Shown in pieces: positions 1-64,000 of a DNA stretch of 64,000 nucleotides. A program made the translations under genes and the position numbers. The stretch's first letter is position 1, and each line of letters begins with the position of its first letter. The DNA is from Novosphingobium chloroacetimidivorans (GTDB taxonomy: Bacteria > Pseudomonadota > Alphaproteobacteria > Sphingomonadales > Sphingomonadaceae), in assembly GCF_014204535.1 (NCBI RefSeq), contig NZ_JACHLR010000011.1, positions 62,001 through 126,000 of the forward strand, given 5' to 3'. The notes below the pieces were generated by a model, which saw nothing but the letters and a program-made list of their open reading frames with translations, did no database searches and was not told where the DNA came from.

Positions 1-678
1 ACTCTCCACCAAGCGCCGCGCTCTGCCGAGACTCCCCTCCACCATCCTGCGGATGGTCCCCCTCCCCGTACCGGGGAGGAACTTGAAGTGCGCCTGCCCT
101 TCCTGCGCCAGCAGTTCAAGAAATCGCGCGGCCGCGCTAACTTCTGCCTGGCCGACTTCATCGATCCCGCCGGCGACTGGCTCGGAGGTTTCGCGGTCGG
201 CATCCACGGCATCGAACCGCACCTCGCCAGGTTCCAGGCGAGCCATGACGACTATTCCGACATCCTGCTCAAAGCCCTCGCCGATCGCTTCGCCGAAGCC
301 TTCGCCGAACGCCTGCACCAGCACGTTCGCACCACGCTGTGGGGTTACGCGCCGGGCGAGCAGCTGACCAACCATGCCCTGATCCGCGAGGAGTACCGCG
401 GCATCCGCCCCGCGCCGGGCTACCCGGCCTGCCCCGACCATTCGCTGAAACCCATCCTGTTCGACCTGCTTCGGGCGCAGGACAACGCTGGCATCGTCCT
501 GACCGAAAGCCAGGCGATGCTGCCGACGGCCGCTGTCTCGGGCTTCTACTTCGCGCATCCCGAAAGCCAGTACTTCGGCGTCGCCCGCATCGGCCGCGAC
601 CAGGTAGAGGACTATGCGGTGCGTCGTGGAGTCGAGTTGCCGGTGGCCGAGCGCTGGTTGCGCCCGAACCTCGATTAA
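1..678 (+). CDS. metH: Methionine synthase, C-terminal activation domain (partial)
   Basis: 3' end of cobalamin-dependent methionine synthase; the frame is open to the window's left edge. The visible part is the AdoMet-binding reactivation domain, which re-methylates cobalamin after it is oxidised. Landmarks follow the E. coli MetH order: LRQQ..K, NFCLADFI, HDDYSDILLKALADRFAEAFAE, the RPAPGYPACPDH AdoMet loop, LTES.AM.P.AAVSG, and the terminal QVEDYA.R followed by RWL.PNL. An unusual feature lies just before LRQQ: bases 20-84 are a copy of an intergenic repeat, read in frame as roughly HHPADGPPPRTGEEL with no E. coli counterpart. A GTG at 88 could be called as a start but would leave only a domain fragment. 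Identification is certain; the repeat insertion is seen directly. Confidence 0.93.
   Translation, partial: TLHQAPRSAETPLHHPADGPPPRTGEELEVRLPFLRQQFKKSRGRANFCLADFIDPAGDWLGGFAVGIHGIEPHLARFQASHDDYSDILLKALADRFAEAFAERLHQHVRTTLWGYAPGEQLTNHALIREEYRGIRPAPGYPACPDHSLKPILFDLLRAQDNAGIVLTESQAMLPTAAVSGFYFAHPESQYFGVARIGRDQVEDYAVRRGVELPVAERWLRPNLD
20..84 (+). repeat. GPPPR-type palindromic repeat inside metH
   Basis: The reverse complement of the element at 28741-28803 matches closely: both carry TGCCGAGACTCCCCTCCACCA, a short variable loop, then GGTCCCCCTCCCCGTACCGG and GGAGGA. Here it lies within the open metH frame and encodes H-H-P-A-D-G-P-P-P-R-T-G-E-E. The same family occurs between genes at 28.7-29.0 and 40.5 kb and inside smr at 37.6 kb. 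Confidence 0.8.
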
Positions 679-698
679 GGCGCTCCCCCTCTCCGTTC

Positions 699-760
699 GT
701 GTCGAGCGAAGGCGAGACACAACAGTGCTGGAACCGCGTGTATCGGCTTCTCGACACGAT
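699..760. repeat. Degenerate inverted repeat (GTTCGTGTCGAGCGAAG family)
   Basis: The gap between metH and the Nudix gene holds a decayed copy of the dyad seen intact at 46588-46660. The left arm GTTCGTGTCGAGCGAAGGCG is clear. The right arm is reduced to CTTCTCGACACGA. It may act as a transcriptional stop after metH, but there is no clear T-run. Confidence 0.5.
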
Positions 761-781
761 CGGCATGGTAGGAACAATGGC

Positions 782-1363
782 ATGAACAGCACCGGCTCAA
801 CCGCCAAGATCGTCAGCCGTGAGGTGGTGTTCCAGGGCTGGTACACCTTCTTCCGCCTCTTGGTGGAGATGCCGGATGGCCAGGTGGTCGACCGCGAGCT
901 GCTCCATCGTGGCATGGCCTGCGCTGTCCTGCCTTATGACCCCGTGCGCCGCGTCGCGATGCTGATCACCCAGCCGCGGCCCGGCGCGCTTCACCTTGGC
1001 GTGCCGAGCCCATACGAGGTCATCGCCGGCAGCCTCGACGGCGCGTCCCCCGCCGAGCGCATCGTCGAAGAGGCGATGGAGGAAGGTGGCTTGCGGCTAG
1101 GCCGCGTCGAGCCGATCACCAACATGTGGTCGATGATCCCGGTCTCCACCGAGCGGGTCCAGCTCTACCTCGCCGAATATGGCGCCGCCGATCGGGTCGC
1201 CGCTGGCGGCGGCAATGCGAACGAGCACGAGAACATCGTCGTTCACGAACTCGGCTTGGACGAGCTGCGCGACCTGACGATGTCGGGCGAGCTGAGCGAT
1301 GCCAAGACGCTGATCCTGGCCCAGGCCCTGATGCTGCGGCATCCGGAGCTCTGGCGGGCTTGA
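782..1363 (+). CDS. Nudix-family hydrolase (ADP-ribose pyrophosphatase-like)
   Basis: 193-residue protein with an N-terminal beta region typical of NudF/TrgB-type ADP-sugar pyrophosphatases (REVVFQGWYTFFRL...GQVVDRELLHRG...VLPYDP.R.VAMLITQPR) and a helix corresponding to the Nudix box near residues 81-103. The box is degenerate: it reads GSLDGASPAERIVEEAMEEGG, one residue short, with Ala where the first Glu is expected and Glu for the Arg of REUxEE. The distal EExG part that binds metal is kept. The family hydrolyses nucleoside diphosphates linked to another moiety; the substrate cannot be read here. The start at 782 is chosen because upstream in-frame sequence is intergenic repeat. It is followed by recQ on the same strand. 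Confidence 0.82.
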   Translation: MNSTGSTAKIVSREVVFQGWYTFFRLLVEMPDGQVVDRELLHRGMACAVLPYDPVRRVAMLITQPRPGALHLGVPSPYEVIAGSLDGASPAERIVEEAMEEGGLRLGRVEPITNMWSMIPVSTERVQLYLAEYGAADRVAAGGGNANEHENIVVHELGLDELRDLTMSGELSDAKTLILAQALMLRHPELWRA

Positions 1364-1481
1364 GCGGCAAAGGCGGGCCAGGGCGGAGCGGGCTTCGGGT
1401 AGACCGCCGCCAGACACCTCTCCTCCTCAGACCGCAGCAAGCCCCTCCCACGTCCCGACCCGATCTGCCATAGGGGCGGCA

Positions 1482-3269
<1,788 letters not shown>

Positions 3270-3371
3270 AGCATCTTCAAGTTGCCCGTTCACGGTCAAC
3301 GGCTCGGAAAATGCGGCATTAAAAATCTGGAGCCTAATTCAGCCTAGCCCGGTCGGGTGCGCGCCAGCTTG

Positions 3372-3677
3372 TCAGTCTAAGGAGCCGGTCGCGAACTTCG
3401 CAGGCTTGGACAACAACATCGGCAGGTCGGGCGATGCGATGCGCGATTCCCGACCATTGGCGTGGATGAGGACGACCCGCCCGACACCCGGCGTCGCGAC
3501 CACGGCCGTGACCGATTCCACCCAGTCGTGAAGGATTGCCTTCAGGTCCGCCAGCGCGTCGGTGTCGGTGGTTGCATCGCCCGCCGCTTCGAGTTCGGCT
3601 TCGAGTTCGACAATGCGGCTCATGGCCTCGTTCATGCGATCGTTGGACGTGTCGGTCATGCCTGTGTCCTGGCTCAT
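3372..3677 (-). CDS. Small conserved-type hypothetical protein with coiled coil
   Basis: 101 residues, family not recognised. The N-terminal third (NDRMNEAMSRIVELEAELEAAG) is a heptad-like helix suited to a coiled coil. The rest contains a DWVESVTAVVATPGVGRVVLIHANG-like stretch with possible beta strands. The start at 3677 is preferred over the longer frame because it is preceded by GAGGAAGCGAAG, a good ribosome-binding site at proper distance. It is convergent with recQ and divergent from the P450 gene, with a gap of about 190 bases that holds the P450 promoter. Confidence 0.6.
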   Translation of the reverse strand: MSQDTGMTDTSNDRMNEAMSRIVELEAELEAAGDATTDTDALADLKAILHDWVESVTAVVATPGVGRVVLIHANGRESRIASPDLPMLLSKPAKFATGSLD

Positions 3678-3786
3678 CTTCGCTTCCTCATGTCGGTTCG
3701 CACCATCTGGCAACGTGCAACCTGGACACAAGCTGCACGCCGGCTTTCATCGCCGGGGCAGCAGAGACGCCTTGCGTGCGCAAGCA

Positions 3787-3814
3787 TTGACAGGCACGCG
3801 CATCGACTTATGAT
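3787..3814 (+). promoter_or_regulatory. Near-consensus sigma-70-type promoter for the P450 gene
   Basis: TTGACA at 3787-3792 and TATGAT at 3809-3814 with a 16-base spacer. It lies about 55 bases upstream of the P450 ATG and is the best housekeeping-type promoter match I noticed in the chromosomal part of the window. Confidence 0.7.
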
Positions 3815-3867
3815 CCACCGTGTATCATCAACGCCCCATCGAGAGGCGGAACTCCGGAGAGCGATCC

Positions 3868-5151
3868 ATGGCAACTGCAGCCGAACTACCGTTGGCCGAA
3901 CGCAACTACTTCACCGATCACTCGCTGCTGGTGGATCCCTACGCCTACTTCGAAGCGCTGCGCGGCGAAGGACCGATCCACCGCGCGCCCAACGGAGTCG
4001 TGTTCGTGACCGGGTTCCAGGAGTCGGTGGACATCCTCCTCGACACCGAGCATTTTTCCTCCTTCCAGACGCAGCTCGGCCCGTTGGCGCCGCTGCCGTT
4101 CGTGCCCGAGGGCGAGGACTTGTCGGACCAGATCGCCGCGCATCGTGATCCCAACACGATGTCGGAACTGATGGTCAGCTACGATGGCGAGCAGCATGCC
4201 AACGCCCGGTCGCTGCTCAACCGGCTGTTCGTGCCCTCGCGCCTGCGTGCCAACGAGGAGTACATGTGGACCTTCGCCGGCGAGCTCGTCGACGATGCCG
4301 TCGCGCGCGGAGGCTGCGAGCTGATCAGCGAGATCGCGACGCCTTACGTCACGCTGGTCATCGCCGACCTGCTCGGGGTACCCGAGGAGGATCGCGAGAA
4401 GTTCCGCGCGGTGATCGATGCCGGCCCGCCTCCCGGCAGCCTGGACGACGATGGCTACGCACGCGAGAGCCATCCCCTGATGTTCATGGCGCAGTTCTTC
4501 ATGCAGTACGTTGCAGAGCGCCGCGCAAGCCCGCGCGAGGACGTGCTGAGCATGCTCGCCAACGCCAACTTCCCGGACGGCACCCAGCCCGAGGCATTGG
4601 AAGTGGTCAAGTCCGCCATGTTCCTCTTTGCCGCGGGACAGGACACCAGTGCCAAGCTGCTGGGCAATGCCATGCAGCGGGTCGCGCGCGACAAGGCCCT
4701 GCAGTCGCGCCTGCGCACCGATCCCAAGCAGATCGCCGCGTTCCTGGAGGAGACGCTGCGCCTCGAAGGCTCGACCAAGGCGACGTTCCGCCTGGTCAAA
4801 AAGGCGGTCAGGATCGGCGACTATCAGCTGGTGCCGGGCGACCGCGTGTTCGTGGGCCTCGCCGCCGCCAACCGCGATCCGGCCCGCTGGGCGAACCCGA
4901 CCGAGTTCGAGATCGGGCGGCGCAAGATCCAGGAACACCTTGGCTTCGGCCGTGGCGCCCACACGTGCCTTGGCGCACCGCTCGCGCGCGTGGAGGTGAG
5001 AGTCATCTTCGAGCGCTTCTTCGAGAAGACCAGCGACATCTCGCTGAGCGACGAGCACCTGGGACCGGACGGCGAGGTTGAGCTGGACTACGAACCCAGC
5101 TTCATCATCCGCGGCCTATCCAGCCTCAAGCTGAAGCTGCAGCCCGCGTAA
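3868..5151 (+). CDS. Cytochrome P450
   Basis: 427-residue soluble bacterial class I P450. Visible signatures are the I-helix AGQDTS (oxygen activation), the ExxR motif EETLR, and the heme-binding loop GFGRGAHTCLGAPLAR with the thiolate ligand at Cys367. It would hydroxylate a small hydrophobic substrate using electrons from a ferredoxin/ferredoxin reductase, neither of which is encoded nearby. The ATG at 3868 is preferred to an upstream ATG at 3820 because GGAGAG sits 8 bases before it and the extra 16 residues look non-coding. A strong promoter lies at 3787-3814. Neighbouring sulfotransferases, dehydrogenases and an acyl-CoA dehydrogenase suggest a catabolic or modification role; the substrate is unknown. 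Confidence 0.93.
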   Translation: MATAAELPLAERNYFTDHSLLVDPYAYFEALRGEGPIHRAPNGVVFVTGFQESVDILLDTEHFSSFQTQLGPLAPLPFVPEGEDLSDQIAAHRDPNTMSELMVSYDGEQHANARSLLNRLFVPSRLRANEEYMWTFAGELVDDAVARGGCELISEIATPYVTLVIADLLGVPEEDREKFRAVIDAGPPPGSLDDDGYARESHPLMFMAQFFMQYVAERRASPREDVLSMLANANFPDGTQPEALEVVKSAMFLFAAGQDTSAKLLGNAMQRVARDKALQSRLRTDPKQIAAFLEETLRLEGSTKATFRLVKKAVRIGDYQLVPGDRVFVGLAAANRDPARWANPTEFEIGRRKIQEHLGFGRGAHTCLGAPLARVEVRVIFERFFEKTSDISLSDEHLGPDGEVELDYEPSFIIRGLSSLKLKLQPA

Positions 5152-5228
5152 TCGCGCTTCCCCTCTTCCCGATGAGAGCTGGGAGAGGGGCGCGCGAAGC
5201 CCAAGAACGCACGAGCCCCTCACCAAAG

Positions 5229-6470
5229 CTAAGCGGCGGCGAGCACGCTTGCCTTAGGCCGCAGCGTGGCGGCGATCTGCTCTTTGGTGAGGCCGTAGTC
5301 GGCGATGTCGTAGAGGTGGCGCTGCAGCTTGCGGTGCCCACGCCGGGCCATGAACTTCGCCATGGCCCGCTCCGCCTCGGGTGTGAACGGCATCTGCAGC
5401 ATGGCGTAGACCCTGCGCATCTCGCGCCGCCAATCGTCATGCATGTCGCGAAAGGCGACATCGACGGACGGTACGCCATGATGCTCGCGTGCAGAGGCCG
5501 TCCGCTCGGCGCGCAGCGCAACCTTGCGCAACCACTCACGGCCGATCCAGTGGCAATCGACCTGATGCGACTGCACGATCATCTGGTTGTGCACCAGCGA
5601 GGCGGAGGAGCCGACAACCTCGTGCGGCGCGCGGTCCAGTACGACGATCCGAGCGTCGGGGAACGTGTGCAGCACCGCATCGAGATCCTGGCTGAACTGC
5701 GGCAACTTGAGGATCCAGGGGCGGTCCTGTGTGTCACGGCGCAGCCACTTGATCGTCTGCAGATGCTGGCGGAACTCGGCATAGATCGGCCGGCTGTCCA
5801 GCGCCTCGGCATGGCGCGCGAAGCTGGGGATACGCCATTGCGCTTCGAACGCGGCGCCATAAAGCGCGACGTTGTGCAATCCGATCTCCTCGTCTGCCTG
5901 ATGTGGGCGGACGGGATGGATGACGCCGAACTTGGGGTTGAGCCAGTGTGCCACCCGCAACGCCAGCCAGCCGCGCAGGCGCCGGTCGTCGATCGGCAGC
6001 CAGTGCCAGCGCGGGAGTGGGTTCCAGCTTTCGAAAAAGCGCGTGTAGGCAAAACGCCGATCGCAGGCGAGCAAGCGCTGCATCCGCGTGCTGCCCGAGC
6101 GCATCTGCCCGACAACGATGATCGGCGCGCGCAGAGGCACTTCGGCGATCTCCGGACGCCGCTGCCACAAGGCCGCCGCGCGCAGCCGACCGGCGAGCGC
6201 TGCGACAAGCTGCCCATAGGCGATGGTGGTGCCGAGCGGCGTCAGCGCCGCCTCGTCATGCAACGCGGTGCTCAGTCGATCGAGACGGTCGCGCCAGCCA
6301 TCCTCCTGGCCGAAATCGTGAAGTCCGCTCGTCTGCCGAGCCGCCGCGAGCAGAGCCTGAGGCTCCAGGCTGGGGCGAGAGAACCAGCCGCGCTGCCAAG
6401 CCCGCTCCAGGCCTTCGTTGACGAAGCCGAGCCGGTGGCGGCCGGTGCTGTACCCTGAAGCGTTGAACAT
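5229..6470 (-). CDS. Sulfotransferase family protein
   Basis: 413 residues with both PAPS-binding elements of sulfotransferases: the 5'-phosphosulfate loop PIIVVGQMRSGSTRMQRLL and the 3'-phosphate motif FPDARIVVLDRAPHEVVGSSASL. The C-terminal part (helical, AKFMARRGHRKLQRHLYDIADYGLT) resembles the sulfotransferase-family proteins common in sphingomonads and actinobacteria, which transfer sulfuryl groups to small hydroxylated molecules. The start at 6470 (MFNASGYS) is chosen because sequence further upstream runs into intergenic repeat; the ribosome site is weak, so the start is tentative. It converges with the P450 gene and resembles a second sulfotransferase at 12.5 kb. Confidence 0.85.
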   Translation of the reverse strand: MFNASGYSTGRHRLGFVNEGLERAWQRGWFSRPSLEPQALLAAARQTSGLHDFGQEDGWRDRLDRLSTALHDEAALTPLGTTIAYGQLVAALAGRLRAAALWQRRPEIAEVPLRAPIIVVGQMRSGSTRMQRLLACDRRFAYTRFFESWNPLPRWHWLPIDDRRLRGWLALRVAHWLNPKFGVIHPVRPHQADEEIGLHNVALYGAAFEAQWRIPSFARHAEALDSRPIYAEFRQHLQTIKWLRRDTQDRPWILKLPQFSQDLDAVLHTFPDARIVVLDRAPHEVVGSSASLVHNQMIVQSHQVDCHWIGREWLRKVALRAERTASAREHHGVPSVDVAFRDMHDDWRREMRRVYAMLQMPFTPEAERAMAKFMARRGHRKLQRHLYDIADYGLTKEQIAATLRPKASVLAAA

Positions 6471-6593
6471 GCCTGCGACAACTCGCGACAACTCGCAAGG
6501 TGCCGCGCAGGCTGGCTTTTCTGCCCGATGGGGCGATCCGGGCAGCGGCTGCACTCCCCTGGGCCTTGGATCAAGAGCCACACTCAAAAATGT

Positions 6594-6689
6594 CATCGTC
6601 GCCCCCGCGAAGGCGGGGGGCCCGCTTTCTGGCTTCTAGATCGTGCTTGGATAACAAGCGGGGCCCCCGCCTTCGCGGGGGCGACGATG
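6594..6689. repeat. Long inverted repeat (CCCGCGAAGGCGGG family)
   Basis: Two ~34-base arms, the left starting CATCGTCGCCCCCGCGAAGG and the right ending CCTTCGCGGGGGCGACGATG, separated by about 28 bases. Related copies are at 32914-33008 and 43356-43449, with a half copy near 51231. This is a sphingomonad-type intergenic palindromic element. Apart from it, the gap 6471-6772 shows nothing recognisable. Confidence 0.85.
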
Positions 6690-6772
6690 GTGGAGCGTTA
6701 GAAGCGATATCGCCCAGACAGCACAGTCGCATGCTCAAGCTCCAGTCGCGCCAAACGGCACGCGAACAACCT

Positions 6773-9061
6773 TTACGGCGCGAGAGCCCCGACCACACGC
6801 ACCGGCACGCCCTTTGCCGCAGGAGTCTTCGACTCCTCGTCATGGTACCAGACCGGGACCAGCGGGTTCAGCTCCGGATAGTATCCCGCGATGCAGCCGC
6901 GCGGCAGCAGGAACGGCGTGACGGTGAGGCCATCCACCTGCCTGTGCACCGCGTCTCCCGCATCGGTCACGAGGCCGACGACCTGCCCATTCACCAGACC
7001 TGCCGCCGCGATGTCCTCCGGGTTCATCAGGACCACGTCGCGTGTGCCCTCGATCCCGCGCAGGCGATCCGAGTAGCCGTATATCGTGGTGTTGAACTGG
7101 TCGTTGGAGCGCAAGGTGATCAGCCGGAAGAGGCCGGGCGAATCCGCGAAGCCGACGGAGCGCAGCCCGTTGGGTACGGTGAACTGCGCCTTGCCGCTTT
7201 CGGTCTTCCAGATCCGCTCGCGCGCGGCATTGCCCTTGTAGAAGCCGCCCGGTGTGAACACGCGCTCGTTGAAATCGTGGAACATCTCCGGATAAGTCTC
7301 GGCGATGGCGTCTCGGATTGTGGCGTAATCGGCGACCCACTCGTCCCAGGTGACTCGCGGATTGGGCGCCAGCGTCGCCTTGGCCATTCCCGCAACGATC
7401 GCCACTTCGGACTTCAGGTGCCTGGACGCGGGCGTGTTCTTGCCCAGCGACCCGTGGATGCACGAGAGCGAGTCCTCCATCGTCACGGCCTGTTCGCCGC
7501 TCGCCTGGTCATCCGTCTCCGAGCGGCCGAGGCACGGCAGCAGGTAGGCGACCTGACCGTTGATCAGATGACTGCGATTGAGCTTGGTGGCGATCTGCAC
7601 GGTCAGGCGCAGCTTGGTCCAGGCCTGCTCCATCGCCTCGCGCTCCGGAATGGCGCGAATGAAGTTGCCTCCCAACCCGATGAACGCCTTCACTTCGCCG
7701 GACAGGATCTTCTGACAGGCGGCGACAGTGTTCATGCCCTCCTCGCGCGGGGGCTCGAACCCGAACTGCTCGGCCAGCTTATCGAGTGGCACCAGCTCGG
7801 GCTTCTCCGAGATGCCGACCGTGCGCTGGCCCTGCACGTTGGAGTGCCCGCGCACCGGCGAGATGCCCGCGCCTTCGCGCCCGACGTTGCCCTTCAGCAG
7901 CCACAGGTTGGTCAGCGTCGCCAGGTTGTGGAAGCCATGCACCTGCTGCGTCAGGCCCATGCCGTACATGCAGATCGAGGCCTTGGACTCGACGTAGATC
8001 TGCGCCGCTTCCTCGATGTCGGTGCGGGCAAGGCCGCTCTCGCGCTCGATGTCGGCCCAGCTGGTCGCGTCGGCGTGGGCCTTGATCTCGTCGAACCCGA
8101 TGGTGTGCTGCGCGATGAAATCCACGTCGAGTACGTGCTGCTTCTCGGCCGCCCACTTGGCCTCCTCGGCAGCGAGCACGTACTTGATCATGCCTGTGAT
8201 CGCGGCGATGTCGCCGCCCGCCTTCACCTGCAGGTAGAGCGTGGAGATCTGCGTCGCCTGGGGCGTCAGCATCTCGACCGGGCTCTGCGGATTCTTGAAC
8301 AGCTCCAGCCCCTTCTCGCGAATGGGATTGAAGGTGACGATGCGGCAGCCGCGCTTCACCGCTTCCTGCAACGGATGGAGCAGCCGCGGACTGTTGGTGC
8401 CGGGGTTCTGGCCGAAGAAGAAGATGGAATCGCAATGCTCGAAATCTTCGAGCACGCATGTGCCCACCGGCGAGCCGATCACCTTCTTGAGCGCGACCGA
8501 GGTCGTCTCGTGGCACATGTTGGAGCTGTCGGGCAGGTTGTTGTGCCCGTAGAGCCGGGCGAACAGCGCGTAGAGGTAGCTCGTCTCCAGACTTGCGCGC
8601 CCCGAGGCGTAGAACACGGCGGCGCCTGGATCGATAGCCTTGAGCTCCGCGCCGATGGCAGCGAACGCCTCATCCCACGAACACGGCACGTACTTGTCGG
8701 TGGTGGGATCGTAGCGCAGGGGATGCGTCAACCGCCCCGTCTGCTCCAGGTCGTAGTCCTTCCAGCCCTTCAGTTCGGACACGGTGTGCCTGGCGAAGAA
8801 ATCCGGAGTGCAGCGCCGGGTGGTCAGTTCCCACAAGGTGGCCTTGGCGCCATTCTCGCAGAACTCGAAGGCGTGGGGCTTGGCCGGCTTACCCCACGCG
8901 CACGAGACGCACATGAAGCCCTTGACCTTGTTCTGCCGCCGCAGGGTATCGAGCGCACCGGGCGTGGGCCGCTCGCGCAGCGCAGTCTCGACGATGCCGC
9001 GCATCGATCCCCAGCCGCCTTCCGTTCCGCTATAGTGAACGGTCTCGTCTTCGTCGGCCAT
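6773..9061 (-). CDS. FdhF/YdeP-family molybdopterin oxidoreductase
   Basis: 762 residues of the molybdopterin oxidoreductase superfamily, YdeP branch. The N-terminus has FMCVSCAWG, i.e. a CxxC rather than the full four-Cys Fe-S motif of formate dehydrogenases. The presumed Mo ligand is the Cys in SNMCHETTSVAL, at the place of selenocysteine in FdhF. MGD-binding landmarks include FFFGQNPGTNSPRLLHPL, MYGMGLTQQVHGFHNLATLTNLWLLKGNVGREGAGISPVRGHSNVQG, and the C-terminal dinucleotide-binding barrel (LITLRSNDQFNTTIYGYSDRLRG). E. coli YdeP is linked to acid resistance, but the physiological substrate of the family is unclear. No accessory fdhD/moa gene is adjacent. The ATG at 9061 fits. Confidence 0.9.
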   Translation of the reverse strand: MADEDETVHYSGTEGGWGSMRGIVETALRERPTPGALDTLRRQNKVKGFMCVSCAWGKPAKPHAFEFCENGAKATLWELTTRRCTPDFFARHTVSELKGWKDYDLEQTGRLTHPLRYDPTTDKYVPCSWDEAFAAIGAELKAIDPGAAVFYASGRASLETSYLYALFARLYGHNNLPDSSNMCHETTSVALKKVIGSPVGTCVLEDFEHCDSIFFFGQNPGTNSPRLLHPLQEAVKRGCRIVTFNPIREKGLELFKNPQSPVEMLTPQATQISTLYLQVKAGGDIAAITGMIKYVLAAEEAKWAAEKQHVLDVDFIAQHTIGFDEIKAHADATSWADIERESGLARTDIEEAAQIYVESKASICMYGMGLTQQVHGFHNLATLTNLWLLKGNVGREGAGISPVRGHSNVQGQRTVGISEKPELVPLDKLAEQFGFEPPREEGMNTVAACQKILSGEVKAFIGLGGNFIRAIPEREAMEQAWTKLRLTVQIATKLNRSHLINGQVAYLLPCLGRSETDDQASGEQAVTMEDSLSCIHGSLGKNTPASRHLKSEVAIVAGMAKATLAPNPRVTWDEWVADYATIRDAIAETYPEMFHDFNERVFTPGGFYKGNAARERIWKTESGKAQFTVPNGLRSVGFADSPGLFRLITLRSNDQFNTTIYGYSDRLRGIEGTRDVVLMNPEDIAAAGLVNGQVVGLVTDAGDAVHRQVDGLTVTPFLLPRGCIAGYYPELNPLVPVWYHDEESKTPAAKGVPVRVVGALAP

Positions 9062-9175
9062 GGGATCTGCCTCGTATTGCGCAACATGGCCCTAACGCGC
9101 CGGCTGCCGTGAGGTTCACCGGGCCCGAAGGGCAACGCTCGGAGACAAGCGACTGGGGCAACCCTCCGGGGCGTG

Positions 9176-9709
9176 TCAGGTGAGGCGCTCGGGAACCGCG
9201 TGTGCTTCGTGCAGCAGGACTTCCTTCGAGCTGACCGACTCCCATGGAAAGACGAACCAGCGCTTGTCTTCGTTCCGGTCGATCGCGTCGGTCCAGTAAT
9301 CGACTCGAGCGCGTGAGCCCGAGTTGCTGATCAACACCGCGAAGCGCAGGTTCTCGGCCGCGCAGCCGTTGCCGACGAGCAGGTCGCGGATGTAGGTGAT
9401 GGTGCTGCCGCTGTCGTTGATGTCATCGACGAACAGCAGCCGCGCGCCTTGCGCGCTCATGGTGGCGATCTTGGCGAGCAGTTCGTCGGCAAAGCCCGGC
9501 ACGCGCGAGGAATGGTCGATCGAGAGCATTGGCAGGTCGAGCTGGTGCGAGACGTAGACGGCCGGCACCAGGCCGCCGCGGCCGACCCCGATCACGAACT
9601 CGGGCGCCCACGCGCTCTCCCGGATCTTGCGGGAGAGCAGCCGCACTTTGGCGAGGAACTCCTCGTAATATTCCAGGTAGTAGAGTTCGGGATCTGCAGT
9701 CTCGGTCAT
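9176..9709 (-). CDS. Phosphoribosyltransferase (Gpt/xanthine PRTase-like)
   Basis: 177 residues with a type I PRTase fold. The PRPP loop is LLFVDDINDSGST, near residue 100, and there is an upstream VIGVGRGGLVPAVYVSH strand-loop for pyrophosphate binding. This resembles guanine/xanthine or hypoxanthine phosphoribosyltransferases, which salvage purines to nucleotides; exact base specificity cannot be read. The ATG at 9709 is chosen; the 52 extra in-frame residues upstream are low-complexity and not like the family. The gene sits between the oxidoreductase and the acyl-CoA dehydrogenase, all on the minus strand, but separate terminators suggest independent transcription. Confidence 0.88.
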   Translation of the reverse strand: MTETADPELYYLEYYEEFLAKVRLLSRKIRESAWAPEFVIGVGRGGLVPAVYVSHQLDLPMLSIDHSSRVPGFADELLAKIATMSAQGARLLFVDDINDSGSTITYIRDLLVGNGCAAENLRFAVLISNSGSRARVDYWTDAIDRNEDKRWFVFPWESVSSKEVLLHEAHAVPERLT

Positions 9710-9863
9710 CGCAGGGTTCCTTGCGCGGTTAGCAGCGGGGTAACCGACGCATGCGGGATGGGCAATCCACGCAGGGCAAGGGCCGCAAGCGGCGGTCGGG
9801 GTGGACGAGGCCGAACAGTAGCCAGCGCGCCAGCATGTCCGGTTTTTGCATCGACTGAATGGC

Positions 9864-9897
9864 ACAAAAAGAAAGGGTCGATCCGAAGACCGACCCT
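9864..9897 (-). terminator. Rho-independent terminator after the acyl-CoA dehydrogenase gene
   Basis: On the minus strand AGGGTCG and CGACCCT pair around a 10-base loop and are followed immediately by TTCTTTTTG. It lies about 110 bases past the stop of the gene ending at 10009. Confidence 0.75.
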
Positions 9898-10008
9898 ATG
9901 AAAGTTTGGGAGAGGATGCCTGAAAGGCCTCACCTCTCTGGCCGGGCCCGACCTTTGCTGCAAGTGCGAAGAACGGAGGCGCCCGTTCGCTTTTTGCAAC
10001 TGTCGGAG

Positions 10009-11178
10009 TTATTGTGCCTTGGGAGCGTCATGTCCGATCAGCTCCCTGCCGATCAGCATGCGCCGCACTTCGTTGGTGCCCGCGCCGATATCGAGCAGCT
10101 TGGCGTCACGCCAATAGCGCTCGACCGGCCAGTCCCTGGTGTAGCCGGCGCCGCCCAGCGCCTGGATCGCCTCGCCAGCCACCTTCACCGCATTCTCGGA
10201 TGCCAGCAGGATGCAGCCCGCCGCATCGAAGCGCGTGGTGCGTCCCGCATCGCAGGCCTTGGCCACCGCGTACACATAGGCGCGTGACGAGTTCAGCGCG
10301 ACGTACATGTCAGCGACTTTGGCTTGCATCAGCTGGAACTCGCCGATCGGCCGGCCGAACTGCTTGCGCTCGCGCACATAGGGCAGCACGACATCCAGGC
10401 AGGCCTGCATGATCCCCAGCTGGATGCCCGAGAGCACGACGCGCTCGTAATCGAGACCCGACATCAGCACTTTGACCCCGCCGTTCAGCGGACCCATCAC
10501 TTGCGCGTCTGGCACGAAGCAGTCGTCGAACACCAGTTCGGCGGTCGGCGAGCCGCGCATGCCGACCTTGTCGATCTTCTGCCCGATGGAGAAACCGGGA
10601 AAGTCCTTCTCGATCAGGAACGCGGTTATGCCCTTCGATCCAGCATCGGGCATCGTCTTGGCATAGACCACCAGGGTGTCGGCATAGGCGGCATTGGTGA
10701 TCCAGAACTTGGTGCCATTCAGCCGATAGCCGCCCTCCACCTTGTCGGCGCGCAGCTTCATCGACACGACGTCCGACCCCGCGCCCGCCTCGGACATCGC
10801 CAGGCTGCCGACATGCTCGCCGGAGATCAGCCTGGGCAGGTACTTCGCCTTCTGTTCGGAGTTTCCCCACCGCCGGATCTGGTTGACGCACAAGTTGGAG
10901 TGCGCCCCATAGCTGAGCCCGACCGAAGCGGAGCAGCGGCTGATCTCCTCGCAGGCGATCAGGTGCTCCAGGTAGCCCAGGCCCAGACCGCCGTCCGCTT
11001 CCTCGACGGTGATTCCATGAAGGCCGAGCTCGCCCATCTGCGGCCACAACTCGCGCGGGAACGCGTCTTGCGCATCCACCCGCGCCGCGATCGGCTCGAT
11101 CCGGTCGAGCGCGAAGCGCCGGGTGGTGGCGCGAATGGTCTCCGCCATCTCCCCCAGATCGAAGTCCATTTCCGCCAT
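10009..11178 (-). CDS. Isovaleryl-CoA dehydrogenase-like acyl-CoA dehydrogenase
   Basis: 389 residues, full-length ACAD. Motifs: LAMSEAGAGSDVVSMKLRA and KFWITNAAYAD (FAD and substrate binding), GLDYERVVLSGIQLGIMQACLD where the Glu matches the catalytic base of isovaleryl-CoA dehydrogenase, ERKQFG.PI.EFQ, and QALGGAGYTRDWPVERYWRDAKLLDIGAGTNEVRR at the C-terminus. It oxidises short branched acyl-CoA (leucine degradation) and passes electrons to ETF. The start at 11178 is decided by AGGAGAG 7 bases upstream; the longer frame has no such site. A terminator follows. Other leucine-pathway genes (MCC carboxylase, HMG-CoA lyase) are not in the window, so the exact substrate is inferred. Confidence 0.9.
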   Translation of the reverse strand: MAEMDFDLGEMAETIRATTRRFALDRIEPIAARVDAQDAFPRELWPQMGELGLHGITVEEADGGLGLGYLEHLIACEEISRCSASVGLSYGAHSNLCVNQIRRWGNSEQKAKYLPRLISGEHVGSLAMSEAGAGSDVVSMKLRADKVEGGYRLNGTKFWITNAAYADTLVVYAKTMPDAGSKGITAFLIEKDFPGFSIGQKIDKVGMRGSPTAELVFDDCFVPDAQVMGPLNGGVKVLMSGLDYERVVLSGIQLGIMQACLDVVLPYVRERKQFGRPIGEFQLMQAKVADMYVALNSSRAYVYAVAKACDAGRTTRFDAAGCILLASENAVKVAGEAIQALGGAGYTRDWPVERYWRDAKLLDIGAGTNEVRRMLIGRELIGHDAPKAQ

Positions 11179-11446
11179 GTCACTCTCCTGCGTGCTCTTG
11201 CTGCCGCCGCGGGCGCAATCTGGGTGCAGACATGAGCGTGGACGGCAGAGCGGGCAAGCCACGCGTTTCGGTCACGCCGTAAGAATGTGCGCCGAGCCCG
11301 TATCGGATGGATCGGCGCAGCGCTCTCGTTTCCAAGATCGCTCCGGTGTGTTGCACACGAACGCCACAAGGCGCTAAGCAGGTGCTCAGGAAACCGGTAG
11401 CGGCAGGCAAGGCCGAGAAGATCGGGTCGGAAGAAGGGGAGAGAAT

Positions 11447-12316
11447 ATGTCGGGCAAGGCTCCAGTCGCGATCGTCACGGGCGCCAGCCGCGGAGCCGGT
11501 CGCGGGATCGCGCTGGCCTTGGGTAGCCATGGCTGCACCGTCTATGTGACCGGGCGATCGGAGAAGATCGGCGACCATGCCCTGCCCGGCACCATCTACG
11601 AGACGGCCCAGGCGGTCACTGCTGCCGGGGGAACCGGCATCGCCGTCCGCTGCGACCATGCCGACGACGCGCAGGTCAAGGCGCTGTTCGATCAGGTTCA
11701 GGCCGAGCAGGGCCGGATCGACATTCTCGTCAACAATGCCGCCGCAGTCTACGACGAGTTGAGCATGCCCGGCAACTTCTGGGAAAAGCCGCTCAAGCTC
11801 GGCGACATGATCGATGTCGGCTTGCGCAGCAGCTACGTGGCAAGCTGGCTCGCCGCATCCGTCATGGTGGCGCAGAACCACGGCCTGATCGTGTTCACCT
11901 CCGCTTCGGGCGCGGCGCATTACTCGATGGGCCCGGCCTATGGCGCGCACAAGGCCGGGCTGGACAAGCTGGCCTTCGACATGGCGGTCGATTTCCGCGA
12001 TGCGGGCGTCGATGTCGTGGCGCTCTCGATCTGGATGGGCGCATTGGCGACCGACCGCCTGCTCGCCATGATCGAGGCGGATCCCGGCAAATATGGCTAC
12101 TTGCGCGACCAGATCGAGACGCCCGAATACACCGGGCATGTCGTCTGGGGCCTCTACAACGATCCGCATCTGCAAGAGCTCAACGGGGAGACGGTGATCG
12201 GGGCGGAGGCCGGCGCCAAGTACGGCATCCTCGACGAAGGCGATCGCCGCCCGCCGTCGTATCGCGACACGCACAAGGTCGCTCCACAAGGGTATCACCC
12301 GCTCGTCATTCGCTGA
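11447..12316 (+). CDS. Short-chain dehydrogenase/reductase (SDR)
   Basis: 289-residue classical SDR. The Rossmann cofactor motif is TGASRGAGRGIA at residues ~11-22, followed by ILVNNAA, and the catalytic Tyr/Lys is in YGAHK after a Ser in FTSASGAAHYS. The extended C-terminus (ETVIGAEAGAKYGILDEGDRRPPSYRD) resembles DHRS1-type SDRs. It would interconvert an alcohol and a ketone with NAD(P)H; the substrate is not known. The ATG at 11447 has GGGGAGAG just upstream. It stands divergent from the acyl-CoA dehydrogenase and ahead of the sulfotransferase-ADH pair. Confidence 0.9.
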   Translation: MSGKAPVAIVTGASRGAGRGIALALGSHGCTVYVTGRSEKIGDHALPGTIYETAQAVTAAGGTGIAVRCDHADDAQVKALFDQVQAEQGRIDILVNNAAAVYDELSMPGNFWEKPLKLGDMIDVGLRSSYVASWLAASVMVAQNHGLIVFTSASGAAHYSMGPAYGAHKAGLDKLAFDMAVDFRDAGVDVVALSIWMGALATDRLLAMIEADPGKYGYLRDQIETPEYTGHVVWGLYNDPHLQELNGETVIGAEAGAKYGILDEGDRRPPSYRDTHKVAPQGYHPLVIR

Positions 12317-12527
12317 GGCGCGCGCATCGCGCACCCTAGTCCCTGTCACACACGCGTGATCGCACTCAACAAGAAGATAGCGCCTACTATCTATCTTCCG
12401 CTCCACTGTCGCAAGTGATACGCCAGTGCCTCACGGCGAACGCTCGTCGGTGAGACGCGCGTGCCGACAGGAAGAGCCGGGAATGAAGGACTGGGAAGCC
12501 GATCTCGCGCATGTTGGAACTGCCTGA

Positions 12528-13718
12528 ATGCGGCTCGGCTACACGCCTCCGCCGACGTTCCGCGACGCCTTGGACCATGCGCATGAACTGGTGATCGCAC
12601 AGACGGGTGCGGACGATTTCGGGTCCGGCGATTATCTGCCCGGGCTGAAGGTCCTGCTTCAGTCGATGGACTATGATCCCCGCTTCAGCGAAGGCGGACG
12701 CGCGATGGCCTGGAGCATCGTCGTCGACGTGCTGCGCGGCCGAAACGAAGCGGTCAAGTCGATGAAGGCGACGCCCGGCTTCGATGCGCGACCGATTCTC
12801 AGCCCCGTGATCATCACCGGCGTGCCGCGAACCGGCACCACCGCCCTGCACCGGCTGCTGGCCATCGACGAGCGCTTCCAGGGCTTGCAGACCTGGCTGC
12901 TGGACTCACCGATGCCCCGGCCGCCGCTCGAAACCTGGCCGCACCACCCGCAGTTCCGCAAGACGGAGGCGCAGCTCGAAGCCCAGTATGCCGCGGCGCC
13001 AGGGCGTCGCGCGGCGCACCATCGCGCTGCGGAGGAAGTGCACGAGGATTGCATGCTGATGCGCCAGTCATTTGTTTCGAACCTGTGGTGCAGCGCGTGG
13101 TCGGCACCGACGTACGACGCGTGGTGGCAGGCGCAAAGCGAGGCGGAGGCTTACAAGCACTTGCACCGGTGCATCCAGCTGATCGGCAGCAACGATCCGG
13201 GCAAACGCTGGCTGCTCAAGAACCCCGGGCACATCGAGAACCTGGATTTGCTGTTCGCGGTCTTCCCTGACGCCAAGGTCATCCAGACTCATCGCGATCC
13301 CGCGAAGGCCGTGACTTCGCTGGTGTCGCTGCTGATGCAGTTGCACCCGGTGATGGAGGAAGGCCGGGCCGAGCAGCGCGGCGCGATCATGATGCGGCGC
13401 GAGACGGCCAAATGGGCCAAGGCCGTCGCCAAGGCGGAGCGGGTGCGTGAGCAGCATCCCGGCAAGGTGCTCGACGTCGTCCACGCCGATTTCCACGCCG
13501 ACCCCATGGCCGTGATCGAGAGCATCTACGCCTTCATCGGCATGGACATTCCCGACACGCTGAGGCCCGCGCTTCTCCAGCGCATCGAGGAGAAGCCGGA
13601 ACTTGCCCACGGCACGCACCGATATGCGATCGCCGACTACGCGATGACCCCGGAAGAGGCGCGCGAGCCCTTTCGCGCTTACATCGAGCGCTACGACTTG
13701 CTGGAGAAAGGCACGTGA
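12528..13718 (+). CDS. Sulfotransferase family protein
   Basis: 396 residues. PAPS-binding loop PVIITGVPRTGTTALHRLL near residue 90 and 3'-phosphate element FPDAKVIQTHRDPAKAVTSLVSL near residue 245, with RWLLKNPGH between them. It is related in layout to the sulfotransferase at 5.2-6.5 kb. It overlaps the next gene by four bases (GTGA), so the two are translationally coupled, which suggests the sulfotransferase and the dehydrogenase act on the same compound. The start at 12528 follows a short in-frame stop and has a poor ribosome site. Confidence 0.87.
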   Translation: MRLGYTPPPTFRDALDHAHELVIAQTGADDFGSGDYLPGLKVLLQSMDYDPRFSEGGRAMAWSIVVDVLRGRNEAVKSMKATPGFDARPILSPVIITGVPRTGTTALHRLLAIDERFQGLQTWLLDSPMPRPPLETWPHHPQFRKTEAQLEAQYAAAPGRRAAHHRAAEEVHEDCMLMRQSFVSNLWCSAWSAPTYDAWWQAQSEAEAYKHLHRCIQLIGSNDPGKRWLLKNPGHIENLDLLFAVFPDAKVIQTHRDPAKAVTSLVSLLMQLHPVMEEGRAEQRGAIMMRRETAKWAKAVAKAERVREQHPGKVLDVVHADFHADPMAVIESIYAFIGMDIPDTLRPALLQRIEEKPELAHGTHRYAIADYAMTPEEAREPFRAYIERYDLLEKGT

Positions 13719-14722
13719 AGGCGGCGATCTACCCGGGCGAAGGACGCCCCGTGATCATCGAGACCCTGCCCGACCCCGAACCGGCTGCGGGCGAGGTGCT
13801 GATCAAGGTCGACCGCTGCGGCATCTGCGGCACCGATCTGGCGATGACCAGGGGCGGCGCCTGGGACTTCGGCAGTGGCGTGCAGTTCGGCCACGAATAC
13901 GCCGGCGAAGTCGTGGCGCTGGGTTCGGGCGTGTCTTCGCTCGCGGTCGGTGACCGCATCGCCGTCCTGCCCTCGACCGCCTGCGGAGAGTGCCCCGGCT
14001 GCGCGCACCAGAACAACGTGCTGTGCCGGGCAAGTCCCGGCAGGGCGGACCATGGCTTCGCGCAGTATGCCCGCGTGCCTGTCTCGGTGGCGACCAGGTT
14101 ACCAGCCGTTCTTTCGCTTGCCGACGGCGCCTTGATCGAGCCGATGGCGATCAGCCTCTACGGGGTGAAGCACGCGCGCATCCAGCCTGGGGACCGAGTG
14201 GTCGTGCTGGGCGGCGGCACCGTCGCGCTCTACGCCGTCTACTGGGCAAGGCGGCTCGGAGCTGGGAGGATCGTTGTCCTGTCGCGCTCGGCGAGGCGAG
14301 CCGAACTGGCGTTGCAGATGGGCGCGGACCGCTTCATCCCCTACGGTGAGAACGAAGTCGGCGAGGTCGCGGAAACACTTGGCGGACCGCCGGAGGTCGT
14401 GCTCGAATGCGTCGGCGCGCAAGGCATGCTGGGCAAGGCGATCATGCACGCAGGGCCGTTCGGGCGTGTCGTGTCGTTGGGGTTCTGCACTTCGCCCGAC
14501 CCGGTCATACCCGCGATCGCCTCGTACAAGTGCGTAAGCGTGCAGTTCCTCGTCGGCTACTCGATGGCGGAATTCCTCACCATCGCCGACCAGATGGACA
14601 AGGGCCACGTCGATCCCAAGGCGATCATCACCAGCACCGTCCCGCTCGCGGCCCTGCCTGAGACGATGACCATGCTGCGTGGGCCCAACGAGGAAACCAA
14701 GGTGCATGTCACCATGGCGTGA
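13715..14722 (+). CDS. Zinc-dependent alcohol dehydrogenase (MDR family)
   Basis: 335 residues of the medium-chain dehydrogenase family. Catalytic zinc ligands are in CGICGTD and GHEYAGEVV. Structural-zinc cysteines sit in CGECPGCAHQNNVLC. The nucleotide-binding motif is VVLGGGTVALYAV, where GxGxxG is altered to GGGTVA. The start is GTG at 13715, within the stop of the sulfotransferase gene. The enzyme should oxidise an alcohol with NAD(P); specificity is unknown. The coupling argues for a two-gene operon. Confidence 0.9.
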   Translation: MKAAIYPGEGRPVIIETLPDPEPAAGEVLIKVDRCGICGTDLAMTRGGAWDFGSGVQFGHEYAGEVVALGSGVSSLAVGDRIAVLPSTACGECPGCAHQNNVLCRASPGRADHGFAQYARVPVSVATRLPAVLSLADGALIEPMAISLYGVKHARIQPGDRVVVLGGGTVALYAVYWARRLGAGRIVVLSRSARRAELALQMGADRFIPYGENEVGEVAETLGGPPEVVLECVGAQGMLGKAIMHAGPFGRVVSLGFCTSPDPVIPAIASYKCVSVQFLVGYSMAEFLTIADQMDKGHVDPKAIITSTVPLAALPETMTMLRGPNEETKVHVTMA

Positions 14723-14739
14723 GTGCGCCGGGCGCTCTA

Positions 14740-15555
14740 CTAAGGGAGCGAGTGCAGCAAGCTGCGCGCCCGGGAAACGCAATGGGCCAGGCGCTCGCGC
14801 GGCCCCTCTCCTGCCTGGGCGCGCGAGCGTTGCGGGATCTCCAGGCTGAGCGGCGCGTGCCGAGGCAGCGCCGCCAGATAATCGCGCAAGGGCAGCTCGC
14901 CGTCCCCCGGCGCCAGACGCTCGTACATCGCCTCGTCCATGTAGTCCGGCGCGCAGGCCAGCGGCACGTCGCACAGCTGGACATAGCCGATCCGATCGGG
15001 CGCAATCGCCTGCAAGTCCGTCGGCGCGACCCCGGTGCGCCCGCATTGCATGGTATCGATGATGAGGCCCAAGTCCGATGCCCCGACCTGCTCGATCACC
15101 GCCAGCGCAGTCGGCAGGTCGGCGATGGCGAAGATCGGCACGAACTCGATCAACGGCACGATCGCGTATGCGCGGCAGAGTTCGGCAAGGCGGCCGTACT
15201 GGTCGACATTGCGAGCAAAGTCCGGCTCGAAGCTGACAGAACCGACCCGCCTGGCCCCCAGCTCGCCCAACATGTCGAGGGTCGCGCGCCACTCGTCCAG
15301 GCCGTCCTGTCCCGGCATGACGGGGAGACTGTCGCCCAGTGCCAGGTGTACTCCGTTCGCCTGCAGCGCCGCCCTCAGCTCACGGCGCAGCTGCAGATCG
15401 TCGCGAATCGAGAAGGAGGGGTAGCCCTCGGGATTGTACCTCGCGCTGCCAAGACCAAGGCTGATGCTGTCGCAGCCCAGCTCGGCCGCCAGCTCCACGA
15501 ACGCCACGGGCGGCAAGGCGAAAACGCTGATGTGATCGATGCCGAGGCTTCTCAT
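14740..15555 (-). CDS. Sugar phosphate isomerase/epimerase-like TIM barrel protein
   Basis: 271 residues of the xylose isomerase-like (AP endonuclease 2) TIM-barrel superfamily. Landmarks: AAELGCDSISLGLG at strand 1-2, VPLIEFVPIFAIADLPTALAVIEQV with a likely metal-binding Glu, LGLIIDTMQCGRTG with Asp, and YVQLCDVPL followed by GDGELPLRDYLAALP. Such proteins isomerise or epimerise sugars, inositols or related polyols, or dehydrate acids such as 3-dehydroshikimate; the substrate cannot be assigned. The start at 15555 (MRSLGID) is the one consistent with the fold. It converges on the ADH gene with an 17-base gap. Confidence 0.8.
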   Translation of the reverse strand: MRSLGIDHISVFALPPVAFVELAAELGCDSISLGLGSARYNPEGYPSFSIRDDLQLRRELRAALQANGVHLALGDSLPVMPGQDGLDEWRATLDMLGELGARRVGSVSFEPDFARNVDQYGRLAELCRAYAIVPLIEFVPIFAIADLPTALAVIEQVGASDLGLIIDTMQCGRTGVAPTDLQAIAPDRIGYVQLCDVPLACAPDYMDEAMYERLAPGDGELPLRDYLAALPRHAPLSLEIPQRSRAQAGEGPRERLAHCVSRARSLLHSLP

Positions 15556-15708
15556 GGCCCGACGCTCGAGATCATGTCCCAGGCGCGACGCAGGGTGCAC
15601 GCCCCATGCTGCCGCCTGACCGCATCCGCCCGGTCTACGCGATTGTCGTCATGCCCGTTCGCGGCTCGGGCGACCCGAAGGCTCGCTACGGCTTGAAGCG
15701 TTTTAAGC

Positions 15709-15984
15709 TCAGTTCCGCCGGTGCTTGCCGCCGTAATACGATCCGATGAAACTGCCGATCTTCGACATTTCGGCTGCTGCCGCGACGGCACTGTCCGCAC
15801 AGCATGGCAGCGGGCCCTTGTCGGCTTCCGTCGCGCGCGCGGCCACACGATCGCACAGTTCTTCGATGTCGGCGCGGCTGAGAAGGTTCTTCTCACGCAG
15901 CAGGCACAGCAGCGTCTGCAGGATCACGAGGCTCTTGTCGCCGCTATCAATTGAGTCGGCACTAAGGACATCAAGGTTACGCAT
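15709..15984 (-). CDS. Small hypothetical protein downstream of the efflux operon
   Basis: 91 residues starting at 15984 with a good AGGAGAG ribosome site. N-terminal half: helical (SLVILQTLLCLLREKNLLSRADIEELCDRVAARA). C-terminal half: PCCADSAVAAAAEMSKIGSFIGSYYGGKHRRN. Two adjacent cysteines and a basic tail are the only notable features. It follows the outer-membrane factor gene on the same strand after 86 bases. I recognise no family; the site and codon pattern support translation. Confidence 0.65.
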   Translation of the reverse strand: MRNLDVLSADSIDSGDKSLVILQTLLCLLREKNLLSRADIEELCDRVAARATEADKGPLPCCADSAVAAAAEMSKIGSFIGSYYGGKHRRN

Positions 15985-16070
15985 GGCATCTCTCCTATTT
16001 TGTTGGGAGTGTATGCCAAATGCGCAAACGCGCAAGGGTGTAAGAATCTGTCGCGATCGAGACGCCGGAC

Positions 16071-17534
16071 TTACTGCAAGCCACCTCCGAGCGACCGATA
16101 GAGCTCGATCAAATTGTTGATGCGCGCCAGACGCGTGGTCGCGAGCTGTTGCTGTGCGGCATACGAAGTGCGTTGAGCGTCCAGCGAGGTCAGGAAGCTG
16201 TCCACCCCTGCGCGATAGCGCGCGTCCGACAAACGAGCCGCGACTCGCGCGGCTTCGGCCCGGCGGGTCTGCGCGCCGACTTGCTCGACGATCGTCCCGC
16301 GCTGCGCCAGCGCATCGGCCACCTCGCGAAACGCAGTCTGGATCGTGCGCTCGTACGTAGCCACGGCTACCTGCTGCGACGCACGCGCGTAATCGAGGTT
16401 CGCCCGGTTGCGTCCGCCATCGAAAATGGGAAGTCCGATCGCGGGAGAGCCGGTGTAGGTATAGCTGCCCGAGCTGAACAGGCCGCCAAGCGCCGTTCCG
16501 ATCGTACCCAGCGTACCGGTCAGGGAGATCTGCGGGAAGAACGCGGCGCGGGCCGCGCCGATGTTGGCGTTCTCGGCAATCAGCTGGTGCTCGGCCTGCA
16601 GAACGTCGGGACGCTTGAGCAGCACCGTTGACGACAAGTCGGACGGCAGCGAGTCGCGAGTGAGGTCCTCGCCCCCGAGTGCATCCGGTAATTGCTCCGC
16701 CGGCACCGTGGTGCCGACCAGCAGGTTGAGCGCGTTCTGATCCTGCGCGATCCGGGTCGTGAGCGTGGCGACATCGTTGCGCGCGCCTTCGTAGTTGGTC
16801 TCCGCCTGGCGGCTTTCGAGTTCCGAGGCGACGCCGATGCGGAACTGCGCGCGCGTCAGCTCCAGCGTCTGCTCGAAGGTCTTGAGCGTCTCGCGCGCGA
16901 TGCGCAGCTGCTCCTGATCGGACGCCATCGTCGCCCAGGCAGTGCCGATCTCCGCGATCAGGCTGATGCGAGCGGTGCGCGCCGCTTCCTCGCTGGCGAA
17001 GTACTGCTCCTGCGCGGCACGGCTGAGATTGCGCAGGCGGCCGAACAGGTCGAGTTCGAACGACGAGAAGCCGACATTGGCCGAGTAGATCGCGAAGTCC
17101 GTCGATGTCGCACCGCCCCCGGCGCCGACGCCGACACCTGTGCCGACACCCGTACCGCCGCCCACTCCCCCGCCTGCTCCGAGCGGACTGTTGGTGTAAG
17201 TGGCACTGCCGTTGGCCGTAACGTTCGGCAGCAGGTCGGCGCGCTGCACGCGGTATTGCGCGCGTGCCTGGAGGATGTTGGCCGCGGCGATCCGCAGGTC
17301 GCGATTGTTGGCCAGGCCCGTCTCGATCACCGCGACGAGCCTGGGGTCGGTGAAGAAGTCCCGCCATCCGACCAGTGCGACGTCGGCCGGTGCGTCCGCG
17401 CGGGCGGCCGGGTAGGCGCCGCCTTGCGGAAATTGCGCGGGCGCCGCGCCCACCGGCCGGACGTACTTGGGCGCCAGATTGCACCCACCCAGGATCGTGG
17501 TTGCGGCGAGCAGGAGGATACGCGTTCTAGTCAT
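16071..17534 (-). CDS. RND efflux system outer-membrane lipoprotein (NodT/OprM family)
   Basis: 487 residues. The N-terminus is a lipoprotein signal with lipobox LGGC (Cys18), then the family's NLAPKYVRP start. Two repeated alpha-helical outer-membrane-efflux domains follow, with conserved stretches W..FF.DPRL, ARAQYRVQRADLLP, NLLVG..P, and RPDVLQAEHQLIAENANIGAARAAFFPQISLTGT. A Gly-rich stretch near residues 125-145 (GAGGGVGGGTGVGTGVGVG) is unusual. It forms the trimeric channel that docks with the AcrAB-like pair encoded just upstream in the same operon (4-base gap to the pump gene). Confidence 0.94.
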   Translation of the reverse strand: MTRTRILLLAATTILGGCNLAPKYVRPVGAAPAQFPQGGAYPAARADAPADVALVGWRDFFTDPRLVAVIETGLANNRDLRIAAANILQARAQYRVQRADLLPNVTANGSATYTNSPLGAGGGVGGGTGVGTGVGVGAGGGATSTDFAIYSANVGFSSFELDLFGRLRNLSRAAQEQYFASEEAARTARISLIAEIGTAWATMASDQEQLRIARETLKTFEQTLELTRAQFRIGVASELESRQAETNYEGARNDVATLTTRIAQDQNALNLLVGTTVPAEQLPDALGGEDLTRDSLPSDLSSTVLLKRPDVLQAEHQLIAENANIGAARAAFFPQISLTGTLGTIGTALGGLFSSGSYTYTGSPAIGLPIFDGGRNRANLDYARASQQVAVATYERTIQTAFREVADALAQRGTIVEQVGAQTRRAEAARVAARLSDARYRAGVDSFLTSLDAQRTSYAAQQQLATTRLARINNLIELYRSLGGGLQ

Positions 17535-17537
17535 GGC

Positions 17538-20500
17538 TCAGGCTCCCTGCTGCGCCGGTTCGCCTTCGGGCTCGTCGCTCACGGCCGGCTTGTTGTCGCC
17601 ACCCTTGCCGAAGAGACGAAGCACGACGACGAAGAACATCGGCACCAGGAAAATCGCGAAAACTGTCGCCGTCAGCATGCCGCCGACCACGGCGCGGCCG
17701 ATCGCGTTCTGGCCGCCCGCACCGGCACCGGTCGAGATCGCCAGCGGCAGCACGCCGAAGATGAACGCAAGGCTGGTCATCAGGATCGGCCGCAGGCGCA
17801 GTCGCGCCGCCTCGATCGCGGCCTGGAACGGCTTCATTCCGCCCAGCACGCGCTCTTCGGCGAACTCTACGATCAGGATCGCGTTCTTGGCGGACACGCC
17901 GATCGTCGTGATCAGGCCAACCTGCAGGTAGATGTCGTTGTTGAGGCCGGTGATCGCAGCGGCGGCGAGCGCACCGACCACGCCGAGCGGCACCACCAGG
18001 AGGACCGAGATCGGCACCGTCCAACTCTCGTAGAGCGCCGCGAGGCAGAGGAACACGATCAGCAGCGACAAGGCATAGAGCATTGGCGCCTGCCCGCTCG
18101 ACAGCTGCTCTTCGTAGGAGAGGCTCGCCCATTCCAGCGAGGTGCCGGCGGGAAGCTTGCCATGCAGCTCTTTCATGATCTTCAACGCCTGTCCCGAGCT
18201 GACGCCGGGGGCCGCGGCGCCCTGGATCTGCATGGAGGGTGCGCCGTTGAAACGCGTGAGCTGCAGCGGCGCCAGGGCCCAGTCGACATTGCTGAAGGCA
18301 CTATAGGGCGCCATCTGGCCGCTTTGTCCGCGCACGTAGAAGTCGTTCAAGTTCTCCGGTTGCAGGCGGAAGGGCGCGTCGGCCTGGACGTAGACGCGCT
18401 TCACGCGCCCCCGGTCGATGAAGTCGTTGACGTAGGATCCACCCCATGCGGTCGCGATCGTAGAGCTGGCCTCGCCCAGGTTCAGCCCCAGGGCCCGTGC
18501 CTTGTCCTGATCGACGTTGACCTTCAGCTGCGGAGCGTCGTCCAGGCTGAGCGGGCGCACTTGCACCAGGCGCTTGTCCTGCGCGGCCAGACCCAGCAGC
18601 TGATTGCGCGCCGCGAGCAGGCGCGCATGCCCGATGCCTTCGTTGTCGACGAGCTGGGCATCGAAGCCGGTCGCATCGCCCAGTTCCTGCACGGCCGGCG
18701 GGATCAACGCGAAGATCGTCGCATCCTTGAACGCGGGAAACTGCTTGTTCGCGCGCTGCACGACGGCCTGCGCCCGGTTGTCGGCACCCTTACGCTTGTC
18801 CCAGTCCTTGAGTTTGACGAAGGCGATACCCGCGTTCTGTCCCTGTCCGGAGAAGCTGAAGCCGTTCAGGGTGAAGGCGGATTCGACGGCGGGATCCTTG
18901 CTGAGCACTTCGCGCACGAACTCCAGCGCGCGCTCGGTGCGCGGCGCGGTGGCGCCTGAAGGACCCTGGACGACGACGAACATGGAACCCTGGTCCTCGT
19001 CGGGCAGGAAGCCGGTCGGCAGGCGCCAGAACAGCAGAGCCATGCCGCCCACGATCACCGCGTAGATGAGCAAGGACCGCTTCCAGCTGCGCGCCGTCCG
19101 CGTCACGCCGCGCTCGTAAGCCTGCGTACCGCGATCGAAGCGATCGTTGAACCAGCGGAAGAAGCGCGCGGCAAGGCCGTTGCCGTGCTTCTTCTCGGGA
19201 TCGTGCGGCTTCAGGATCGTGGCGCACAGCGCCGGCGTCAGGATCAGGGCGACGAGCACGGAGAGCACCATGGCGGCGACGATCGTCAGCGAGAACTGGC
19301 GATAGATGACGCCGGTCGAGCCGCCAAAGAAGGCCATCGGCAGGAACACCGCCGAAAGCACCAGGCCGATGCCGATCAGCGCGCCGCTGATCTCGTCCAT
19401 GGACTTGCGCGCGGCGTTCTTGGGACTGAGCCCCTCGGTGGTGATCAGGCGCTCGACGTTCTCCACCACGACGATGGCGTCATCGACCAGCAGGCCGATC
19501 GCCAGCACCATGCCGAACAAGGTGAGCGTGTTGATCGAGTACCCGGCCAGCGCCATCACCGCGAAGGTGCCCAGCAATACGACCGGCACCGCGATCGTCG
19601 GGATCAGCGTCGCCCGCCAGTTTTGCAGGAAGACGAACATGACCACGAACACCAGCACCACCGCTTCGACCAGCGTGTGGATCACCTGCTCGACCGACAG
19701 CCGCACGAACGGCGTGGAGTCGTAAGGGTAGACGACCTTCACGTCGCCCGGGAAGGTCTTGGAGAGTTCGGCGACCCGTTCCTTCACCGCATCCACGGTG
19801 TCGAGCGCGTTTGCGCCAGGCGCCAGGTTGATGCCAAAGCCGGTCGCCGGCTTGCCGTTGAACTTGAGGTCGAAGCCATAGACCTCGGACCCGAGCTCGA
19901 CCCGCGCCACGTCCGAAAGGCGCACGATCGCGCCGTTCGCGTCGCTCTTGAGGCGGATGGCGCCGAACTCCTCGGGCGTCTGCAGCCGCGATTGCACGGA
20001 GACGGTCGCGTTCAGCATCTGCTCGCGCGGCGAGGGCTGCGCGCCCAGCTGGCCGGCGGAAACCTGCGCGTTCTGCTCGCGCAAGGCGGCCGTGACGTCG
20101 GCGATGGTGAGCTGGTAGCTGTTCAGCTTGATCGGATCGACCCAGACGCGCATGGCATATTGCGAGCCGAACGCCTGGGTCTCGCCCACACCGGTGATGC
20201 GGCTGATCGGATCGAGCAGGCGGGAAGCGACCATGTCGGCAAGGTCGGCGCCGTCGTGCGTGCCGTCTTCCGAATAGAGGCCGACCACCAGCAGGAAGCT
20301 GGCGGAAGACTTGGCCACGCGCAGGCCCTGCTGCTGCACTTCCTGCGGTAGCAGCGGTGTGGCCGCCTGCAGCTTGTTCTGGACCTGCACTTGCGCGATG
20401 TCGGGATCGGTACCCTGTTCGAACGTCAGCGTGACCGTCGCCTGGCCGGCCGACGAGGAGCTGCTGTCGAAATAGCGCAGGTTGTCGATGCCCTTGAGCT

Positions 20501-20702
20501 GCTGCTCGATGATCTGGGTGGTGGTATTCTCCAGCGTCTGGGCATCGGCGCCGGGATAGGTGGCGTTGATCGTCACGGTCGGTGACGCGATGGCCGGGAA
20601 CTGGGCCACGGGCAGCGTGCGGATGGCGAGAATCCCCGCCAGCATCAACAGGATGGCGATGACCCATGCGAAGATGGGCCGATCAATGAAGTAGCGTGCC
20701 AT
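17538..20702 (-). CDS. RND multidrug efflux permease (HAE1/AcrB family)
   Basis: 1054 residues, typical length. Begins [20 protein letters not shown] (TM1). Proton-relay region in TM4 [24 protein letters not shown] contains the paired Asp residues. Also seen: [26 protein letters not shown], and the TM10 region [12 protein letters not shown]. Two large periplasmic loops are present. It is an inner-membrane proton-driven exporter of hydrophobic drugs, working with the adaptor and outer-membrane factor in the same operon. The order adaptor-pump-channel with gaps of 6 and 3 bases indicates one transcript, probably repressed by the divergent TetR protein. Confidence 0.96.
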
Positions 20703-20708
20703 GTGGGG

Positions 20709-21875
20709 TTACTTCGCTCCGGCCTGGGCCGGCGACGCGGGCCGAGCTGGCGCCGATGCCCGGAAAGGCACCGGCTTCACAGTGGCCCCGGGCCGGGCCG
20801 CCTGGCCTCCTTCCATGACGACGCGGTCGCCAGGTTTCAGGCCGGAAGTCACCAGCCAGTCGCTGCCGATCACCCGATCGGTCTTGAGCACGCGCTGGGC
20901 CACCTTGTTGTCGGGTCCAACCACCAGCGCGACGGGCTCGCCGCGCTCGTTGCGGGTGACGGCCTGTTGCGGGACGAACAGCGCATCGCCCTGCACGCCC
21001 TCGACGAGTTCGGCGCGCACGTACATGCCAGGCAGCAGCAACGCGCGCGGATTGGGAAACACCGCCCGGATCGTCTGTGTGCCGGTGGTCGGATCGACGC
21101 TCACGTCCGCGAACTGGAGCCGACCCTCGACCGGGTAAATTGAGCCGTCCTCCAGCCGCAGCCGCACGCGCGCCGCATCGCCACCGCGCGACAGCGCGCC
21201 GGCGAGCATCTGCTGGCGCAGCCGCAGAAGCTCGGCGCTCGATTGCGGCACATCGACGAAGATCGGGTCGAGGCGCTGGATGGTGACGAGGGCATCGCCC
21301 TGCCCGGCCGTCGCCAGACCGCCGGTCGTGACCACGCTGCGCCCGATGCGGCCCGAGATCGGCGCGCGCACGGTAGTGCGCGCCAGATCGATTTCGGCGC
21401 TGCGGACCGCCGCCTGCTGCGCCGAAACATCGGCCCTCGCCTGCTGCGCCGACGTGATCGCGTTCTCGTAGTCCTGCCGGGCGATGGCATTGATGCGCAC
21501 CAGCTCGCCGTACCGACGCTGTAGCGCAGCACTGGAGGCGATCGAGGCACGCGCGCGGGCCAACGCGGCGCGCGCGCTGGCGACCTGCTGCACGTAAGGC
21601 TGAGGATCGATGCGGTAGAGCGGCTGCCCCTTGGCGACGGTATCGCCTTCCTGGAACAGGCGCGCCACGATCAGGCCGTTCACCTGCGGCCGCACTTCCG
21701 ACGTCTCGAAAGCCGCGGTCCGGCCCGGCAGCGTGACAGTCAGCGTGGCGGGGCGCGCCTTCACCTCCACCACAGCCACTTCCGGAGTGGGTGGAGCGGT
21801 TTGCTCCTTCTCGCCAGACCCGCACGCCGCGAGCAGGAAGGAAGCGAGAAGTGCTGCGCGTGTTAGATGAGCCAT
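20709..21875 (-). CDS. RND efflux periplasmic adaptor (AcrA/MexA family)
   Basis: 388 residues. The lipoprotein signal ends in LLAAC, so the protein should be anchored to the inner membrane. Membrane-fusion features are present: VTLPGRTAAFETSEVRPQVNG..VARLFQEGD.V.KGQPLYRIDP, the hairpin region, PISGRIGRS, and the beta-barrel VFPNPRALLLPGMYVRAEL. The start at 21875 is used because the lipobox then falls at the right distance; the longer frame runs into the operator. First gene of the three-gene pump operon. Confidence 0.94.
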   Translation of the reverse strand: MAHLTRAALLASFLLAACGSGEKEQTAPPTPEVAVVEVKARPATLTVTLPGRTAAFETSEVRPQVNGLIVARLFQEGDTVAKGQPLYRIDPQPYVQQVASARAALARARASIASSAALQRRYGELVRINAIARQDYENAITSAQQARADVSAQQAAVRSAEIDLARTTVRAPISGRIGRSVVTTGGLATAGQGDALVTIQRLDPIFVDVPQSSAELLRLRQQMLAGALSRGGDAARVRLRLEDGSIYPVEGRLQFADVSVDPTTGTQTIRAVFPNPRALLLPGMYVRAELVEGVQGDALFVPQQAVTRNERGEPVALVVGPDNKVAQRVLKTDRVIGSDWLVTSGLKPGDRVVMEGGQAARPGATVKPVPFRASAPARPASPAQAGAK

Positions 21876-21907
21876 CGAGATCCCGGTGCTTGACGCAGAT
21901 TGACTTA

Positions 21908-21931
21908 ATGTGAGTGATCGTTCACTCACAT
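21908..21931. promoter_or_regulatory. Operator palindrome for the TetR-type regulator
   Basis: Perfect dyad: ATGTGAGTGA, four bases, TCACTCACAT, midway between the divergent adaptor and TetR genes. The core TGAGTGA..G.TCACTCA is of the TetR/AcrR operator type, so one site could repress both directions. Confidence 0.8.
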
Positions 21932-21971
21932 GCTGCTACTGCGAAGAAGGCGGAGCGTCAAGGGAGCAAAG

Positions 21972-22598
21972 ATGCCTGATCCATCTAACCTGCACACACT
22001 CACAGGCGGCCGTCGCACCGCGCAGGTGCGTCGTGAACGTATCATCGCGGCGGCGCGCACCTTGTTTGCGCAGCATGGCTTCGATGGCACCGGAATGGCT
22101 CAGATCGCCAGGGAGTCGCAGGTTCTGGTCGGGCAGATCTATCGCGACTTTGCGGGCAAGGAGGACCTGATCGCCGCAATCGTGGAGCGCGACTTGGCCG
22201 ACCTGCTCGACGATCCGCAGCTTGCCAACGCCATGGCATCTGGCGACGCCGATCGGCTTTCGCAGTGGGTGCGCGGGTTTATCGGCAACACCATGGATGA
22301 GGACATGCGCAAAGTGCTGGCGCATATCTTGTCGGAAGGAACCCGCAATCCGCGGATCGCGGTGATCCTTGAACAGGCCAACCAAAGCCTGCGCGATCGG
22401 ATCGCCAGCGCCGCGCAGATCTGGATCCCCGATCCGGAGAAAGGTGCCGAGCGGCTCGCGCTGGCCGACCTCATTCTCACCGTCTGCGGAGCGCTTCATC
22501 ACCGGCGTATATTCGGTTTGCCTGCCAATCCGCATATCACGCAAAAGATGATCGCCCTCGTCGAAGCCGAAGTCGAGCGAGTCAGCACGCCGGGCTGA
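21972..22598 (+). CDS. TetR/AcrR-family repressor of the efflux operon
   Basis: 208 residues. An N-terminal TetR DNA-binding domain is clear: RRERIIAAARTLFAQHGFDGTGMAQIARESQVLVGQIYRDFAGKEDLI. The C-terminal ligand-binding domain is helical (DMRKVLAHILSEGTRNPRIAVILEQANQ). The start at 21972 follows AAGGGAGC; the longer frame begins inside the operator. It is divergent from the RND operon and separated from it by the palindrome at 21908-21931. Regulation of the pump and of itself is inferred from this layout, not shown. Confidence 0.92.
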   Translation: MPDPSNLHTLTGGRRTAQVRRERIIAAARTLFAQHGFDGTGMAQIARESQVLVGQIYRDFAGKEDLIAAIVERDLADLLDDPQLANAMASGDADRLSQWVRGFIGNTMDEDMRKVLAHILSEGTRNPRIAVILEQANQSLRDRIASAAQIWIPDPEKGAERLALADLILTVCGALHHRRIFGLPANPHITQKMIALVEAEVERVSTPG

Positions 22599-22659
22599 GC
22601 CGCCGCTCCTTTGCGCTTGATTCGCCAAGCTGCATCACTTCGTCGAGCGGCTCCGGCCG

Positions 22660-22962
22660 CCGTTCGCCTGGACCTCAACCTGACGGTCCCGATCCTGAAC
22701 GACAAATGCCTAGGCATGATCCAGTGGAAGCAGGCCAACATGGGCTTGCCGGACTTCGGCCTATCCTATGGCAATCGCGATTTTGTCTAGAACGCCCGCT
22801 GCTATGGCGCGCAAGGCTGCCGTGTCGAGAGCACCGCGCACTTGCAGCAGCTGCTGGCGCCTTGTCGCGACACGCCCGGCGTGCACCCGATCGACTACTT
22901 GGAAACCGACCGTATCCTCAACGTCGAGATCAAGGAACTCTCGGCACGACTCCGATACCTTC
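22660..22962 (+). pseudogene. Remnant of an acetolactate-synthase-like TPP enzyme (C-terminus)
   Basis: In one frame the sequence reads VRLDLNLTVPILNDKCLGMI, then QWKQANMGLPDFGLSYGNRDFV, a TAG stop (at 22788), then NARCYGAQGCRVESTAHLQQLL and GVHPIDYLETDRILNVEIKEL. This matches the C-terminal TPP-binding region of acetolactate synthase/AlsS (ILNDNAYGMI.WKQ..., VDYSENE..LN.E). No N-terminal or middle part remains. It is therefore a decayed fragment, not a gene. The rest of the gap to 23206 shows nothing recognisable. Confidence 0.75.
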
Positions 22963-23206
22963 GGGCGCAAACCGTTGGGCGCGCTCTGAGCAATCCAGTG
23001 ACCCGTCTCCCGGGCGGGTCATAGACGGGGACTCTGCCTCACATCCGATTTGTGCAGCTTCTCCGACATGGCTGATTGCGAGATTGTAAGCTCGGAAAAG
23101 CCGAAGGACGAAGGCGGCCCCGAACGGGTCGGCGCGACACGCGCCGCTTGCACAAGGAGCGCCTACCCCGACCGAGGCCGCAGCAACGTAATCGAGAGAT
23201 GGGTTG

Positions 23207-24199
23207 ATGAGCGACACGATTGCAGCCGAACGACCGTCCTACATGGTGAGTGCCCCCGTCACGATGGGGCTCGACAACCTTCCCCGTGTTCAGGGCGGCC
23301 CGGTCAAGCAGGCGTTCTTTACCCATTTCCAGCCGGCATTCCTCATCGCGATCGTCGCCTTCTACTACTATGCGCCGGATGCCTGGGTGAAGCCATCGGT
23401 CACGCTGTGGATCGGGCTTGGCGTCAAGTTCTTCATGCTGGCGCTCGAATGGGTCAGCCCGCGGCACAAGAGCTGGCAGCACACCTGGAAGGAGCTCGCC
23501 TGCGATACCTTCTACGTCGCCATGGGCATGATGGTGGTGCGGGTGGTCTTCGCGCCGATCAACGACGACGCGATCATCGCCTGGTTCCAGGACACCTTCG
23601 ACATGGCGAAGTTCGCCTGGTTCATGAGCATGCCGCTGCTGCTCCAGGCCTTCCTGATCTCGTTCATCGGCGACTACTTCCAGTACTGGATGCATCGCGG
23701 CATGCACAACTGGTACCCGCTGTGGGTCACCCACGCGCCGCACCACTTCGTGACCCAGCTGAACATCCAGAAGGGCAGCGTCGGCAATCCGATCGAGATC
23801 TTCCTGATCGGCCTGGGCGTCGGCGGCATGTTCGACTTCCTGCCGCGCGCGGTGCTCCTGGCCGGTGCCTTCGGCCTGGCGGTCGGCACCTACCAGCACT
23901 GCAACATCCGCTTCAACACGCCTCGCTGGTGGTTCAAGATCTTCAACACGACCGAGCACCACAGCCTCCACCACGCGCAGGATTACGACAGCACGCGCAG
24001 CAACTATTCGGGCACCTGGATCTTCATCGACCGCTTCCACGGCACCTGCCGCGATGGCGAGGCGGAGCTCCTGGGCCAGGAAGGCGGCCGCCGCATGTCG
24101 ATCTGGGAGACGATGCACTACACCTTCTCCGAGCCGTACAAGCTGATCAAGGCCAAGTTCGCCGACCGTCGCCCGATCACCGCAGTTCCGGCCGAGTAA
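23207..24199 (+). CDS. Sterol desaturase/fatty acid hydroxylase family protein
   Basis: 330 residues of the membrane di-iron FA-hydroxylase superfamily. The histidine clusters are HRGMH (HX3H), HAPHH (HX2HH) and EHHSLHH (HHX2HH), giving the expected iron ligands. Several hydrophobic segments flank them (PAFLIAIVAFYYYA, LGVKFFMLALEWV, PLLLQAFLISFIGDYF, AVLLAGAFGLAVG). It probably hydroxylates or desaturates a lipid such as a carotenoid, sterol-like or fatty compound in the inner membrane. The start ATG at 23207 directly follows an in-frame TTG and lacks a strong ribosome site. Confidence 0.87.
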   Translation: MSDTIAAERPSYMVSAPVTMGLDNLPRVQGGPVKQAFFTHFQPAFLIAIVAFYYYAPDAWVKPSVTLWIGLGVKFFMLALEWVSPRHKSWQHTWKELACDTFYVAMGMMVVRVVFAPINDDAIIAWFQDTFDMAKFAWFMSMPLLLQAFLISFIGDYFQYWMHRGMHNWYPLWVTHAPHHFVTQLNIQKGSVGNPIEIFLIGLGVGGMFDFLPRAVLLAGAFGLAVGTYQHCNIRFNTPRWWFKIFNTTEHHSLHHAQDYDSTRSNYSGTWIFIDRFHGTCRDGEAELLGQEGGRRMSIWETMHYTFSEPYKLIKAKFADRRPITAVPAE

Positions 24200-24286
24200 G
24201 CCAAGCTGAGCTGGGATAGCCGGTCGCGGCATCGCCCGATCGAGCACGAGACCGCACACCGCGTGCGCCATTCGGAAGGAATACCT

Positions 24287-24979
24287 GTGAACCTGCGCGG
24301 CATCGACTGGATCTGGCGAGTTCGTGGCAGCATGAGGGTCGAGCCGATCCAGTCCCCGGCGGCCGCGTTCGCCAGGCTTGATCCCCTGTTCCAGGAACAG
24401 GGCACGTCGTACCGGGTCATCGGCGACACGCTGACCTTCACCAAGAAGGACCAGCGGCCGCAGGACAAGATGTCGGTCTTCGACCACGGGACCTTGCGCA
24501 TTTCCCACGGCACGCTTCGCTACGACATGATGAGCCGGGCGCTGCTCGCCTGCTTCCTGGCGCCGGTCCTGTTCTTCGCCGTCGGCAAGGCCAGCGTGGC
24601 GATCGATACATGGCGCAATCCGCCCGAACTCGCCAAGGCCAAGGAGGAAGCGGAAAAGAAGCGCTCCCGGGTAAAGCCGGAAGACGTGCCGATGAACCCG
24701 ATCGACGAATTCCTGGGCGCAGCCAAGCCCGAGAAGGAAAAGAAGAAGGAAGGCGAAGAAGTCGGCAAGCGCAAGCGCAAGCCGTCGATGACCACCGCCT
24801 ACGTCTTCATGGGCATCTTCTTCGCGCTGTGGATCCTTGGCCGTATCCTCGAGAACGTCCTGATCCACAAACGCCTGCGCAAGCTGCTGGCGGGCGAAAG
24901 CCTCGATCCGGCAACCGATGAGAGCCGGTCCGCCAACTCCGATCACGTGACGAGCAGTTTGAGGGCCGGCACCCGCTAG
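24287..24979 (+). CDS. Hypothetical protein with two membrane segments
   Basis: 230 residues beginning at GTG 24287, preceded by GGAAGGAA at good spacing. N-terminal ~85 residues are soluble. TM1 is near ALLACFLAPVLFFAVG, followed by a highly charged Lys/Glu-rich linker (AKAKEEAEKKRSR...EKEKKKEGEEVGKRKRK), and TM2 is TTAYVFMGIFFALWILGRIL. The C-terminus is short and basic then acidic. I do not recognise the family. The same-strand position 87 bases behind the sterol desaturase suggests possible co-expression. Confidence 0.65.
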   Translation: MNLRGIDWIWRVRGSMRVEPIQSPAAAFARLDPLFQEQGTSYRVIGDTLTFTKKDQRPQDKMSVFDHGTLRISHGTLRYDMMSRALLACFLAPVLFFAVGKASVAIDTWRNPPELAKAKEEAEKKRSRVKPEDVPMNPIDEFLGAAKPEKEKKKEGEEVGKRKRKPSMTTAYVFMGIFFALWILGRILENVLIHKRLRKLLAGESLDPATDESRSANSDHVTSSLRAGTR

Positions 24980-25464
24980 AGCGATCCCGCGCGCTTTCTC
25001 ATTCGGGACGGGGCGCTGAGGCGTAGCGGCTGCGCCGCTCGGCCCCGGTCGTTTAATCCAGGGGGCAACAGCGCCCGCCCGCCGGCCTCCCCCGAAAGAT
25101 TGGTCCGCTGACCTAGTAGCGCATGTGCCGGCCGGTTCGGCGCGCGCTACGGTCGGCTATGCCGGCTACGCTCAGGTTCTTGCATCCTGATTCCACGCGA
25201 AGACGCCGAGACACTCAGGAGAAAGTATTTCGCGCGTGCAGGCGCAACGGCGCGAAGATGAGGTGGGTCGCTCTATTGCAAGGCCGAAGCCTCGTGGAAG
25301 AGGCTCGGCTCGGCAACAGGATGAGGCCGAGGCGGGCCTTATCGGCCCGGCCATCGTCCTTTGTTAGCGCCCTTGCACCTTCGCGCGCGTCTCGACCCGC
25401 TCTCTTCGCGGGTTCGCGCCAGGCGCTCGATACTGCCCGCCTTTGCACCCGACGACCGGAGGCC
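24980..25464. other. Intergenic region without recognisable genes
   Basis: About 485 bases between a hypothetical gene and the convergent pgl gene. Open frames crossing it on both strands have the Arg/Ala-rich composition of GC-rich shadows and no family features. I see no tRNA, clear terminator or repeat. Confidence 0.5.
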
Positions 25465-26172
25465 TCAAGGCGCCCAGTGAATGTCGACGGGCAATTCGGT
25501 GCTCGCCAGGACACGCCCGATCGGAAGGGCCGAGGCCTTGCCTTGCTTGATCCCGGCCTCGATCACCTTGCGCTTGTCCTTGCCGGTGACGGCGATCATC
25601 AGCGCGCGCGCGGTGGTGATCGCGGCCAGGCTGAGGGTGACGCGGGGCACCGGCGCGTCGGCCGGCATCGGATCGGGCATGACGCCCAGCGCGCGGCGCT
25701 CCTTCGGGCCGGCGAGTGCTTCGTCGAGGTCCGGACCGGGGAAGATCGAGGCGGTATGCCCATCGGCGCCGACACCCAGCAGGCACAAGTCGAGCGGCCA
25801 GTGCAGGTCCTGCATCAGCGCATCGGCGGAACCTCCCGCCGCCTTGTAGTCGGGAAGCGCGTTGGGAACGATCGGCATGACGCGCGCGCCCTTGGGCAGG
25901 AAGTGCTTGGCCAGCACCGTCACGTTGCTGAGCGGATCGCCGAGCGGCACGATGCGCTCGTCGCTCGGGATGATCGTCACCCGCTTCCAGTCGAGCTTGG
26001 CGGCCGCCAGCGTCTCGTAGATCGGCACAGGCGTCTTGCCACCGGCAAGCGCGATCACCGCCGCGCCGCGCGCGTCGAGCGCGCTCTCGATGATGAAGCC
26101 GATGTCGCCGGCAACCGCCGCCGCCATTTCGGCTGCATCATCGTATTCCCACCATTCGACTTCTTCGCTCAC
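25465..26172 (-). CDS. pgl: 6-Phosphogluconolactonase
   Basis: 235 residues, standard for Pgl. Conserved sites: VIALAGGKTPVPIYE (phosphate binding), IIPSDERIVPLGDPLSN, and LCLLGVGADGHTASIFPGP with the catalytic His. The C-terminus has VTLSLAAI..ARALMIAVTGKDKRKV. It hydrolyses 6-phosphogluconolactone in the pentose phosphate/Entner-Doudoroff route. The start is GTG at 26172, chosen because AAGGGA lies 7 bases before it and the longer frame upstream overlaps the start region of rsmE. Usual neighbours zwf and edd are not visible here. Confidence 0.92.
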   Translation of the reverse strand: MSEEVEWWEYDDAAEMAAAVAGDIGFIIESALDARGAAVIALAGGKTPVPIYETLAAAKLDWKRVTIIPSDERIVPLGDPLSNVTVLAKHFLPKGARVMPIVPNALPDYKAAGGSADALMQDLHWPLDLCLLGVGADGHTASIFPGPDLDEALAGPKERRALGVMPDPMPADAPVPRVTLSLAAITTARALMIAVTGKDKRKVIEAGIKQGKASALPIGRVLASTELPVDIHWAP

Positions 26173-26434
26173 GGGCAATCCCTTCGTTGTTCCGCTTCTC
26201 GCCAGCCAGGGCGGCATGATGGGCCGATGCCTAGCCCAAGCGCCCCGACCCGCCAAACGCCGTTTGGCGAGAGATGGGGACAGCCGCGGCGCTGCTCGCT
26301 CCAGCGAACGAGACTTCGGCGCGCGCCGATGAGGCATCGGAGATCGGAACGGATGGCGCGATGCGATGGGCGTTCGGCCTCGCGTCAGCGATTCCCTGAT
26401 CGACACGAACAAAGCGCGGCGGCATGGAACCGCA

Positions 26435-27211
26435 ATGCCCGCCACTCCCGCCTGGCCGCCCCGAAGCGCCCCGCGCCTGTTCGTCACCGGTCCGCTCGCC
26501 GAAGCGATGGACCTGACGATCGACGGCCCGCAGGCGCATTACCTCACCCGCGTCATGCGCGCCGCGCCGGGCGATGCCGTCATCCTGTGCGACGACCTGA
26601 CCGGCGAGTGGGCTGCGCAAGTGAGGCATGCGGGCAAGCGCGACGTCACCCTCGACATCCGCACCCGGCTGCGCCCGCGCGAGCAGGTGCCGGATTTCTG
26701 GCTGTGCGCCGCGCTGCTCAAGAAGCCCAACTTCGATCTCGTGCTCGAGAAGGCGACCGAACTGGGCGTGCGGCGTATCCAGCCCCTGGTCACCCGCCGC
26801 TGCGTCGCCGACAAGCTCAACGACGAGCGCGCCCGCACGATCGTGACCGAAGCCGCCGAGCAGTGCGCGCGGACCGCCTTGCCGGAGCTGGCCGAACCCC
26901 TCCGCCTCGATGCCCTGCTCCGCGCTTGGCCTGGGGACCGCGCGCTGTTCTTCGCCGACGAGACCGGTGGCGAGCCGGCCGGCGAGTCGTTCCGTGCCCA
27001 CGCGGGTCCGGCGGCGCTGCTGATCGGCCCCGAAGGCGGCTTCGATCCGGCCGAGCGCGAGGCCATTCACGCGCTTCCGCAGGCCCGGCCCATCGGCCTT
27101 GGCCCTCGCATTCTGCGTGGCGAGACGGCTGCCATCGCGGGGTGCGCCTTGTGGATGGCCTTCGCAGGCGATTGGCACAATTCGCTGGCGCGGCAATCGC
27201 CGCTCGCTTAA
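26435..27211 (+). CDS. rsmE: 16S rRNA (uracil1498-N3)-methyltransferase
   Basis: 258 residues, RsmE family SPOUT enzyme. An N-terminal PUA-like domain is followed by the knot: LWLCAALLKK.NFDLVLEKATELGV (here WLCAALLKKPNFDLVLEKAT), then LLIGPEGGFDPAEREAI and IGLGPRILRGETAAIAG, the AdoMet-binding trefoil. It methylates U1498 of 16S rRNA at the decoding centre. ATG at 26435 gives the family's N-terminus. It is followed after 10 bases by gshA, an arrangement common in alphaproteobacteria. Confidence 0.95.
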   Translation: MPATPAWPPRSAPRLFVTGPLAEAMDLTIDGPQAHYLTRVMRAAPGDAVILCDDLTGEWAAQVRHAGKRDVTLDIRTRLRPREQVPDFWLCAALLKKPNFDLVLEKATELGVRRIQPLVTRRCVADKLNDERARTIVTEAAEQCARTALPELAEPLRLDALLRAWPGDRALFFADETGGEPAGESFRAHAGPAALLIGPEGGFDPAEREAIHALPQARPIGLGPRILRGETAAIAGCALWMAFAGDWHNSLARQSPLA

Positions 27212-27221
27212 CGGCTCGCGA

Positions 27222-28607
27222 ATGAGCACGCGTGAGGTTTCGGATCGCGAAGATCCGGTGATCGAGTCCATTTCGCAGCTGGCCGAGCCGATGGCTCGGG
27301 GCGAGAAGCCGCGCGACCGCTGGCGGATCGGCACCGAGCACGAGAAGCAGGTCTACCGCCTCGCCGACCATCGCGCGCCTTCCTACGACGAGCCCGGCGG
27401 CATCCGCGACTTGCTGAGCGGTTTGGGCGAATTCGGCTGGGAGCCGATCGAGGAGATCGGCCCGGGCGGCACCAGCAACGTCATCGCGCTGAAGGGCGTC
27501 GACGGCAACGTCAGCCTGGAACCGGCCGGCCAGCTCGAACTGTCGGGCGCACCGCTCGAAACGCTGCACGACACATGCAACGAGACCGGCCGCCACCTGG
27601 AGCAGGTCAAGGCGGTCGGCGACAAGCTGGGCCTGGGCTTCCTGGGCCTCGGCATGTGGCCCGACAAGACCCGCGAAGCGCTGCCCATCATGCCCAAGGG
27701 CCGCTACGACATCATGCTGCGGCACATGCCACGCGTGGGCTCGATGGGCCTCGACATGATGCTGCGCACCTGCACCATCCAGGTCAACCTCGACTACGCC
27801 AGCGAGGCGGACATGGTGCAGAAGTTCCGTGTCAGCCTGGCGCTGCAGCCGCTGGCGACCGCGCTGTTCGCCAATTCGCCGTTCACCGAAGGCAAGCCCA
27901 ACGGCATGCTTTCGTACCGCAGCCACATCTGGTCCGACACCGACCCGCACCGCACCGGCATGCTGCCCTTCGTGTTCGAAGAGGGGTTCGGATACGAGCG
28001 CTACGTCGACTACATGCTCGACGTGCCGATGTACTTCGTGTTCCGCGAGGGCCGCTATATCGGTGCCGCCGGCCTGTCGTTCCGCGACTTCATGGCGGGC
28101 AAGCTGTCGGTCCTGCCCGGCGAAGTGCCGCGCATGAGCGACTGGACCGACCACCTCTCCACCGCATTCCCCGAGGTGCGCCTCAAGTCGTTCCTGGAGA
28201 TGCGCGGCGCGGACGGCGGTCCATGGAACAAGATCTGCGCGCTGCCGGCGTTCTGGGTCGGCCTGCTCTACGATCAGGGCGCGCTCGACGCCGCATGGGA
28301 CCTGGTCAAAGACTGGGACATGGAGGGCCGCGAACGCCTGCGCAGCGAAGTGCCGCGTCTGGGGCTCGACGCGCCGCTGCCGGGCGGGGGAACGCTGAAG
28401 GACATCGCCGCGCAAGTGGTCGGCATCTCGCGCCAGGGCCTGGCCGCGCGTGGCAGGCTGAACTCCATGGGCGAGGACGAAACCGGCTTCCTGGCGCCCC
28501 TCGCCGAGATCGCGCAATCCGGCAAGGTTCCGGCCCAGCGTCTGCTCGACAAGTTCCACGGCGAGTGGGGCGGCGACATCTCGCGAGTCTACGAAGAACG
28601 ATTCTGA
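27222..28607 (+). CDS. gshA: Glutamate-cysteine ligase
   Basis: 461 residues of the proteobacterial/plant-type GCL. Seen: KPRDRWRIGTEHEKQVYR, SLEPAGQLELSGAPLETLH, FLGLGMWP, MPKGRYDIMLRHMPRVG..GLDMMLRTCTIQVNLDY, and LSFRDFMAGKL. It catalyses the first, rate-limiting step of glutathione synthesis from glutamate and cysteine in the cytosol. The start ATG at 27222 is 10 bases after the rsmE stop; the frame upstream overlaps rsmE. Co-transcription with rsmE is likely. Confidence 0.95.
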   Translation: MSTREVSDREDPVIESISQLAEPMARGEKPRDRWRIGTEHEKQVYRLADHRAPSYDEPGGIRDLLSGLGEFGWEPIEEIGPGGTSNVIALKGVDGNVSLEPAGQLELSGAPLETLHDTCNETGRHLEQVKAVGDKLGLGFLGLGMWPDKTREALPIMPKGRYDIMLRHMPRVGSMGLDMMLRTCTIQVNLDYASEADMVQKFRVSLALQPLATALFANSPFTEGKPNGMLSYRSHIWSDTDPHRTGMLPFVFEEGFGYERYVDYMLDVPMYFVFREGRYIGAAGLSFRDFMAGKLSVLPGEVPRMSDWTDHLSTAFPEVRLKSFLEMRGADGGPWNKICALPAFWVGLLYDQGALDAAWDLVKDWDMEGRERLRSEVPRLGLDAPLPGGGTLKDIAAQVVGISRQGLAARGRLNSMGEDETGFLAPLAEIAQSGKVPAQRLLDKFHGEWGGDISRVYEERF

Positions 28608-28740
28608 GGGCGAGACGCCGGTCCCTTCCGAGCTGGCGCGGCGTGAGCTGCGTGGTGGATGGTGTCGACGCCGGTGTGGTGTGCGGACGAGAGGATCGTC
28701 GATCCTGCAGACTGCCACCTGCCCCTGGACGGTAGGATCT

Positions 28741-29043
28741 GTCCTCCCCGGTACGGGGAGGGGGACCGCGCGCAGCGTGGTGGAGGGGAGTCTCGGCACG
28801 GCGAGAGGTCGCCGGCGGGTTCCTTTAGACTTGCGTGAGGACGCGAGTCCCCACCACCCCTCGCTGCGCGAGCGGTCCCCCTCCCCGACGCGGGGAGGAC
28901 AGATCCTCCCCTGCAATGGGAGGTGGCAGCCGCGTTAGCGGCTGACGGAGGGGTGTCACCGCCGGCGGAGTGCGCGACCGAGAGGGTTACACCCCTCCAC
29001 CACTCACTGCGTGAGCGGTCCCCCTCCCCTTGCAGGGGAGGAT
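28741..29043. repeat. Four GPPPR-type repeat units in alternating orientation
   Basis: Units at about 28741-28795 (-), 28848-28902 (+), 28904-28958 (-) and 28986-29043 (+). Each has a hairpin CTCCCC...GGGGAG next to GGTCCCCCTCCCC or its complement, then a CCACC..TGCG arm. They occupy the first half of the 860-base gap between gshA and the TonB receptor gene. The other half (29044-29469) contains no gene I can support. Confidence 0.8.
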
Positions 29044-29469
29044 CTGGGAAGCTGCAAGAGGAGGCGTTGGGCACAACTCGACCTCCGCCGGCGAACGCGG
29101 ACTTACGCCAAGAAGGAAAACCTCACGACGGACGTGCGGCCGGCGCGGCCTGGCGCGACAGGCTTGGCTCGGGTTCCGGTTTGCGAACGGCTGGCGGAGG
29201 AACACGCAAGCGTGTCGCCAACTCGGCCTTGTTGGTGCGAAGCGCCGGCGGGCAAGGCTCGCGGGAACTGTGCCGGCTCCGGGCTGGAGTGCAGCCTCCA
29301 GGCGGGATAGTGCGTCGCATCGAGGGTGCAGGCGCCCGTCTCTAGGCGCCGGCCGCATGGTGCGGGGTTGGTCGAACGAGGCCTTCGCTCACCCGCACCC
29401 GCCGTGTACCGGAGCCGAGCTTTCACCTGGCTCCGGTGCTGCGCCATATAACCCAAATGGTTCGCAATG

Positions 29470-32001
29470 TCAATAGTGGAACGTCGCCTGGAGCGTCACC
29501 ATCCGAGGCTGGGTCGGAGTGCCGGTGATGTCGGGCAGGCGATCGCACTGCGTCTGGCTCAGTGTCGCGCACTGCACGAAGCCGCCCTTCCCCCCGCCGG
29601 TGCTGGTGCGATCGTTGGCGTTCACCAGGTTGCGCTTGTTGGTCAGGTTGCGGCCGATCAGCGCCAGTTCCCAGCGCTTGTCGCTCGAAAAGATTCGCGC
29701 CGTCGCGTCGAGCTTGGCGAAGGCCTTCTGATAGGTGTCCGGGTTGTAGTTGGTGCTGGCGATGTAGCCGCCCGAATAGGACATGTCGGCCGAGAGGCTG
29801 AACATCAGCGCCTCGCTCATGCCGAACTCGTAGTAGCCGCCCGCGTTCGCCGTCCACTTGGGCGCCTTGCGCAACCGCACGCCCGACAAGTCCTGCGAGG
29901 TGAAGCGCGGCTCCAATCGTCCGGTCGCCGGATTGAAGGCCAGCGAAGAGGCGCTGCCGACATTGTTGAGCACCCGGTCGCAGCCCAGGTCGCGAGTCTG
30001 GCCGGCGTAGCAATCGCCGATGTAGTTGCGGAACCTGGCATCGTTGAGCGCGGCCGAGGCGTGCAGGTTGAATCCGGGCAGCGTGCGCGGATTGAAGGCG
30101 GTCTGCAGCTCGATCCCGCGCACCCGCGCCTTGGCGGCGTTCTCGGTCCTGAAAGCGTGGATCTGGGTGTCGAACACCGCGACCTGCAAGTCGCTGTAAT
30201 CGTACCAGTAGCCGGTCAGGTTGAAGATCAGCTGGCGGTCCAGCAGTTCGGATTTCAGCCCCGCCTCGAAGCCGTCGACTTTTTCGGGCCGGAAGGTCTG
30301 CCCCTGCGCCTGACGCGCCGGGCTGAGGATCGCGCCCGCTGTGTAGCCCGCATCGAAGCCGCCCGACTTGAAGCCCTTCTTGTAGGACGCGAACAGCATC
30401 AGGTCCGGCGTCGCCTTGTACTTGACGGTGACTTCGGGCGAGAAGTTGTCGAACGTCAGCCTGGGGTCGGGGCTGCCCGGATAAGTCGGCAGCTGCGTGA
30501 CATCGACAGGGTTGCTTGGGTAGCCGCTCGCCGGATTGTAGACGGTATAGTCCTGCAGCTTCTTGATTTCGTGCGTATAGCGCCCGCCTGCCGTGATCTG
30601 CAGCTGCGAGGTGGCGTCGAACAGCAGCTGGCCGAAGCCGGAATAGCTGATCTGCTTCTGATTGGTCGTCTCGACCGGGGCGATGTTGGCCAGGTCGGGG
30701 CGGCCCAGCAGCAGTTGGTAGGGATTGCCCAGCTGGGTGCCGGTGAACAGCTCCCGGCTCTCGTAGAAGCCGCCGACCAGGAAGTTCAGCGGACCATCGA
30801 AGCCGGACGCCAGGCGAAGTTCCTCGGTGAACTGCTCGGACCGGAACTTGACCGAGAAGGCGTAGTTGGGCGTGACCTGGTAAGAGCCGTTCGACATCAG
30901 GCTCTCGCGGATCCAGTAGTAGCCCGTCACCGAAGTCAGCGTCAGGTCGTCGGTCAGCTTGTACTCGGCAGTGCCGGCGATCAGCGCCTGCTTGTTGTAC
31001 CGCGCGCCGCGCCGATCGCCGAGATTGAACCGGTTGACGCCGGGATAGGCGGCCGGCAGCAAGGAGGTGACGACCGTGCCGTCGTTGCGGCAGTTGTCCG
31101 GGCTCTGGAACGTCTCCTGCGGCACGCCATACGGGCAATAGACGACATCGCTGAAGTACGATGCACCGCCGATGATATGCGTGCGGGTGTACGTGCCCTT
31201 GAGCTTGAACGAGAACCGGTCCGACGGCTCGAACGCCAGGGTGCCGCGCAGGAAGGTTTCCTTCTGCTTGGGGAAAGCCTTCAGGTCATAGGGATCGACG
31301 CCCGGCGGGTAGGCGTTGGCCGGCAGCTGCGCGATCCTGACGTAGCCGTCCATGTCCGAATAGCGACCCGCCAGGCGCAGGCCCAGCGTGTCGGTGAGCG
31401 GGGTGGAGACGATCAGCTCGCCGTATCTCTCGTCGGCCTTGAACTCGTAGCCGGCACGCGCGATCACTTCGAGCCGGTCGCCGGGGTCCTCGCTGGTCAG
31501 CGAGATCACGCCACCCGGCGAGTTCTTGCCGAAGAACAGCGCCTGGGGTCCGCGCAGCACTTCGATCTGCCGCAAGTCGAGCTGGGCGGCGCGCAGCAAC
31601 TGGGCGGTGCTGATCTGCACCCCGTCGACGTTGATCGAGACGACCTGGTCGATGAACGGCTGGCTCTCGCCCGAGCCGACACCGCGCAAGGAGATCGAGC
31701 CGCCGATGGATCCCGAGCTTTCGCCGGTGATCAGGCCCGGCGTCAGCGAGGCGATGTTGTTGATGCTCTTCACCGCATAGCGATCGAGCATGGCGCTCGA
31801 CAGCACCGAGATCGCCACCGGCGCTTCCTGCGCGGTTTCGGCGCGGCGGCGGGCAGTGACGATGATCGCGCCCTCGTCTATTGCACCGTCGTTCTGCGCC
31901 TGGGGTCGCGTATCGGGCGCGTCCTGCGCCAGCGCCGGCGCCACACCGACAAGCAGCGCGAACGGTGCGCAGGCACACAGCGAGATGCCTTGATTCCTCA
32001 T
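29470..32001 (-). CDS. TonB-dependent outer-membrane receptor
   Basis: 843 residues. Signal peptide with cleavage after APALAQ. Plug domain: PVAISVLSSAMLDRYAVKSINNIASLTPGL, ISLRGVGSGESQP, VNVDGVQ-like INVDGVQIS, and QIEVLRGPQALFFGKNSPGGVI. A 22-strand barrel follows with typical alternating aromatic motifs, ending RMVTLQATFHY with the terminal aromatic needed for BAM insertion. It imports a bulky substrate using TonB energy; sphingomonads carry many such receptors for aromatic, terpenoid or siderophore compounds, and the ligand cannot be read. The start at 32001 gives a proper signal peptide. Confidence 0.93.
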   Translation of the reverse strand: MRNQGISLCACAPFALLVGVAPALAQDAPDTRPQAQNDGAIDEGAIIVTARRRAETAQEAPVAISVLSSAMLDRYAVKSINNIASLTPGLITGESSGSIGGSISLRGVGSGESQPFIDQVVSINVDGVQISTAQLLRAAQLDLRQIEVLRGPQALFFGKNSPGGVISLTSEDPGDRLEVIARAGYEFKADERYGELIVSTPLTDTLGLRLAGRYSDMDGYVRIAQLPANAYPPGVDPYDLKAFPKQKETFLRGTLAFEPSDRFSFKLKGTYTRTHIIGGASYFSDVVYCPYGVPQETFQSPDNCRNDGTVVTSLLPAAYPGVNRFNLGDRRGARYNKQALIAGTAEYKLTDDLTLTSVTGYYWIRESLMSNGSYQVTPNYAFSVKFRSEQFTEELRLASGFDGPLNFLVGGFYESRELFTGTQLGNPYQLLLGRPDLANIAPVETTNQKQISYSGFGQLLFDATSQLQITAGGRYTHEIKKLQDYTVYNPASGYPSNPVDVTQLPTYPGSPDPRLTFDNFSPEVTVKYKATPDLMLFASYKKGFKSGGFDAGYTAGAILSPARQAQGQTFRPEKVDGFEAGLKSELLDRQLIFNLTGYWYDYSDLQVAVFDTQIHAFRTENAAKARVRGIELQTAFNPRTLPGFNLHASAALNDARFRNYIGDCYAGQTRDLGCDRVLNNVGSASSLAFNPATGRLEPRFTSQDLSGVRLRKAPKWTANAGGYYEFGMSEALMFSLSADMSYSGGYIASTNYNPDTYQKAFAKLDATARIFSSDKRWELALIGRNLTNKRNLVNANDRTSTGGGKGGFVQCATLSQTQCDRLPDITGTPTQPRMVTLQATFHY

Positions 32002-32312
32002 CCGATCCTCCCCCGTCGCGCCCCTTGCGCATTGAAACGGCTCGGCATCCCGAAGCCGTATGCGCGCGCCCCTGTTCGTTTGACGTACAGTGGCCGAGTG
32101 CCAGCTTCAACACGTGTCCAGTCGGCAATGAACACGATTGTTTACAGCATCGGCGCGCAGACCCATGCTCATCTGATCGCCGCAGCCACTCAGCCTATCG
32201 CTCGGTGATCGTTACACCCGATCAAGCCAATCGAACCTTCCGGCTACCAACCCGGGCGAGCGGCCCCTATCTCCTGCCTCGGACAGTCCAACCAAGCAGG
32301 AGAATATGTTCC
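32002..32312. promoter_or_regulatory. Divergent control region between TonB receptor and ahpC
   Basis: 311 bases that must hold promoters for both genes. The stretch 32200-32245 repeats the tetramer ATCG/GATC at roughly regular spacing (ATCGCTCGGTGATCG, CGATCAAGCCAATCG), which might be a regulator site such as for OxyR, but I cannot match it to a defined consensus. Confidence 0.35.
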
Positions 32313-32879
32313 ATGGGTATCGTCGGTAGCACCATCAAGCCGTTCAAGAACACCGCGTTCCAGGCCGGCAAGGACTTCTTCGACGTCACCGAGAAGGACA
32401 TCGAGGGCAAGTGGGCCGTGTTCTTCTTCTATCCCGCCGACTTCACCTTCGTCTGCCCCACCGAGCTGGAAGACCTGGGCGAGCAGTACGACACTCTGCA
32501 GGGCCTCGGCGTCGAAGTGTACGGCGTCTCGACCGACACGCACTTCAGCCACAAGGCCTGGCACGATACGTCGGAGACGATCGGCAAGCTCAAGTACGCG
32601 TTCCTGGGCGACCAGAACCATGCGCTGACCAACAACTTCGGCGTGCTGCGCGAAGGCGCAGGCCTCGCTGATCGCGCGACCTTCGTGGTCGATCCGGACG
32701 GCGTGATCCAGCTGGTCGAGATCACTCCCGAGGGCGTGGGCCGCAACGCCACCGAACTCGTCCGCAAGATCAAGGCCGCCAAGTACTGGCGCGAGCACCC
32801 CGGCCAGGTCTGCCCGGCCAAGTGGGAAGAAGGCAGCGAGACGCTGGCTCCTTCGCTCGACCTCGTCGGCAAGATCTAA
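32313..32879 (+). CDS. ahpC: Alkyl hydroperoxide reductase C (2-Cys peroxiredoxin)
   Basis: 188 residues, matching E. coli AhpC in length and N-terminus (STIKPFKNTAF). Peroxidatic Cys48 in FYPADFTFVCPTE and resolving Cys167 in GQVCPAKW. It reduces H2O2, organic peroxides and peroxynitrite and is recycled by AhpF, the next gene. The start ATG at 32313 lies 9 bases after AGGAGA; an ATG at 32306 is in another frame. An inverted repeat of the CGCGAAGGCG family sits between ahpC and ahpF. Confidence 0.97.
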   Translation: MGIVGSTIKPFKNTAFQAGKDFFDVTEKDIEGKWAVFFFYPADFTFVCPTELEDLGEQYDTLQGLGVEVYGVSTDTHFSHKAWHDTSETIGKLKYAFLGDQNHALTNNFGVLREGAGLADRATFVVDPDGVIQLVEITPEGVGRNATELVRKIKAAKYWREHPGQVCPAKWEEGSETLAPSLDLVGKI

Positions 32880-32913
32880 TCTAGACCCGCGGCAGTTCGC
32901 TCTTCCTCTCTCA

Positions 32914-33008
32914 CTTCGTCATTCCCGCGAAGGCGGGAATCCATCTCCGGGTTGTTCGGTTTACGCCAGCTTACGAGATGGGCCCCCGCCTTCGCGGGGG
33001 TGACGAAG
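32914..33008. repeat. Inverted repeat (CCCGCGAAGGCGGG family) between ahpC and ahpF
   Basis: Left arm CTTCGTCATTCCCGCGAAGG..., right arm ...CCTTCGCGGGGGTGACGAAG, with outer 8-12 bases perfectly complementary. It lies in the 183-base ahpC-ahpF gap and could lower read-through or stabilise the ahpC message. Confidence 0.8.
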
Positions 33009-33062
33009 GGTGGGTGGGGAGAGTGACGCCGGGGACCAAACCCGAAACAAAGGACCAATCCC

Positions 33063-34673
33063 ATGCTCGACGCCTCCCTGAAGCAACAGCTCTCGCAATA
33101 CCTCGCCATGCTGCGCGAACCGATCGAGCTCGTCGCCTCGCTGGGCGCCGATGCCAAGTCGGCCGAGACTCGCGAGCTGCTGGAGACGATCTCCGGCCTC
33201 AGCGACAAGGTCACCGCCACGTACGACGGCGACGACGCGCGCCGCCCCAGCTTCATCATCCGCCGCGCCTCGGACGCCAGCGTCTGGGTACGCTTCGCCG
33301 GCGTGCCGCTCGGCCATGAGTTCACCTCGCTGGTGCTCGCCCTTCTGTGGACCGGCGGCCACCCGCCCAAGGTTTCCGACGAGACGCTCGAGGCCATCCG
33401 CAACCTGGAAGGCGACTTCGAGTTCGAGATGTACTTCTCGCTCTCGTGCCACAACTGCCCTGACGTGGTGCAGGCACTCACCCTGCTCTCGCTCTTTAAC
33501 CCGCGCGTGAACGCCACCCTGATCGAGGGCGGCACGTTCAAGCAGGAAGTCGAGACGCGCGGCGTCATGGCCGTGCCCGCGGTGTTCCTGAACGATGCGA
33601 TGTGGGGCTCGGGCAAGATGAGCGTCGAGGAGATCCTCACCAAGCTCGACACCGGCGCCGAGGCACGCGCCGCCGCCAAGCTCGCCGACAAGGCGCCTTA
33701 CGAGGTGCTGGTGATCGGTGGCGGTCCTGCCGGTGCGGCCGCGGCGATCTACACCGCGCGCAAGGGCTTTCGCACCGGCATCGCCGCCGAGCGCATGGGC
33801 GGCCAGGTGCAGGACACCATGGGCATCGAGAACTTCATCTCGGTCCCCTACACCGAAGGCCCCAAACTGGCGGCCTCGCTGGAGCAGCACATCAAGGAGT
33901 ACGAGATCGACTCCATGAACCTGCTGCGCGCCGAGAAGCTGATCCCGGCCACACAGGTGGGCGGCATGCACGAGGTGGTGTTCAGCAACGGCGCCTCGCT
34001 CAAGGCGCGCTCGGTGATCCTCACCACCGGTGCCCGCTGGCGCAACCTCGGCGTGCCCGGCGAGGCCGAGTACCGCAACAAGGGCGTGGCCTACTGCCCG
34101 CACTGTGACGGCCCGCTCTATAAGGGCAAGCGCGTGGCGGTGATCGGCGGCGGCAACTCCGGCGTCGAGGCGGCGATTGACCTTGCCAACATTGTCGCAC
34201 ACGTGACGCTGGTGGAGTTCGACTCCAAGCTGCGCGCCGACCAGGTCCTGGTGGACAAGCTGCGCTCGATGCCCAACGTCGACATCCTCGTCTCCGCGCA
34301 GACCACCGAAGTCGACGGCGACGGCGAGAAGGTCAGCGCGCTGGTCTACAAGAACCGGGAGACGGGCGAGGAGCACAAGGTCGAACTGGAAGGCGTGTTC
34401 GTCCAGATCGGGCTCGTGCCCAACACCGAGTTCCTCAAGGACTCGGGCCTGGAGCTCAACCGCGGCGAGATCGTGATCGACGCTCATGCCGCGACCAACC
34501 TGCCCGGCGTCTTCGCCGCCGGCGATGCGACGACGGTGCCGTACAAGCAGATCATCGTGGCCATGGGCGAAGGCTCCAAGGCAGCGCTGAGCGCGTTCGA
34601 CTACCTCATCCGCAACGAGCCGGTGGAAGAGATCGCGCAGGAGTTCCAGCAAGAGGCGGTTGCTGCCGAGTAA
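33063..34673 (+). CDS. ahpF: Alkyl hydroperoxide reductase subunit F
   Basis: 536 residues. N-terminal tandem thioredoxin-like domain with the active pair CHNC ([13 protein letters not shown]), then the FAD domain ([21 protein letters not shown]), the CPHC redox centre ([13 protein letters not shown]), the NADH-binding motif [18 protein letters not shown], and the FAD-closing [34 protein letters not shown]. It passes electrons from NADH to AhpC. The ATG at 33063 is preceded by AAAGGA. A strong terminator follows at 34700. Confidence 0.97.
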
Positions 34674-34699
34674 GCCTTCGGGTCGCTGACGAAGGCAGA

Positions 34700-34728
34700 G
34701 GCGGCGGTCGCAAGACCGCCGCCTTTTC
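34700..34728 (+). terminator. Rho-independent terminator after ahpF
   Basis: Perfect 10-bp GC stem GGCGGCGGTC / GACCGCCGCC with a GCAA tetraloop, followed by TTTTCT. It lies 27 bases beyond the ahpF stop. Confidence 0.92.
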
Positions 34729-34964
34729 TGCGCCCGCAAACCGCGTTGATCGAGCTTCGCGCAGCCGCCGGAGCCGGGCGGCGAAGGCAGAAACCGAGTT
34801 TGATTGCTATTTGCCCGGAAGCGGCCTACACAGGCTTCGCTGACGTCGCACGCGACGGACTCTCGGGCGGCCATGCTGCCCCTTTTGTCCCTAACTAGCC
34901 TCACCGAAGCCGGGATGTGCCGCTGTGGCGCATGCCCGATACCATGGGACAAAGGATACCCATC

Positions 34965-35171
34965 ATGACCATTGGCACCGTAAAATTCTTCAATGCCGAC
35001 AAGGGCTATGGTTTCATCGCACCGGAAAACGGCGGCGACGACTCCTTCGTGCACATCACCGCAGTCCAGGCTGCCGGCATGAGCACGCTCAACAAGGATC
35101 AGCGTCTGTCGTATGACGTCGAGACCGACCGCCGTGGCAAGGCTTCTGCCGTAAACCTGCAGTCCGCCTGA
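34965..35171 (+). CDS. Cold-shock protein (CspA family)
   Basis: 68-residue single CSD protein beginning MTIGTVKFFNADKGYGFI. RNP1 is KGYGFI and RNP2 is DSFVHI. The protein binds single-stranded RNA/DNA as a chaperone. The start at 34965 (AAAGGA 6 bases earlier) is used; the longer frame adds 16 unrelated residues. A long hairpin follows the stop. The 5' leader of about 240 bases to the ahpF terminator may hold a regulatory UTR, as is usual for csp genes. Confidence 0.95.
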   Translation: MTIGTVKFFNADKGYGFIAPENGGDDSFVHITAVQAAGMSTLNKDQRLSYDVETDRRGKASAVNLQSA

Positions 35172-35177
35172 TTTCAG

Positions 35178-35217
35178 GTCGGCCACGCGGACGGGTCATC
35201 CCGTCTGCGTGGCCGAC
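35178..35217 (+). terminator. Long hairpin after the cold-shock gene
   Basis: 18-base arms GTCGGCCACGCGGACGGG and CCCGTCTGCGTGGCCGAC with one mismatch and a TCAT loop, 6 bases after the stop. No T-run follows, so it may act as an RNA-stability hairpin or attenuator rather than a classic terminator. Confidence 0.6.
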
Positions 35218-35253
35218 GCCTGCGGGAAGCCGCCCTCCAGTCGGAGCAGACCT

Positions 35254-35463
35254 ATGTCAGATGCCACTGCACGCCCGTTCCTGATCAACAAGGACGATGA
35301 CGGCAACTTCCGTCTCACGGTCAGGACCACGCGCTACAACTCTCGCGGTTATCCGCTGGTGTCCGCAGCTCTCCAGGAAGAGCTGTTCAAGACGGCCAAT
35401 GCGGCGCGGGCCTTTGCGCGGGAGAATTTCCGAGCGCAGCCCGGTCAGTACACGACCAAGTAA
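35254..35463 (+). CDS. Small hypothetical protein
   Basis: 69 residues starting MSDATARPFLINKDDDG, with GGAG before the ATG. It contains FRLTVRTTRYNSRGYPLVSAALQEELF and AARAFARENF; a small alpha/beta protein with basic and aromatic residues. I do not recognise the family. It is the first of several very small same-strand proteins between the cold-shock gene and rsgA. Confidence 0.6.
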   Translation: MSDATARPFLINKDDDGNFRLTVRTTRYNSRGYPLVSAALQEELFKTANAARAFARENFRAQPGQYTTK

Positions 35464-35604
35464 GTCCCGGCGAGGCAAGTCCCCCGGACAAGTAAGCCCT
35501 GGCGCCCCTGAGCACCCGCCGCACAGATCGATCCTGGCGTGGACCACAGGGTGGCGCAGGACGTTATCACGGCACGCGCGGGTCGCCTGCGCTGGAGACC
35601 TGGG

Positions 35605-35820
35605 ATGACCACTGACGAATTCATGCGCCACCTTCGGGACGCCGGCGCCAACGAGGTCGAACTGGCCTTGAGCGGTTCCAAGGTGATGCTCCCGATTACG
35701 GAGCCGCACGAGGCGCTGGAATTCTTCAACTGCATGCTCGATGTCCTCACCGGCGTGAAGGCCGCCGAGGACGACGCCGCGCTCGACCGGATCAGGCCCG
35801 GATTTGGCAGCACCCATTAA
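35605..35820 (+). CDS. Small hypothetical protein
   Basis: 71 residues from ATG 35605 (MTTDEFMRHLRDAGANEVEL), with GGAGA upstream. It is acidic, with an amphipathic C-terminal helix (HEALEFFNCMLDVLTGVKAAEDDAALDRI). The longer frame from 35539 lacks a ribosome site. No family recognised. Confidence 0.55.
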   Translation: MTTDEFMRHLRDAGANEVELALSGSKVMLPITEPHEALEFFNCMLDVLTGVKAAEDDAALDRIRPGFGSTH

Positions 35821-35861
35821 GCGGTCGGCTGACGCCGGCCCAGGTTTTCGGAGTCACCGAC

Positions 35862-35996
35862 ATACCACGCAAACCGAACTACGACTTCGAGCGTCGCGAA
35901 CGCGAGAAGGCCAAGGCCGCCGAAGCGGTCAAGAAGGCGCAAGCCAAGGCGGACAAGCGCGCAGCCGAGCAGGCGGCGCCGGACTCGGATTCATGA
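35862..35996 (+). CDS. Small basic protein with probable ATA start
   Basis: 44 residues: after the start, PRKPNYDFERRERE then an Ala/Lys/Glu-rich helix ending PDSDS. The KPNY.FER.ER.KAKAAE pattern resembles small proteins found widely in alphaproteobacteria that begin M-x-KPNY-x-FER. No ATG, GTG or TTG exists in frame between the preceding stop and this motif; the codon at the expected start is ATA (35862), with GGAG 8 bases before it. Either ATA is used or the gene lost its start. An in-frame CTG at 35829 is the only alternative. Confidence 0.5.
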   Translation: MPRKPNYDFERREREKAKAAEAVKKAQAKADKRAAEQAAPDSDS

Positions 35997-36024
35997 TGCG
36001 AGCTTCGGCATCGCCGACGCACTG

Positions 36025-37059
36025 ATGGGTTCAAACCTCACGCTGGCGCAACTCGGCTGGAAGCCCTTTTTCGACCGGCAGGTCTCGGACGTGGAAAGGC
36101 ACGACTGCCAACCCGTTCGGGTGATGTCGGTCCACCGCGGCAGGGTCAGCGTCTCGGGCGAAGACTTCGAGGATTCGATCTCGTCCAGCGTGCCCCATCC
36201 TGCGGGAGCCGAGGACCGGCCGACTGTCGGCGACTGGTTGCTGGTCGATCGCGACACCCGAACCCTCGTTCGCATCCTCGAACGCACGAGCCTGTTCAAG
36301 CGGCCCGCTCCTGGTGACGACCGCCGATTGCAGTTGATCGCTGCGAACGTCGACACGCTGTTCATCGTCACGTCGTGCGATCAGGATTTCAACGTCGCCC
36401 GCATCGAGCGCTATCTCGTCCTCACCCGTGAGGTGGGCGTGCAGCCAGTGGTCATCCTCACCAAGGCCGATTTGAGTTCGAGCCCGGATTCACTGGTCGA
36501 GACAGTCGGCGCGCTCCAGTCGGGACTGCGCGTGGAACTCGTCAACGGGCGCGACCCCCTGAGCGTCGCCGGACTCAAGCGATATTGCGGGCCGGGCGAC
36601 ACAGTGGCGCTGGTGGGATCTTCCGGGGTGGGCAAGTCGACGCTCGTCAACACGCTCAAGGGATCGGACAGCATCGCCACGCAGCCCGTCCGCGAGGATG
36701 ACGGCAAGGGCCGGCATACGACGACGGTCCGCGAGATGCACCGACTCGGCGACGGTAATGGCGACGGCGGTGGCTGGCTGGTCGATACGCCCGGTATGCG
36801 CGAGCTGCAGATGTCCGAGGTCGCCTCGGGAGTCGCCGACGTGTTCGAGGACGTCACCAGCGTGTCGCTGGCGTGCCGCTTCGCGAACTGCACGCATGCC
36901 GGAGAGCCAGGCTGCGCGATCCGGTCGGCGCTCGACGAGGGACAGCTCGATCCCGCGCGTGTCGAGCGATGGCGCAAGCTTGCGCAGGAAGATCAGGCCA
37001 ACAGCGCGGACGCAGCGGCGCGCCGATCCCGGTCGAGCAAACCGAAAGACAGGAGATAA
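36025..37059 (+). CDS. rsgA: Ribosome small subunit-dependent GTPase RsgA
   Basis: 344 residues. The circularly permuted GTPase order is clear: G4 TKAD, then G1 GSSGVGKSTLVN, G2-region TT..R (RHTTTVREM), then G3 DTPGMREL. An N-terminal OB fold precedes and a C-terminal zinc site (C.FANCTH..EPGC) follows. RsgA matures the 30S subunit. The ATG at 36025 is taken as start. A 51-residue gene follows after 2 bases. Confidence 0.95.
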   Translation: MGSNLTLAQLGWKPFFDRQVSDVERHDCQPVRVMSVHRGRVSVSGEDFEDSISSSVPHPAGAEDRPTVGDWLLVDRDTRTLVRILERTSLFKRPAPGDDRRLQLIAANVDTLFIVTSCDQDFNVARIERYLVLTREVGVQPVVILTKADLSSSPDSLVETVGALQSGLRVELVNGRDPLSVAGLKRYCGPGDTVALVGSSGVGKSTLVNTLKGSDSIATQPVREDDGKGRHTTTVREMHRLGDGNGDGGGWLVDTPGMRELQMSEVASGVADVFEDVTSVSLACRFANCTHAGEPGCAIRSALDEGQLDPARVERWRKLAQEDQANSADAAARRSRSSKPKDRR

Positions 37060-37061
37060 CC

Positions 37062-37217
37062 TTGGCCGATCTGTACCTGCGAGCCCTGGAAGCCGAACGC
37101 CGCAAGCTCTGGGCGGAGTGCCGTCTCAAGGGACTTGCCAAGGGAACACCGGCGCGCCTGCGGATCGAGGAACTCGACAAGCTGCTGGCGGAACACCGGA
37201 CCAAGCGGGCCGGTTAG
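37062..37217 (+). CDS. Small hypothetical protein coupled to rsgA
   Basis: 51 residues beginning at TTG 37062, two bases after the rsgA stop; AGGAG at 37051-37055 (inside the last rsgA codons) gives a good ribosome site. The sequence LADLYLRALEAERRKLWAEC followed by IEELDKLLAEHRTKRAG is helical and highly charged. No family recognised. The tight spacing argues that it is translated with rsgA. Confidence 0.6.
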   Translation: MADLYLRALEAERRKLWAECRLKGLAKGTPARLRIEELDKLLAEHRTKRAG

Positions 37218-37238
37218 CCTTAACCTGCGCTCTCCCGG

Positions 37239-37811
37239 TCAACGCTTCCTCTTCAACACCACATACAGCGCGCCCGGCCCGCCGTGCCGCCGATGCGCGC
37301 CGCGGATCGCGGCAATGGCGCTCGCATGTTCGCTGGCGCCGAGCCAGTCGACGATCTTGGCCCGGATCGCGCCCCGCGCCTGACCACGGTCCGCCGCTTC
37401 GGTCGGCCGCGGCTTGCCGGTGACCACCAGCACCACGCGCGCGCCCATCGCACGTGCCTGCGCCAGACCGTGCATCAATCGCCCATAGGCCTGATCGAGC
37501 CCGGAGCCGTGCAGGTCCAGACTGAAATCCGGCTCCAAGCCACCGCGCGTGATCTTCTTCTCCCAGGCGGCGTCCAAGCCAACCTTGTCCTCCCCGCTTC
37601 GAGGAGGGGGACCGCGCCGCGCAGCGGCGGGATGCTGGGGACTCGCGATCTTCACCGAGGCCTGCTGCACGACCGGGGCCGGCACCGGCGCCGGAGTTGG
37701 TTCGACCACCTCGACGCGACGGGCGCGGCGCCGCTCCAGCGGCGTGACCGTGTCGGCCACCTTGCGCCAGATCGCCGCCTCGTCCGGCGAGAGCCGCCGC
37801 GGCGGCCTCAT
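37239..37811 (-). CDS. Smr domain protein
   Basis: 190 residues starting MRPPRRLSPDEAAIWRKVADTVTPL, with a C-terminal Smr domain: LDLHGSGLDQAYGRLMHGLAQARAMGARVVLVVTGK and the terminal GGPGALYVVLKRKR. Smr domains bind or nick nucleic acids (MutS2/SmrA type). The ATG overlaps the mltA stop (ATGA), so the two are coupled. The linker at roughly residues 60-75 is an in-frame intergenic repeat (HPAAARRGPPPRSGED), matching the one inside metH. This is probably tolerated because the linker is disordered. Confidence 0.9.
   Translation of the reverse strand: MRPPRRLSPDEAAIWRKVADTVTPLERRRARRVEVVEPTPAPVPAPVVQQASVKIASPQHPAAARRGPPPRSGEDKVGLDAAWEKKITRGGLEPDFSLDLHGSGLDQAYGRLMHGLAQARAMGARVVLVVTGKPRPTEAADRGQARGAIRAKIVDWLGASEHASAIAAIRGAHRRHGGPGALYVVLKRKR
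37588..37632 (-). repeat. GPPPR-type repeat inside the smr gene
   Basis: On the minus strand CATCCCGCCG.. then GGTCCCCCTCCTCGAAGCGG and GGAGGAC, the same element and the same reading frame as in metH, encoding H-P-A...G-P-P-P-R-S-G-E-D. The gene continues in frame on both sides. Confidence 0.75.
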
Positions 37812-39037
37812 CTCGCGCCGAGGCGGGTGAGCGTTCCCTTGGGCACGAGGATCAGCGCGCGACCGCGCCCGCTCATGCCACCGGCGATGCGGCGGGCGTC
37901 TTCGCCGGCGCCCCAGAAGGTGTCGAAGCGGTTCGCACCCTTGATCGCCCCGCCGGTGTCCTGCGCGATCCACAGCCCGTTAGCCTCGGTGCGATCGAGA
38001 TCCAGCCAGACCGGCGCTCCCAGCGGCACGAAGTTCGGATCGGCGGCCACCGAGCTTTCCGCGCGAACCGGCACGTTGAGCGAGCCGAGCGGCCCATCGC
38101 CCTTCAGCTCGCGGAAGAACACCCAGCTGCGGTTCTCGCGCATCAGCGCCCGCCCCTCCGCCGGGTTCTCGCGAATGTAGCGGACGATGCCCTGCATCGA
38201 GCCTGGGTACTTGCCCGGCCCCTCGCCCACCAACCCGCGCTGGCGCATCACCGCACCGATGCCGGTGTAGGCCTGCCCGTTCTGGCCGGCATAGCCGATG
38301 CGCATGACCCCACCGTCCGGCAGGCGCAGCCGACCCGATCCCTGGACCTGGAGGAAGAAGAACTCGACCGGATCGCGGACCCAGGCGATCTCCGCGCCCT
38401 TTCCCGCCAGCGCGCCGTTCTCGATCTCGGCACGATCGTAGTAGGGCACGAACCTGCCGGTCTCGTCATAGCGGCCGATCGGCATGCGCCCGTTTGCCAG
38501 CGGCGGCGCATCGCCGGGCCTGGCGCGGACCAGGTCGGCCGGCATGCCGTATACGGGCGTATCGTAGCCCGGCGCATGCGTGCGCGATCCGGCGATCTCG
38601 GGCTCGAAGTAGCCGGTGGCGAAGGCCCGACCGTCGCCGACCTGGATCGTCTCGAAATAGGTGTCGAAGAAGTCCTCGGCCTGGCCGTAAGGCCAAGTGG
38701 CGAAGGCGTCGCAGGCTGGCTTCCAGTCGCTCGGCCGGGTCAGGCCGCTGGCATCGGTGCGGGTGACGAGCCTCGGGCAGCTTTCGTGAAACGACAGCAA
38801 GGCGGCCGCCGCATCGGACTGGCGGATCGAAAGCTCTGCGATGCTCGGCCCCTGGCGCAAGCTCAGCTCGCGCGCGGTCTTGACGGCGGGCGCGCTCGGC
38901 ACGGATGTTGGCGGCGGCGGTCTGGTCGATACGGTGCCCGGCTCCGGCACGAGGCGTCCGCAGGCTGCGGCAAACAGCGACAGCGCGAGGACGGCTGCGA
39001 GCCGGACCCCGCGATGACACCCGGCCCTCGATCGCAA
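37808..39037 (-). CDS. mltA: Membrane-bound lytic murein transglycosylase A
   Basis: 409 residues. Signal with lipobox FAAAC. The MltA barrel shows FATGYFEPEIAGSRTHAPGYDTPVYG, FFLQVQGSGRL.LPDG.MRIGYAGQNGQAYTGIG, and the 3D domain PLGAPVWLDLDRTEANGLWIAQDTGGAIKGANRFDTFWGAG with the catalytic Asp. It cleaves peptidoglycan glycan strands to anhydromuropeptides. The start is TTG at 39037, two bases after the timA stop and preceded by GAGGG; the longer frame would overlap timA. It overlaps smr by four bases. Confidence 0.94.
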   Translation of the reverse strand: MRSRAGCHRGVRLAAVLALSLFAAACGRLVPEPGTVSTRPPPPTSVPSAPAVKTARELSLRQGPSIAELSIRQSDAAAALLSFHESCPRLVTRTDASGLTRPSDWKPACDAFATWPYGQAEDFFDTYFETIQVGDGRAFATGYFEPEIAGSRTHAPGYDTPVYGMPADLVRARPGDAPPLANGRMPIGRYDETGRFVPYYDRAEIENGALAGKGAEIAWVRDPVEFFFLQVQGSGRLRLPDGGVMRIGYAGQNGQAYTGIGAVMRQRGLVGEGPGKYPGSMQGIVRYIRENPAEGRALMRENRSWVFFRELKGDGPLGSLNVPVRAESSVAADPNFVPLGAPVWLDLDRTEANGLWIAQDTGGAIKGANRFDTFWGAGEDARRIAGGMSGRGRALILVPKGTLTRLGAR

Positions 39038-39039
39038 GG

Positions 39040-39714
39040 TCAGCCCTCGTCGGTCTCGTCGAGCAGCCAGTCCGGGTCGGCCGAAGTGACGTCGCGGCTG
39101 AAGGTCCACACGTCCACGGCTTCGATCGCGTCGTCGAGCGATCCGGCGATCACCGTGCCTTCGGCGTCACGGGTGACGGCGGCGATATCGCTGCGGAAGC
39201 GCACGGTGATGCGCGCGACGTTGCCGTCCATATGCGCAGCGCTGATCGCGCTGTCCTCGATACGGATCAGGCGGTTGTCGAGCGTCTCGCCCGCTTCCAG
39301 ACGTGCGTCGATGGCCGAGGCGAAGCCTTCGTAGACATCACGGTCGCACAGCGCACGCAGTTCGTCCTTGTCGCCCTTCCAGAAGGCCTCGAGGATCATG
39401 CGATAGGCGCTGCGGGCGCCGTCGAGGAAAGTGAAGGCATCGAAACGGCGATCGGCCGTGCCGATGTCGCGCAACCCGCGCTCAACCGCCGGCGATGCGG
39501 CAGGAAGCTGACGGATATTGGCAGCGGCACCGGCGGCATTGTCATCCGCCTTGGCGGGGGCGGCGACGCGCGGCGCTCCGGCAGCGCCGCGGCGCGGATC
39601 GATGCGGCCGGCGATCGGCTCTTCCTCATGCTCGGCACGGCGGCCCAGAACGGAGTAAAGGCGCAGGCCCAGAAAGGCCGCGATCATCGCCAGGATCACG
39701 ATTTCGACCGTCAC
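39040..39714 (-). CDS. Tim44/TimA-family putative adaptor protein
   Basis: 224 residues with an N-terminal membrane anchor (MTVEIVILAMIAAFLGLRLYSVLG), a Pro/Ala-rich linker, and a C-terminal Tim44-like domain (FDAFTFLDGARSAYRMILEAFWKGDKDELRALCDRDVYEGFA, then AIEAVDVWTFSRDVTSADPDWLLDET). The bacterial relatives are thought to be inner-membrane adaptors linked to envelope protein handling. It heads the timA-mltA-smr operon and is divergent from secB, an arrangement conserved in alphaproteobacteria. Confidence 0.92.
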   Translation of the reverse strand: MTVEIVILAMIAAFLGLRLYSVLGRRAEHEEEPIAGRIDPRRGAAGAPRVAAPAKADDNAAGAAANIRQLPAASPAVERGLRDIGTADRRFDAFTFLDGARSAYRMILEAFWKGDKDELRALCDRDVYEGFASAIDARLEAGETLDNRLIRIEDSAISAAHMDGNVARITVRFRSDIAAVTRDAEGTVIAGSLDDAIEAVDVWTFSRDVTSADPDWLLDETDEG

Positions 39715-40001
39715 GTCTAACTAACCGTCCTTCCATCGCTGCCGAACGGGTACCATCCGTGCGGTCCGGCAGCATAACCTCAGATAGGTAGGCTTTACAA
39801 ATGAACAACGCGTGAGTTGCATGCCGGGGGCGAAATAGCGCCGATTTGCCCAAGTGCTGCGACCGGCGCGGGCCTGTGTGGCGCAACGGCATCGCGACCA
39901 TTTCCGAGCCACCCGCCGCGACTCGCGCCATTGCCGCCCGCGTGGCGCGATGCTAGGCGCGCCGGCACATTCCCGGGACGAAAAGAAAGCACCCTCGAGC
40001 C
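39715..40001. promoter_or_regulatory. Divergent promoter region timA/secB
   Basis: 287 bases that should hold the promoters for secB and for timA-mltA-smr. A relatively AT-rich stretch lies near timA (AGCATAACCTCAGATAGGTA). I cannot assign boxes with confidence. Confidence 0.35.
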
Positions 40002-40511
40002 ATGGCCGACGAAGGCAACATCATCTCCGACCTCAACCTCGACAGCGCCGACGGGGACGACACCGCGCCGGCTGCGGGCATCATCTCGCAGTACGTGAAG
40101 GACCTCTCGGTCGAGAACCCCAACGCGCCGCAGAGCTTCCAGTGGCAGGACGCGCCGCAGATCGACGTGCAGTTCAACATCGGCGCCGTGCCGATCGAGG
40201 GCGAAGTCCATGAGGTCGAGCTGAAGATCGTCGTCACCTCGCGCGCCGATGCCGGCGTCGCCTTCGCGGTGGACCTCAGCTACTGCGCGCTGGTCGGCAT
40301 GCGCAACCTGCCCGAGAGCCAGGCCCACGCGTTCCTGTTCGCCGAGGCGCCGCGCATCCTGTTCCCCTTCGCCCGCGCGATCATCGCCGAGGCCGTGCGC
40401 GACGCCGGTTTCGCGCCGCTGATGCTGGAGCCGATCGATTTCAACGGGCTCTATGTGCAGCAGCTCAGCGCCCAGGGCGGCGTCGGCGCTCCGCCGGCAG
40501 GGCATGCCTGA
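40002..40511 (+). CDS. secB: Protein-export chaperone SecB
   Basis: 169 residues. Conserved SecB stretches: QYVKDLSVENPNAPQSFQW, VQFNIGAVPIEGEVHEVELKIVVTSRA, CALVGMRNLPESQAHAFLFAEAPRILFPFARAIIAEAVRDAGF, and PIDFNGLYVQQL. The tetramer keeps secretory precursors unfolded and hands them to SecA. The ATG at 40002 matches the family. A repeat pair follows the gene. Confidence 0.97.
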   Translation: MADEGNIISDLNLDSADGDDTAPAAGIISQYVKDLSVENPNAPQSFQWQDAPQIDVQFNIGAVPIEGEVHEVELKIVVTSRADAGVAFAVDLSYCALVGMRNLPESQAHAFLFAEAPRILFPFARAIIAEAVRDAGFAPLMLEPIDFNGLYVQQLSAQGGVGAPPAGHA

Positions 40512-40519
40512 ACTAGTTT

Positions 40520-40657
40520 CCTCCCCGGCACGGGGAGGGGGACCGCTGCCGCAGGCAGTGGTGGAGGGGGCCCTGCTCTCGACCTTGCAGTGCGCGGATG
40601 GGTGGGCCCCCTCCGTCACGCGCTATGCGCGCGCCACCTCCCCGTTCCGGGGAGGAA
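40520..40657. repeat. Pair of GPPPR-type repeats between secB and murJ
   Basis: One unit at 40520-40572 (-) and one at 40604-40657 (+), facing each other, with arms CTCCCC.GGCACGGGGAGG and CCACCTCCCCGTTCCGGGGAGG. The last unit ends only four bases before the murJ start codon and provides its GGAGG. Confidence 0.8.
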
Positions 40658-40661
40658 CCCA

Positions 40662-42257
40662 GTGAGCCTCGTTCGCAACGTCGGCACGATCGGGGGCCTC
40701 ACCGCGGTCAGCCGCGTATTCGGCTTCGTGCGCGACATGCTGCTGGCTCGCGTTCTCGGCGCTGGCCTCGCCGCCGACGCGTTCCAGCTCGCTTTCGTCC
40801 TGCCGAACACCTTCCGCCGTCTTTTCGCCGAAGGAGCGTTCTCGGTCGCCTTCGTGCCGATGTACACCCGCACGCTGCACGGTCCCGGTGGCGAAGCGGC
40901 GGCGGAACGCTTTGCGAGCGACGTGCTGGCGGTATTCGTCTGGGTGCTGCTCGGCTTTTCGGCGCTGGCCATGCTGGCCATGCCGGGCCTGGTCTGGCTG
41001 CTGGCGCGCGAGTACCTCGACGTGCCGGGCAAATTCGACCTTGCCGTCGCGCTCAGCCGCGTGGCGTTTCCCTACCTCGGCCTGGTCAGCCTGGTGGCGA
41101 TGCTCTCGGGCGTGCTCAACGCCCATGCCCGCTTCGCGCCGGGCGCGTTCGTGCCGGTGCTGCTGAACCTGGTGCTGATCGCCGGGATCGTGAGCGGATA
41201 CTTTCTGCGGGGCTCGGGCGGGAGCGACGTGGTGGTCGCTTGGTCGGTCGCGATCGCGGTCGCCGCGGCAGGAGCGATTCAGCTGCTCTACATGGCCTGG
41301 GCCATGCGCCGCGCCGGAGTGCGGCTGCGAATCGGCGCGCCGCGCCTGACGCCCGAGGTTCGGCGGCTCGGCCGGCTGATCCTGCCGGCGACGTTCGGCG
41401 CGGGAATCTACCAGATCAGCCAGTTCGTCGACACGTTCTTCGCCACGTCGCTGGCGCAGGGCTCGCTGACGCTGCTCAAGTACGCCGACCGGCTGAACCA
41501 GATGCCACTGGGCATCGTCGGCATCGCGCTGGGCACCGCGATCCTGCCGATGCTGGCGCGGCACATCCAGGCGGGTGACGATGCCGGCGCGCAAGGCTTG
41601 CAGTCCAACGCCGTCGAGATGGCGACGCTGCTCACCCTGCCCGCCGCCGCCGCGCTGGCGGTCTGCGCGCCGGCCTTCGTCACTGCCTTCTTCGTCGGCG
41701 GGCGGATGAGCCAGGCGCAGGGCGACGTCATGGCAGCGATCGTCGCGGCGCTGGTCTGCGGCTTGCCCGCCTACGTGCTGGTCAAGGTATTCCAGCCCGC
41801 CTTCTTCAGCCGCGAGGACACACGAACGCCGGTGCGGATCGCCTGCGCGGCGCTGGCGATCAACATCGCCGTCAATTTCCTGGTCGTGCCCCGGTTCGGC
41901 ATCGTCGGGCTGGCAGGGGCGACGGCGTTCACCTCCACGCTCAACGTCCTGGCGCTCTACACCGTGCTGCATCGGCGCGGCTGGTTCCGCTTGCGCTGGC
42001 CGCTCGCCTCGCGGATCATCCGGCAGCTGGCGGCGAGCGGGGTCATGGCGCTAGCGCTCTGGGCCCTGCTGCCGCTGCTTGCGGGCCACTACGCCGGCTC
42101 CGCGGCCGAGCGCGCGGGCGCGCTGGCCCTGCTGGTGGGCGCGGGCGGGCTGGTGTTCTTCGCCACGGCCTGGCTCGTCGGCGCGCTCGACAAGAGCCAC
42201 CTTGCGCAGCTACGGCGGCGCCGTCCGGTCAAGGAGCCGGTCAACCTCTCCGAATAG
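40662..42257 (+). CDS. murJ: Lipid II flippase MurJ
   Basis: 531 residues, MOP-family polytopic protein. The N-terminus is typical ([53 protein letters not shown]). Other landmarks: [24 protein letters not shown] and [23 protein letters not shown]...[25 protein letters not shown]. About 14 hydrophobic segments are visible. It flips lipid II across the inner membrane for peptidoglycan synthesis. The start is GTG 40662, whose GGAGG Shine-Dalgarno lies within the end of the palindromic repeat. trpS follows after 13 bases. Confidence 0.96.
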
Positions 42258-42270
42258 GTCTTCACGTCCC

Positions 42271-43290
42271 ATGCGTATCGTCTCCGGCATCCAGCCCACC
42301 GGCAACCTGCACCTCGGCAACTACCTGGGCGCGATCCGCAACTGGGTGCGCATGCAGGACGATGCGGCGGCAAGCGGCGGGCAATGCCTGTATTTCCTGG
42401 CCGACCTCCACGCGATCTCCATGCCGCACGTGCCGGCGGACCTCGGCGCCAACACCCGCGAGATGGTCGCCGCGCTGGTCGCCTGCGGCATCGATCCCCA
42501 GCGTTCGATCCTGTTCAACCAGGCGCAAGTGCCCCAGCATGCCGAGCTGCAGTGGCTGCTGAACGGCACCGCCCGAATGGGCTGGCTCAACCGCATGACG
42601 CAGTGGAAGGACAAGGCGGGCAAGAATCGTGAAGGTGCGAGCGTCGCGCTGTTCACCTACCCGGTGCTGCAGGCCGCCGACGTGCTGCTCTACCAGGCGA
42701 CGCACGTGCCGGTGGGCGACGACCAGAAACAGCACCTGGAGCTCGCCCGTGACATCGCGCAGAAGTTCAACAACGACTTCGGAACGGAAGACGCGCCCGT
42801 CTTCACCCTGCCCGAGCCGTTCATCCCGCCCGAAGCCGCGCGCATCATGTCCCTGCGCGACGGCTCGGCCAAGATGAGCAAGTCCGATCCTTCCGACATG
42901 AGCCGCATCAACCTGACCGACGATGCCGACACGATCATGCAGAAGGTCAAGAAGGCCAAGACCGACCCCGAGCCGCTGCCTTCCGACAAGGCCGGCCTGG
43001 AGGGTCGTCCGGAGGCCAAGAACCTGGTGAGCATCTATGCCGCGATGTCCGGCGCCACGGTAGAGGCGGTGCTGGCTGAGTTCGGCGGCGAAGGCTTCGG
43101 CAAGTTCAAGCCGGCGCTGGGCGAGCTGCTGACGCACAAGCTGGCGCCGATCAACGCACGCTTCGTCGAGTTGCGGCAGGACCAGGCGGCGCTCGACGCG
43201 ATCCTGCGCCAGGGCGCGGAAAAGGCGCGGGCGCTGGCGGTGCCGACCTTGAATGCGGCTTATGCGGCGCTGGGGTTGGTACGAGGCTGA
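42271..43290 (+). CDS. trpS: Tryptophanyl-tRNA synthetase
   Basis: 339 residues, class I synthetase. The HIGH-like motif is within [20 protein letters not shown] and KMSKS occurs as [11 protein letters not shown]. Also FLADLHAIS, and [33 protein letters not shown]. It charges tRNA-Trp. The start ATG at 42271 gives the family N-terminus ([11 protein letters not shown]). Likely co-transcribed with murJ. Confidence 0.97.
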
Positions 43291-43355
43291 GCTTTTTGGG
43301 AGCGGGCGGATCAGGATCTTGTCGTTTCGAAAACTCGAAGCTCGCATTATCCAAC

Positions 43356-43449
43356 CTCGTCGTCCCCGCGAAGGCGGGGACCCCGCTTCTTCTGAATGCC
43401 AGCGACATGACCCAGGAAGCGGGGCCCCTGCCTTCGCAGGGGCGACGAG
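43356..43449. repeat. Inverted repeat (CCCGCGAAGGCGGG family) after trpS
   Basis: Arms CTCGTCGTCCCCGCGAAGGC... and ...GCCTTCGCAGGGGCGACGAG, about 34 bases each with a 26-base centre. Apart from this element the 350-base gap 43291-43641 shows nothing recognisable. Confidence 0.82.
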
Positions 43450-43641
43450 TGGGGTATGTCGATCGTGAGCCGGTGGAGTGACGACCAGCCAAGCCACCCT
43501 CTCACCGCTGCACCTTGGTGCCCGCCGGAACCACCGTGCATTTAGATCCGTTCATCGTACGAAAGGCGCTCGTCAACGCGCGTCAGCGTTCCTACATCTC
43601 GTAGGCGGCGGCAGGCGAACTCAAGGAAAAAGGACAGCGCA

Positions 43642-43785
43642 ATGTCCAAGTGCTCGATCTGCCGTGTAAGTGCCTCTATTCAACCGGTATTCAGCCGCGA
43701 TCGGCTACGACTCGACGCAAGGGCGAGCCGGCCGCGTCGAGAGGATGGCGCCGTCCCACTCGACTTCTGGAGAACAGAACCATGA
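43642..43785 (+). CDS. Possible small ORF overlapping the DUF4136 gene start
   Basis: 47 codons beginning MSKCSICRVSASIQPVFSRD, preceded by AAGGA...AGGACAG. The stop codon overlaps the ATG of the next gene (ATGA). The N-terminal C..C pair is the only motif. Tight coupling and a fair ribosome site favour translation; the Arg-rich second half (RLRLDARASRPRRED) looks less gene-like, so it may be a leader peptide or chance. Confidence 0.35.
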   Translation: MSKCSICRVSASIQPVFSRDRLRLDARASRPRREDGAVPLDFWRTEP

Positions 43786-44477
43786 CGATGAATGGCAACA
43801 ACCGCCTGGGCCGGCTCAAGGTCGCGGCCGTGGCGGTGCTGCTGGTCGCGCTCGCCGCCTGCACGAACACCTTCCGTGCAGACGTTTCCCGCTTCCAATC
43901 GCAGCTGCCCGCTCCGGCGGGACAGACCTTTGCAGTGGTGGCCGACGATCCGCAGATGGCCGGCGGCATAGAGTTCAGCCAGTATGCCCGCCTCGTCGAG
44001 GCGCGACTGGCGCAGCAGGGCTACACCCCCGCAGCCAGCCCCGAGCAGGCACAACTGCTGGTCCGCTTCGATTACGGCGTAGACAATGGCCGTGAGCGCG
44101 TGCGCTCGACCGGATTCGGCGGTGGTTATGGCGGCTGGGGTCCGTGGTACGGGTACGGCGGTGGCTTTGGTCGCGGCGGCTACTGGGGCGGTCGTGGCTT
44201 CGGCGGCTGGGGTGGCCCCTGGCGCTACGGCTGGTACGATCCGTTCTTCGACAACGGCGTGGAAAGCTACACCATCTACACCAGCGGCGTGTCGCTGAAG
44301 ATCGATCGCCGGGCAGACGGCACCCGCCTGTTCGAAGGCAAGGCAGAGGCGGTCTCGACTTCCAATCGCCTGCCGTATCTCGTCCCGAACCTGATCGAGG
44401 CAATGTTTACGAACTTCCCCGGGAACTCGGGCGAGACCATGCGCATTACCGTCGCGCCGGAGAAGCGGAAGAACTAG
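43782..44477 (+). CDS. DUF4136 lipoprotein
   Basis: 231 residues. Lipoprotein signal ending VALAAC. After the lipobox comes TNTFRADVSRFQSQLPAPAGQTFAVV, typical of DUF4136 (periplasmic lipoproteins of unknown role). A central Gly/Trp/Tyr-rich stretch of about 45 residues (GGGYGGWGPWYGYGGGFGRGGYWG...) is unusual and probably flexible. The C-terminus YTSGVSLKIDRRADGTRLFEGKAEAVS...VPNLIEAMFTNFPG is the conserved domain end. GGAGA precedes the ATG at 43782. A strong terminator follows. Confidence 0.85.
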   Translation: MTMNGNNRLGRLKVAAVAVLLVALAACTNTFRADVSRFQSQLPAPAGQTFAVVADDPQMAGGIEFSQYARLVEARLAQQGYTPAASPEQAQLLVRFDYGVDNGRERVRSTGFGGGYGGWGPWYGYGGGFGRGGYWGGRGFGGWGGPWRYGWYDPFFDNGVESYTIYTSGVSLKIDRRADGTRLFEGKAEAVSTSNRLPYLVPNLIEAMFTNFPGNSGETMRITVAPEKRKN

Positions 44478-44521
44478 AAGGACGACGAGCCAACTGGCTC
44501 CCCCGAGAGGGAGACACCGAG

Positions 44522-44557
44522 GGGCGGGCCCGCTGCGAATGCGGGTCCGTCCTTTTT
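44522..44557 (+). terminator. Rho-independent terminator after the DUF4136 gene
   Basis: 12-bp stem GGGCGGGCCCGC / GCGGGTCCGTCC (with G-T pairs), loop of 7, followed by TTTTTC. Confidence 0.9.
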
Positions 44558-44700
44558 CGTTCAGGCGCGTCTCTGTCTCTCTCTCTCTCACTCCGGCAAT
44601 GCCGCCGCGGCTGCGGGCGACACGTACGAGATCCAGTCGAGCCATACGGGGCCGGTGGCGCAGCACCATGTCGAGTTGCTGGAAGCGATGTGATGCCGAC

Positions 44701-44810
44701 ATCGTCCCGGACTTGGTCCGCGACCGGTTTCGCCATGTCGCGAGTTCGCCGGCTGGCACCGGCAGGTTCATCGCTGGCGGAACCGGTCCCGGGTCGAGCC
44801 CGGGACGACG
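44701..44810. repeat. Inverted repeat (CCCGGGTCGAGCCCGGGACG family)
   Basis: Arms ATCGTCCCGGACTTGGTCCG... and ...CGGGTCGAGCCCGGGACGAC, including the AACCGGT core. A second, better conserved copy is at 56384-56500. The gap 44558-44844 holds nothing else that I recognise. Confidence 0.75.
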
Positions 44811-44844
44811 TGCTACTCGACGCGCATGAAATCAGGGGCGAGCG

Positions 44845-45315
44845 TTAGTTCCCTAGTGACACCACGCCGCCGGTCGAGCCGAACCCGCCCTCGCCCCGCT
44901 CGGTGTGGTCGAGCTCGTCGACCTTGAGCCAGCTGGCCCGCGTCACCGGCGCCAGGACGAGCTGCGCCACCCGATCTCCCCGGCGAATGGCAAATGCCTC
45001 GGCGCCATGGTTGATTACAATCACCTTCAACTCGCCGCGATAGTCGGAGTCGATCGTGCCCGGCGTATTGGGCACCGTGATCCCGTGCTTCAGGGCCAGC
45101 CCCGAACGCGGACGCACCTGAATCTCGAATCCGGGCGGAATGGCGAAGGCCAAGCCGGTCGCCACCGCATGACGCGCGCCGGGGGCAAGCGTCACATCCT
45201 CGGCCGCGAGCACGTCCATGCCGGCCGCCCCATCGGTGGCGTATGCCGGCAGCTCCAGCCCCTCGAAGTGCGGCAGGCGCTTGACCGGCACGGGCACGGG
45301 ATCAGGCGAGTGCAT
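44845..45315 (-). CDS. dut: dUTP diphosphatase
   Basis: 156 residues, trimeric dUTPase. All five motifs are present: [46 protein letters not shown], and the C-terminal GEGGFGSTG that closes the active site. It hydrolyses dUTP to dUMP to keep uracil out of DNA. The start at 45315 (MHSPDPVPV) overlaps the coaBC stop by 14 bases; coaBC-dut is a common alphaproteobacterial pair. Confidence 0.96.
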
Positions 45316-46537
45316 CGGCGATCCTTTCGACGAGCGCCCGGGCGACCTGGTCCTTGGGCATCCGGGGCAAGCTGTCCACCCCGCTCTCGCGCACGATGTG
45401 GACCGCGTTGGCATCGCCGCCCATGACGTCGCCGGAGACGTCGTTTGCGACGATCCAGTCGACCTGCTTGCGCAGGCGCTTGGCTTGCGCATGCGGGATG
45501 ACGTCGTTGGTTTCGGCCGCGAAGCCGATGACGAGGCCCGGCCGGCGCGGACTGGCGGCGAGCGTCGCCAGGATGTCCGGGTTCTCGGCGAGCGCCAGCG
45601 GCTCGGGCTCGGTCCCGTCCTTCTTGATCTTGCGATCGGCCACGGCGGCGGGACGCCAGTCGGCGACGGCGGCGACCATCACCGCGACGTGGGCCGGCAA
45701 GGCGCTCTCCACCGCCTCCGCCATCTCGCGCGCGCTTTCGACATCGACCCGCTCTACGCCGGGCGGCGTCGGCAGATGCACCGGCCCGGCGACCAGCGTC
45801 ACCCGCGCGCCGGCCTCGGCCGCGGCGGCGGCAATGGCGAAGCCCTGCTTGCCGGAGGAGCGATTGGCGATGTAGCGCACCGGGTCGATGGCCTCGTGCG
45901 TCGGCCCGGCAGTGACCAGCACGTGGCGTCCGAAGAGGGGACGGTGCCGTGCGCTGTCGAAATCGGGCTGGCCCTCCAGCGGTCGTGCGCCGAGCGCCCG
46001 CTCGATGTGCTCCCAGATCACCGGCGGCTCGGGCAGGCGGCCGGGGCCGAACTCGCCGCAGGCCATCGGGCCTTCGTCAGGCTCCACCACCGTCACGCCC
46101 GAGGCGCGCAAGGTGGCGACGTTGCGCCGGGTCGCCGCGTGCTGCCACATGCGCACGTTCATCGCCGGTACCGCCAGCACCGGCTTGTCGGTGGCAAGCA
46201 GCAGCGTGGTGGCGAGATCGTCGGCCATGCCGGCGGCCATCCGCGCCATGAGGTCGGCGGTCGCCGGGCAGACCACCACCAGGTCGGCCTGGCGCGAGAG
46301 CTGGATATGGCCCATCTCGGTCTCGTTCTTGAGGTCCCACAACGTGGTGTAGACCTCGTTCTCGGAAAGCGCGGCGAGGGTCATGGGCGTGACGAAGTGG
46401 CTGCCGCCGTCGGTCAGCACGCATGTGACCGAGCCGCCCTGCTTGCGGATGAGGCGGACGAGTTCGCAAGCCTTGTAGGCGGCGATCCCGCCTCCGATCA
46501 CAAGCAGGATGCGCCGAGGAGTTCGCGGGGAGGACAT
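45302..46537 (-). CDS. coaBC: Phosphopantothenoylcysteine decarboxylase/ligase
   Basis: About 411 residues. The N-terminal CoaC flavodoxin-like half has [26 protein letters not shown] with the His of the substrate site (SHFVTP), and [29 protein letters not shown], and [16 protein letters not shown]. The C-terminal CoaB half has [47 protein letters not shown], and [10 protein letters not shown]. It makes 4'-phosphopantetheine for CoA. Three in-frame ATGs (46582, 46552, 46537) exist; 46537 fits family length best. dut follows. Confidence 0.95.
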
Positions 46538-46587
46538 GGGCGGCTTGTGCATGAGGGGGCGGGCGGGTGCAATGCCTTGCATAAACC

Positions 46588-46660
46588 CGTTCGTGTCGAG
46601 CGAAGTCGAGACACGTGAACACAGCGCCAGCGTGTCTCGACTTCGCTCGACACGAACGGA
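46588..46660. repeat. Perfect long inverted repeat (GTTCGTGTCGAGCGAAGTCG family)
   Basis: Two 29-base arms that are exact reverse complements (46588-46616 and 46632-46660) around a 15-base centre. It separates the coaBC start from the end of the membrane-protein gene. A degenerate copy lies at 699-760. Confidence 0.9.
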
Positions 46661-46667
46661 GGAAAGG

Positions 46668-47834
46668 TTACCTCGGCCGGACGGACGTGATCAGCGACCC
46701 CAGCGCGCGGGGAGCAAAGGCCAGCCCGGCAGTCAGCATCGGCGCCACCATCGCGCCCCAGTAGAAGTTGTCCCACCGCCCCACGACCATGAACAAGACG
46801 CCATAGCCAATCGCGATCAGGAACCCGAACAGCCCCGCAGGCGTGCGCCACCCCGCCCAGCCCAGCGTGGTGAGGATCACCAGCGGCCCCGCCAGCCAGT
46901 GCGGCAGCAGGCGCAGGTTGCTCGATCCCGCGACGTTGCCGAGCCAGCCCGAAAGCCCGCGGAACGCCCACCAGCTCGGCCCCTGCGGGTCGCTTGGCAG
47001 CACTTGGGGCGCGATGAGGCTGAGGTGCAGGCCAAGCACCGCGAGAAAGACCAGCACCAGCGCGCCCCAGGCAAAAGCCTCACGCCACTCGCGCCGCCAG
47101 ATCGCGAACGCCCCCATCAAGAGAACGAAGGGCAGCGAATGCTCGCGGATGAAAAGCGCCAGCGCGGCGACGAGGAAGGCTGCCATCCAGCGCCCCGGCC
47201 GCTCGCCGTCACGCACCCGGTGGAGACCGAAGGACAGCATCAGCAGCATGCCCGCCCATAGCTCGTGCAGCGAGTAGTAGTGCCGGTTGAGCATCAGCGA
47301 AGCGCCGACGAAGGCCATGGCCGTCGCCACCCGGCGCAAGCGGCCTACGCCGGGCTCCTCTCCGAAGCGGCGCCACCAGGCCCAGATCGCCGCCAGCATC
47401 AGCGCGATCGACGCGGCCACGCCCAGGTGCAGCGTGTTCAGCCCCGCCTCGATGTATGCCAGCGTCGGCATCCTAACCGACAGGCCCGGCCGCACCGGAT
47501 AATCGCGCAGGCGGTGCTCCTGGACGATGAAGTCGTAGTAGTTCTGCCCGGCCTGCACCTTGGCGGTCGCGGCATCGTAGAGCGCGATGTCCTGGTCGTA
47601 CTCCTCGGCGCCGAGCACCGGCTTGCCGTCGTAGCGAGTGGTGACGTTCGGCCTCACGCCGGCCGGATCGTTCAAGGGCACGATCGCGGCGGCGACCAGC
47701 AGCACCGCCAGGAACATCAGCGCCAGGCGCGCCGCGTAGGCGGGCCAGTGCGCGAAGCGGTCGCTGTCGGCAGGCGCGGGCGCGAAGCTGGCCTTGGCGG
47801 CTAGCTCAGCAGTCCCGACAGTGACAGCCCCCAT
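46668..47834 (-). CDS. Polytopic membrane protein of unknown function
   Basis: 388 residues with about 8-9 hydrophobic segments (LALMFLAVLLVAAAIVPL, AASIALMLAAIWAWW, AMAFVGASLMLNRHYYSL, LLMLSFGL, MAAFLVAALALFI, GALVLVFLAVLGLHLSLIA, LVILTTLGWAGW, GLFGFLIAIGYGVLFMVVG). A periplasmic stretch near residues 70-110 (YDGKPVLGAEEYDQDIALYDAATAKVQAGQNYYDFIVQEHR) recalls glycosyltransferase-type (PMT-like) or sugar-chain enzymes, but I cannot assign it. The start at 47834 overlaps the ubiB 3' end by 34 bases. Confidence 0.75.
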   Translation of the reverse strand: MGAVTVGTAELAAKASFAPAPADSDRFAHWPAYAARLALMFLAVLLVAAAIVPLNDPAGVRPNVTTRYDGKPVLGAEEYDQDIALYDAATAKVQAGQNYYDFIVQEHRLRDYPVRPGLSVRMPTLAYIEAGLNTLHLGVAASIALMLAAIWAWWRRFGEEPGVGRLRRVATAMAFVGASLMLNRHYYSLHELWAGMLLMLSFGLHRVRDGERPGRWMAAFLVAALALFIREHSLPFVLLMGAFAIWRREWREAFAWGALVLVFLAVLGLHLSLIAPQVLPSDPQGPSWWAFRGLSGWLGNVAGSSNLRLLPHWLAGPLVILTTLGWAGWRTPAGLFGFLIAIGYGVLFMVVGRWDNFYWGAMVAPMLTAGLAFAPRALGSLITSVRPR

Positions 47835-49375
47835 ACAATCAGCCCTCCGCCAACGGCAGCGCCAGCGTATCCCAGCCAATGGTTAGGATGGCGTTTACGA
47901 CGACGGGACCAGATCAGCTCGATCGGAGGCAACGGCGCCTGCTCGGGCGCACCGCCCTTGGGCGGATACTTCTCCTCGATCCGCCGCACCAGCGCGGGGA
48001 TGCGCAGCAGCGTATCCATGTCGGTGCGCAGGCGCTCGGCGATGAACGCCTCGGGGCCCAGCTCGTCGCGGATCCAGCTGCGCACGAACGGCGCGGCGAC
48101 GTCCCACATGTTGATGTCGGGATCGAGCGAAGTCGCCAGCCCCTCGACCATGACCATCGTCTTCTGCAGCAGCAGCAGGTGCGGCTGGGTCTGCATGTCG
48201 AAATCGCGGGTGATGGCGAACAGCCCGTCGAGCATCTGCCCGACCGACAGCTCGCTCACCGGCTTGCCGCGCATCGGCTCGCCCACGGCGCGCAGCGCGG
48301 TCGCGAACTCCTCGACCGAGTGGTAGCTGGGCACGTACTGCGCCTCGAAGTGGATCTCGGCCACGCGGCGGTAGTTGCCGGTGGTCAGGCCATAGAGAAT
48401 CTCGGCGAGCCATTGCCGCGCCTGGCGATCGATCCGTCCCATGATGCCGAAATCGATCGCGACGATGGTGCCGGCGGGATCTGCGGCGTTGGGCTGCACG
48501 AACAGGTTGCCCTGGTGCATGTCGGCGTGGAAGTAGCCCGCGTTGATCGCCTGGGTCAGGAACGCCAGCACCAGCCGGCGCGCCAACAGACGCTTGTCGA
48601 TGCCGGCCGCGTCCAGCGCCTCGCGGTTGCTGATCTTGATGCCGTCGATCCACTCGACGGTCATGACCTTGCCGTTGGTGCGGTCCCAGTCGATGTCGGG
48701 GACGCGGTAGCCCTCGTAGCCCTTCATCGCCTCGGATAGCTCGGAGGCGGAGGCCGCCTCGCGCCGCAAGTCCAGCTCGCGCAAGGTCCAGCGCTTGAGG
48801 TTGGCGATCACCGCCCGCGGGCGCAGGCGCGCAGCTTCGCCGCCAAGACCTTCGAGGTGCGCGGCGGCCCACTCGTAAGTATCGATATCCCGCGCGAAGC
48901 GTTCGCGCACGCCGGGGCGCAGGACCTTGACCGCGACGGTGCGACCCTGCGCCGTGGTCGCGCGATAGACTTGCGCGATCGAAGCCGAGCCGATCGGATC
49001 AGGGTCGATGGTGAGGAACAGCTTCTCGAGCGGGGCGCCGAAGCTGTCCTCGATCTCGTGCCGAACCACGTCGAAGGGCACCGGCGGCAGCTGATCCTGC
49101 AGGCTGAGCAGGTTGCGCACCGCCTCCTCGCCGACGAGATCGGGCCGGGTGGCGAGCGTCTGGCCCAGCTTGATGGCGGCGGGGCCGATCTCCTGGAACG
49201 CGCGCGCATAGTCAGGCTCGCGCGGCTGGCGCGCGCCGAGGCGGGCCACCCTGCACAGTCGGCGTACAGGAAGCGGCGTGTTGCGCCCCTCCTCGATGAT
49301 GCGCAGCGCCCCGTGGCGCGCAAGCACGCGGCCCCACTTGAGCAGGCGCAGGATATGCGTGGCAGGACGGGTCAA
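47801..49375 (-). CDS. ubiB: Ubiquinone biosynthesis protein UbiB (atypical kinase)
   Basis: 524 residues. UbiB/ADCK landmarks: AFQEIGPAAIKLGQTLATRPDLVG (the KxGQ motif), GSASIAQVYRATTAQGRTVAVKVLRPGV, ADMHQGNLFVQP, and VAIDFGIMGRID. The C-terminus has two hydrophobic segments (LGYAGAAVGGGLIVWGLSLSGLL). It supports ubiquinone assembly, probably by ATP-dependent lipid extraction. The start is TTG at 49375 (then TRPATHILRLLKWGR), which fits the family and has GAGG upstream; the longer frame to 49486 reads through an intergenic repeat. It follows ubiE on the same strand. Confidence 0.93.
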   Translation of the reverse strand: MTRPATHILRLLKWGRVLARHGALRIIEEGRNTPLPVRRLCRVARLGARQPREPDYARAFQEIGPAAIKLGQTLATRPDLVGEEAVRNLLSLQDQLPPVPFDVVRHEIEDSFGAPLEKLFLTIDPDPIGSASIAQVYRATTAQGRTVAVKVLRPGVRERFARDIDTYEWAAAHLEGLGGEAARLRPRAVIANLKRWTLRELDLRREAASASELSEAMKGYEGYRVPDIDWDRTNGKVMTVEWIDGIKISNREALDAAGIDKRLLARRLVLAFLTQAINAGYFHADMHQGNLFVQPNAADPAGTIVAIDFGIMGRIDRQARQWLAEILYGLTTGNYRRVAEIHFEAQYVPSYHSVEEFATALRAVGEPMRGKPVSELSVGQMLDGLFAITRDFDMQTQPHLLLLQKTMVMVEGLATSLDPDINMWDVAAPFVRSWIRDELGPEAFIAERLRTDMDTLLRIPALVRRIEEKYPPKGGAPEQAPLPPIELIWSRRRKRHPNHWLGYAGAAVGGGLIVWGLSLSGLLS

Positions 49376-49414
49376 AGACCGACCTCGCGCCCAAGGCCCA
49401 CGAGCCCGCTGCCT

Positions 49415-49522
49415 AGCCTCCCGCCTGCGGAAAGGCTCGAGGGAGGGCATGTCGGCCTTCGACCTGTCGTATGGGCGAGAGCGCACAAGCCCTCCCCCAG
49501 CCCCTCCCGCAGGCGGGAGGGG
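49415..49522. repeat. Inverted repeat between ubiE and ubiB
   Basis: Arms AGCCTCCCGCCTGCGGAAAG...GGGAGGGC and its imperfect complement GCCCTCCCCCAGCCCCTCCCGCAGGCGGGAGG. A further intergenic palindrome type; it separates the two ubiquinone genes. Confidence 0.7.
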
Positions 49523-49556
49523 AGTTGCATGGCTTCCTTCCTTCGACCGGAAGGAG

Positions 49557-50288
49557 TCAAACTTTCCACCCGCTGTGGATCGCCACCAGCCCGCCCATGA
49601 TCGGCTCGACCTTGGTGTGCACGAACCCGGCCTTGTGGATCATCTGGCGGAACAGCGGCATGCTGGGGAACTTGCGGATCGATTCCACCAGGTACTTGTA
49701 CGAGTCCGCATCACCCGCGATCGCCTGGCCCAGGCGCGGCACCAAGTGATGCGAGTAGGCATCGTAGGCTTCCTTGAAGCCCGGCCACTCGACGGTCGAG
49801 AATTCCAGGCAATAGAAGCGACCGCCGTACTTGAGCACGCGGTGCGCCTCGACCAGGGCCTTGTCGATGTGAGTGACGTTGCGGATGCCGAAGGCGATCG
49901 TATAGGCATCGAAGAACTTGTCGCCGAAGGAGAGCTCCTCGGCATTCTGGCGCGACCACACGAGGCCGTCGATCCCGCGCTCCATCGCGCGTTCAACGCC
50001 GACGTCCAGCATGTCCTGGTTGATGTCGCTGACGGTGACGCGAGCGCCCTTGGCGGCCATGCGGAAGGCGATGTCGCCGGTGCCGCCCGCCATGTCAAGG
50101 ATCTGCTCGCCCTCGCGCGGTTTCACCCGGCGCACGAAGCGGTCCTTCCACAAGCGGTGCATGCCGCCCGACATCGCATCGTTCATCACGTCGTACTTGC
50201 GCGCGACGCTGGAGAAGACGGAGCCGACGCGCTCGGTCTTCTCCTCGGGACTGACCTCTTCGTAGCCGAAGGACACGGTTTCGCTCAT
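49557..50288 (-). CDS. ubiE: Demethylmenaquinone/2-polyprenyl-6-methoxybenzoquinol C-methyltransferase
   Basis: 243 residues. UbiE signatures: FGYEEVSPEEKTERVGSVFSSVARKYDVMNDAMSGGMHRLWKD, the AdoMet motif ILDMAGGTGDIAFRMA, YTIAFGIRNVTHIDKALVEAHRVLKYGGRFYCLEFS, and the terminal GLVAIHSGWKV. It does the C-methylation of the ubiquinone ring. The ATG at 50288 is fixed by the family N-terminus; the very long frame upstream overlaps mutM antisense. mutM is divergent, an arrangement common in bacteria. Confidence 0.96.
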   Translation of the reverse strand: MSETVSFGYEEVSPEEKTERVGSVFSSVARKYDVMNDAMSGGMHRLWKDRFVRRVKPREGEQILDMAGGTGDIAFRMAAKGARVTVSDINQDMLDVGVERAMERGIDGLVWSRQNAEELSFGDKFFDAYTIAFGIRNVTHIDKALVEAHRVLKYGGRFYCLEFSTVEWPGFKEAYDAYSHHLVPRLGQAIAGDADSYKYLVESIRKFPSMPLFRQMIHKAGFVHTKVEPIMGGLVAIHSGWKV

Positions 50289-50372
50289 GGGCTCACGCCT
50301 TAGAGCGTTTGCGCCGCGGCGCAAAGGGTTGCGCCTGACACCGCACCAAAGGCCTACTATATAGCCTGCCAG

Positions 50373-51185
50373 ATGCCCGAGCTCCCCGAAGTCGAAACCA
50401 CCGTGCGCGGCCTTGCGCGTTACCTCGAAGGCGAGCGGATCGCGCGCGTCGCGCTCAATCGCGCCGACTTGCGCCGCCCCTTCCCCGATGACCTCGTGCA
50501 GGCGCTGACCGGTGCCACCGCGACCAGTCTGGGCCGGCGCGCCAAGTACGGGCTGATCCATACCGACCGCAGGACGACAATGGTGTTCCACCTCGGCATG
50601 TCGGGCCGCTGGCGGATCGAGCCTGACAGGATCGAGAAGCACGATCACCTGGTGCTGGAAACCGGCTCCGGTCACGTCCTCGCCCTCAACGATGCGCGGC
50701 GGTTCGGGTCGGTCGACCTCGTCGACACCGATACGCTCGACGCCTGGCCCCCGTTCGCCGCGATGGGACCCGAACCGCTTGGACCCCATCTCACCCCCAG
50801 GCACTTGCAGCAGGCCTTCGCCGGCCGCATCGCCCCGATCAAGCAGCTGCTCCTGGATCAGCGCATCGTCGCCGGGCTCGGCAACATATACGTGTGCGAG
50901 GCCCTGCACCGCTCCGGTATCCGACCCGACAAGGAGGCGGGCAAGGTCTCGCTGCCCGCGCTCAAGCGCCTGGTGCCCGCGATCCGCGAAGTGCTCACCG
51001 AATCGATCGCGGCAGGCGGCTCGACCATCCGGGACTATGCGCAGCCCTCGGGCGAGCTCGGCTACTTCGCGAGTTCGTGGCAGGTCTACGGCCGCGAGGG
51101 TCAGGCATGCGGCTGCGGGGAGCCGGTCCAGCGCTTCGTCCAGGGCGGGCGCAGCACCTTCTGGTGCGCGAAGTGCCAGAAGTAG
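50373..51185 (+). CDS. mutM: Formamidopyrimidine-DNA glycosylase
   Basis: 270 residues beginning PELPEVETTVRGL with the catalytic Pro2-Glu3. Lys of strand KYGL, the H2TH region LLDQRIVAGLGNIYVCEALHRSGI, and the C-terminal zinc finger CGCGEPVQRFVQGGRSTFWCAKCQ. It excises 8-oxoguanine and ring-opened purines. The ATG at 50373 is certain from the conserved start. Confidence 0.97.
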   Translation: MPELPEVETTVRGLARYLEGERIARVALNRADLRRPFPDDLVQALTGATATSLGRRAKYGLIHTDRRTTMVFHLGMSGRWRIEPDRIEKHDHLVLETGSGHVLALNDARRFGSVDLVDTDTLDAWPPFAAMGPEPLGPHLTPRHLQQAFAGRIAPIKQLLLDQRIVAGLGNIYVCEALHRSGIRPDKEAGKVSLPALKRLVPAIREVLTESIAAGGSTIRDYAQPSGELGYFASSWQVYGREGQACGCGEPVQRFVQGGRSTFWCAKCQK

Positions 51186-51230
51186 ATGGCGATCGTGCAT
51201 TCCGTCCCTCCCGGATACTCCCTTCCCGAC

Positions 51231-51254
51231 CATCCCTTCGCGGGAATGACGAAG
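51231..51254. repeat. Half copy of the CGCGAAGGCG-type repeat
   Basis: CATCCCTTCGCGGGAATGAC then GAAG, matching one arm of the elements at 32914 and 43356. It lies after mutM, with no partner arm seen. Confidence 0.55.
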
Positions 51255-51321
51255 CTTGCCGGGCTGACGAAGAGGACGGCGGCAGATCGATCAGGCGCGA
51301 ACCGGCCCCGCAGCCATTTGC

Positions 51322-51350
51322 TTGACGATTCGGGGGCTCGCCGCTAAGGG
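51322..51350 (+). promoter_or_regulatory. Possible promoter of rpsT
   Basis: TTGACG at 51322-51327 and TAAGGG at 51345-51350 with 17 bases between, about 80 bases before the rpsT start. The -10 box is weak, so this is tentative. Confidence 0.4.
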
Positions 51351-51429
51351 CCGCCCTTCGCGACGACTCTGTGGTCGGCGTTCAACCTTTAGATCAGTGA
51401 AGGCCGGACCGGCCAGTACGAGGACAGAC

Positions 51430-51690
51430 ATGGCCAATACGCCGCAAGCCCGCAAGCGCATCCGCCGCAACGATCGTCGCGCCGAGATCAACACCAACCG
51501 CGTCAGCCGCATCCGCACTTTCGTCAAGAAGGTCGAGGCTGCCCTCGCCGGTGGCGACAAGACTGCCGCTGCCGAGGCACTCAAGGCTGCCCAGCCCGAG
51601 CTGGCACGCGGCGTGTCGCGCGGCGTGATCCACAAGAACACCGCGGCGCGCAAGATGTCGCGCCTGTCGAAGCGCGTCGCCGCGCTTTGA
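51430..51690 (+). CDS. rpsT: 30S ribosomal protein S20
   Basis: 86 residues, typical S20: [20 protein letters not shown], then [16 protein letters not shown] and the C-terminal [20 protein letters not shown]. It binds 16S rRNA early in 30S assembly. The ATG at 51430 is preceded by GAGGACAG. It precedes dnaA and is closed off by a terminator at 51737. Confidence 0.97.
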
Positions 51691-51736
51691 CCGATTCGGG
51701 TGTCGTTAGACACCTGACTAGTACGGATCGGGAACA

Positions 51737-51765
51737 AGGCCGGAGGGAAACCTCCGGCCTTTTTC
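51737..51765 (+). terminator. Rho-independent terminator after rpsT
   Basis: Perfect 10-bp stem AGGCCGGAGG / CCTCCGGCCT with a GAAA tetraloop, followed by TTTTTC. Confidence 0.95.
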
Positions 51766-51899
51766 GTCGGCGCGCGCTGCGATGCAGCAGGCCATTTGGC
51801 AAAGGCGCGGAAACACTGCGATTCGAGCGCGTGCATCAGCGAAGTCGCTGTTTTCGCGCATGATTTTTGCACTATTAAGGTTTTGCGTCAGTCTTGGGC

Positions 51900-52142
51900 A
51901 TGTCAACGCCAAATACTTTTTATTTTTGGGGACGCGCTCTTGCCTTGGCCGTTGATGCCTACCTAGAACGGACCTCGGCCGCAGCGGAAATGTCGGTCGG
52001 GGTCGAATTCGAAAGCACGGATCAGCAAGGTCACAGACAGCGTCTGGGGCCTATGGCGAAGTCGTGCCCTTTGGATGGAACCTCGATGCGAGCGATGCGG
52101 TTCACGGTGGGCAGCTTCAAGACTTGGAGGCGGTTCAGATGA
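51900..52142 (+). CDS. Possible small ORF immediately upstream of dnaA
   Basis: 80 codons beginning MSTPNTFYFWGRALALAVDA in a less GC-rich stretch; the stop overlaps the dnaA ATG (ATGA). It contains a short hydrophobic/aromatic start and a basic end ([18 protein letters not shown]). No family recognised and no obvious ribosome site. It may be a leader ORF coupled to dnaA or a chance frame. I see no DnaA-box cluster here, so this gap is not an evident oriC. Confidence 0.3.
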   Translation: MSTPNTFYFWGRALALAVDAYLERTSAAAEMSVGVEFESTDQQGHRQRLGPMAKSCPLDGTSMRAMRFTVGSFKTWRRFR

Positions 52143-53632
52143 CGGGGACTTCGGGACAGCCGGCGCAGTTTGCGGGCAAGAAAGCGAAATTGGTGCGGGT
52201 GGAAATGGAAGAGGATCAGGAAGCGGTGAACCTGGCGGCCGATTGGGCCGACATCAGCCAGGGCCTGCGCAAGGATCTCGGCCAGCAGGTTCACGGGCAG
52301 TGGATCAAGCCGATCCAGCCGGGCAACTACTGCCCTGAGACCGGCACACTCGATCTCTATCTGCCGACCGAGTTCAGCGCCAACTGGGTGCAGGACCGCT
52401 TCGCCGATCGCCTCTCGCTTGCCTGGAAGATCGCGCGTCCCGACGTGCGGCATGTCCGCATCCTGGTGCACCCCGGCCGCAAGCAGCTGCCCGAGTTGCG
52501 CCTTGGCAGCGGCGGCAACCCGCGCCGGCCCGCCAACGATTCGGCCGCGCAAAGCGACCCGCTCGCCGCCGCGCTGGAAGGCGAGGCCTTCGCCACGCTG
52601 AGCCAGGGCGCCGCGAACATCGACGCTTCGCAGACCTTCGCCAGCTTCGTCACCGGCACCAGCAACGTGCTGGCCGCCAACGCCGCGCAGCGCATGGCCG
52701 CCCCCGAGACGCCGCAGTTCTCGCCGCTCTACCTCAAGGCCGCTACCGGCCAGGGCAAGACGCACCTGCTCCATGCGATCGGCCACGCCTACCTCGCCGC
52801 GCACCCGCATGCGCGGATCTTCTACTGCTCGGCCGAACGCTTCATGGTCGAATTCGTCCAGGCCCTGCGCCAGAACCAGATGATGGAGTTCAAGTCGCGG
52901 CTGCGCGGCTTCGACCTTCTGCTGGTGGACGACATCCAGTTCATCATCGGCAAGGCCAGCGCCCAGGAAGAGCTGCTCTACACGATCGATGCGCTGCTGC
53001 AGGAAGGCAAGCGGCTGGTCTTTGCCGCCGACCGCGCACCGCAAGCTCTGGACGGCGTGGAACCGCGCCTGCTCAGCCGCCTGTCGATGGGCCTCGTCGC
53101 CGACATCCAGTCCGCCGACATCGAGCTGCGCCGCTCGATCCTGGAAAGCCGCCTCACCCGCTTCGCCTCGGTCCAGGTACCAGCCGACGTGATCGAGTTC
53201 CTGGCCCGCACCATCAACCGCAACGTGCGCGAGCTGGTCGGCGGCCTCAACAAGCTGATCGCCTATGCCCAGCTGACCGGACAGGCCGTCTCGCTCCAGC
53301 TCGCCGAAGAGCAGCTGACCGACATCCTGTCGGCCAACCGCCGCCGGATCACCATCGACGAGATCCAGCGCACGGTCTGCCAGTTCTACCGCATCGACAA
53401 GACCGAGATGAGCTCCAAGCGCCGCGCCCGCGCGGTGGTGCGCCCGCGCCAGGTGGCGATGTATCTCGCCAAGGTGCTCACCCCGCGTTCGTACCCGGAG
53501 ATCGGCCGCAAGTTCGGCGGTCGCGATCACTCCACCGTGATCCACGCCGTGCGCCTGATCGAGGAACTGCGCACTCGCGACGCCGACATGGACGGCGACG
53601 TGCGCTCCCTCCTTCGCCAGCTGGAGAGCTGA
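52139..53632 (+). CDS. dnaA: Chromosomal replication initiator DnaA
   Basis: 497 residues. Domain [29 protein letters not shown]+ domain: P-loop [19 protein letters not shown], Walker [14 protein letters not shown], sensor I region [10 protein letters not shown], the arginine-rich [15 protein letters not shown], and the box VII region [11 protein letters not shown] (here [12 protein letters not shown]). DNA-binding domain IV ends with the DnaA signature [12 protein letters not shown]. The first Gly of the usual GxxGxGKT P-loop is Ala here. The ATG at 52139 is chosen over the one at 52205 because GGAGG lies 8 bases before it. Confidence 0.96.
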
Positions 53633-53746
53633 GGCCGATCGCGGCTCTTCCTTCTCCCGCTGGTTCTCATCGCCAGGATAGTCGTCTAAGCGCGAGCACT
53701 TAGAGCGAACCGGGAGAGGGTTCGGGGTTGGGGAGTTTCGCGCAAG

Positions 53747-54586
53747 ATGCGCTTCTACAAGGCGACTCGCTTCCTGTTCCCGCACAGCTTCGAGCTGCGG
53801 CTGCTCAGCATTTGCTTCCTGGCAGTCCATGTTCCGCTGATCGCCTGCGTGACGGCGAGCGCGCTGACCTGGAACTGGCAAGTCGACACCCTGCTGCTTA
53901 TCCTGGCCGCCACGCTGGTCGGCACGGCGGGCGGTGTCGCGGCGATCCATGCCCTGCTCGCCCCGCTCACGACCGCGACGGCGATGCTGCGCTCGATCCA
54001 GAAGGGCGAGCGGGTGGACGAGATCCCGGTCGGCGGCGAGGATCTGGTAGGCCGGCTGCTGCGCGGCGTGACCCAGGCCGCCAACGATGCCGCGGACCGC
54101 TCCGAAGAGCTGACCATCGTTGCCGAGCACGATTCCCTCACCAAGATCCTCAATCGTCGCGGCTTCCTGCGGGCGGCGGAGCGCGCGCTGGTGGGCGATC
54201 GCCCCGCGGTGCTGGCCCTGATCGACCTCGATCACTTCAAGACCATCAACGACCACCTCGGCCATGCCGCCGGCGACGAACTGCTCCACGCCTTCGCCCA
54301 GCGCATGAGCACCGTGATCCGCCAGTCCGACATCTGCGCGCGCTGGGGCGGCGAGGAGTTCGCGGTGCTGCTGCCCGGCGCGAACCTCACCCAGGCTCAC
54401 GATGCGATCGAGCGGTTGCGCAGCTCCATCGCGCGGCATCCCTTGCCGGGGGTCGGGCTGACATTCTCGTGCGGCCTGGCCATGACCCAGGGCTCGGCCG
54501 AGCTCGACGACACCGCGCGCCGAGCCGACAAGGCGCTCTATTCGGCCAAACACCACGGCCGCAATCGCATCGAGCATGCCGAGTAG
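53747..54586 (+). CDS. Diguanylate cyclase (GGDEF domain)
   Basis: 279 residues. Two N-terminal membrane segments (LRLLSICFLAVHVPLIACVTASALTW and LLLILAATLVGTAGGVAAIHALL) are followed by a short HAMP-like linker and a GGDEF domain. Active site RWGGEEF, with the product-inhibition I-site RQSD five residues upstream, and DLDHFKTINDHLGHAAGDELL for metal and GTP. It should synthesise cyclic di-GMP at the inner membrane and be feedback-inhibited. The ATG at 53747 fits. It stands downstream of dnaA after a 114-base gap. Confidence 0.94.
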   Translation: MRFYKATRFLFPHSFELRLLSICFLAVHVPLIACVTASALTWNWQVDTLLLILAATLVGTAGGVAAIHALLAPLTTATAMLRSIQKGERVDEIPVGGEDLVGRLLRGVTQAANDAADRSEELTIVAEHDSLTKILNRRGFLRAAERALVGDRPAVLALIDLDHFKTINDHLGHAAGDELLHAFAQRMSTVIRQSDICARWGGEEFAVLLPGANLTQAHDAIERLRSSIARHPLPGVGLTFSCGLAMTQGSAELDDTARRADKALYSAKHHGRNRIEHAE

Positions 54587-54763
54587 GCGCGAGCTTCCAT
54601 AGCCGTTGCGAGGGCCGCAGGCCCGAGGCCAACCACCGCGCCGCTTCATGGGAGGCGCTTTCATGGGCCTCGCACGCTTCGCTCCACTCGCGATGACCAG
54701 GCGACGAGAAGCTCCAGGCCCCGGCACCTTTCCAAGCCTTCGGCGCTGCTCTATGCGCCGCGC

Positions 54764-55204
54764 ATGACAATCGCCGCCGCTGCCCCTCCCGGGATCGCCC
54801 TGCCCGTCTCGTTCTGGCAGGCGGCCCAGCGCGGCGCGATGTGCCGGTGCCCGCGCTGTGGTCAGGCGCGCCTCTTCGCCAGGTGGCTGAAGCCGGCCGC
54901 GAACTGCCCGACGTGCCGGCAGGACTGGTCGCACCAGCGCGCCGACGACTTTCCCGCTTATCTCGCGATCCTGGTCACCGGCCACGTGCTGGCGCCGATC
55001 ATGATCGCACTGGCGCTCGACACCGAGCTCTCCCCCGCAGCGATCCTGGCGCTGCTGCTGCCCAGCTCGGTGGCGATGATGTTGGGCCTGCTCCAGCCGG
55101 CGAAGGGCGCGGTCATTGCCGCGCAGTGGTGGCACGGGCTGCACGGCTTCACCAAGGAGCGTGCCGGAGGCGAAGTCGCAGAGCAGGCTGTCTCCAAGCC
55201 ATGA
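54764..55204 (+). CDS. DUF983 family membrane protein
   Basis: 146 residues. Two zinc-ribbon-like CxxC pairs, CRCPRCGQ and NCPTCRQDW, then two hydrophobic segments (AYLAILVTGHVLAPIMIALAL and ILALLLPSSVAMMLGLL) and QWWHGLHGFTKE. Typical of DUF983, a family found in alphaproteobacteria, partly near cytochrome oxidase assembly genes; function unknown. Its stop overlaps the next start (ATGA), so it is the first of a coupled three-gene operon. Confidence 0.85.
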   Translation: MTIAAAAPPGIALPVSFWQAAQRGAMCRCPRCGQARLFARWLKPAANCPTCRQDWSHQRADDFPAYLAILVTGHVLAPIMIALALDTELSPAAILALLLPSSVAMMLGLLQPAKGAVIAAQWWHGLHGFTKERAGGEVAEQAVSKP

Positions 55205-55974
55205 GCCTGCCTCCTGATCGATTGGAGCGCTTCGCCCGCCACATCGTCCTCCCCGAAGTGGGCGGCACCGGGCAGGTCGCGCTGGCGCAGGCGCACGTCG
55301 TGCTTGTCGGCTGCGGCGGGATCGGGAGCCCGGCCCTGCAATACCTCGCCGCAGCCGGCATAGGACGGCTGACGCTGATCGATTCCGACGTGGTCGACGT
55401 CAGCAACCTGCAGCGCCAGACGATTTTCACGCCGTCGGATGTGGGCCGCGCGAAGGCGGAAATCGCGGCCGAATGGGTGCGGCGGTTTGATCTTGGCCTT
55501 GAGGTGGACGCCATCGTCGAGCGGGTGGGTCAGGGCAACGTGGCGCAGGTCCTGTCCGGCGCTCACGTGGTACTCGACGGCTGTGACAATTTCGCGACGC
55601 GGCTGCTGGTCTCGGACGCCTGCGTCGCGGCGGGAATCCCCTTGACCAGCGCCGCCATCGGACGCTTCCAGGGCCAGGTGGCGAGCTTCGCGGGGCATCT
55701 GGAGGGCCAGGCCTGCTACCGCTGCTTCGTGGGCGACGCCTTCGATGCCGAGGGCTGCGATACGTGCGCGGCAGACGGCGTGCTCGGCGCCATGGCCGGC
55801 ATGATCGGGACCTTCGGGGCGATGCAGGCGATCCGCGTACTGCTCAGCGGCCATGCCGCGCTGGGCGACGATCCGCAGTTCGGCAAGCTGCACCTGGTCG
55901 ACGGGTTAGCACCCTCCATGCGCACGCTGAGCATCGCCAAGGACCCCAGCTGCGAGGGCTGCGGCGGGCAATGA
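55201..55974 (+). CDS. HesA/MoeB/ThiF-family E1-like adenylyltransferase
   Basis: 257 residues. ERFARHIVLPEVGGTGQ start, nucleotide motif VVLVGCGGIGSPALQYLAAAGIG, LTLIDSDVVDVSNLQRQ, VLDGCDNFATRLLVSDAC, and DTCAADGVLGAMAGMIG with the catalytic Cys. Zinc cysteines occur as CYRC and CEGC. It lacks a C-terminal rhodanese. It should adenylate the C-terminus of a ubiquitin-like sulfur carrier (ThiS/MoaD type), which is not encoded here. It overlaps DUF983 upstream and DUF1810 downstream by four bases each. Confidence 0.93.
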   Translation: MSLPPDRLERFARHIVLPEVGGTGQVALAQAHVVLVGCGGIGSPALQYLAAAGIGRLTLIDSDVVDVSNLQRQTIFTPSDVGRAKAEIAAEWVRRFDLGLEVDAIVERVGQGNVAQVLSGAHVVLDGCDNFATRLLVSDACVAAGIPLTSAAIGRFQGQVASFAGHLEGQACYRCFVGDAFDAEGCDTCAADGVLGAMAGMIGTFGAMQAIRVLLSGHAALGDDPQFGKLHLVDGLAPSMRTLSIAKDPSCEGCGGQ

Positions 55975-56381
55975 GCTTCGATCTCGATCGCTTCGTCCAG
56001 GCGCAGGAAGACAGCTATGCGACCGCGCTTGCGGAGATCCGCGCCGGAGCAAAGCGCAGCCACTGGATGTGGTATGTCTTCCCGCAGATCGCCGGGCTGG
56101 GCCACAGCGCCATGGCGCAGCGCTATGCGATCGGCTCCCTGGCCGAGGCGCGGGCCTATCTGGCGCATCCCTTGCTCGGAAGCCGGCTCGGCGAGTGCAT
56201 CGCGGCGCTGGATCAGCTCTCCGGCACGAGCGCCGAGCGGGTGTTCGGCGCGGTGGATGCGATGAAGCTGCGCTCTTCGCTGACGCTGTTCGAAGCGGCA
56301 GGGGCGCCGTTCGGTCCGACGATCGAGCGATGGTTCGGCAAGCGGGACGCGCGGACGCTGGAGTTGCTGGCTTCGCAGTGA
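55971..56381 (+). CDS. DUF1810 family protein
   Basis: 136 residues: FDLDRFVQAQEDSYATALAEIRAGAKRSHWMWYVFPQIAGLGHSAMAQRYAI, then YLAHPLLGSRLGECIAAL and DAMKLRSSLTLFEAAG. These are the DUF1810 (calpastatin-like) signatures; the fold is all-alpha and the role is unknown. The ATG at 55971 overlaps the ThiF-type gene's stop (ATGA), so it is the third gene of the operon. Confidence 0.88.
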   Translation: MSFDLDRFVQAQEDSYATALAEIRAGAKRSHWMWYVFPQIAGLGHSAMAQRYAIGSLAEARAYLAHPLLGSRLGECIAALDQLSGTSAERVFGAVDAMKLRSSLTLFEAAGAPFGPTIERWFGKRDARTLELLASQ

Positions 56382-56383
56382 CA

Positions 56384-56500
56384 CGTCGTCTCGGGCTTGA
56401 CCCGGGACCGGTTCCGTCAGCGATGAACCTTTCGTGCGAGTACCGGAGACGAGAGCTGGCGAGATGGCGAAACCGGTCCCGGGTCGAGCCCGGGACGACG
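56384..56500. repeat. Inverted repeat (CCCGGGTCGAGCCCGGGACG family)
   Basis: Arms CGTCGTCTCGGGCTTGACCC and ...GGGTCGAGCCCGGGACGACG, with ACCGGTT cores. A longer and better kept copy of the element at 44701-44810. It separates the DUF1810 operon from the truncated cobB. Confidence 0.82.
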
Positions 56501-56507
56501 CCTGAGT

Positions 56508-57128
56508 TCAGCCTTGCGCCAGCATCTCCTCCACCCACTCGGGCACGATCTGCGTCGCCGGGCCATGCCGCGCCTCGTCGAACCAGCCGGTGCCCTGGCT
56601 CAATCCCAGGTTGAGCTCCAGCGTCATCGCGCCCAGCTCGCGGGCGTTGCGCACGAATCCGGCGGCGGGATAGACCGCGCCCGAGGTGCCGATCGAGACG
56701 AACAGGTCGGCCTCGCGCAGGGCGGCGTCGATCTCGTCCATGTGGTACGGCATCTCTCCGAACCAGACCACGTCGGGCCGCAGCGCTGCCTTCCCGCATG
56801 CAGGACACGGCGGCCGCTCGATCAAGGTCCCGCTCCAGGGCGAGCGGGTGTCGCAGGCGGTGCACCATGCCAGCAAGTGCTCGCCATGCATGTGGAGCAC
56901 GCGGGCCGCGCCGGCACGTTCGTGCAGGTCGTCGATGTTCTGCGTCACGATCAGCAGTTCGCCCGGCCACTCGGCCTCAAGCCTGGCGAGCGCCAGGTGC
57001 GCGGCGTTGGGCTGCTTGGTCTGGATCGCCTCGCGTCGCATGTCGTAGAAGCGCAGCACCAAGTCCGGATCGCGTGCGAAAGCCTCGGGCGTGGCGACGT
57101 CCTCCACCCGATACAAAGTTGTACACAC
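56508..57128 (-). pseudogene. cobB: Sirtuin (NAD-dependent deacylase), 5'-truncated by island insertion
   Basis: 206 codons aligning with CobB from RVEDVATPEAFARDPDLVLRFYDMRR to the end (VPEWVEEMLAQG). Seen: QNIDDLHERAGAARVLHMHGE with the catalytic His, the zinc cysteines C.AC and C.AC (CTAC, CPAC), LRPDVVWFGEMP, IGTSGAVYPAAGFV, ELNLG. The first ~40 residues with the NAD-binding GAG.SAESGI..FR motif are missing; MCTTLY replaces them at the point where phage-like DNA begins. Without this motif the product should be inactive unless an alternative start is restored on excision. Confidence 0.88.
57112..57123. other. Island junction / possible attachment core
   Basis: TACAAAGTTGTA, a short dyad lying exactly where cobB homology ends. 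The DNA character changes here from cobB to phage-type. It may be part of a recombinase core (attL or attR); the partner site is outside the window. Confidence 0.5.
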
Positions 57129-57232
57129 AAGCTAAACGTATTTTTCGTTAGGAGGAATCTTGAAGCGCGCCACGTCGAAAGCTTACAAGGCAGCCTTAGC
57201 TGGCACCTTGCTGCCATCTATATCGTTGGGAT

Positions 57233-57730
57233 ATGAGACCGGCGATGCCTACGATTATCAATCCGATGGACGCGCTCAAGAGCTTCGAGCCTGCCCTCAA
57301 ACGCGGTGAGCTTCAAATTGAATCTGGACGGCTTGACTCCAGCTTGCTGGTCCATCGCGACGAGCCGAATGGCGAATGGCGGATTACCTATGCGAGGATG
57401 AACGGCTCAGCCGTGGCTGCCTTGGCGATCATCGTTCCGGCCGATCCTAAAGATGGCGCTCCTGTATTCCAGATCGGGTACGCAGTTCCCCAGCACCTCA
57501 GAAAACGCGGATTGGGCAAGCGCATCGCGCAAGCGGCAATAGACGAGTTCAGTTCTGGGATGGCAGGTGCTGGGATGAAGCGTTTCTTCTTCGAGGCCAT
57601 TGTGGGCGCGAAGAACTTAGCATCACAGAAGGTCGCGGCGCAGGTGATAGGCGGGGATGCGAAGCGAACCAAAGACGAAGCGTCGGGCGAAGCTGCCTTT
57701 CAATATCTCAAGGAAGTGCGCGCGCCTTAG
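57233..57730 (+). CDS. GNAT-like acetyltransferase
   Basis: 165 residues. The central part has a GNAT fold pattern: ITYARMNGSAVAALAIIVPAD then IGYAVPQHLRKRGLGKRIAQAAIDEF, where RKRGLGKR resembles the acetyl-CoA pyrophosphate loop (R/Q-x-x-G-x-G/A). Then AGMKRFFFEAIVGAKNLASQKVAAQVIG corresponds to the later strand-helix. It may acetylate a small molecule or protein; the target is unknown. First gene of the island. Start 57233 or 57245; neither has a good ribosome site. Confidence 0.65.
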   Translation: MRPAMPTIINPMDALKSFEPALKRGELQIESGRLDSSLLVHRDEPNGEWRITYARMNGSAVAALAIIVPADPKDGAPVFQIGYAVPQHLRKRGLGKRIAQAAIDEFSSGMAGAGMKRFFFEAIVGAKNLASQKVAAQVIGGDAKRTKDEASGEAAFQYLKEVRAP

Positions 57731-57857
57731 CCCCCGCTGATAGCGGCGCGGCCTCCTGAACGTGCGCCAACTCTGCGGCCAACTCATCGAACGAGACGAT
57801 GAGACCGGTGCCTTGATCGGTAATGCCCGTGGCCGGAAAACGCTTCTTAACAAGTGA

Positions 57858-58796
57858 TCAAACTCCCGCCAACCGCAGCCATGCATCATCGTGATCGTCA
57901 GGCGTTGGCGATGATGTCGAGACACAAAGGTCCAACCAAGACGCGGGCTCATCGGGTACCGAGCACCGGGTGCGAGCCTCAATGCGGGTCCAGTTCGGGC
58001 GTGGGTTGTCGATCGCGTCATACACGTCTGACGGCATTTGCTGAACGATCTCGCCCTCAAGCAGCGAGCCTGTGTTTTTCTTCGATCGGGCGCGCGCGCC
58101 GGTAGCGCCGAACGCTCCCCATTGCTTGAAGAAAAAAGGCGTACCCACAGCGCGGCATCGATCGCGAAGGTCACGGTGCCAGTCCGGGTTCGATGGCCGC
58201 ACGGTGCGCGCAACGCCACTCTCGCCGCCGCTGATGAGCCAATCGATCGCGGCCACATCGAGGTTGGGCAAGGCCGAAAGCAATGGTTCGGCAGATACGA
58301 AGCGCACGGATGCCGGGACCTTGAGCAACTCACGAAGACGAGGCCTTGCGTACTTGTCCTCCTCGATCGTGACGCCTGCCCACATGTTCGGGGTCCAAAC
58401 GAGACCAAGTTCCTTGGTCTTTAGTGCCATGCGACTGGGGCGCTTGGTCAGAATTTGATAGCGATGGCGCGAGGTGTTCTGCATCACTCTGAACATCTCG
58501 ATGAGATCGGCGTCCGCGACGTTCTCGTGGAACATATCCGACATCGAGTTGACGAACCAGATTGTAGGCTTCTTCAGGTTCACGGGGCGGAAGAACTCCT
58601 TGTCGTCCGCCCGACCGATCTTACCGGTCCAGTCGATCCGCCCATCATCCTCGACAACTGTTCCCTCGTACTTCTGTACGGTGGACTTGAGACGGTTTGC
58701 CATCACGATCGCATAACAGTGGTCACAACCAGCACTGATCCTTGAACAACCACCAATCGGGTTCCACGTCCTTTCTGTCCATTCGATATCGCTCAT
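57858..58796 (-). CDS. Phage Gp37/Gp68-like (DUF5131) protein
   Basis: 312 residues: TWNPIGGCSRISAGCDHCYAIVMANRL with a Cys cluster (C.....GC..CYA) recalling radical-SAM-like proteins, then FVNSMSDMFHENV, QILTKRP, GVTIEEDKYARPRLRELLKVPASVRFVSAEPLL, WLISGGESG, and FFFKQWGAFG. These are the conserved blocks of the Gp37Gp68 family found in phages and genomic islands; function not established. The frame ends at a TGA, but a further 49 in-frame codons (57708-57857) with plausible composition follow it, so the C-terminus may be truncated by a nonsense mutation. Confidence 0.85.
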   Translation of the reverse strand: MSDIEWTERTWNPIGGCSRISAGCDHCYAIVMANRLKSTVQKYEGTVVEDDGRIDWTGKIGRADDKEFFRPVNLKKPTIWFVNSMSDMFHENVADADLIEMFRVMQNTSRHRYQILTKRPSRMALKTKELGLVWTPNMWAGVTIEEDKYARPRLRELLKVPASVRFVSAEPLLSALPNLDVAAIDWLISGGESGVARTVRPSNPDWHRDLRDRCRAVGTPFFFKQWGAFGATGARARSKKNTGSLLEGEIVQQMPSDVYDAIDNPRPNWTRIEARTRCSVPDEPASWLDLCVSTSSPTPDDHDDAWLRLAGV

Positions 58797-58909
58797 TTGT
58801 GTGTCTCCGACAGGCGCGCGGGATTGCCCCGCAGACGCGGGTTGTTCTGAACTGTGATTTAGATTCTTAGGGCGACCCGATGGTCGCGGCTGGACGCGGC
58901 GCGGGTCAG

Positions 58910-59332
58910 CTACGCCTTAGGACGTGCCACCCAAGCGTCGATGCCATCGCTTGCCCAACGTATCCCGCGCCCACCGACCTCAAGCGGTTTGGGGAAGTCT
59001 GGATTGCGGCGAAGGCGCAACAGAGTGGAGGGTGATATTTGTAGCAGGTCACAGACCTGCTCAACGGTCAGCACCCGCGCTTGACCAATGCGGGCTGGCT
59101 GGGGCTCTACTGGACGTGGCTGCTCAGGTGGACGCGGAGGTACGAACTCGCCCACATCGATATCGAAGTGCTCGTGGACAACGCTACCGGCAGAGAACTC
59201 AGCCAAGGGCCGCCCATTGATCACCCACCCACGGCGGGCTTCCAAGGATACCCGGCTTGTCTCATCCACAGCGCCCGACCGGATGAGGCGGACGAGTTCG
59301 GGCGGCACCGATATGCGAATCTCATCAATCAT
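58910..59332 (-). CDS. AlpA/excisionase-type DNA-binding protein
   Basis: 140 residues. The C-terminal ~60 residues are a MerR-like helix-turn-helix of the AlpA/Xis kind (LTVEQVCDLLQISPSTLLRLRRNPDFPKPLEVGGRGIRWASDGIDAWV). The N-terminal part (MIDEIRISVPPELVRLI...GWVINGRPLAEF) is of unknown type, with a Pro-rich linker (VPPRPPEQPRPVEPQP). It could control excision or the island's regulation; no integrase is visible. It is the second of two minus-strand genes behind the DUF5131 gene. Confidence 0.72.
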   Translation of the reverse strand: MIDEIRISVPPELVRLIRSGAVDETSRVSLEARRGWVINGRPLAEFSAGSVVHEHFDIDVGEFVPPRPPEQPRPVEPQPARIGQARVLTVEQVCDLLQISPSTLLRLRRNPDFPKPLEVGGRGIRWASDGIDAWVARPKA

Positions 59333-59419
59333 CGTGATTGCTCCTGACGACTAAGGTCTATCATCAGAAGGCGTCATGCGCAAGCTTTATCGTCATCACG
59401 CGTCAAGACGCGTCATGGG

Positions 59420-59710
59420 CTACCCGCTGATCTTCTGCATGATCTTGGTCACTGCCTCCGGGTCGGCCTCGATCATGCTCAAGAGCGTACGCGATCCAGC
59501 GTCTGGCATGCGGCGCTCCTGCTCCCAATCTCGAAGGGTACCAAGCGGGATGTGGTACGTCTTGGCGAAGTTGGGCTGAGATAGCTTGGTCTTGGCGCGG
59601 ATAGCCTTGACGTTGGGCGCGGCCACACGGCCACGGCTAGTGTCACCCTGCGCATATGCGAGGGCGTCCTCTAAACCTGCACGGATCAGGTCAAACGCTG
59701 ATTCAGTCAT
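59420..59710 (-). CDS. HTH antitoxin (HigA/NadS-like)
   Basis: 96 residues with a Cro/C1-type helix-turn-helix: NVKAIRAKTKLSQPNFAKTYHIPLGTLRDWEQERRMPD. N-terminal ~30 residues probably contact the toxin. Such proteins neutralise RelE/HigB toxins and repress their own operon. It follows the toxin gene on the same strand with a 57-base gap, the reversed toxin-first order of higBA. Confidence 0.8.
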   Translation of the reverse strand: MTESAFDLIRAGLEDALAYAQGDTSRGRVAAPNVKAIRAKTKLSQPNFAKTYHIPLGTLRDWEQERRMPDAGSRTLLSMIEADPEAVTKIMQKISG

Positions 59711-59767
59711 AAGTTACTTTTCCCGTTCCTGAGCGATATCCCTCGCTCGGGGGTTACAAGCGGGCGC

Positions 59768-60106
59768 TTACCTTCGCCCATAGGTTGCCTTGATCTCCTT
59801 GGTGATCGTAGCGAGTATGTTCTTCTCCTTGTCTGTCAGACTTTCTTTCATCGTCTTTGGGTAGACGGTCAGCAGGAACACCGGGATGTCACCACCACCG
59901 TAGAAGGTGATGACCCGGAACCCGCCCGACTTACCGCCACCTGTTGCTGCAACCCGCACCTTACGCGCGCCTCCGCACCCCTGCATGATCGCGCCCACCG
60001 TGGGGTCGGCAGCGATATAGTCCACCAGTTGGGCGCGCTCATCATCCGAGATTCCAGCTTTGCTGGCTGATGCGAGAAAGGCGTTTGTCTCGATCACGGT
60101 CTGCAT
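59768..60106 (-). CDS. RelE/HigB-type toxin
   Basis: 112 residues: MQTVIETNAFLASASKAGISDDERAQLVDYIAADPTVGAIM then GARKVRVAATGGGKSGGFRVITFYGG and FLLTVYPKTMKESLTDKEKN. The K.R.A..G.GKSGG.RVI.F pattern matches RelE-superfamily toxins that cleave mRNA on the ribosome. It begins just left of twin direct repeats that probably form the antitoxin operator. Confidence 0.8.
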   Translation of the reverse strand: MQTVIETNAFLASASKAGISDDERAQLVDYIAADPTVGAIMQGCGGARKVRVAATGGGKSGGFRVITFYGGGDIPVFLLTVYPKTMKESLTDKEKNILATITKEIKATYGRR

Positions 60107-60116
60107 GAGATCGAAC

Positions 60117-60173
60117 TACGGCATACCAGTACGGCGGTCAATCCGGAATCGTACGGCATGCCAGTATGGCGGT
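60117..60173. promoter_or_regulatory. Twin 22-bp direct repeats between toxin and methyltransferase genes
   Basis: Copies at 60117-60138 and 60152-60173, 20 of 22 bases identical (TACGGCAT-A/G-CCAGTA-C/T-GGCGGT), 35 bases apart start to start. The second copy covers the methyltransferase ATG. Likely a binding site pair for the antitoxin or another island regulator, controlling both directions. Confidence 0.7.
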
Positions 60174-60915
60174 GCAGGCGGCTAAATACCGGGTGCAACC
60201 CCTTTCCCTACACCACGGCAACTGCCTAGACGTTCTGCCCACCATCCCCGATGCCAGCGTTGATGCGATCATCTGTGACCTCCCCTACGCCACCACGAAG
60301 AACGGCTGGGATGTCCTCATTCCGTTTGAACCTTTGTGGGCACAGTATCGGCGTGTCGCCAAGCCGAGCGCACCCATAATCCTTACAGCACAGCAGCCAT
60401 TTACATCGATGTTGGTGGCGAGTAACTACCGCGACTTCAGGTACGAACTCATCTGGGAAAAGAACGCCAGCACCGGATTCTTGAACGCCAAGAAAATGCC
60501 GCTGAAGTCACACGAGTCCATCTTGGTATTTTACAAGCGGCTGCCCACGTACAACCCGCAGATGACTGCTGGAACGCCCTACACGGTGCGGCGTGGATCG
60601 GTACAGTCGAAGAATTACGGCAAGCAGACCGAAGAGACGATCACCGTCAACAACGGTACGCGGTGCCCCAGATCGGTGCTGCGCTTTGACATCGAACGCG
60701 GGGCGCATCCAACACAGAAGCCGGTAGCGCTGATGCGGTACCTGATCGAGACCTTCACCAACCCCGGCGACGTGGTACTCGACAACTGCATGGGCAGCGG
60801 CACCACTGGTGTCGCGTCCATTGCGGCAGGACGCCAGTTCATCGGCATCGAACAGGATGCGGCATATTTCAATATCGCTCACGAAAGAATTACGGGCGCG
60901 AGGGTTGATCAGTAG
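60166..60915 (+). CDS. Beta-class DNA methyltransferase (phage type)
   Basis: 249 residues. Motif IV is DLPYATTKNGWD near residue 38 and the AdoMet motif I is DNCMGSGTTGVA near residue 208, an order typical of beta-class amino-methyltransferases (N6-adenine or N4-cytosine). The HPTQKPVALMRYLIETF block precedes motif I. DLPY replaces the more usual DPPY, as in several phage enzymes. It probably protects the element's DNA or regulates it; no partner restriction enzyme is visible. The ATG overlaps the second direct repeat. Confidence 0.88.
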   Translation: MAVQAAKYRVQPLSLHHGNCLDVLPTIPDASVDAIICDLPYATTKNGWDVLIPFEPLWAQYRRVAKPSAPIILTAQQPFTSMLVASNYRDFRYELIWEKNASTGFLNAKKMPLKSHESILVFYKRLPTYNPQMTAGTPYTVRRGSVQSKNYGKQTEETITVNNGTRCPRSVLRFDIERGAHPTQKPVALMRYLIETFTNPGDVVLDNCMGSGTTGVASIAAGRQFIGIEQDAAYFNIAHERITGARVDQ

Positions 60916-61107
60916 GGTGGCGTTGCTACATGGCGCGCGAGTGGTGGAGTTTACGCGACCATTCGCCACCGCCCAACTTCCTCATTTCAATTTTGCATTC
61001 GCCATCGTCGATCCTGTACAAGGATCACGCGTTGAATGGCTTCAACGCTTGATATCTCGCTTGTCTGGGCTCGATCGTGGAAGTGACGATCGGGCCCTAA
61101 TCATTTA

Positions 61108-61136
61108 TTGAACGGTGGTTTCATCCGGGGTATAAA
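61108..61136 (+). promoter_or_regulatory. Sigma-70-type promoter in the island
   Basis: TTGAAC at 61108-61113, a 17-base spacer, then TATAAA at 61131-61136. It lies between the methyltransferase and HNH genes, about 70 bases ahead of a terminator. Confidence 0.65.
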
Positions 61137-61142
61137 TACTAC

Positions 61143-61243
61143 TGAAAGTTAGCTTAACTCCCCTTTGGTTGCTTTCTCTCGATCCCGTATAGATGTCTTA
61201 CAGAGAAACCCCACTGGTCAGCGCCGGTGGGGTTTCTTGTTTT
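61143..61243 (+). ncRNA. Candidate small RNA of about 100 nt
   Basis: Predicted from a promoter (TTGAAC-N17-TATAAA) followed at RNA-gene distance by a strong terminator (61205-61244) with no convincing open frame between. The 5' part holds a small hairpin AGTTAGCTTAACT. Boundaries are estimates from promoter and terminator, not from expression. Confidence 0.45.
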
Positions 61244-61244
61244 C
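61205..61244 (+). terminator. Rho-independent terminator in the island
   Basis: Long stem GAAACCCCACTGG / CCGGTGGGGTTTC with a TCAGCG loop, followed by TTGTTTTC. Near-symmetric, so it could act on both strands. Confidence 0.88.
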
Positions 61245-61297
61245 GGCACAAAATAGCCTTTAAAACGGTATGATTTTCTAAATTTAGTAAATACAAC

Positions 61298-61855
61298 ATG
61301 TTAAGACATGTTGAAAGCACCCGCGCGGCTTACAAGCGCGACATATCGCACGAGCAACTCCTCTCGCTGGTCCACTATGATCCAGAAACAGGAGACTTCA
61401 CTCTAATCAGGGATACAGCCAACAGGAAGGCTGGTGATCGACTTGGCAACTACAACAAGCGGACTAGGTATACTTACGTCGGCATCTTCGGTCATAAGGT
61501 AGCGGCTCATCGTGTGGCGTACTTCTGGATGACCGGTGACTGGCCACCATCTGACATGGATCACATCAACGGGGATCGCGGCGATAACCGGTGGTGCAAC
61601 CTTCGTCCGTGCTCTCGCAGTGAGAACCTCCAGAACCGCGTCGGATTCGCCAAGTCTGGTCACAAGTTGATCGTGATCAGCAAGACGCCGCGCGGTCATA
61701 CCCGGTACTACTGCCGCATCGGTCGCAATGGACGAACAATCAACAGTCCAACTTTCTATGATCTTGAAGCCGCGCTCGCATGGCGGGACGAATGGCTTCG
61801 GTGCAACGGCACGGCGTTCACGAACACGAGCCATATCAACGACCTGACGAACTGA
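61298..61855 (+). CDS. HNH endonuclease with AP2-like domain
   Basis: 185 residues. N-terminal region with SLVHYDPETGDFTLIRDTANRKAGDRLGNYNKRTRYTYVGIFGHKVAAHRVAYFWMTGDWPPSDMDHINGDRGDNRWCNLRPCSRSENLQN; the DMDHINGDR...N.CNLR part is the HNH nuclease core. The C-terminus (KTPRGHTRYYCRIGRNGRTINSPTFYDLEAALAWRDEWL) resembles an AP2 DNA-binding fold. Such freestanding homing-type nucleases are common in phages. The ATG at 61298 has no clear ribosome site. Confidence 0.85.
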   Translation: MLRHVESTRAAYKRDISHEQLLSLVHYDPETGDFTLIRDTANRKAGDRLGNYNKRTRYTYVGIFGHKVAAHRVAYFWMTGDWPPSDMDHINGDRGDNRWCNLRPCSRSENLQNRVGFAKSGHKLIVISKTPRGHTRYYCRIGRNGRTINSPTFYDLEAALAWRDEWLRCNGTAFTNTSHINDLTN

Positions 61856-62002
61856 TCTTAAAGATACGTAACCCCAAAAACAGGAAAGTGAGCCGGGGCG
61901 AAGGTCCCGGTTCAAAAAATAAACGGCTCGGTCGAATGATATGGATCGGCCTCAATCGACTTCTCTACAGAGACACAATCTTGCCAACTATGGAGATAAG
62001 AC

Positions 62003-62839
62003 ATGTACTTTAAGAACGACCATCACGAACTACGCTTTATCGACACTGGTCGCGATCCCGAGCCGGTTCGTAAGCCGTCACCTCGCGCCTTGATGAGCGA
62101 AGCCTACCAGACCGTTATAGGCATAGCCCAAGCTGACCCGGCCATGATGGCGGAGCTTCAAGATTGGCTGATGATGGACCACATCAAACCAACCAAGCGC
62201 AAGACCCACCCTATGCCGCTCGCGCCTGAGTTGATCGAGGTTAGCATCTGGGACAACTGGGACAACGGTAAGCCCGTTAAGGGGCAGCCAAACAGGTATG
62301 GCGTCAACATCAAGGCGTGGGCGAGCGCGGCCGATGTTGACTTTCGGAAGCTCGATCAAGTTGACTGGTCCGGACGGGTCTCGCTGATGCCACCGGCAGA
62401 CTTGCGCAAGGTGAGTAAAAAGGCTCAGCAGAAGAAGGGCGCGATGAAGGAGGGTAAATGGTCTCCGGGTCAGGTCTACCCCATCAGTCCGGAATACGCC
62501 GCGATGATCGAGACCGCTTGCGTCACCATGGAGGTGAACGCGTTGCAAGGTGGCCTACTCGTGACCAAGATTTATGGCGAAGGCACCCTGCGACATGAAA
62601 AGCAGATGATGCTGGTGGATACGGCAGCAGTGACGGCGGGTGATACCAACGCGACAGCGGTCATATGGGTCGATGACGAGACGCCGATCCAGTTGCCCGC
62701 TTGGTCCACCTGTGACGCGGCTGGCAAGCCACTCCCAGAAAGCTACAATGACAAGAACGGCAAGCACGCCAAGTGCGTCATGCAGTGCCGCTACGCGTTG
62801 GATACGGACCGCTTTCGTGGATGGGTCACCGGTACCTAA
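62003..62839 (+). CDS. Hypothetical island protein
   Basis: 278 residues, family not recognised. A good ribosome site (GGAGA 8 bases before the ATG). Charged, soluble, with Trp-rich parts (ISIWDNWDNGKPVKGQPNRYGV, VDFRKLDQVDWSGRVSLMPP), a KVSKKAQQKKGAMKEGKW basic stretch and a later half that looks beta-rich (NALQGGLLVTKIYGEGTLRHEKQMMLVDTAAV...AVIWVDDETPIQLPAW). A promoter-like CTACAGAGA lies about 30 bases upstream. Confidence 0.7.
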   Translation: MYFKNDHHELRFIDTGRDPEPVRKPSPRALMSEAYQTVIGIAQADPAMMAELQDWLMMDHIKPTKRKTHPMPLAPELIEVSIWDNWDNGKPVKGQPNRYGVNIKAWASAADVDFRKLDQVDWSGRVSLMPPADLRKVSKKAQQKKGAMKEGKWSPGQVYPISPEYAAMIETACVTMEVNALQGGLLVTKIYGEGTLRHEKQMMLVDTAAVTAGDTNATAVIWVDDETPIQLPAWSTCDAAGKPLPESYNDKNGKHAKCVMQCRYALDTDRFRGWVTGT

Positions 62840-63339
62840 CTTCTCTATTAGAAAAGTTATTAGCAATGGGTCGAAAGACACACATCTTATTAATAGAGAA
62901 GTGCCCTTCGATCCATCGGCTTCGCCGCTGTCTCATCGGGCTCTCATTTAAGAAGCAGTTGTCTTACGACGCCTTTTCTCAGATAGCCGTTAAATTCGAC
63001 ATGATTAAGGTTGTCATGACTTCTATAACAGAGAAGGCCCGAAGGCCTTCTAGGCCATAAGATGCGGTCTCACGACCCCGTTCATTGATCGCCATTATGG
63101 TGGCCGTGATTAGATGTGTCATGTGAGCTCTAATAGAGATGTGGCTTGCGCCCCATCAACTCATAAGTGGTGGTCCCAAAGACCACATATGTCATCGAAT
63201 CCATTATGGTGCCGGTCATTGACCGGAAAATTGATCCAATTATGCGACGGGGGCGAGCGCAGCGAGGCACTGGGCGGCTCGACGGGGCGGCGCGGCACGT
63301 GAATTTGAATATGAGAAGGGCCGAACGCGAAAGCCGCGC
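62840..63339. other. Mostly non-coding island region with repeated short motifs
   Basis: 500 bases containing three of the five AYAGAGA motifs (62893, 63029, 63134), two copies of CATYGAWNNCCATTATGGTG (63083, 63193), and a perfect hairpin AGAAGGCC-CGAA-GGCCTTCT at 63032-63051. One weak frame crosses it (62866-63060). The rest shows no coding potential that I can support. Confidence 0.5.
62866..63060 (+). CDS. Weak candidate ORF
   Basis: 64 codons, MGRKTHILLIEKCPSIHRLR then FSQIAVKFDMIKVVMTSITEKARRPSRP. Reasonable amino-acid mix but no ribosome site, and its end overlaps a repeated motif and a hairpin. Probably not a gene. Confidence 0.25.
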   Translation: MGRKTHILLIEKCPSIHRLRRCLIGLSFKKQLSYDAFSQIAVKFDMIKVVMTSITEKARRPSRP

Positions 63340-63513
63340 TTAGGCCGTCACCCGTGCGAGCACTCGCCATCCCCAGATCACCAGCAGCGCGCCCACAAAT
63401 GTAGCAGCCGCCTCCACCCCGGAGATGGCTGGAAATAGTCGGATGACCACAAGATCGATTAAGGTGGCGTTCAGCAGGTCATAGCCGTGCGCCATATTGG
63501 CTAACGTCTTCAT
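63340..63513 (-). CDS. Small membrane protein (holin-like candidate)
   Basis: 57 residues: MKTLANMAHGYDLLNATLID, then LVVIRLFPAISGVEAAATFV, then GALLVIWGWRVLARVTA. The second half (AAATFVGALLVIWGWRVLARV) is a clear transmembrane helix with a basic end; the first half may be a second one. Size and neighbourhood with an endolysin suggest a holin or spanin-type role, but it is on the opposite strand, which would be unusual. Role is inferred only. Confidence 0.5.
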   Translation of the reverse strand: MKTLANMAHGYDLLNATLIDLVVIRLFPAISGVEAAATFVGALLVIWGWRVLARVTA

Positions 63514-63520
63514 TTCAGAG

Positions 63521-63542
63521 GGCTAACTCCGAAGGAGTTAGC
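63521..63542. repeat. Perfect short hairpin between holin-like and endolysin genes
   Basis: GCTAACTCC-GAA-GGAGTTAGC, a 9-bp perfect stem with a 3-base loop, lying between the divergent small membrane protein and endolysin genes. A partial repeat AAGGAGTTA follows directly. Possibly a regulatory hairpin or protein site. Confidence 0.6.
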
Positions 63543-63598
63543 AAGGAGTTACTTCTAGCAGCGGCTCATCCACTTCGCACGCGCGCATAAGTTCATGA

Positions 63599-64000
63599 AT
63601 GGAACTTAATGATAACACGCTCTCAGCAGCGTTCCCGCGTCTCAAACCCGCAACTCGCAGCATGATCCTTGAGGCAAGTACCCCGGCGATCGAGCGGTAT
63701 GAGATCAACACCACCCGGCGCTTGGCGTGCTGGTTGGCTCAATGTTACCACGAAAGTGCCGGGTTCACCGCGCGGGTCGAGAACCTCAACTACTCGGCGG
63801 CTGGCCTCCTCGCGACATGGCCGAAGCGTTTCACCAAAACCACCGCCACGCTTTACGCCCGGCAACCCGAAAAGATCGCCAATCGCGTATACGCGGGTCG
63901 TAACGGCTGCGGTGATGAGGCGTCTGGCCATGGTTGGCTGACACGCGGCCGAGGCTTCATCCAGCTTACCGGGATGGACAACTACAAGGCATTTGCGAAA
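63599..64000 (+). CDS. GH19-family endolysin/chitinase (partial)
   Basis: Starts MELNDNTLSAAFPRLKPATR and runs off the window after 134 codons. The glycoside hydrolase 19 pattern is clear: CWLAQCYHESAGFTARVENLNYSAAGLLATWPKRF, then EKIANRVYAGRNGCGDEASGHGWLTRGRGFIQLTGMDNYKAF. The Glu in HESAGF is the probable general acid, and RGFIQLTG.DNY is the conserved later loop. Phage GH19 enzymes cut peptidoglycan for lysis. Start 63599 is the in-frame ATG; a second ATG lies at 63662. Confidence 0.85.
   Translation, partial: MELNDNTLSAAFPRLKPATRSMILEASTPAIERYEINTTRRLACWLAQCYHESAGFTARVENLNYSAAGLLATWPKRFTKTTATLYARQPEKIANRVYAGRNGCGDEASGHGWLTRGRGFIQLTGMDNYKAFAK

Follow-up and report, generated by a model that had tools for sequence, protein, structure and literature searches.

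The A118-type phages in Listeria comK and Bxb1 in groEL1 are serine-integrase prophages that reside in protein-coding genes. The locus described here resembles such large serine integrase prophages in its integrase domains, its 2-bp core, an att site within coding sequence and a host gene cut in two, but differs in its target, which is the sirtuin gene cobB. Frequent disruption of conserved protein genes by serine integrases is reported in the main text of a large survey (PMC10083194), a main text from which the words 'sirtuin', 'SIR2' and 'deacetylase' are absent. The term regulated gene integrity, and the switches that it denotes, come from a portion of PMC10111431 that also deals with elements bringing a replacement piece of the gene they enter (icd, tRNA). 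The prophage studied here (genome G000) and a related element in N. clariflavum 164 (G047) are like regulated gene integrity elements in that the host gene is disrupted, no second copy was found and the disruption is reversible in principle. Disruption of the target with no replacement in the element, a mark of that class, was seen in G000 and G047, whereas a sister element in a further genome (G152) carries a replacement gene. The G152 element and a scar in genome G006 supply a whole cobB reading frame, which likens them to the icd and tRNA elements; there the replacement is short and lies within attP, whereas in G152 a whole gene lies ~90 bp inside the junction and the phage of the window has none. 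The sequence-only reading of this DNA had called cobB an unusual attachment gene, and no description of cobB as an attachment site was found in the literature searched (titles, abstract starts and best matches). Within that literature cobB looks undescribed as an integration target, while the kind of event is well known.

The cobB 3' part and the right end of the prophage

The window, which is the whole 64,000-nucleotide stretch that was analysed, corresponds to G000:C11:62001-126000 in a draft assembly of 88 contigs. Its features at and beyond cobB were as follows.

56508-57104, minus strand: host half of cobB, its 3' part beginning at the E of R-V-E-D; matches the SIR2 model at positions 25-180 alone, without what we take to be the GAGxS stretch
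57103-57104, unstranded: central dinucleotide GA (TC on the plus strand) of attR, the inferred crossover point, from the centre of arm symmetry and comparison with G047, G144 and G152
57105-57149, minus strand: phage arm of attR (the P half-site), with a TACAAC motif at 13 nt from GA; contains the dyad at 57112-57123 and an outer repeat at 57118-57131
57105-64000, unstranded: right end of the prophage; GC 0.58; PHROG and Pfam matches; continues to C11:147962, an insertion sequence and then C21:1-11935
57233-57730, plus strand: GNAT-like acetyltransferase, first gene called inside the prophage; PF00583, E=4e-4, 21.1 bits against a cut-off of 20.7
57858-58796, minus strand: DUF5131 protein; PF07505, E=9e-84; phrog_2045
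58910-59332, minus strand: AlpA/HTH_17 DNA-binding protein that may act as a regulator or directionality factor; PF12728, PF05930; phrog_66 excisionase/regulator, E=3e-8
59420-59710, minus strand: putative antitoxin-like protein pairing with the RelE toxin; matches phrog_2104 (no known function) and nothing in Pfam
59768-60106, minus strand: RelE-family toxin; PF06296, E=3e-9
60166-60915, plus strand: phage DNA methyltransferase; phrog_67, E=6e-78
61298-61855, plus strand: HNH endonuclease; phrog_99, E=1e-44
63599-64000, plus strand: endolysin, running past the window to C11:126213; phrog_181, E=1e-63

On the minus strand, an ORF of 206 aa (56508-57128) gave a Pfam SIR2 match from model position 25 to 180 only, in keeping with the earlier observation that CobB similarity starts abruptly at RVEDV without an N-terminus. 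The similarity starts there because the inferred crossover GA (57103-57104) falls in that E codon. The ORF stays open into the phage arm, which provides its first 24 nt (57105-57128) and a GTG start codon. Model positions 1-24, which are kept in relatives and are missing from this ORF, presumably include the NAD-binding GAGxS stretch. Beyond the junction, GC falls from 0.690 in kilobase 56-57 to 0.582 in kilobase 57-58 and stays at 0.58 through the remainder of the contig, and the genes there have phage matches in PHROG and Pfam; the change to AT-richer, phage-type DNA had been correctly recognized from the letters. On the host side, a DnaA-like gene (window 52064-53632, found by eye) lies ~3 kb from the cobB 3' part.

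C11 encodes the large subunit of a terminase, a portal, a head maturation protease, a major head protein, a tail terminator, a tape measure, a distal tail protein, a tail fibre and the endolysin, and C21 carries tail-fibre-like genes and an integrase gene, such that the terminase, portal, head, tail, lysis and integrase genes all lie between attL and attR (C11 plus C21). The prophage occupies 28.9 kb of C11 and 11.9 kb of C21, or ~40.6 kb without the ends of the insertion sequence. From this gene set it would be a temperate tailed phage, siphovirus-like; its terminase matches were 37-39% identical (best 10 of 1417 phage records). The GNAT-like gene at 57233-57730 is directly beside the broken deacylase gene, its Pfam match being weak; it had no PHROG match, and by eye no such gene was seen beside the right junctions of G047 and N. 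panipatense P5:ABC (G144) among the ORFs listed. The region 59420-60106 and positions 3732-4326 of locus L037 (G047) each hold a pair of genes that fall into two shared PHROG families, of which one is RelE-like. A gene for a PEP-CTERM protein (C11:128670-129494, PF07589), a host-type surface protein and possible cargo, is also located within the prophage.

The far end: the cobB 5' part and an integrase on a second contig

C11 and C21 have no sequence overlap, and their putative join rests on the repeat of an insertion sequence together with the complementary halves of cobB. The C11 end sequence starts with GTAAGCGTCCGGT, adjoining CCCGCAGG, and recurs at the ends of C2, C63, C43 and C13; C56 has a shorter stretch that matches it at 93%. 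C21 starts with the end of an ORF, followed by an inverted copy of the terminal repeat GTAAGCGTCCGGT and then CCCGCAGG again. The insertion sequence, which we take to be of the IS66 kind, has 13-bp terminal repeats and an 8-bp target repeat CCCGCAGG at C11:147860-147867 and C21:96-103. The contig break between C11 and C21 is explained by this insertion sequence, and because the same 8-bp target repeat is found on both contigs the two are tied together. The insertion sequence appears to sit in a tail gene, whose two parts read in the same frame relative to the target repeat, and this copy of the prophage may be defective as a result.

The far end of the island had been named as the place to look for the rest of cobB and for an integrase, and both were found there. 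The cobB 5' part occupies C21:11932-12045, with a SIR2 match (positions 1-29) at C21:11929-12012 on the minus strand, and is followed by a phage arm and an integrase ORF that starts 40 bp after GA (C21:11936-11937). GC is 0.59 for C21 up to 11.9 kb and 0.68 for 12.0-20.0 kb.

C21:10168-11895, minus strand: serine integrase, 575 aa, with Resolvase, Recombinase and zinc-ribbon domains

The domains occur in the order PF00239, PF07508, PF13408, all above cut-off, and the protein matches phrog_95 (integrase, E=9e-65). It is 45% identical to the G047 integrase, with R17, S19, Q31, D94, R95, L96 and R98 invariant between the two; its best match among phage proteins was 28% identical (best 10 of 60 records). 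By spacing, matched by eye and with no alignment to Bxb1, these seven residues fit Bxb1 residues given in a part of PMC12884075. By domains, catalytic serine and pocket residues, and att-site form, the predicted protein thus carries the sequence marks of a phage-type large serine integrase.

A SIR2 profile search of the G000 assembly returned two matches, the 3' part in the window and the 5' piece on C21, and no further Sir2 beyond the split cobB. Judged from the domain model, neither half of the gene retains a whole Sir2 domain. Because of this, and since the assembly search yielded no second Sir2, the lysogen should be without CobB: it is most likely CobB-negative and would have lost the enzyme activity. 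The original proposal that a phage island interrupts cobB is borne out, with the 3' part and AT-richer phage genes in the window and the 5' part at the far end.

Attachment site and probable crossover point

Next to the crossover, sequence common to both junctions is limited to CGGGT and, after one unlike base, GAG. So short a shared core is the expectation for a serine integrase. A matching core had been anticipated and is present in this short form at both junctions, but there is no long direct repeat. Similarly, the dyad TACAAAGTTGTA that had been taken to mark the junction is present at 57112-57123, but it belongs to the P arm, and the crossover is placed at GA (57103-57104).

We took nine half-sites towards the central GA: attL and attR of G000, G047, G144 and G152, and attL of G006. 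All nine have a TACAAC/GAAC-type motif at an equal distance from GA. Identity of P to P' about GA was 16/30 in G000, 21/30 in G047, 21/30 in G144 and 19/30 in G152, with cases that partly repeat, the G144 element being a near-copy of that in G047; 13, 0, 0 and 0 of 20000 shuffles, respectively, reached the observed symmetry. Shifting the centre by 1-14 bases gave a symmetry of at most 13. Immediately before GA, attL has A in G000, G in G047, C in G144, C in G152 and G in G006, and all four attR have G; such variation in attL would be expected if this base came from the host's Val codon. In G000 that codon is GTA, which counts against GA since it occurred in 0/23 intact-gene rows (21 distinct genomes; rows matching one pattern, from 48 loci of 46 genomes tried). 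GT could thus conceivably be the crossover for the G000 phage alone, yet symmetry about GT was only 7/30 in G000, and the G144 attR reads ATGGA, leaving GT as no core there unless mutated. GT had been our first choice of core and was dropped when attR of G144 was seen to be without it and the symmetry test favoured GA. From these comparisons, we infer that the exact crossover dinucleotide is GA.

Reconstructed from the two junctions, attP has the form of inverted half-sites, and attB is unlike attP. The attB sequence is well conserved among the intact genes matched by pattern. An intact attP was not found: a degenerate pattern matched 0/397 family genomes, and it matched three viral contigs with no integrase relative in the sequence stretch examined.

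The same site in other Novosphingobium genomes

SIR2 matches were obtained in 184/195 Novosphingobium genomes and in 147/149 of the good ones. The best match had E <= 4.7e-37 in 176/184; the other eight genomes were G000, G047, G037, G216, G214, G020, G224 and G225. Among the matches listed, those in relatives span the whole model, so that relatives have a longer, full-model cobB rather than an equally short one, the result that would have spoken against an interruption. We checked singly those genomes whose best match was weak or that had more than one match, a scheme from which very short sub-threshold fragments may escape. cobB is split at the same GA in 4/195 genomes, namely G000, G047, G144 and G152. 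Fragments in other genomes were set aside: the G020 match runs to base 6612 of 6617, a contig-end effect, as are the matches in G224, G225, G216, G214 and G172, which reach the end of the examined locus. G037 (L038, G037:C107) was left uncounted as a 68%-complete genome; there the cobB 5' end is missing, with a break within a few bases of GA against an apparent dapB start.

Over 5.6 kb on the attL side, the elements in G047 and G144 shared 99.0% identity; on the attR side, two matching stretches, of 580 bases (98.4%) and 295 bases (96.9%), were separated by sequence without a match. Identity of the host flanks was 94.0% (781 bp) and 90.3% (621 bp). We read this as one element that probably entered two species. 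No blastn similarity was seen between the G000 element and those of G047 and G144 in the element parts compared. None of the 10 G047 element proteins searched had a structural PHROG match, and the G144 element carries a phage lysozyme; both elements are likely of phage nature. In the 5 kb of the G152 element examined, the proteins searched included a DNA methylase but none that matched a phage structural family. As in G000, no other Sir2 was present in G047, while G144 has a distant Sir2 (48% identical, C26).

In a tree of 47 serine integrases made by a quick method, those from the four cobB sites group together as a single clade (SH-aLRT 95); the G152 row covers 35% of columns, and L100, L101 and L127 were omitted as repeats of L057, L058 and L059. 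Across the genus, cobB adjoins the integrase at 4/25 loci (up to 7 candidates scored per genome, ~1500-base flanks). In a family search of 397 genomes (E <= 1e-60, up to 3 candidates scored per genome) cobB was beside 1/13 loci, that of G000 itself, and a contig-database search gave 12 loci with cobB only at L100 and L101, which are G144 and G047 themselves. The sole viral contig with an integrase relative (L112) had no cobB match; by eye, an ArsC-like ORF adjoins its integrase.

Replacement and restoration of cobB

The G152 element carries a complete cobB of 237 aa (L083 2058-1345, minus strand), which comes after the host 5' piece and lies ~90 bp into the element. The GC3 of the 3' part is 0.527 in this element cobB and 0.741 in the host's own gene, and the two 3' parts are 84.1% identical in protein. 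The element gene may have been captured from a related host, its composition since drifting towards that of the element. A 298-kb viral contig (L117) encodes a Sir2 protein 41% identical to this element-borne CobB. In G006 (L040, G006:C11:169000-174000), the original 5' piece (GC3 0.914) is found with the P' arm, and 551 bp on a second cobB 5' end (GC3 0.611) reads in frame into the 3' part. This arrangement resembles the scar of an element that would have brought its own 5' end or gene and was later lost by recombination. No replacement cobB was found in G000 or G047. Together, G152 and G006 suggest compensation for the loss of cobB rather than a use of it.

Discussion

We hold with high confidence that a phage with a large serine integrase integrated in cobB at GA, leaving attL on C21, attR in the window and a lysogen predicted to lack CobB. 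The case is built from sequence, namely both junctions, the integrase, the phage genes, the link through the insertion sequence, a site shared by three further genomes and a single integrase clade. A temperate tailed phage of ~40.6 kb, now with one insertion sequence, would integrate in Novosphingobium cobB by its own large serine integrase, recombining an attP, in which inverted half-sites of the TACAAC type flank GA, with an attB supplied by the coding sequence of cobB. Codon 37 (Glu of R-V-E-D) begins with this GA, and crossover there would produce attL, consisting of the cobB 5' part, the P' arm and the integrase (C21), and attR, consisting of the P arm and the cobB 3' part (window). Excision would be expected to restore cobB.

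As to why cobB is the target, the site was probably chosen for its conservation only, the gene being a mere landing site whose loss is neutral or mildly costly. This agrees with the conserved attB in intact genes, with the related integrases of the same family that have no adjacent cobB, and with the serine-integrase disruption of conserved genes described in the survey text (PMC10083194). The presence of SIR2 in nearly all good genomes, and of one element with its own cobB, argues in the other direction, that the gene is not plainly dispensable.

It is unlikely, though conceivable, that integration and excision turn CobB off and on to the benefit of phage or host, along the lines of the excision-linked phenotype switch proposed in the sequence-only reading. 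The disruption is precise and in principle reversible, a second Sir2 is absent in G000 and G047, gene-integrity switches are on record in the part of PMC10111431 cited above, and deletion of E. coli cobB raises the burst size of T4 according to a passage in a review (PMC5957327). Set against this are the insertion sequence within a tail gene of the prophage, the full replacement cobB of G152 and the restored gene of G006, which suggest that CobB loss is costly, and the statement in the main text of the large survey that target genes of serine recombinases show no enrichment in or close to anti-phage genes (PMC10083194). Slightly more doubtful is a fuller version, in which an integrase clade would be specialised on the sirtuin gene: lysogeny would turn CobB off, shift acylation and remove a phage-restricting factor, excision would turn CobB on, and some lineages would carry their own cobB against the cost. 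The acetyltransferase-like gene beside the cut would fit such a specialisation.

That the 206-aa ORF is translated from the GTG in the phage arm, yielding a truncated CobB with some function kept, seems very improbable. The ORF is indeed open into the arm with a start codon, and its counterparts in G047 and G144 likewise start in the arm, in frame; what it lacks is SIR2 positions 1-24, kept in relatives, where the NAD-binding GAGxS stretch would lie. An assembly chimera that wrongly joined phage DNA to cobB, as a draft with the cobB halves on different contigs might invite, can be dismissed almost entirely given the matched half-sites centred on the same dinucleotide at both junctions, the same split in G047, G144 and G152, and a contig break accounted for by the target repeat of the insertion sequence.

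The preferred reading, an integrase-mediated insertion at GA in cobB, has two consequences. Inferred attB/attP pairs are now mapped for a clade of serine integrases and would be possible tools in sphingomonads. In addition, the cobB-negative, cobB-replaced and cobB-restored relatives form a natural set in which the role of a sirtuin in phage growth and lysogeny may be studied.
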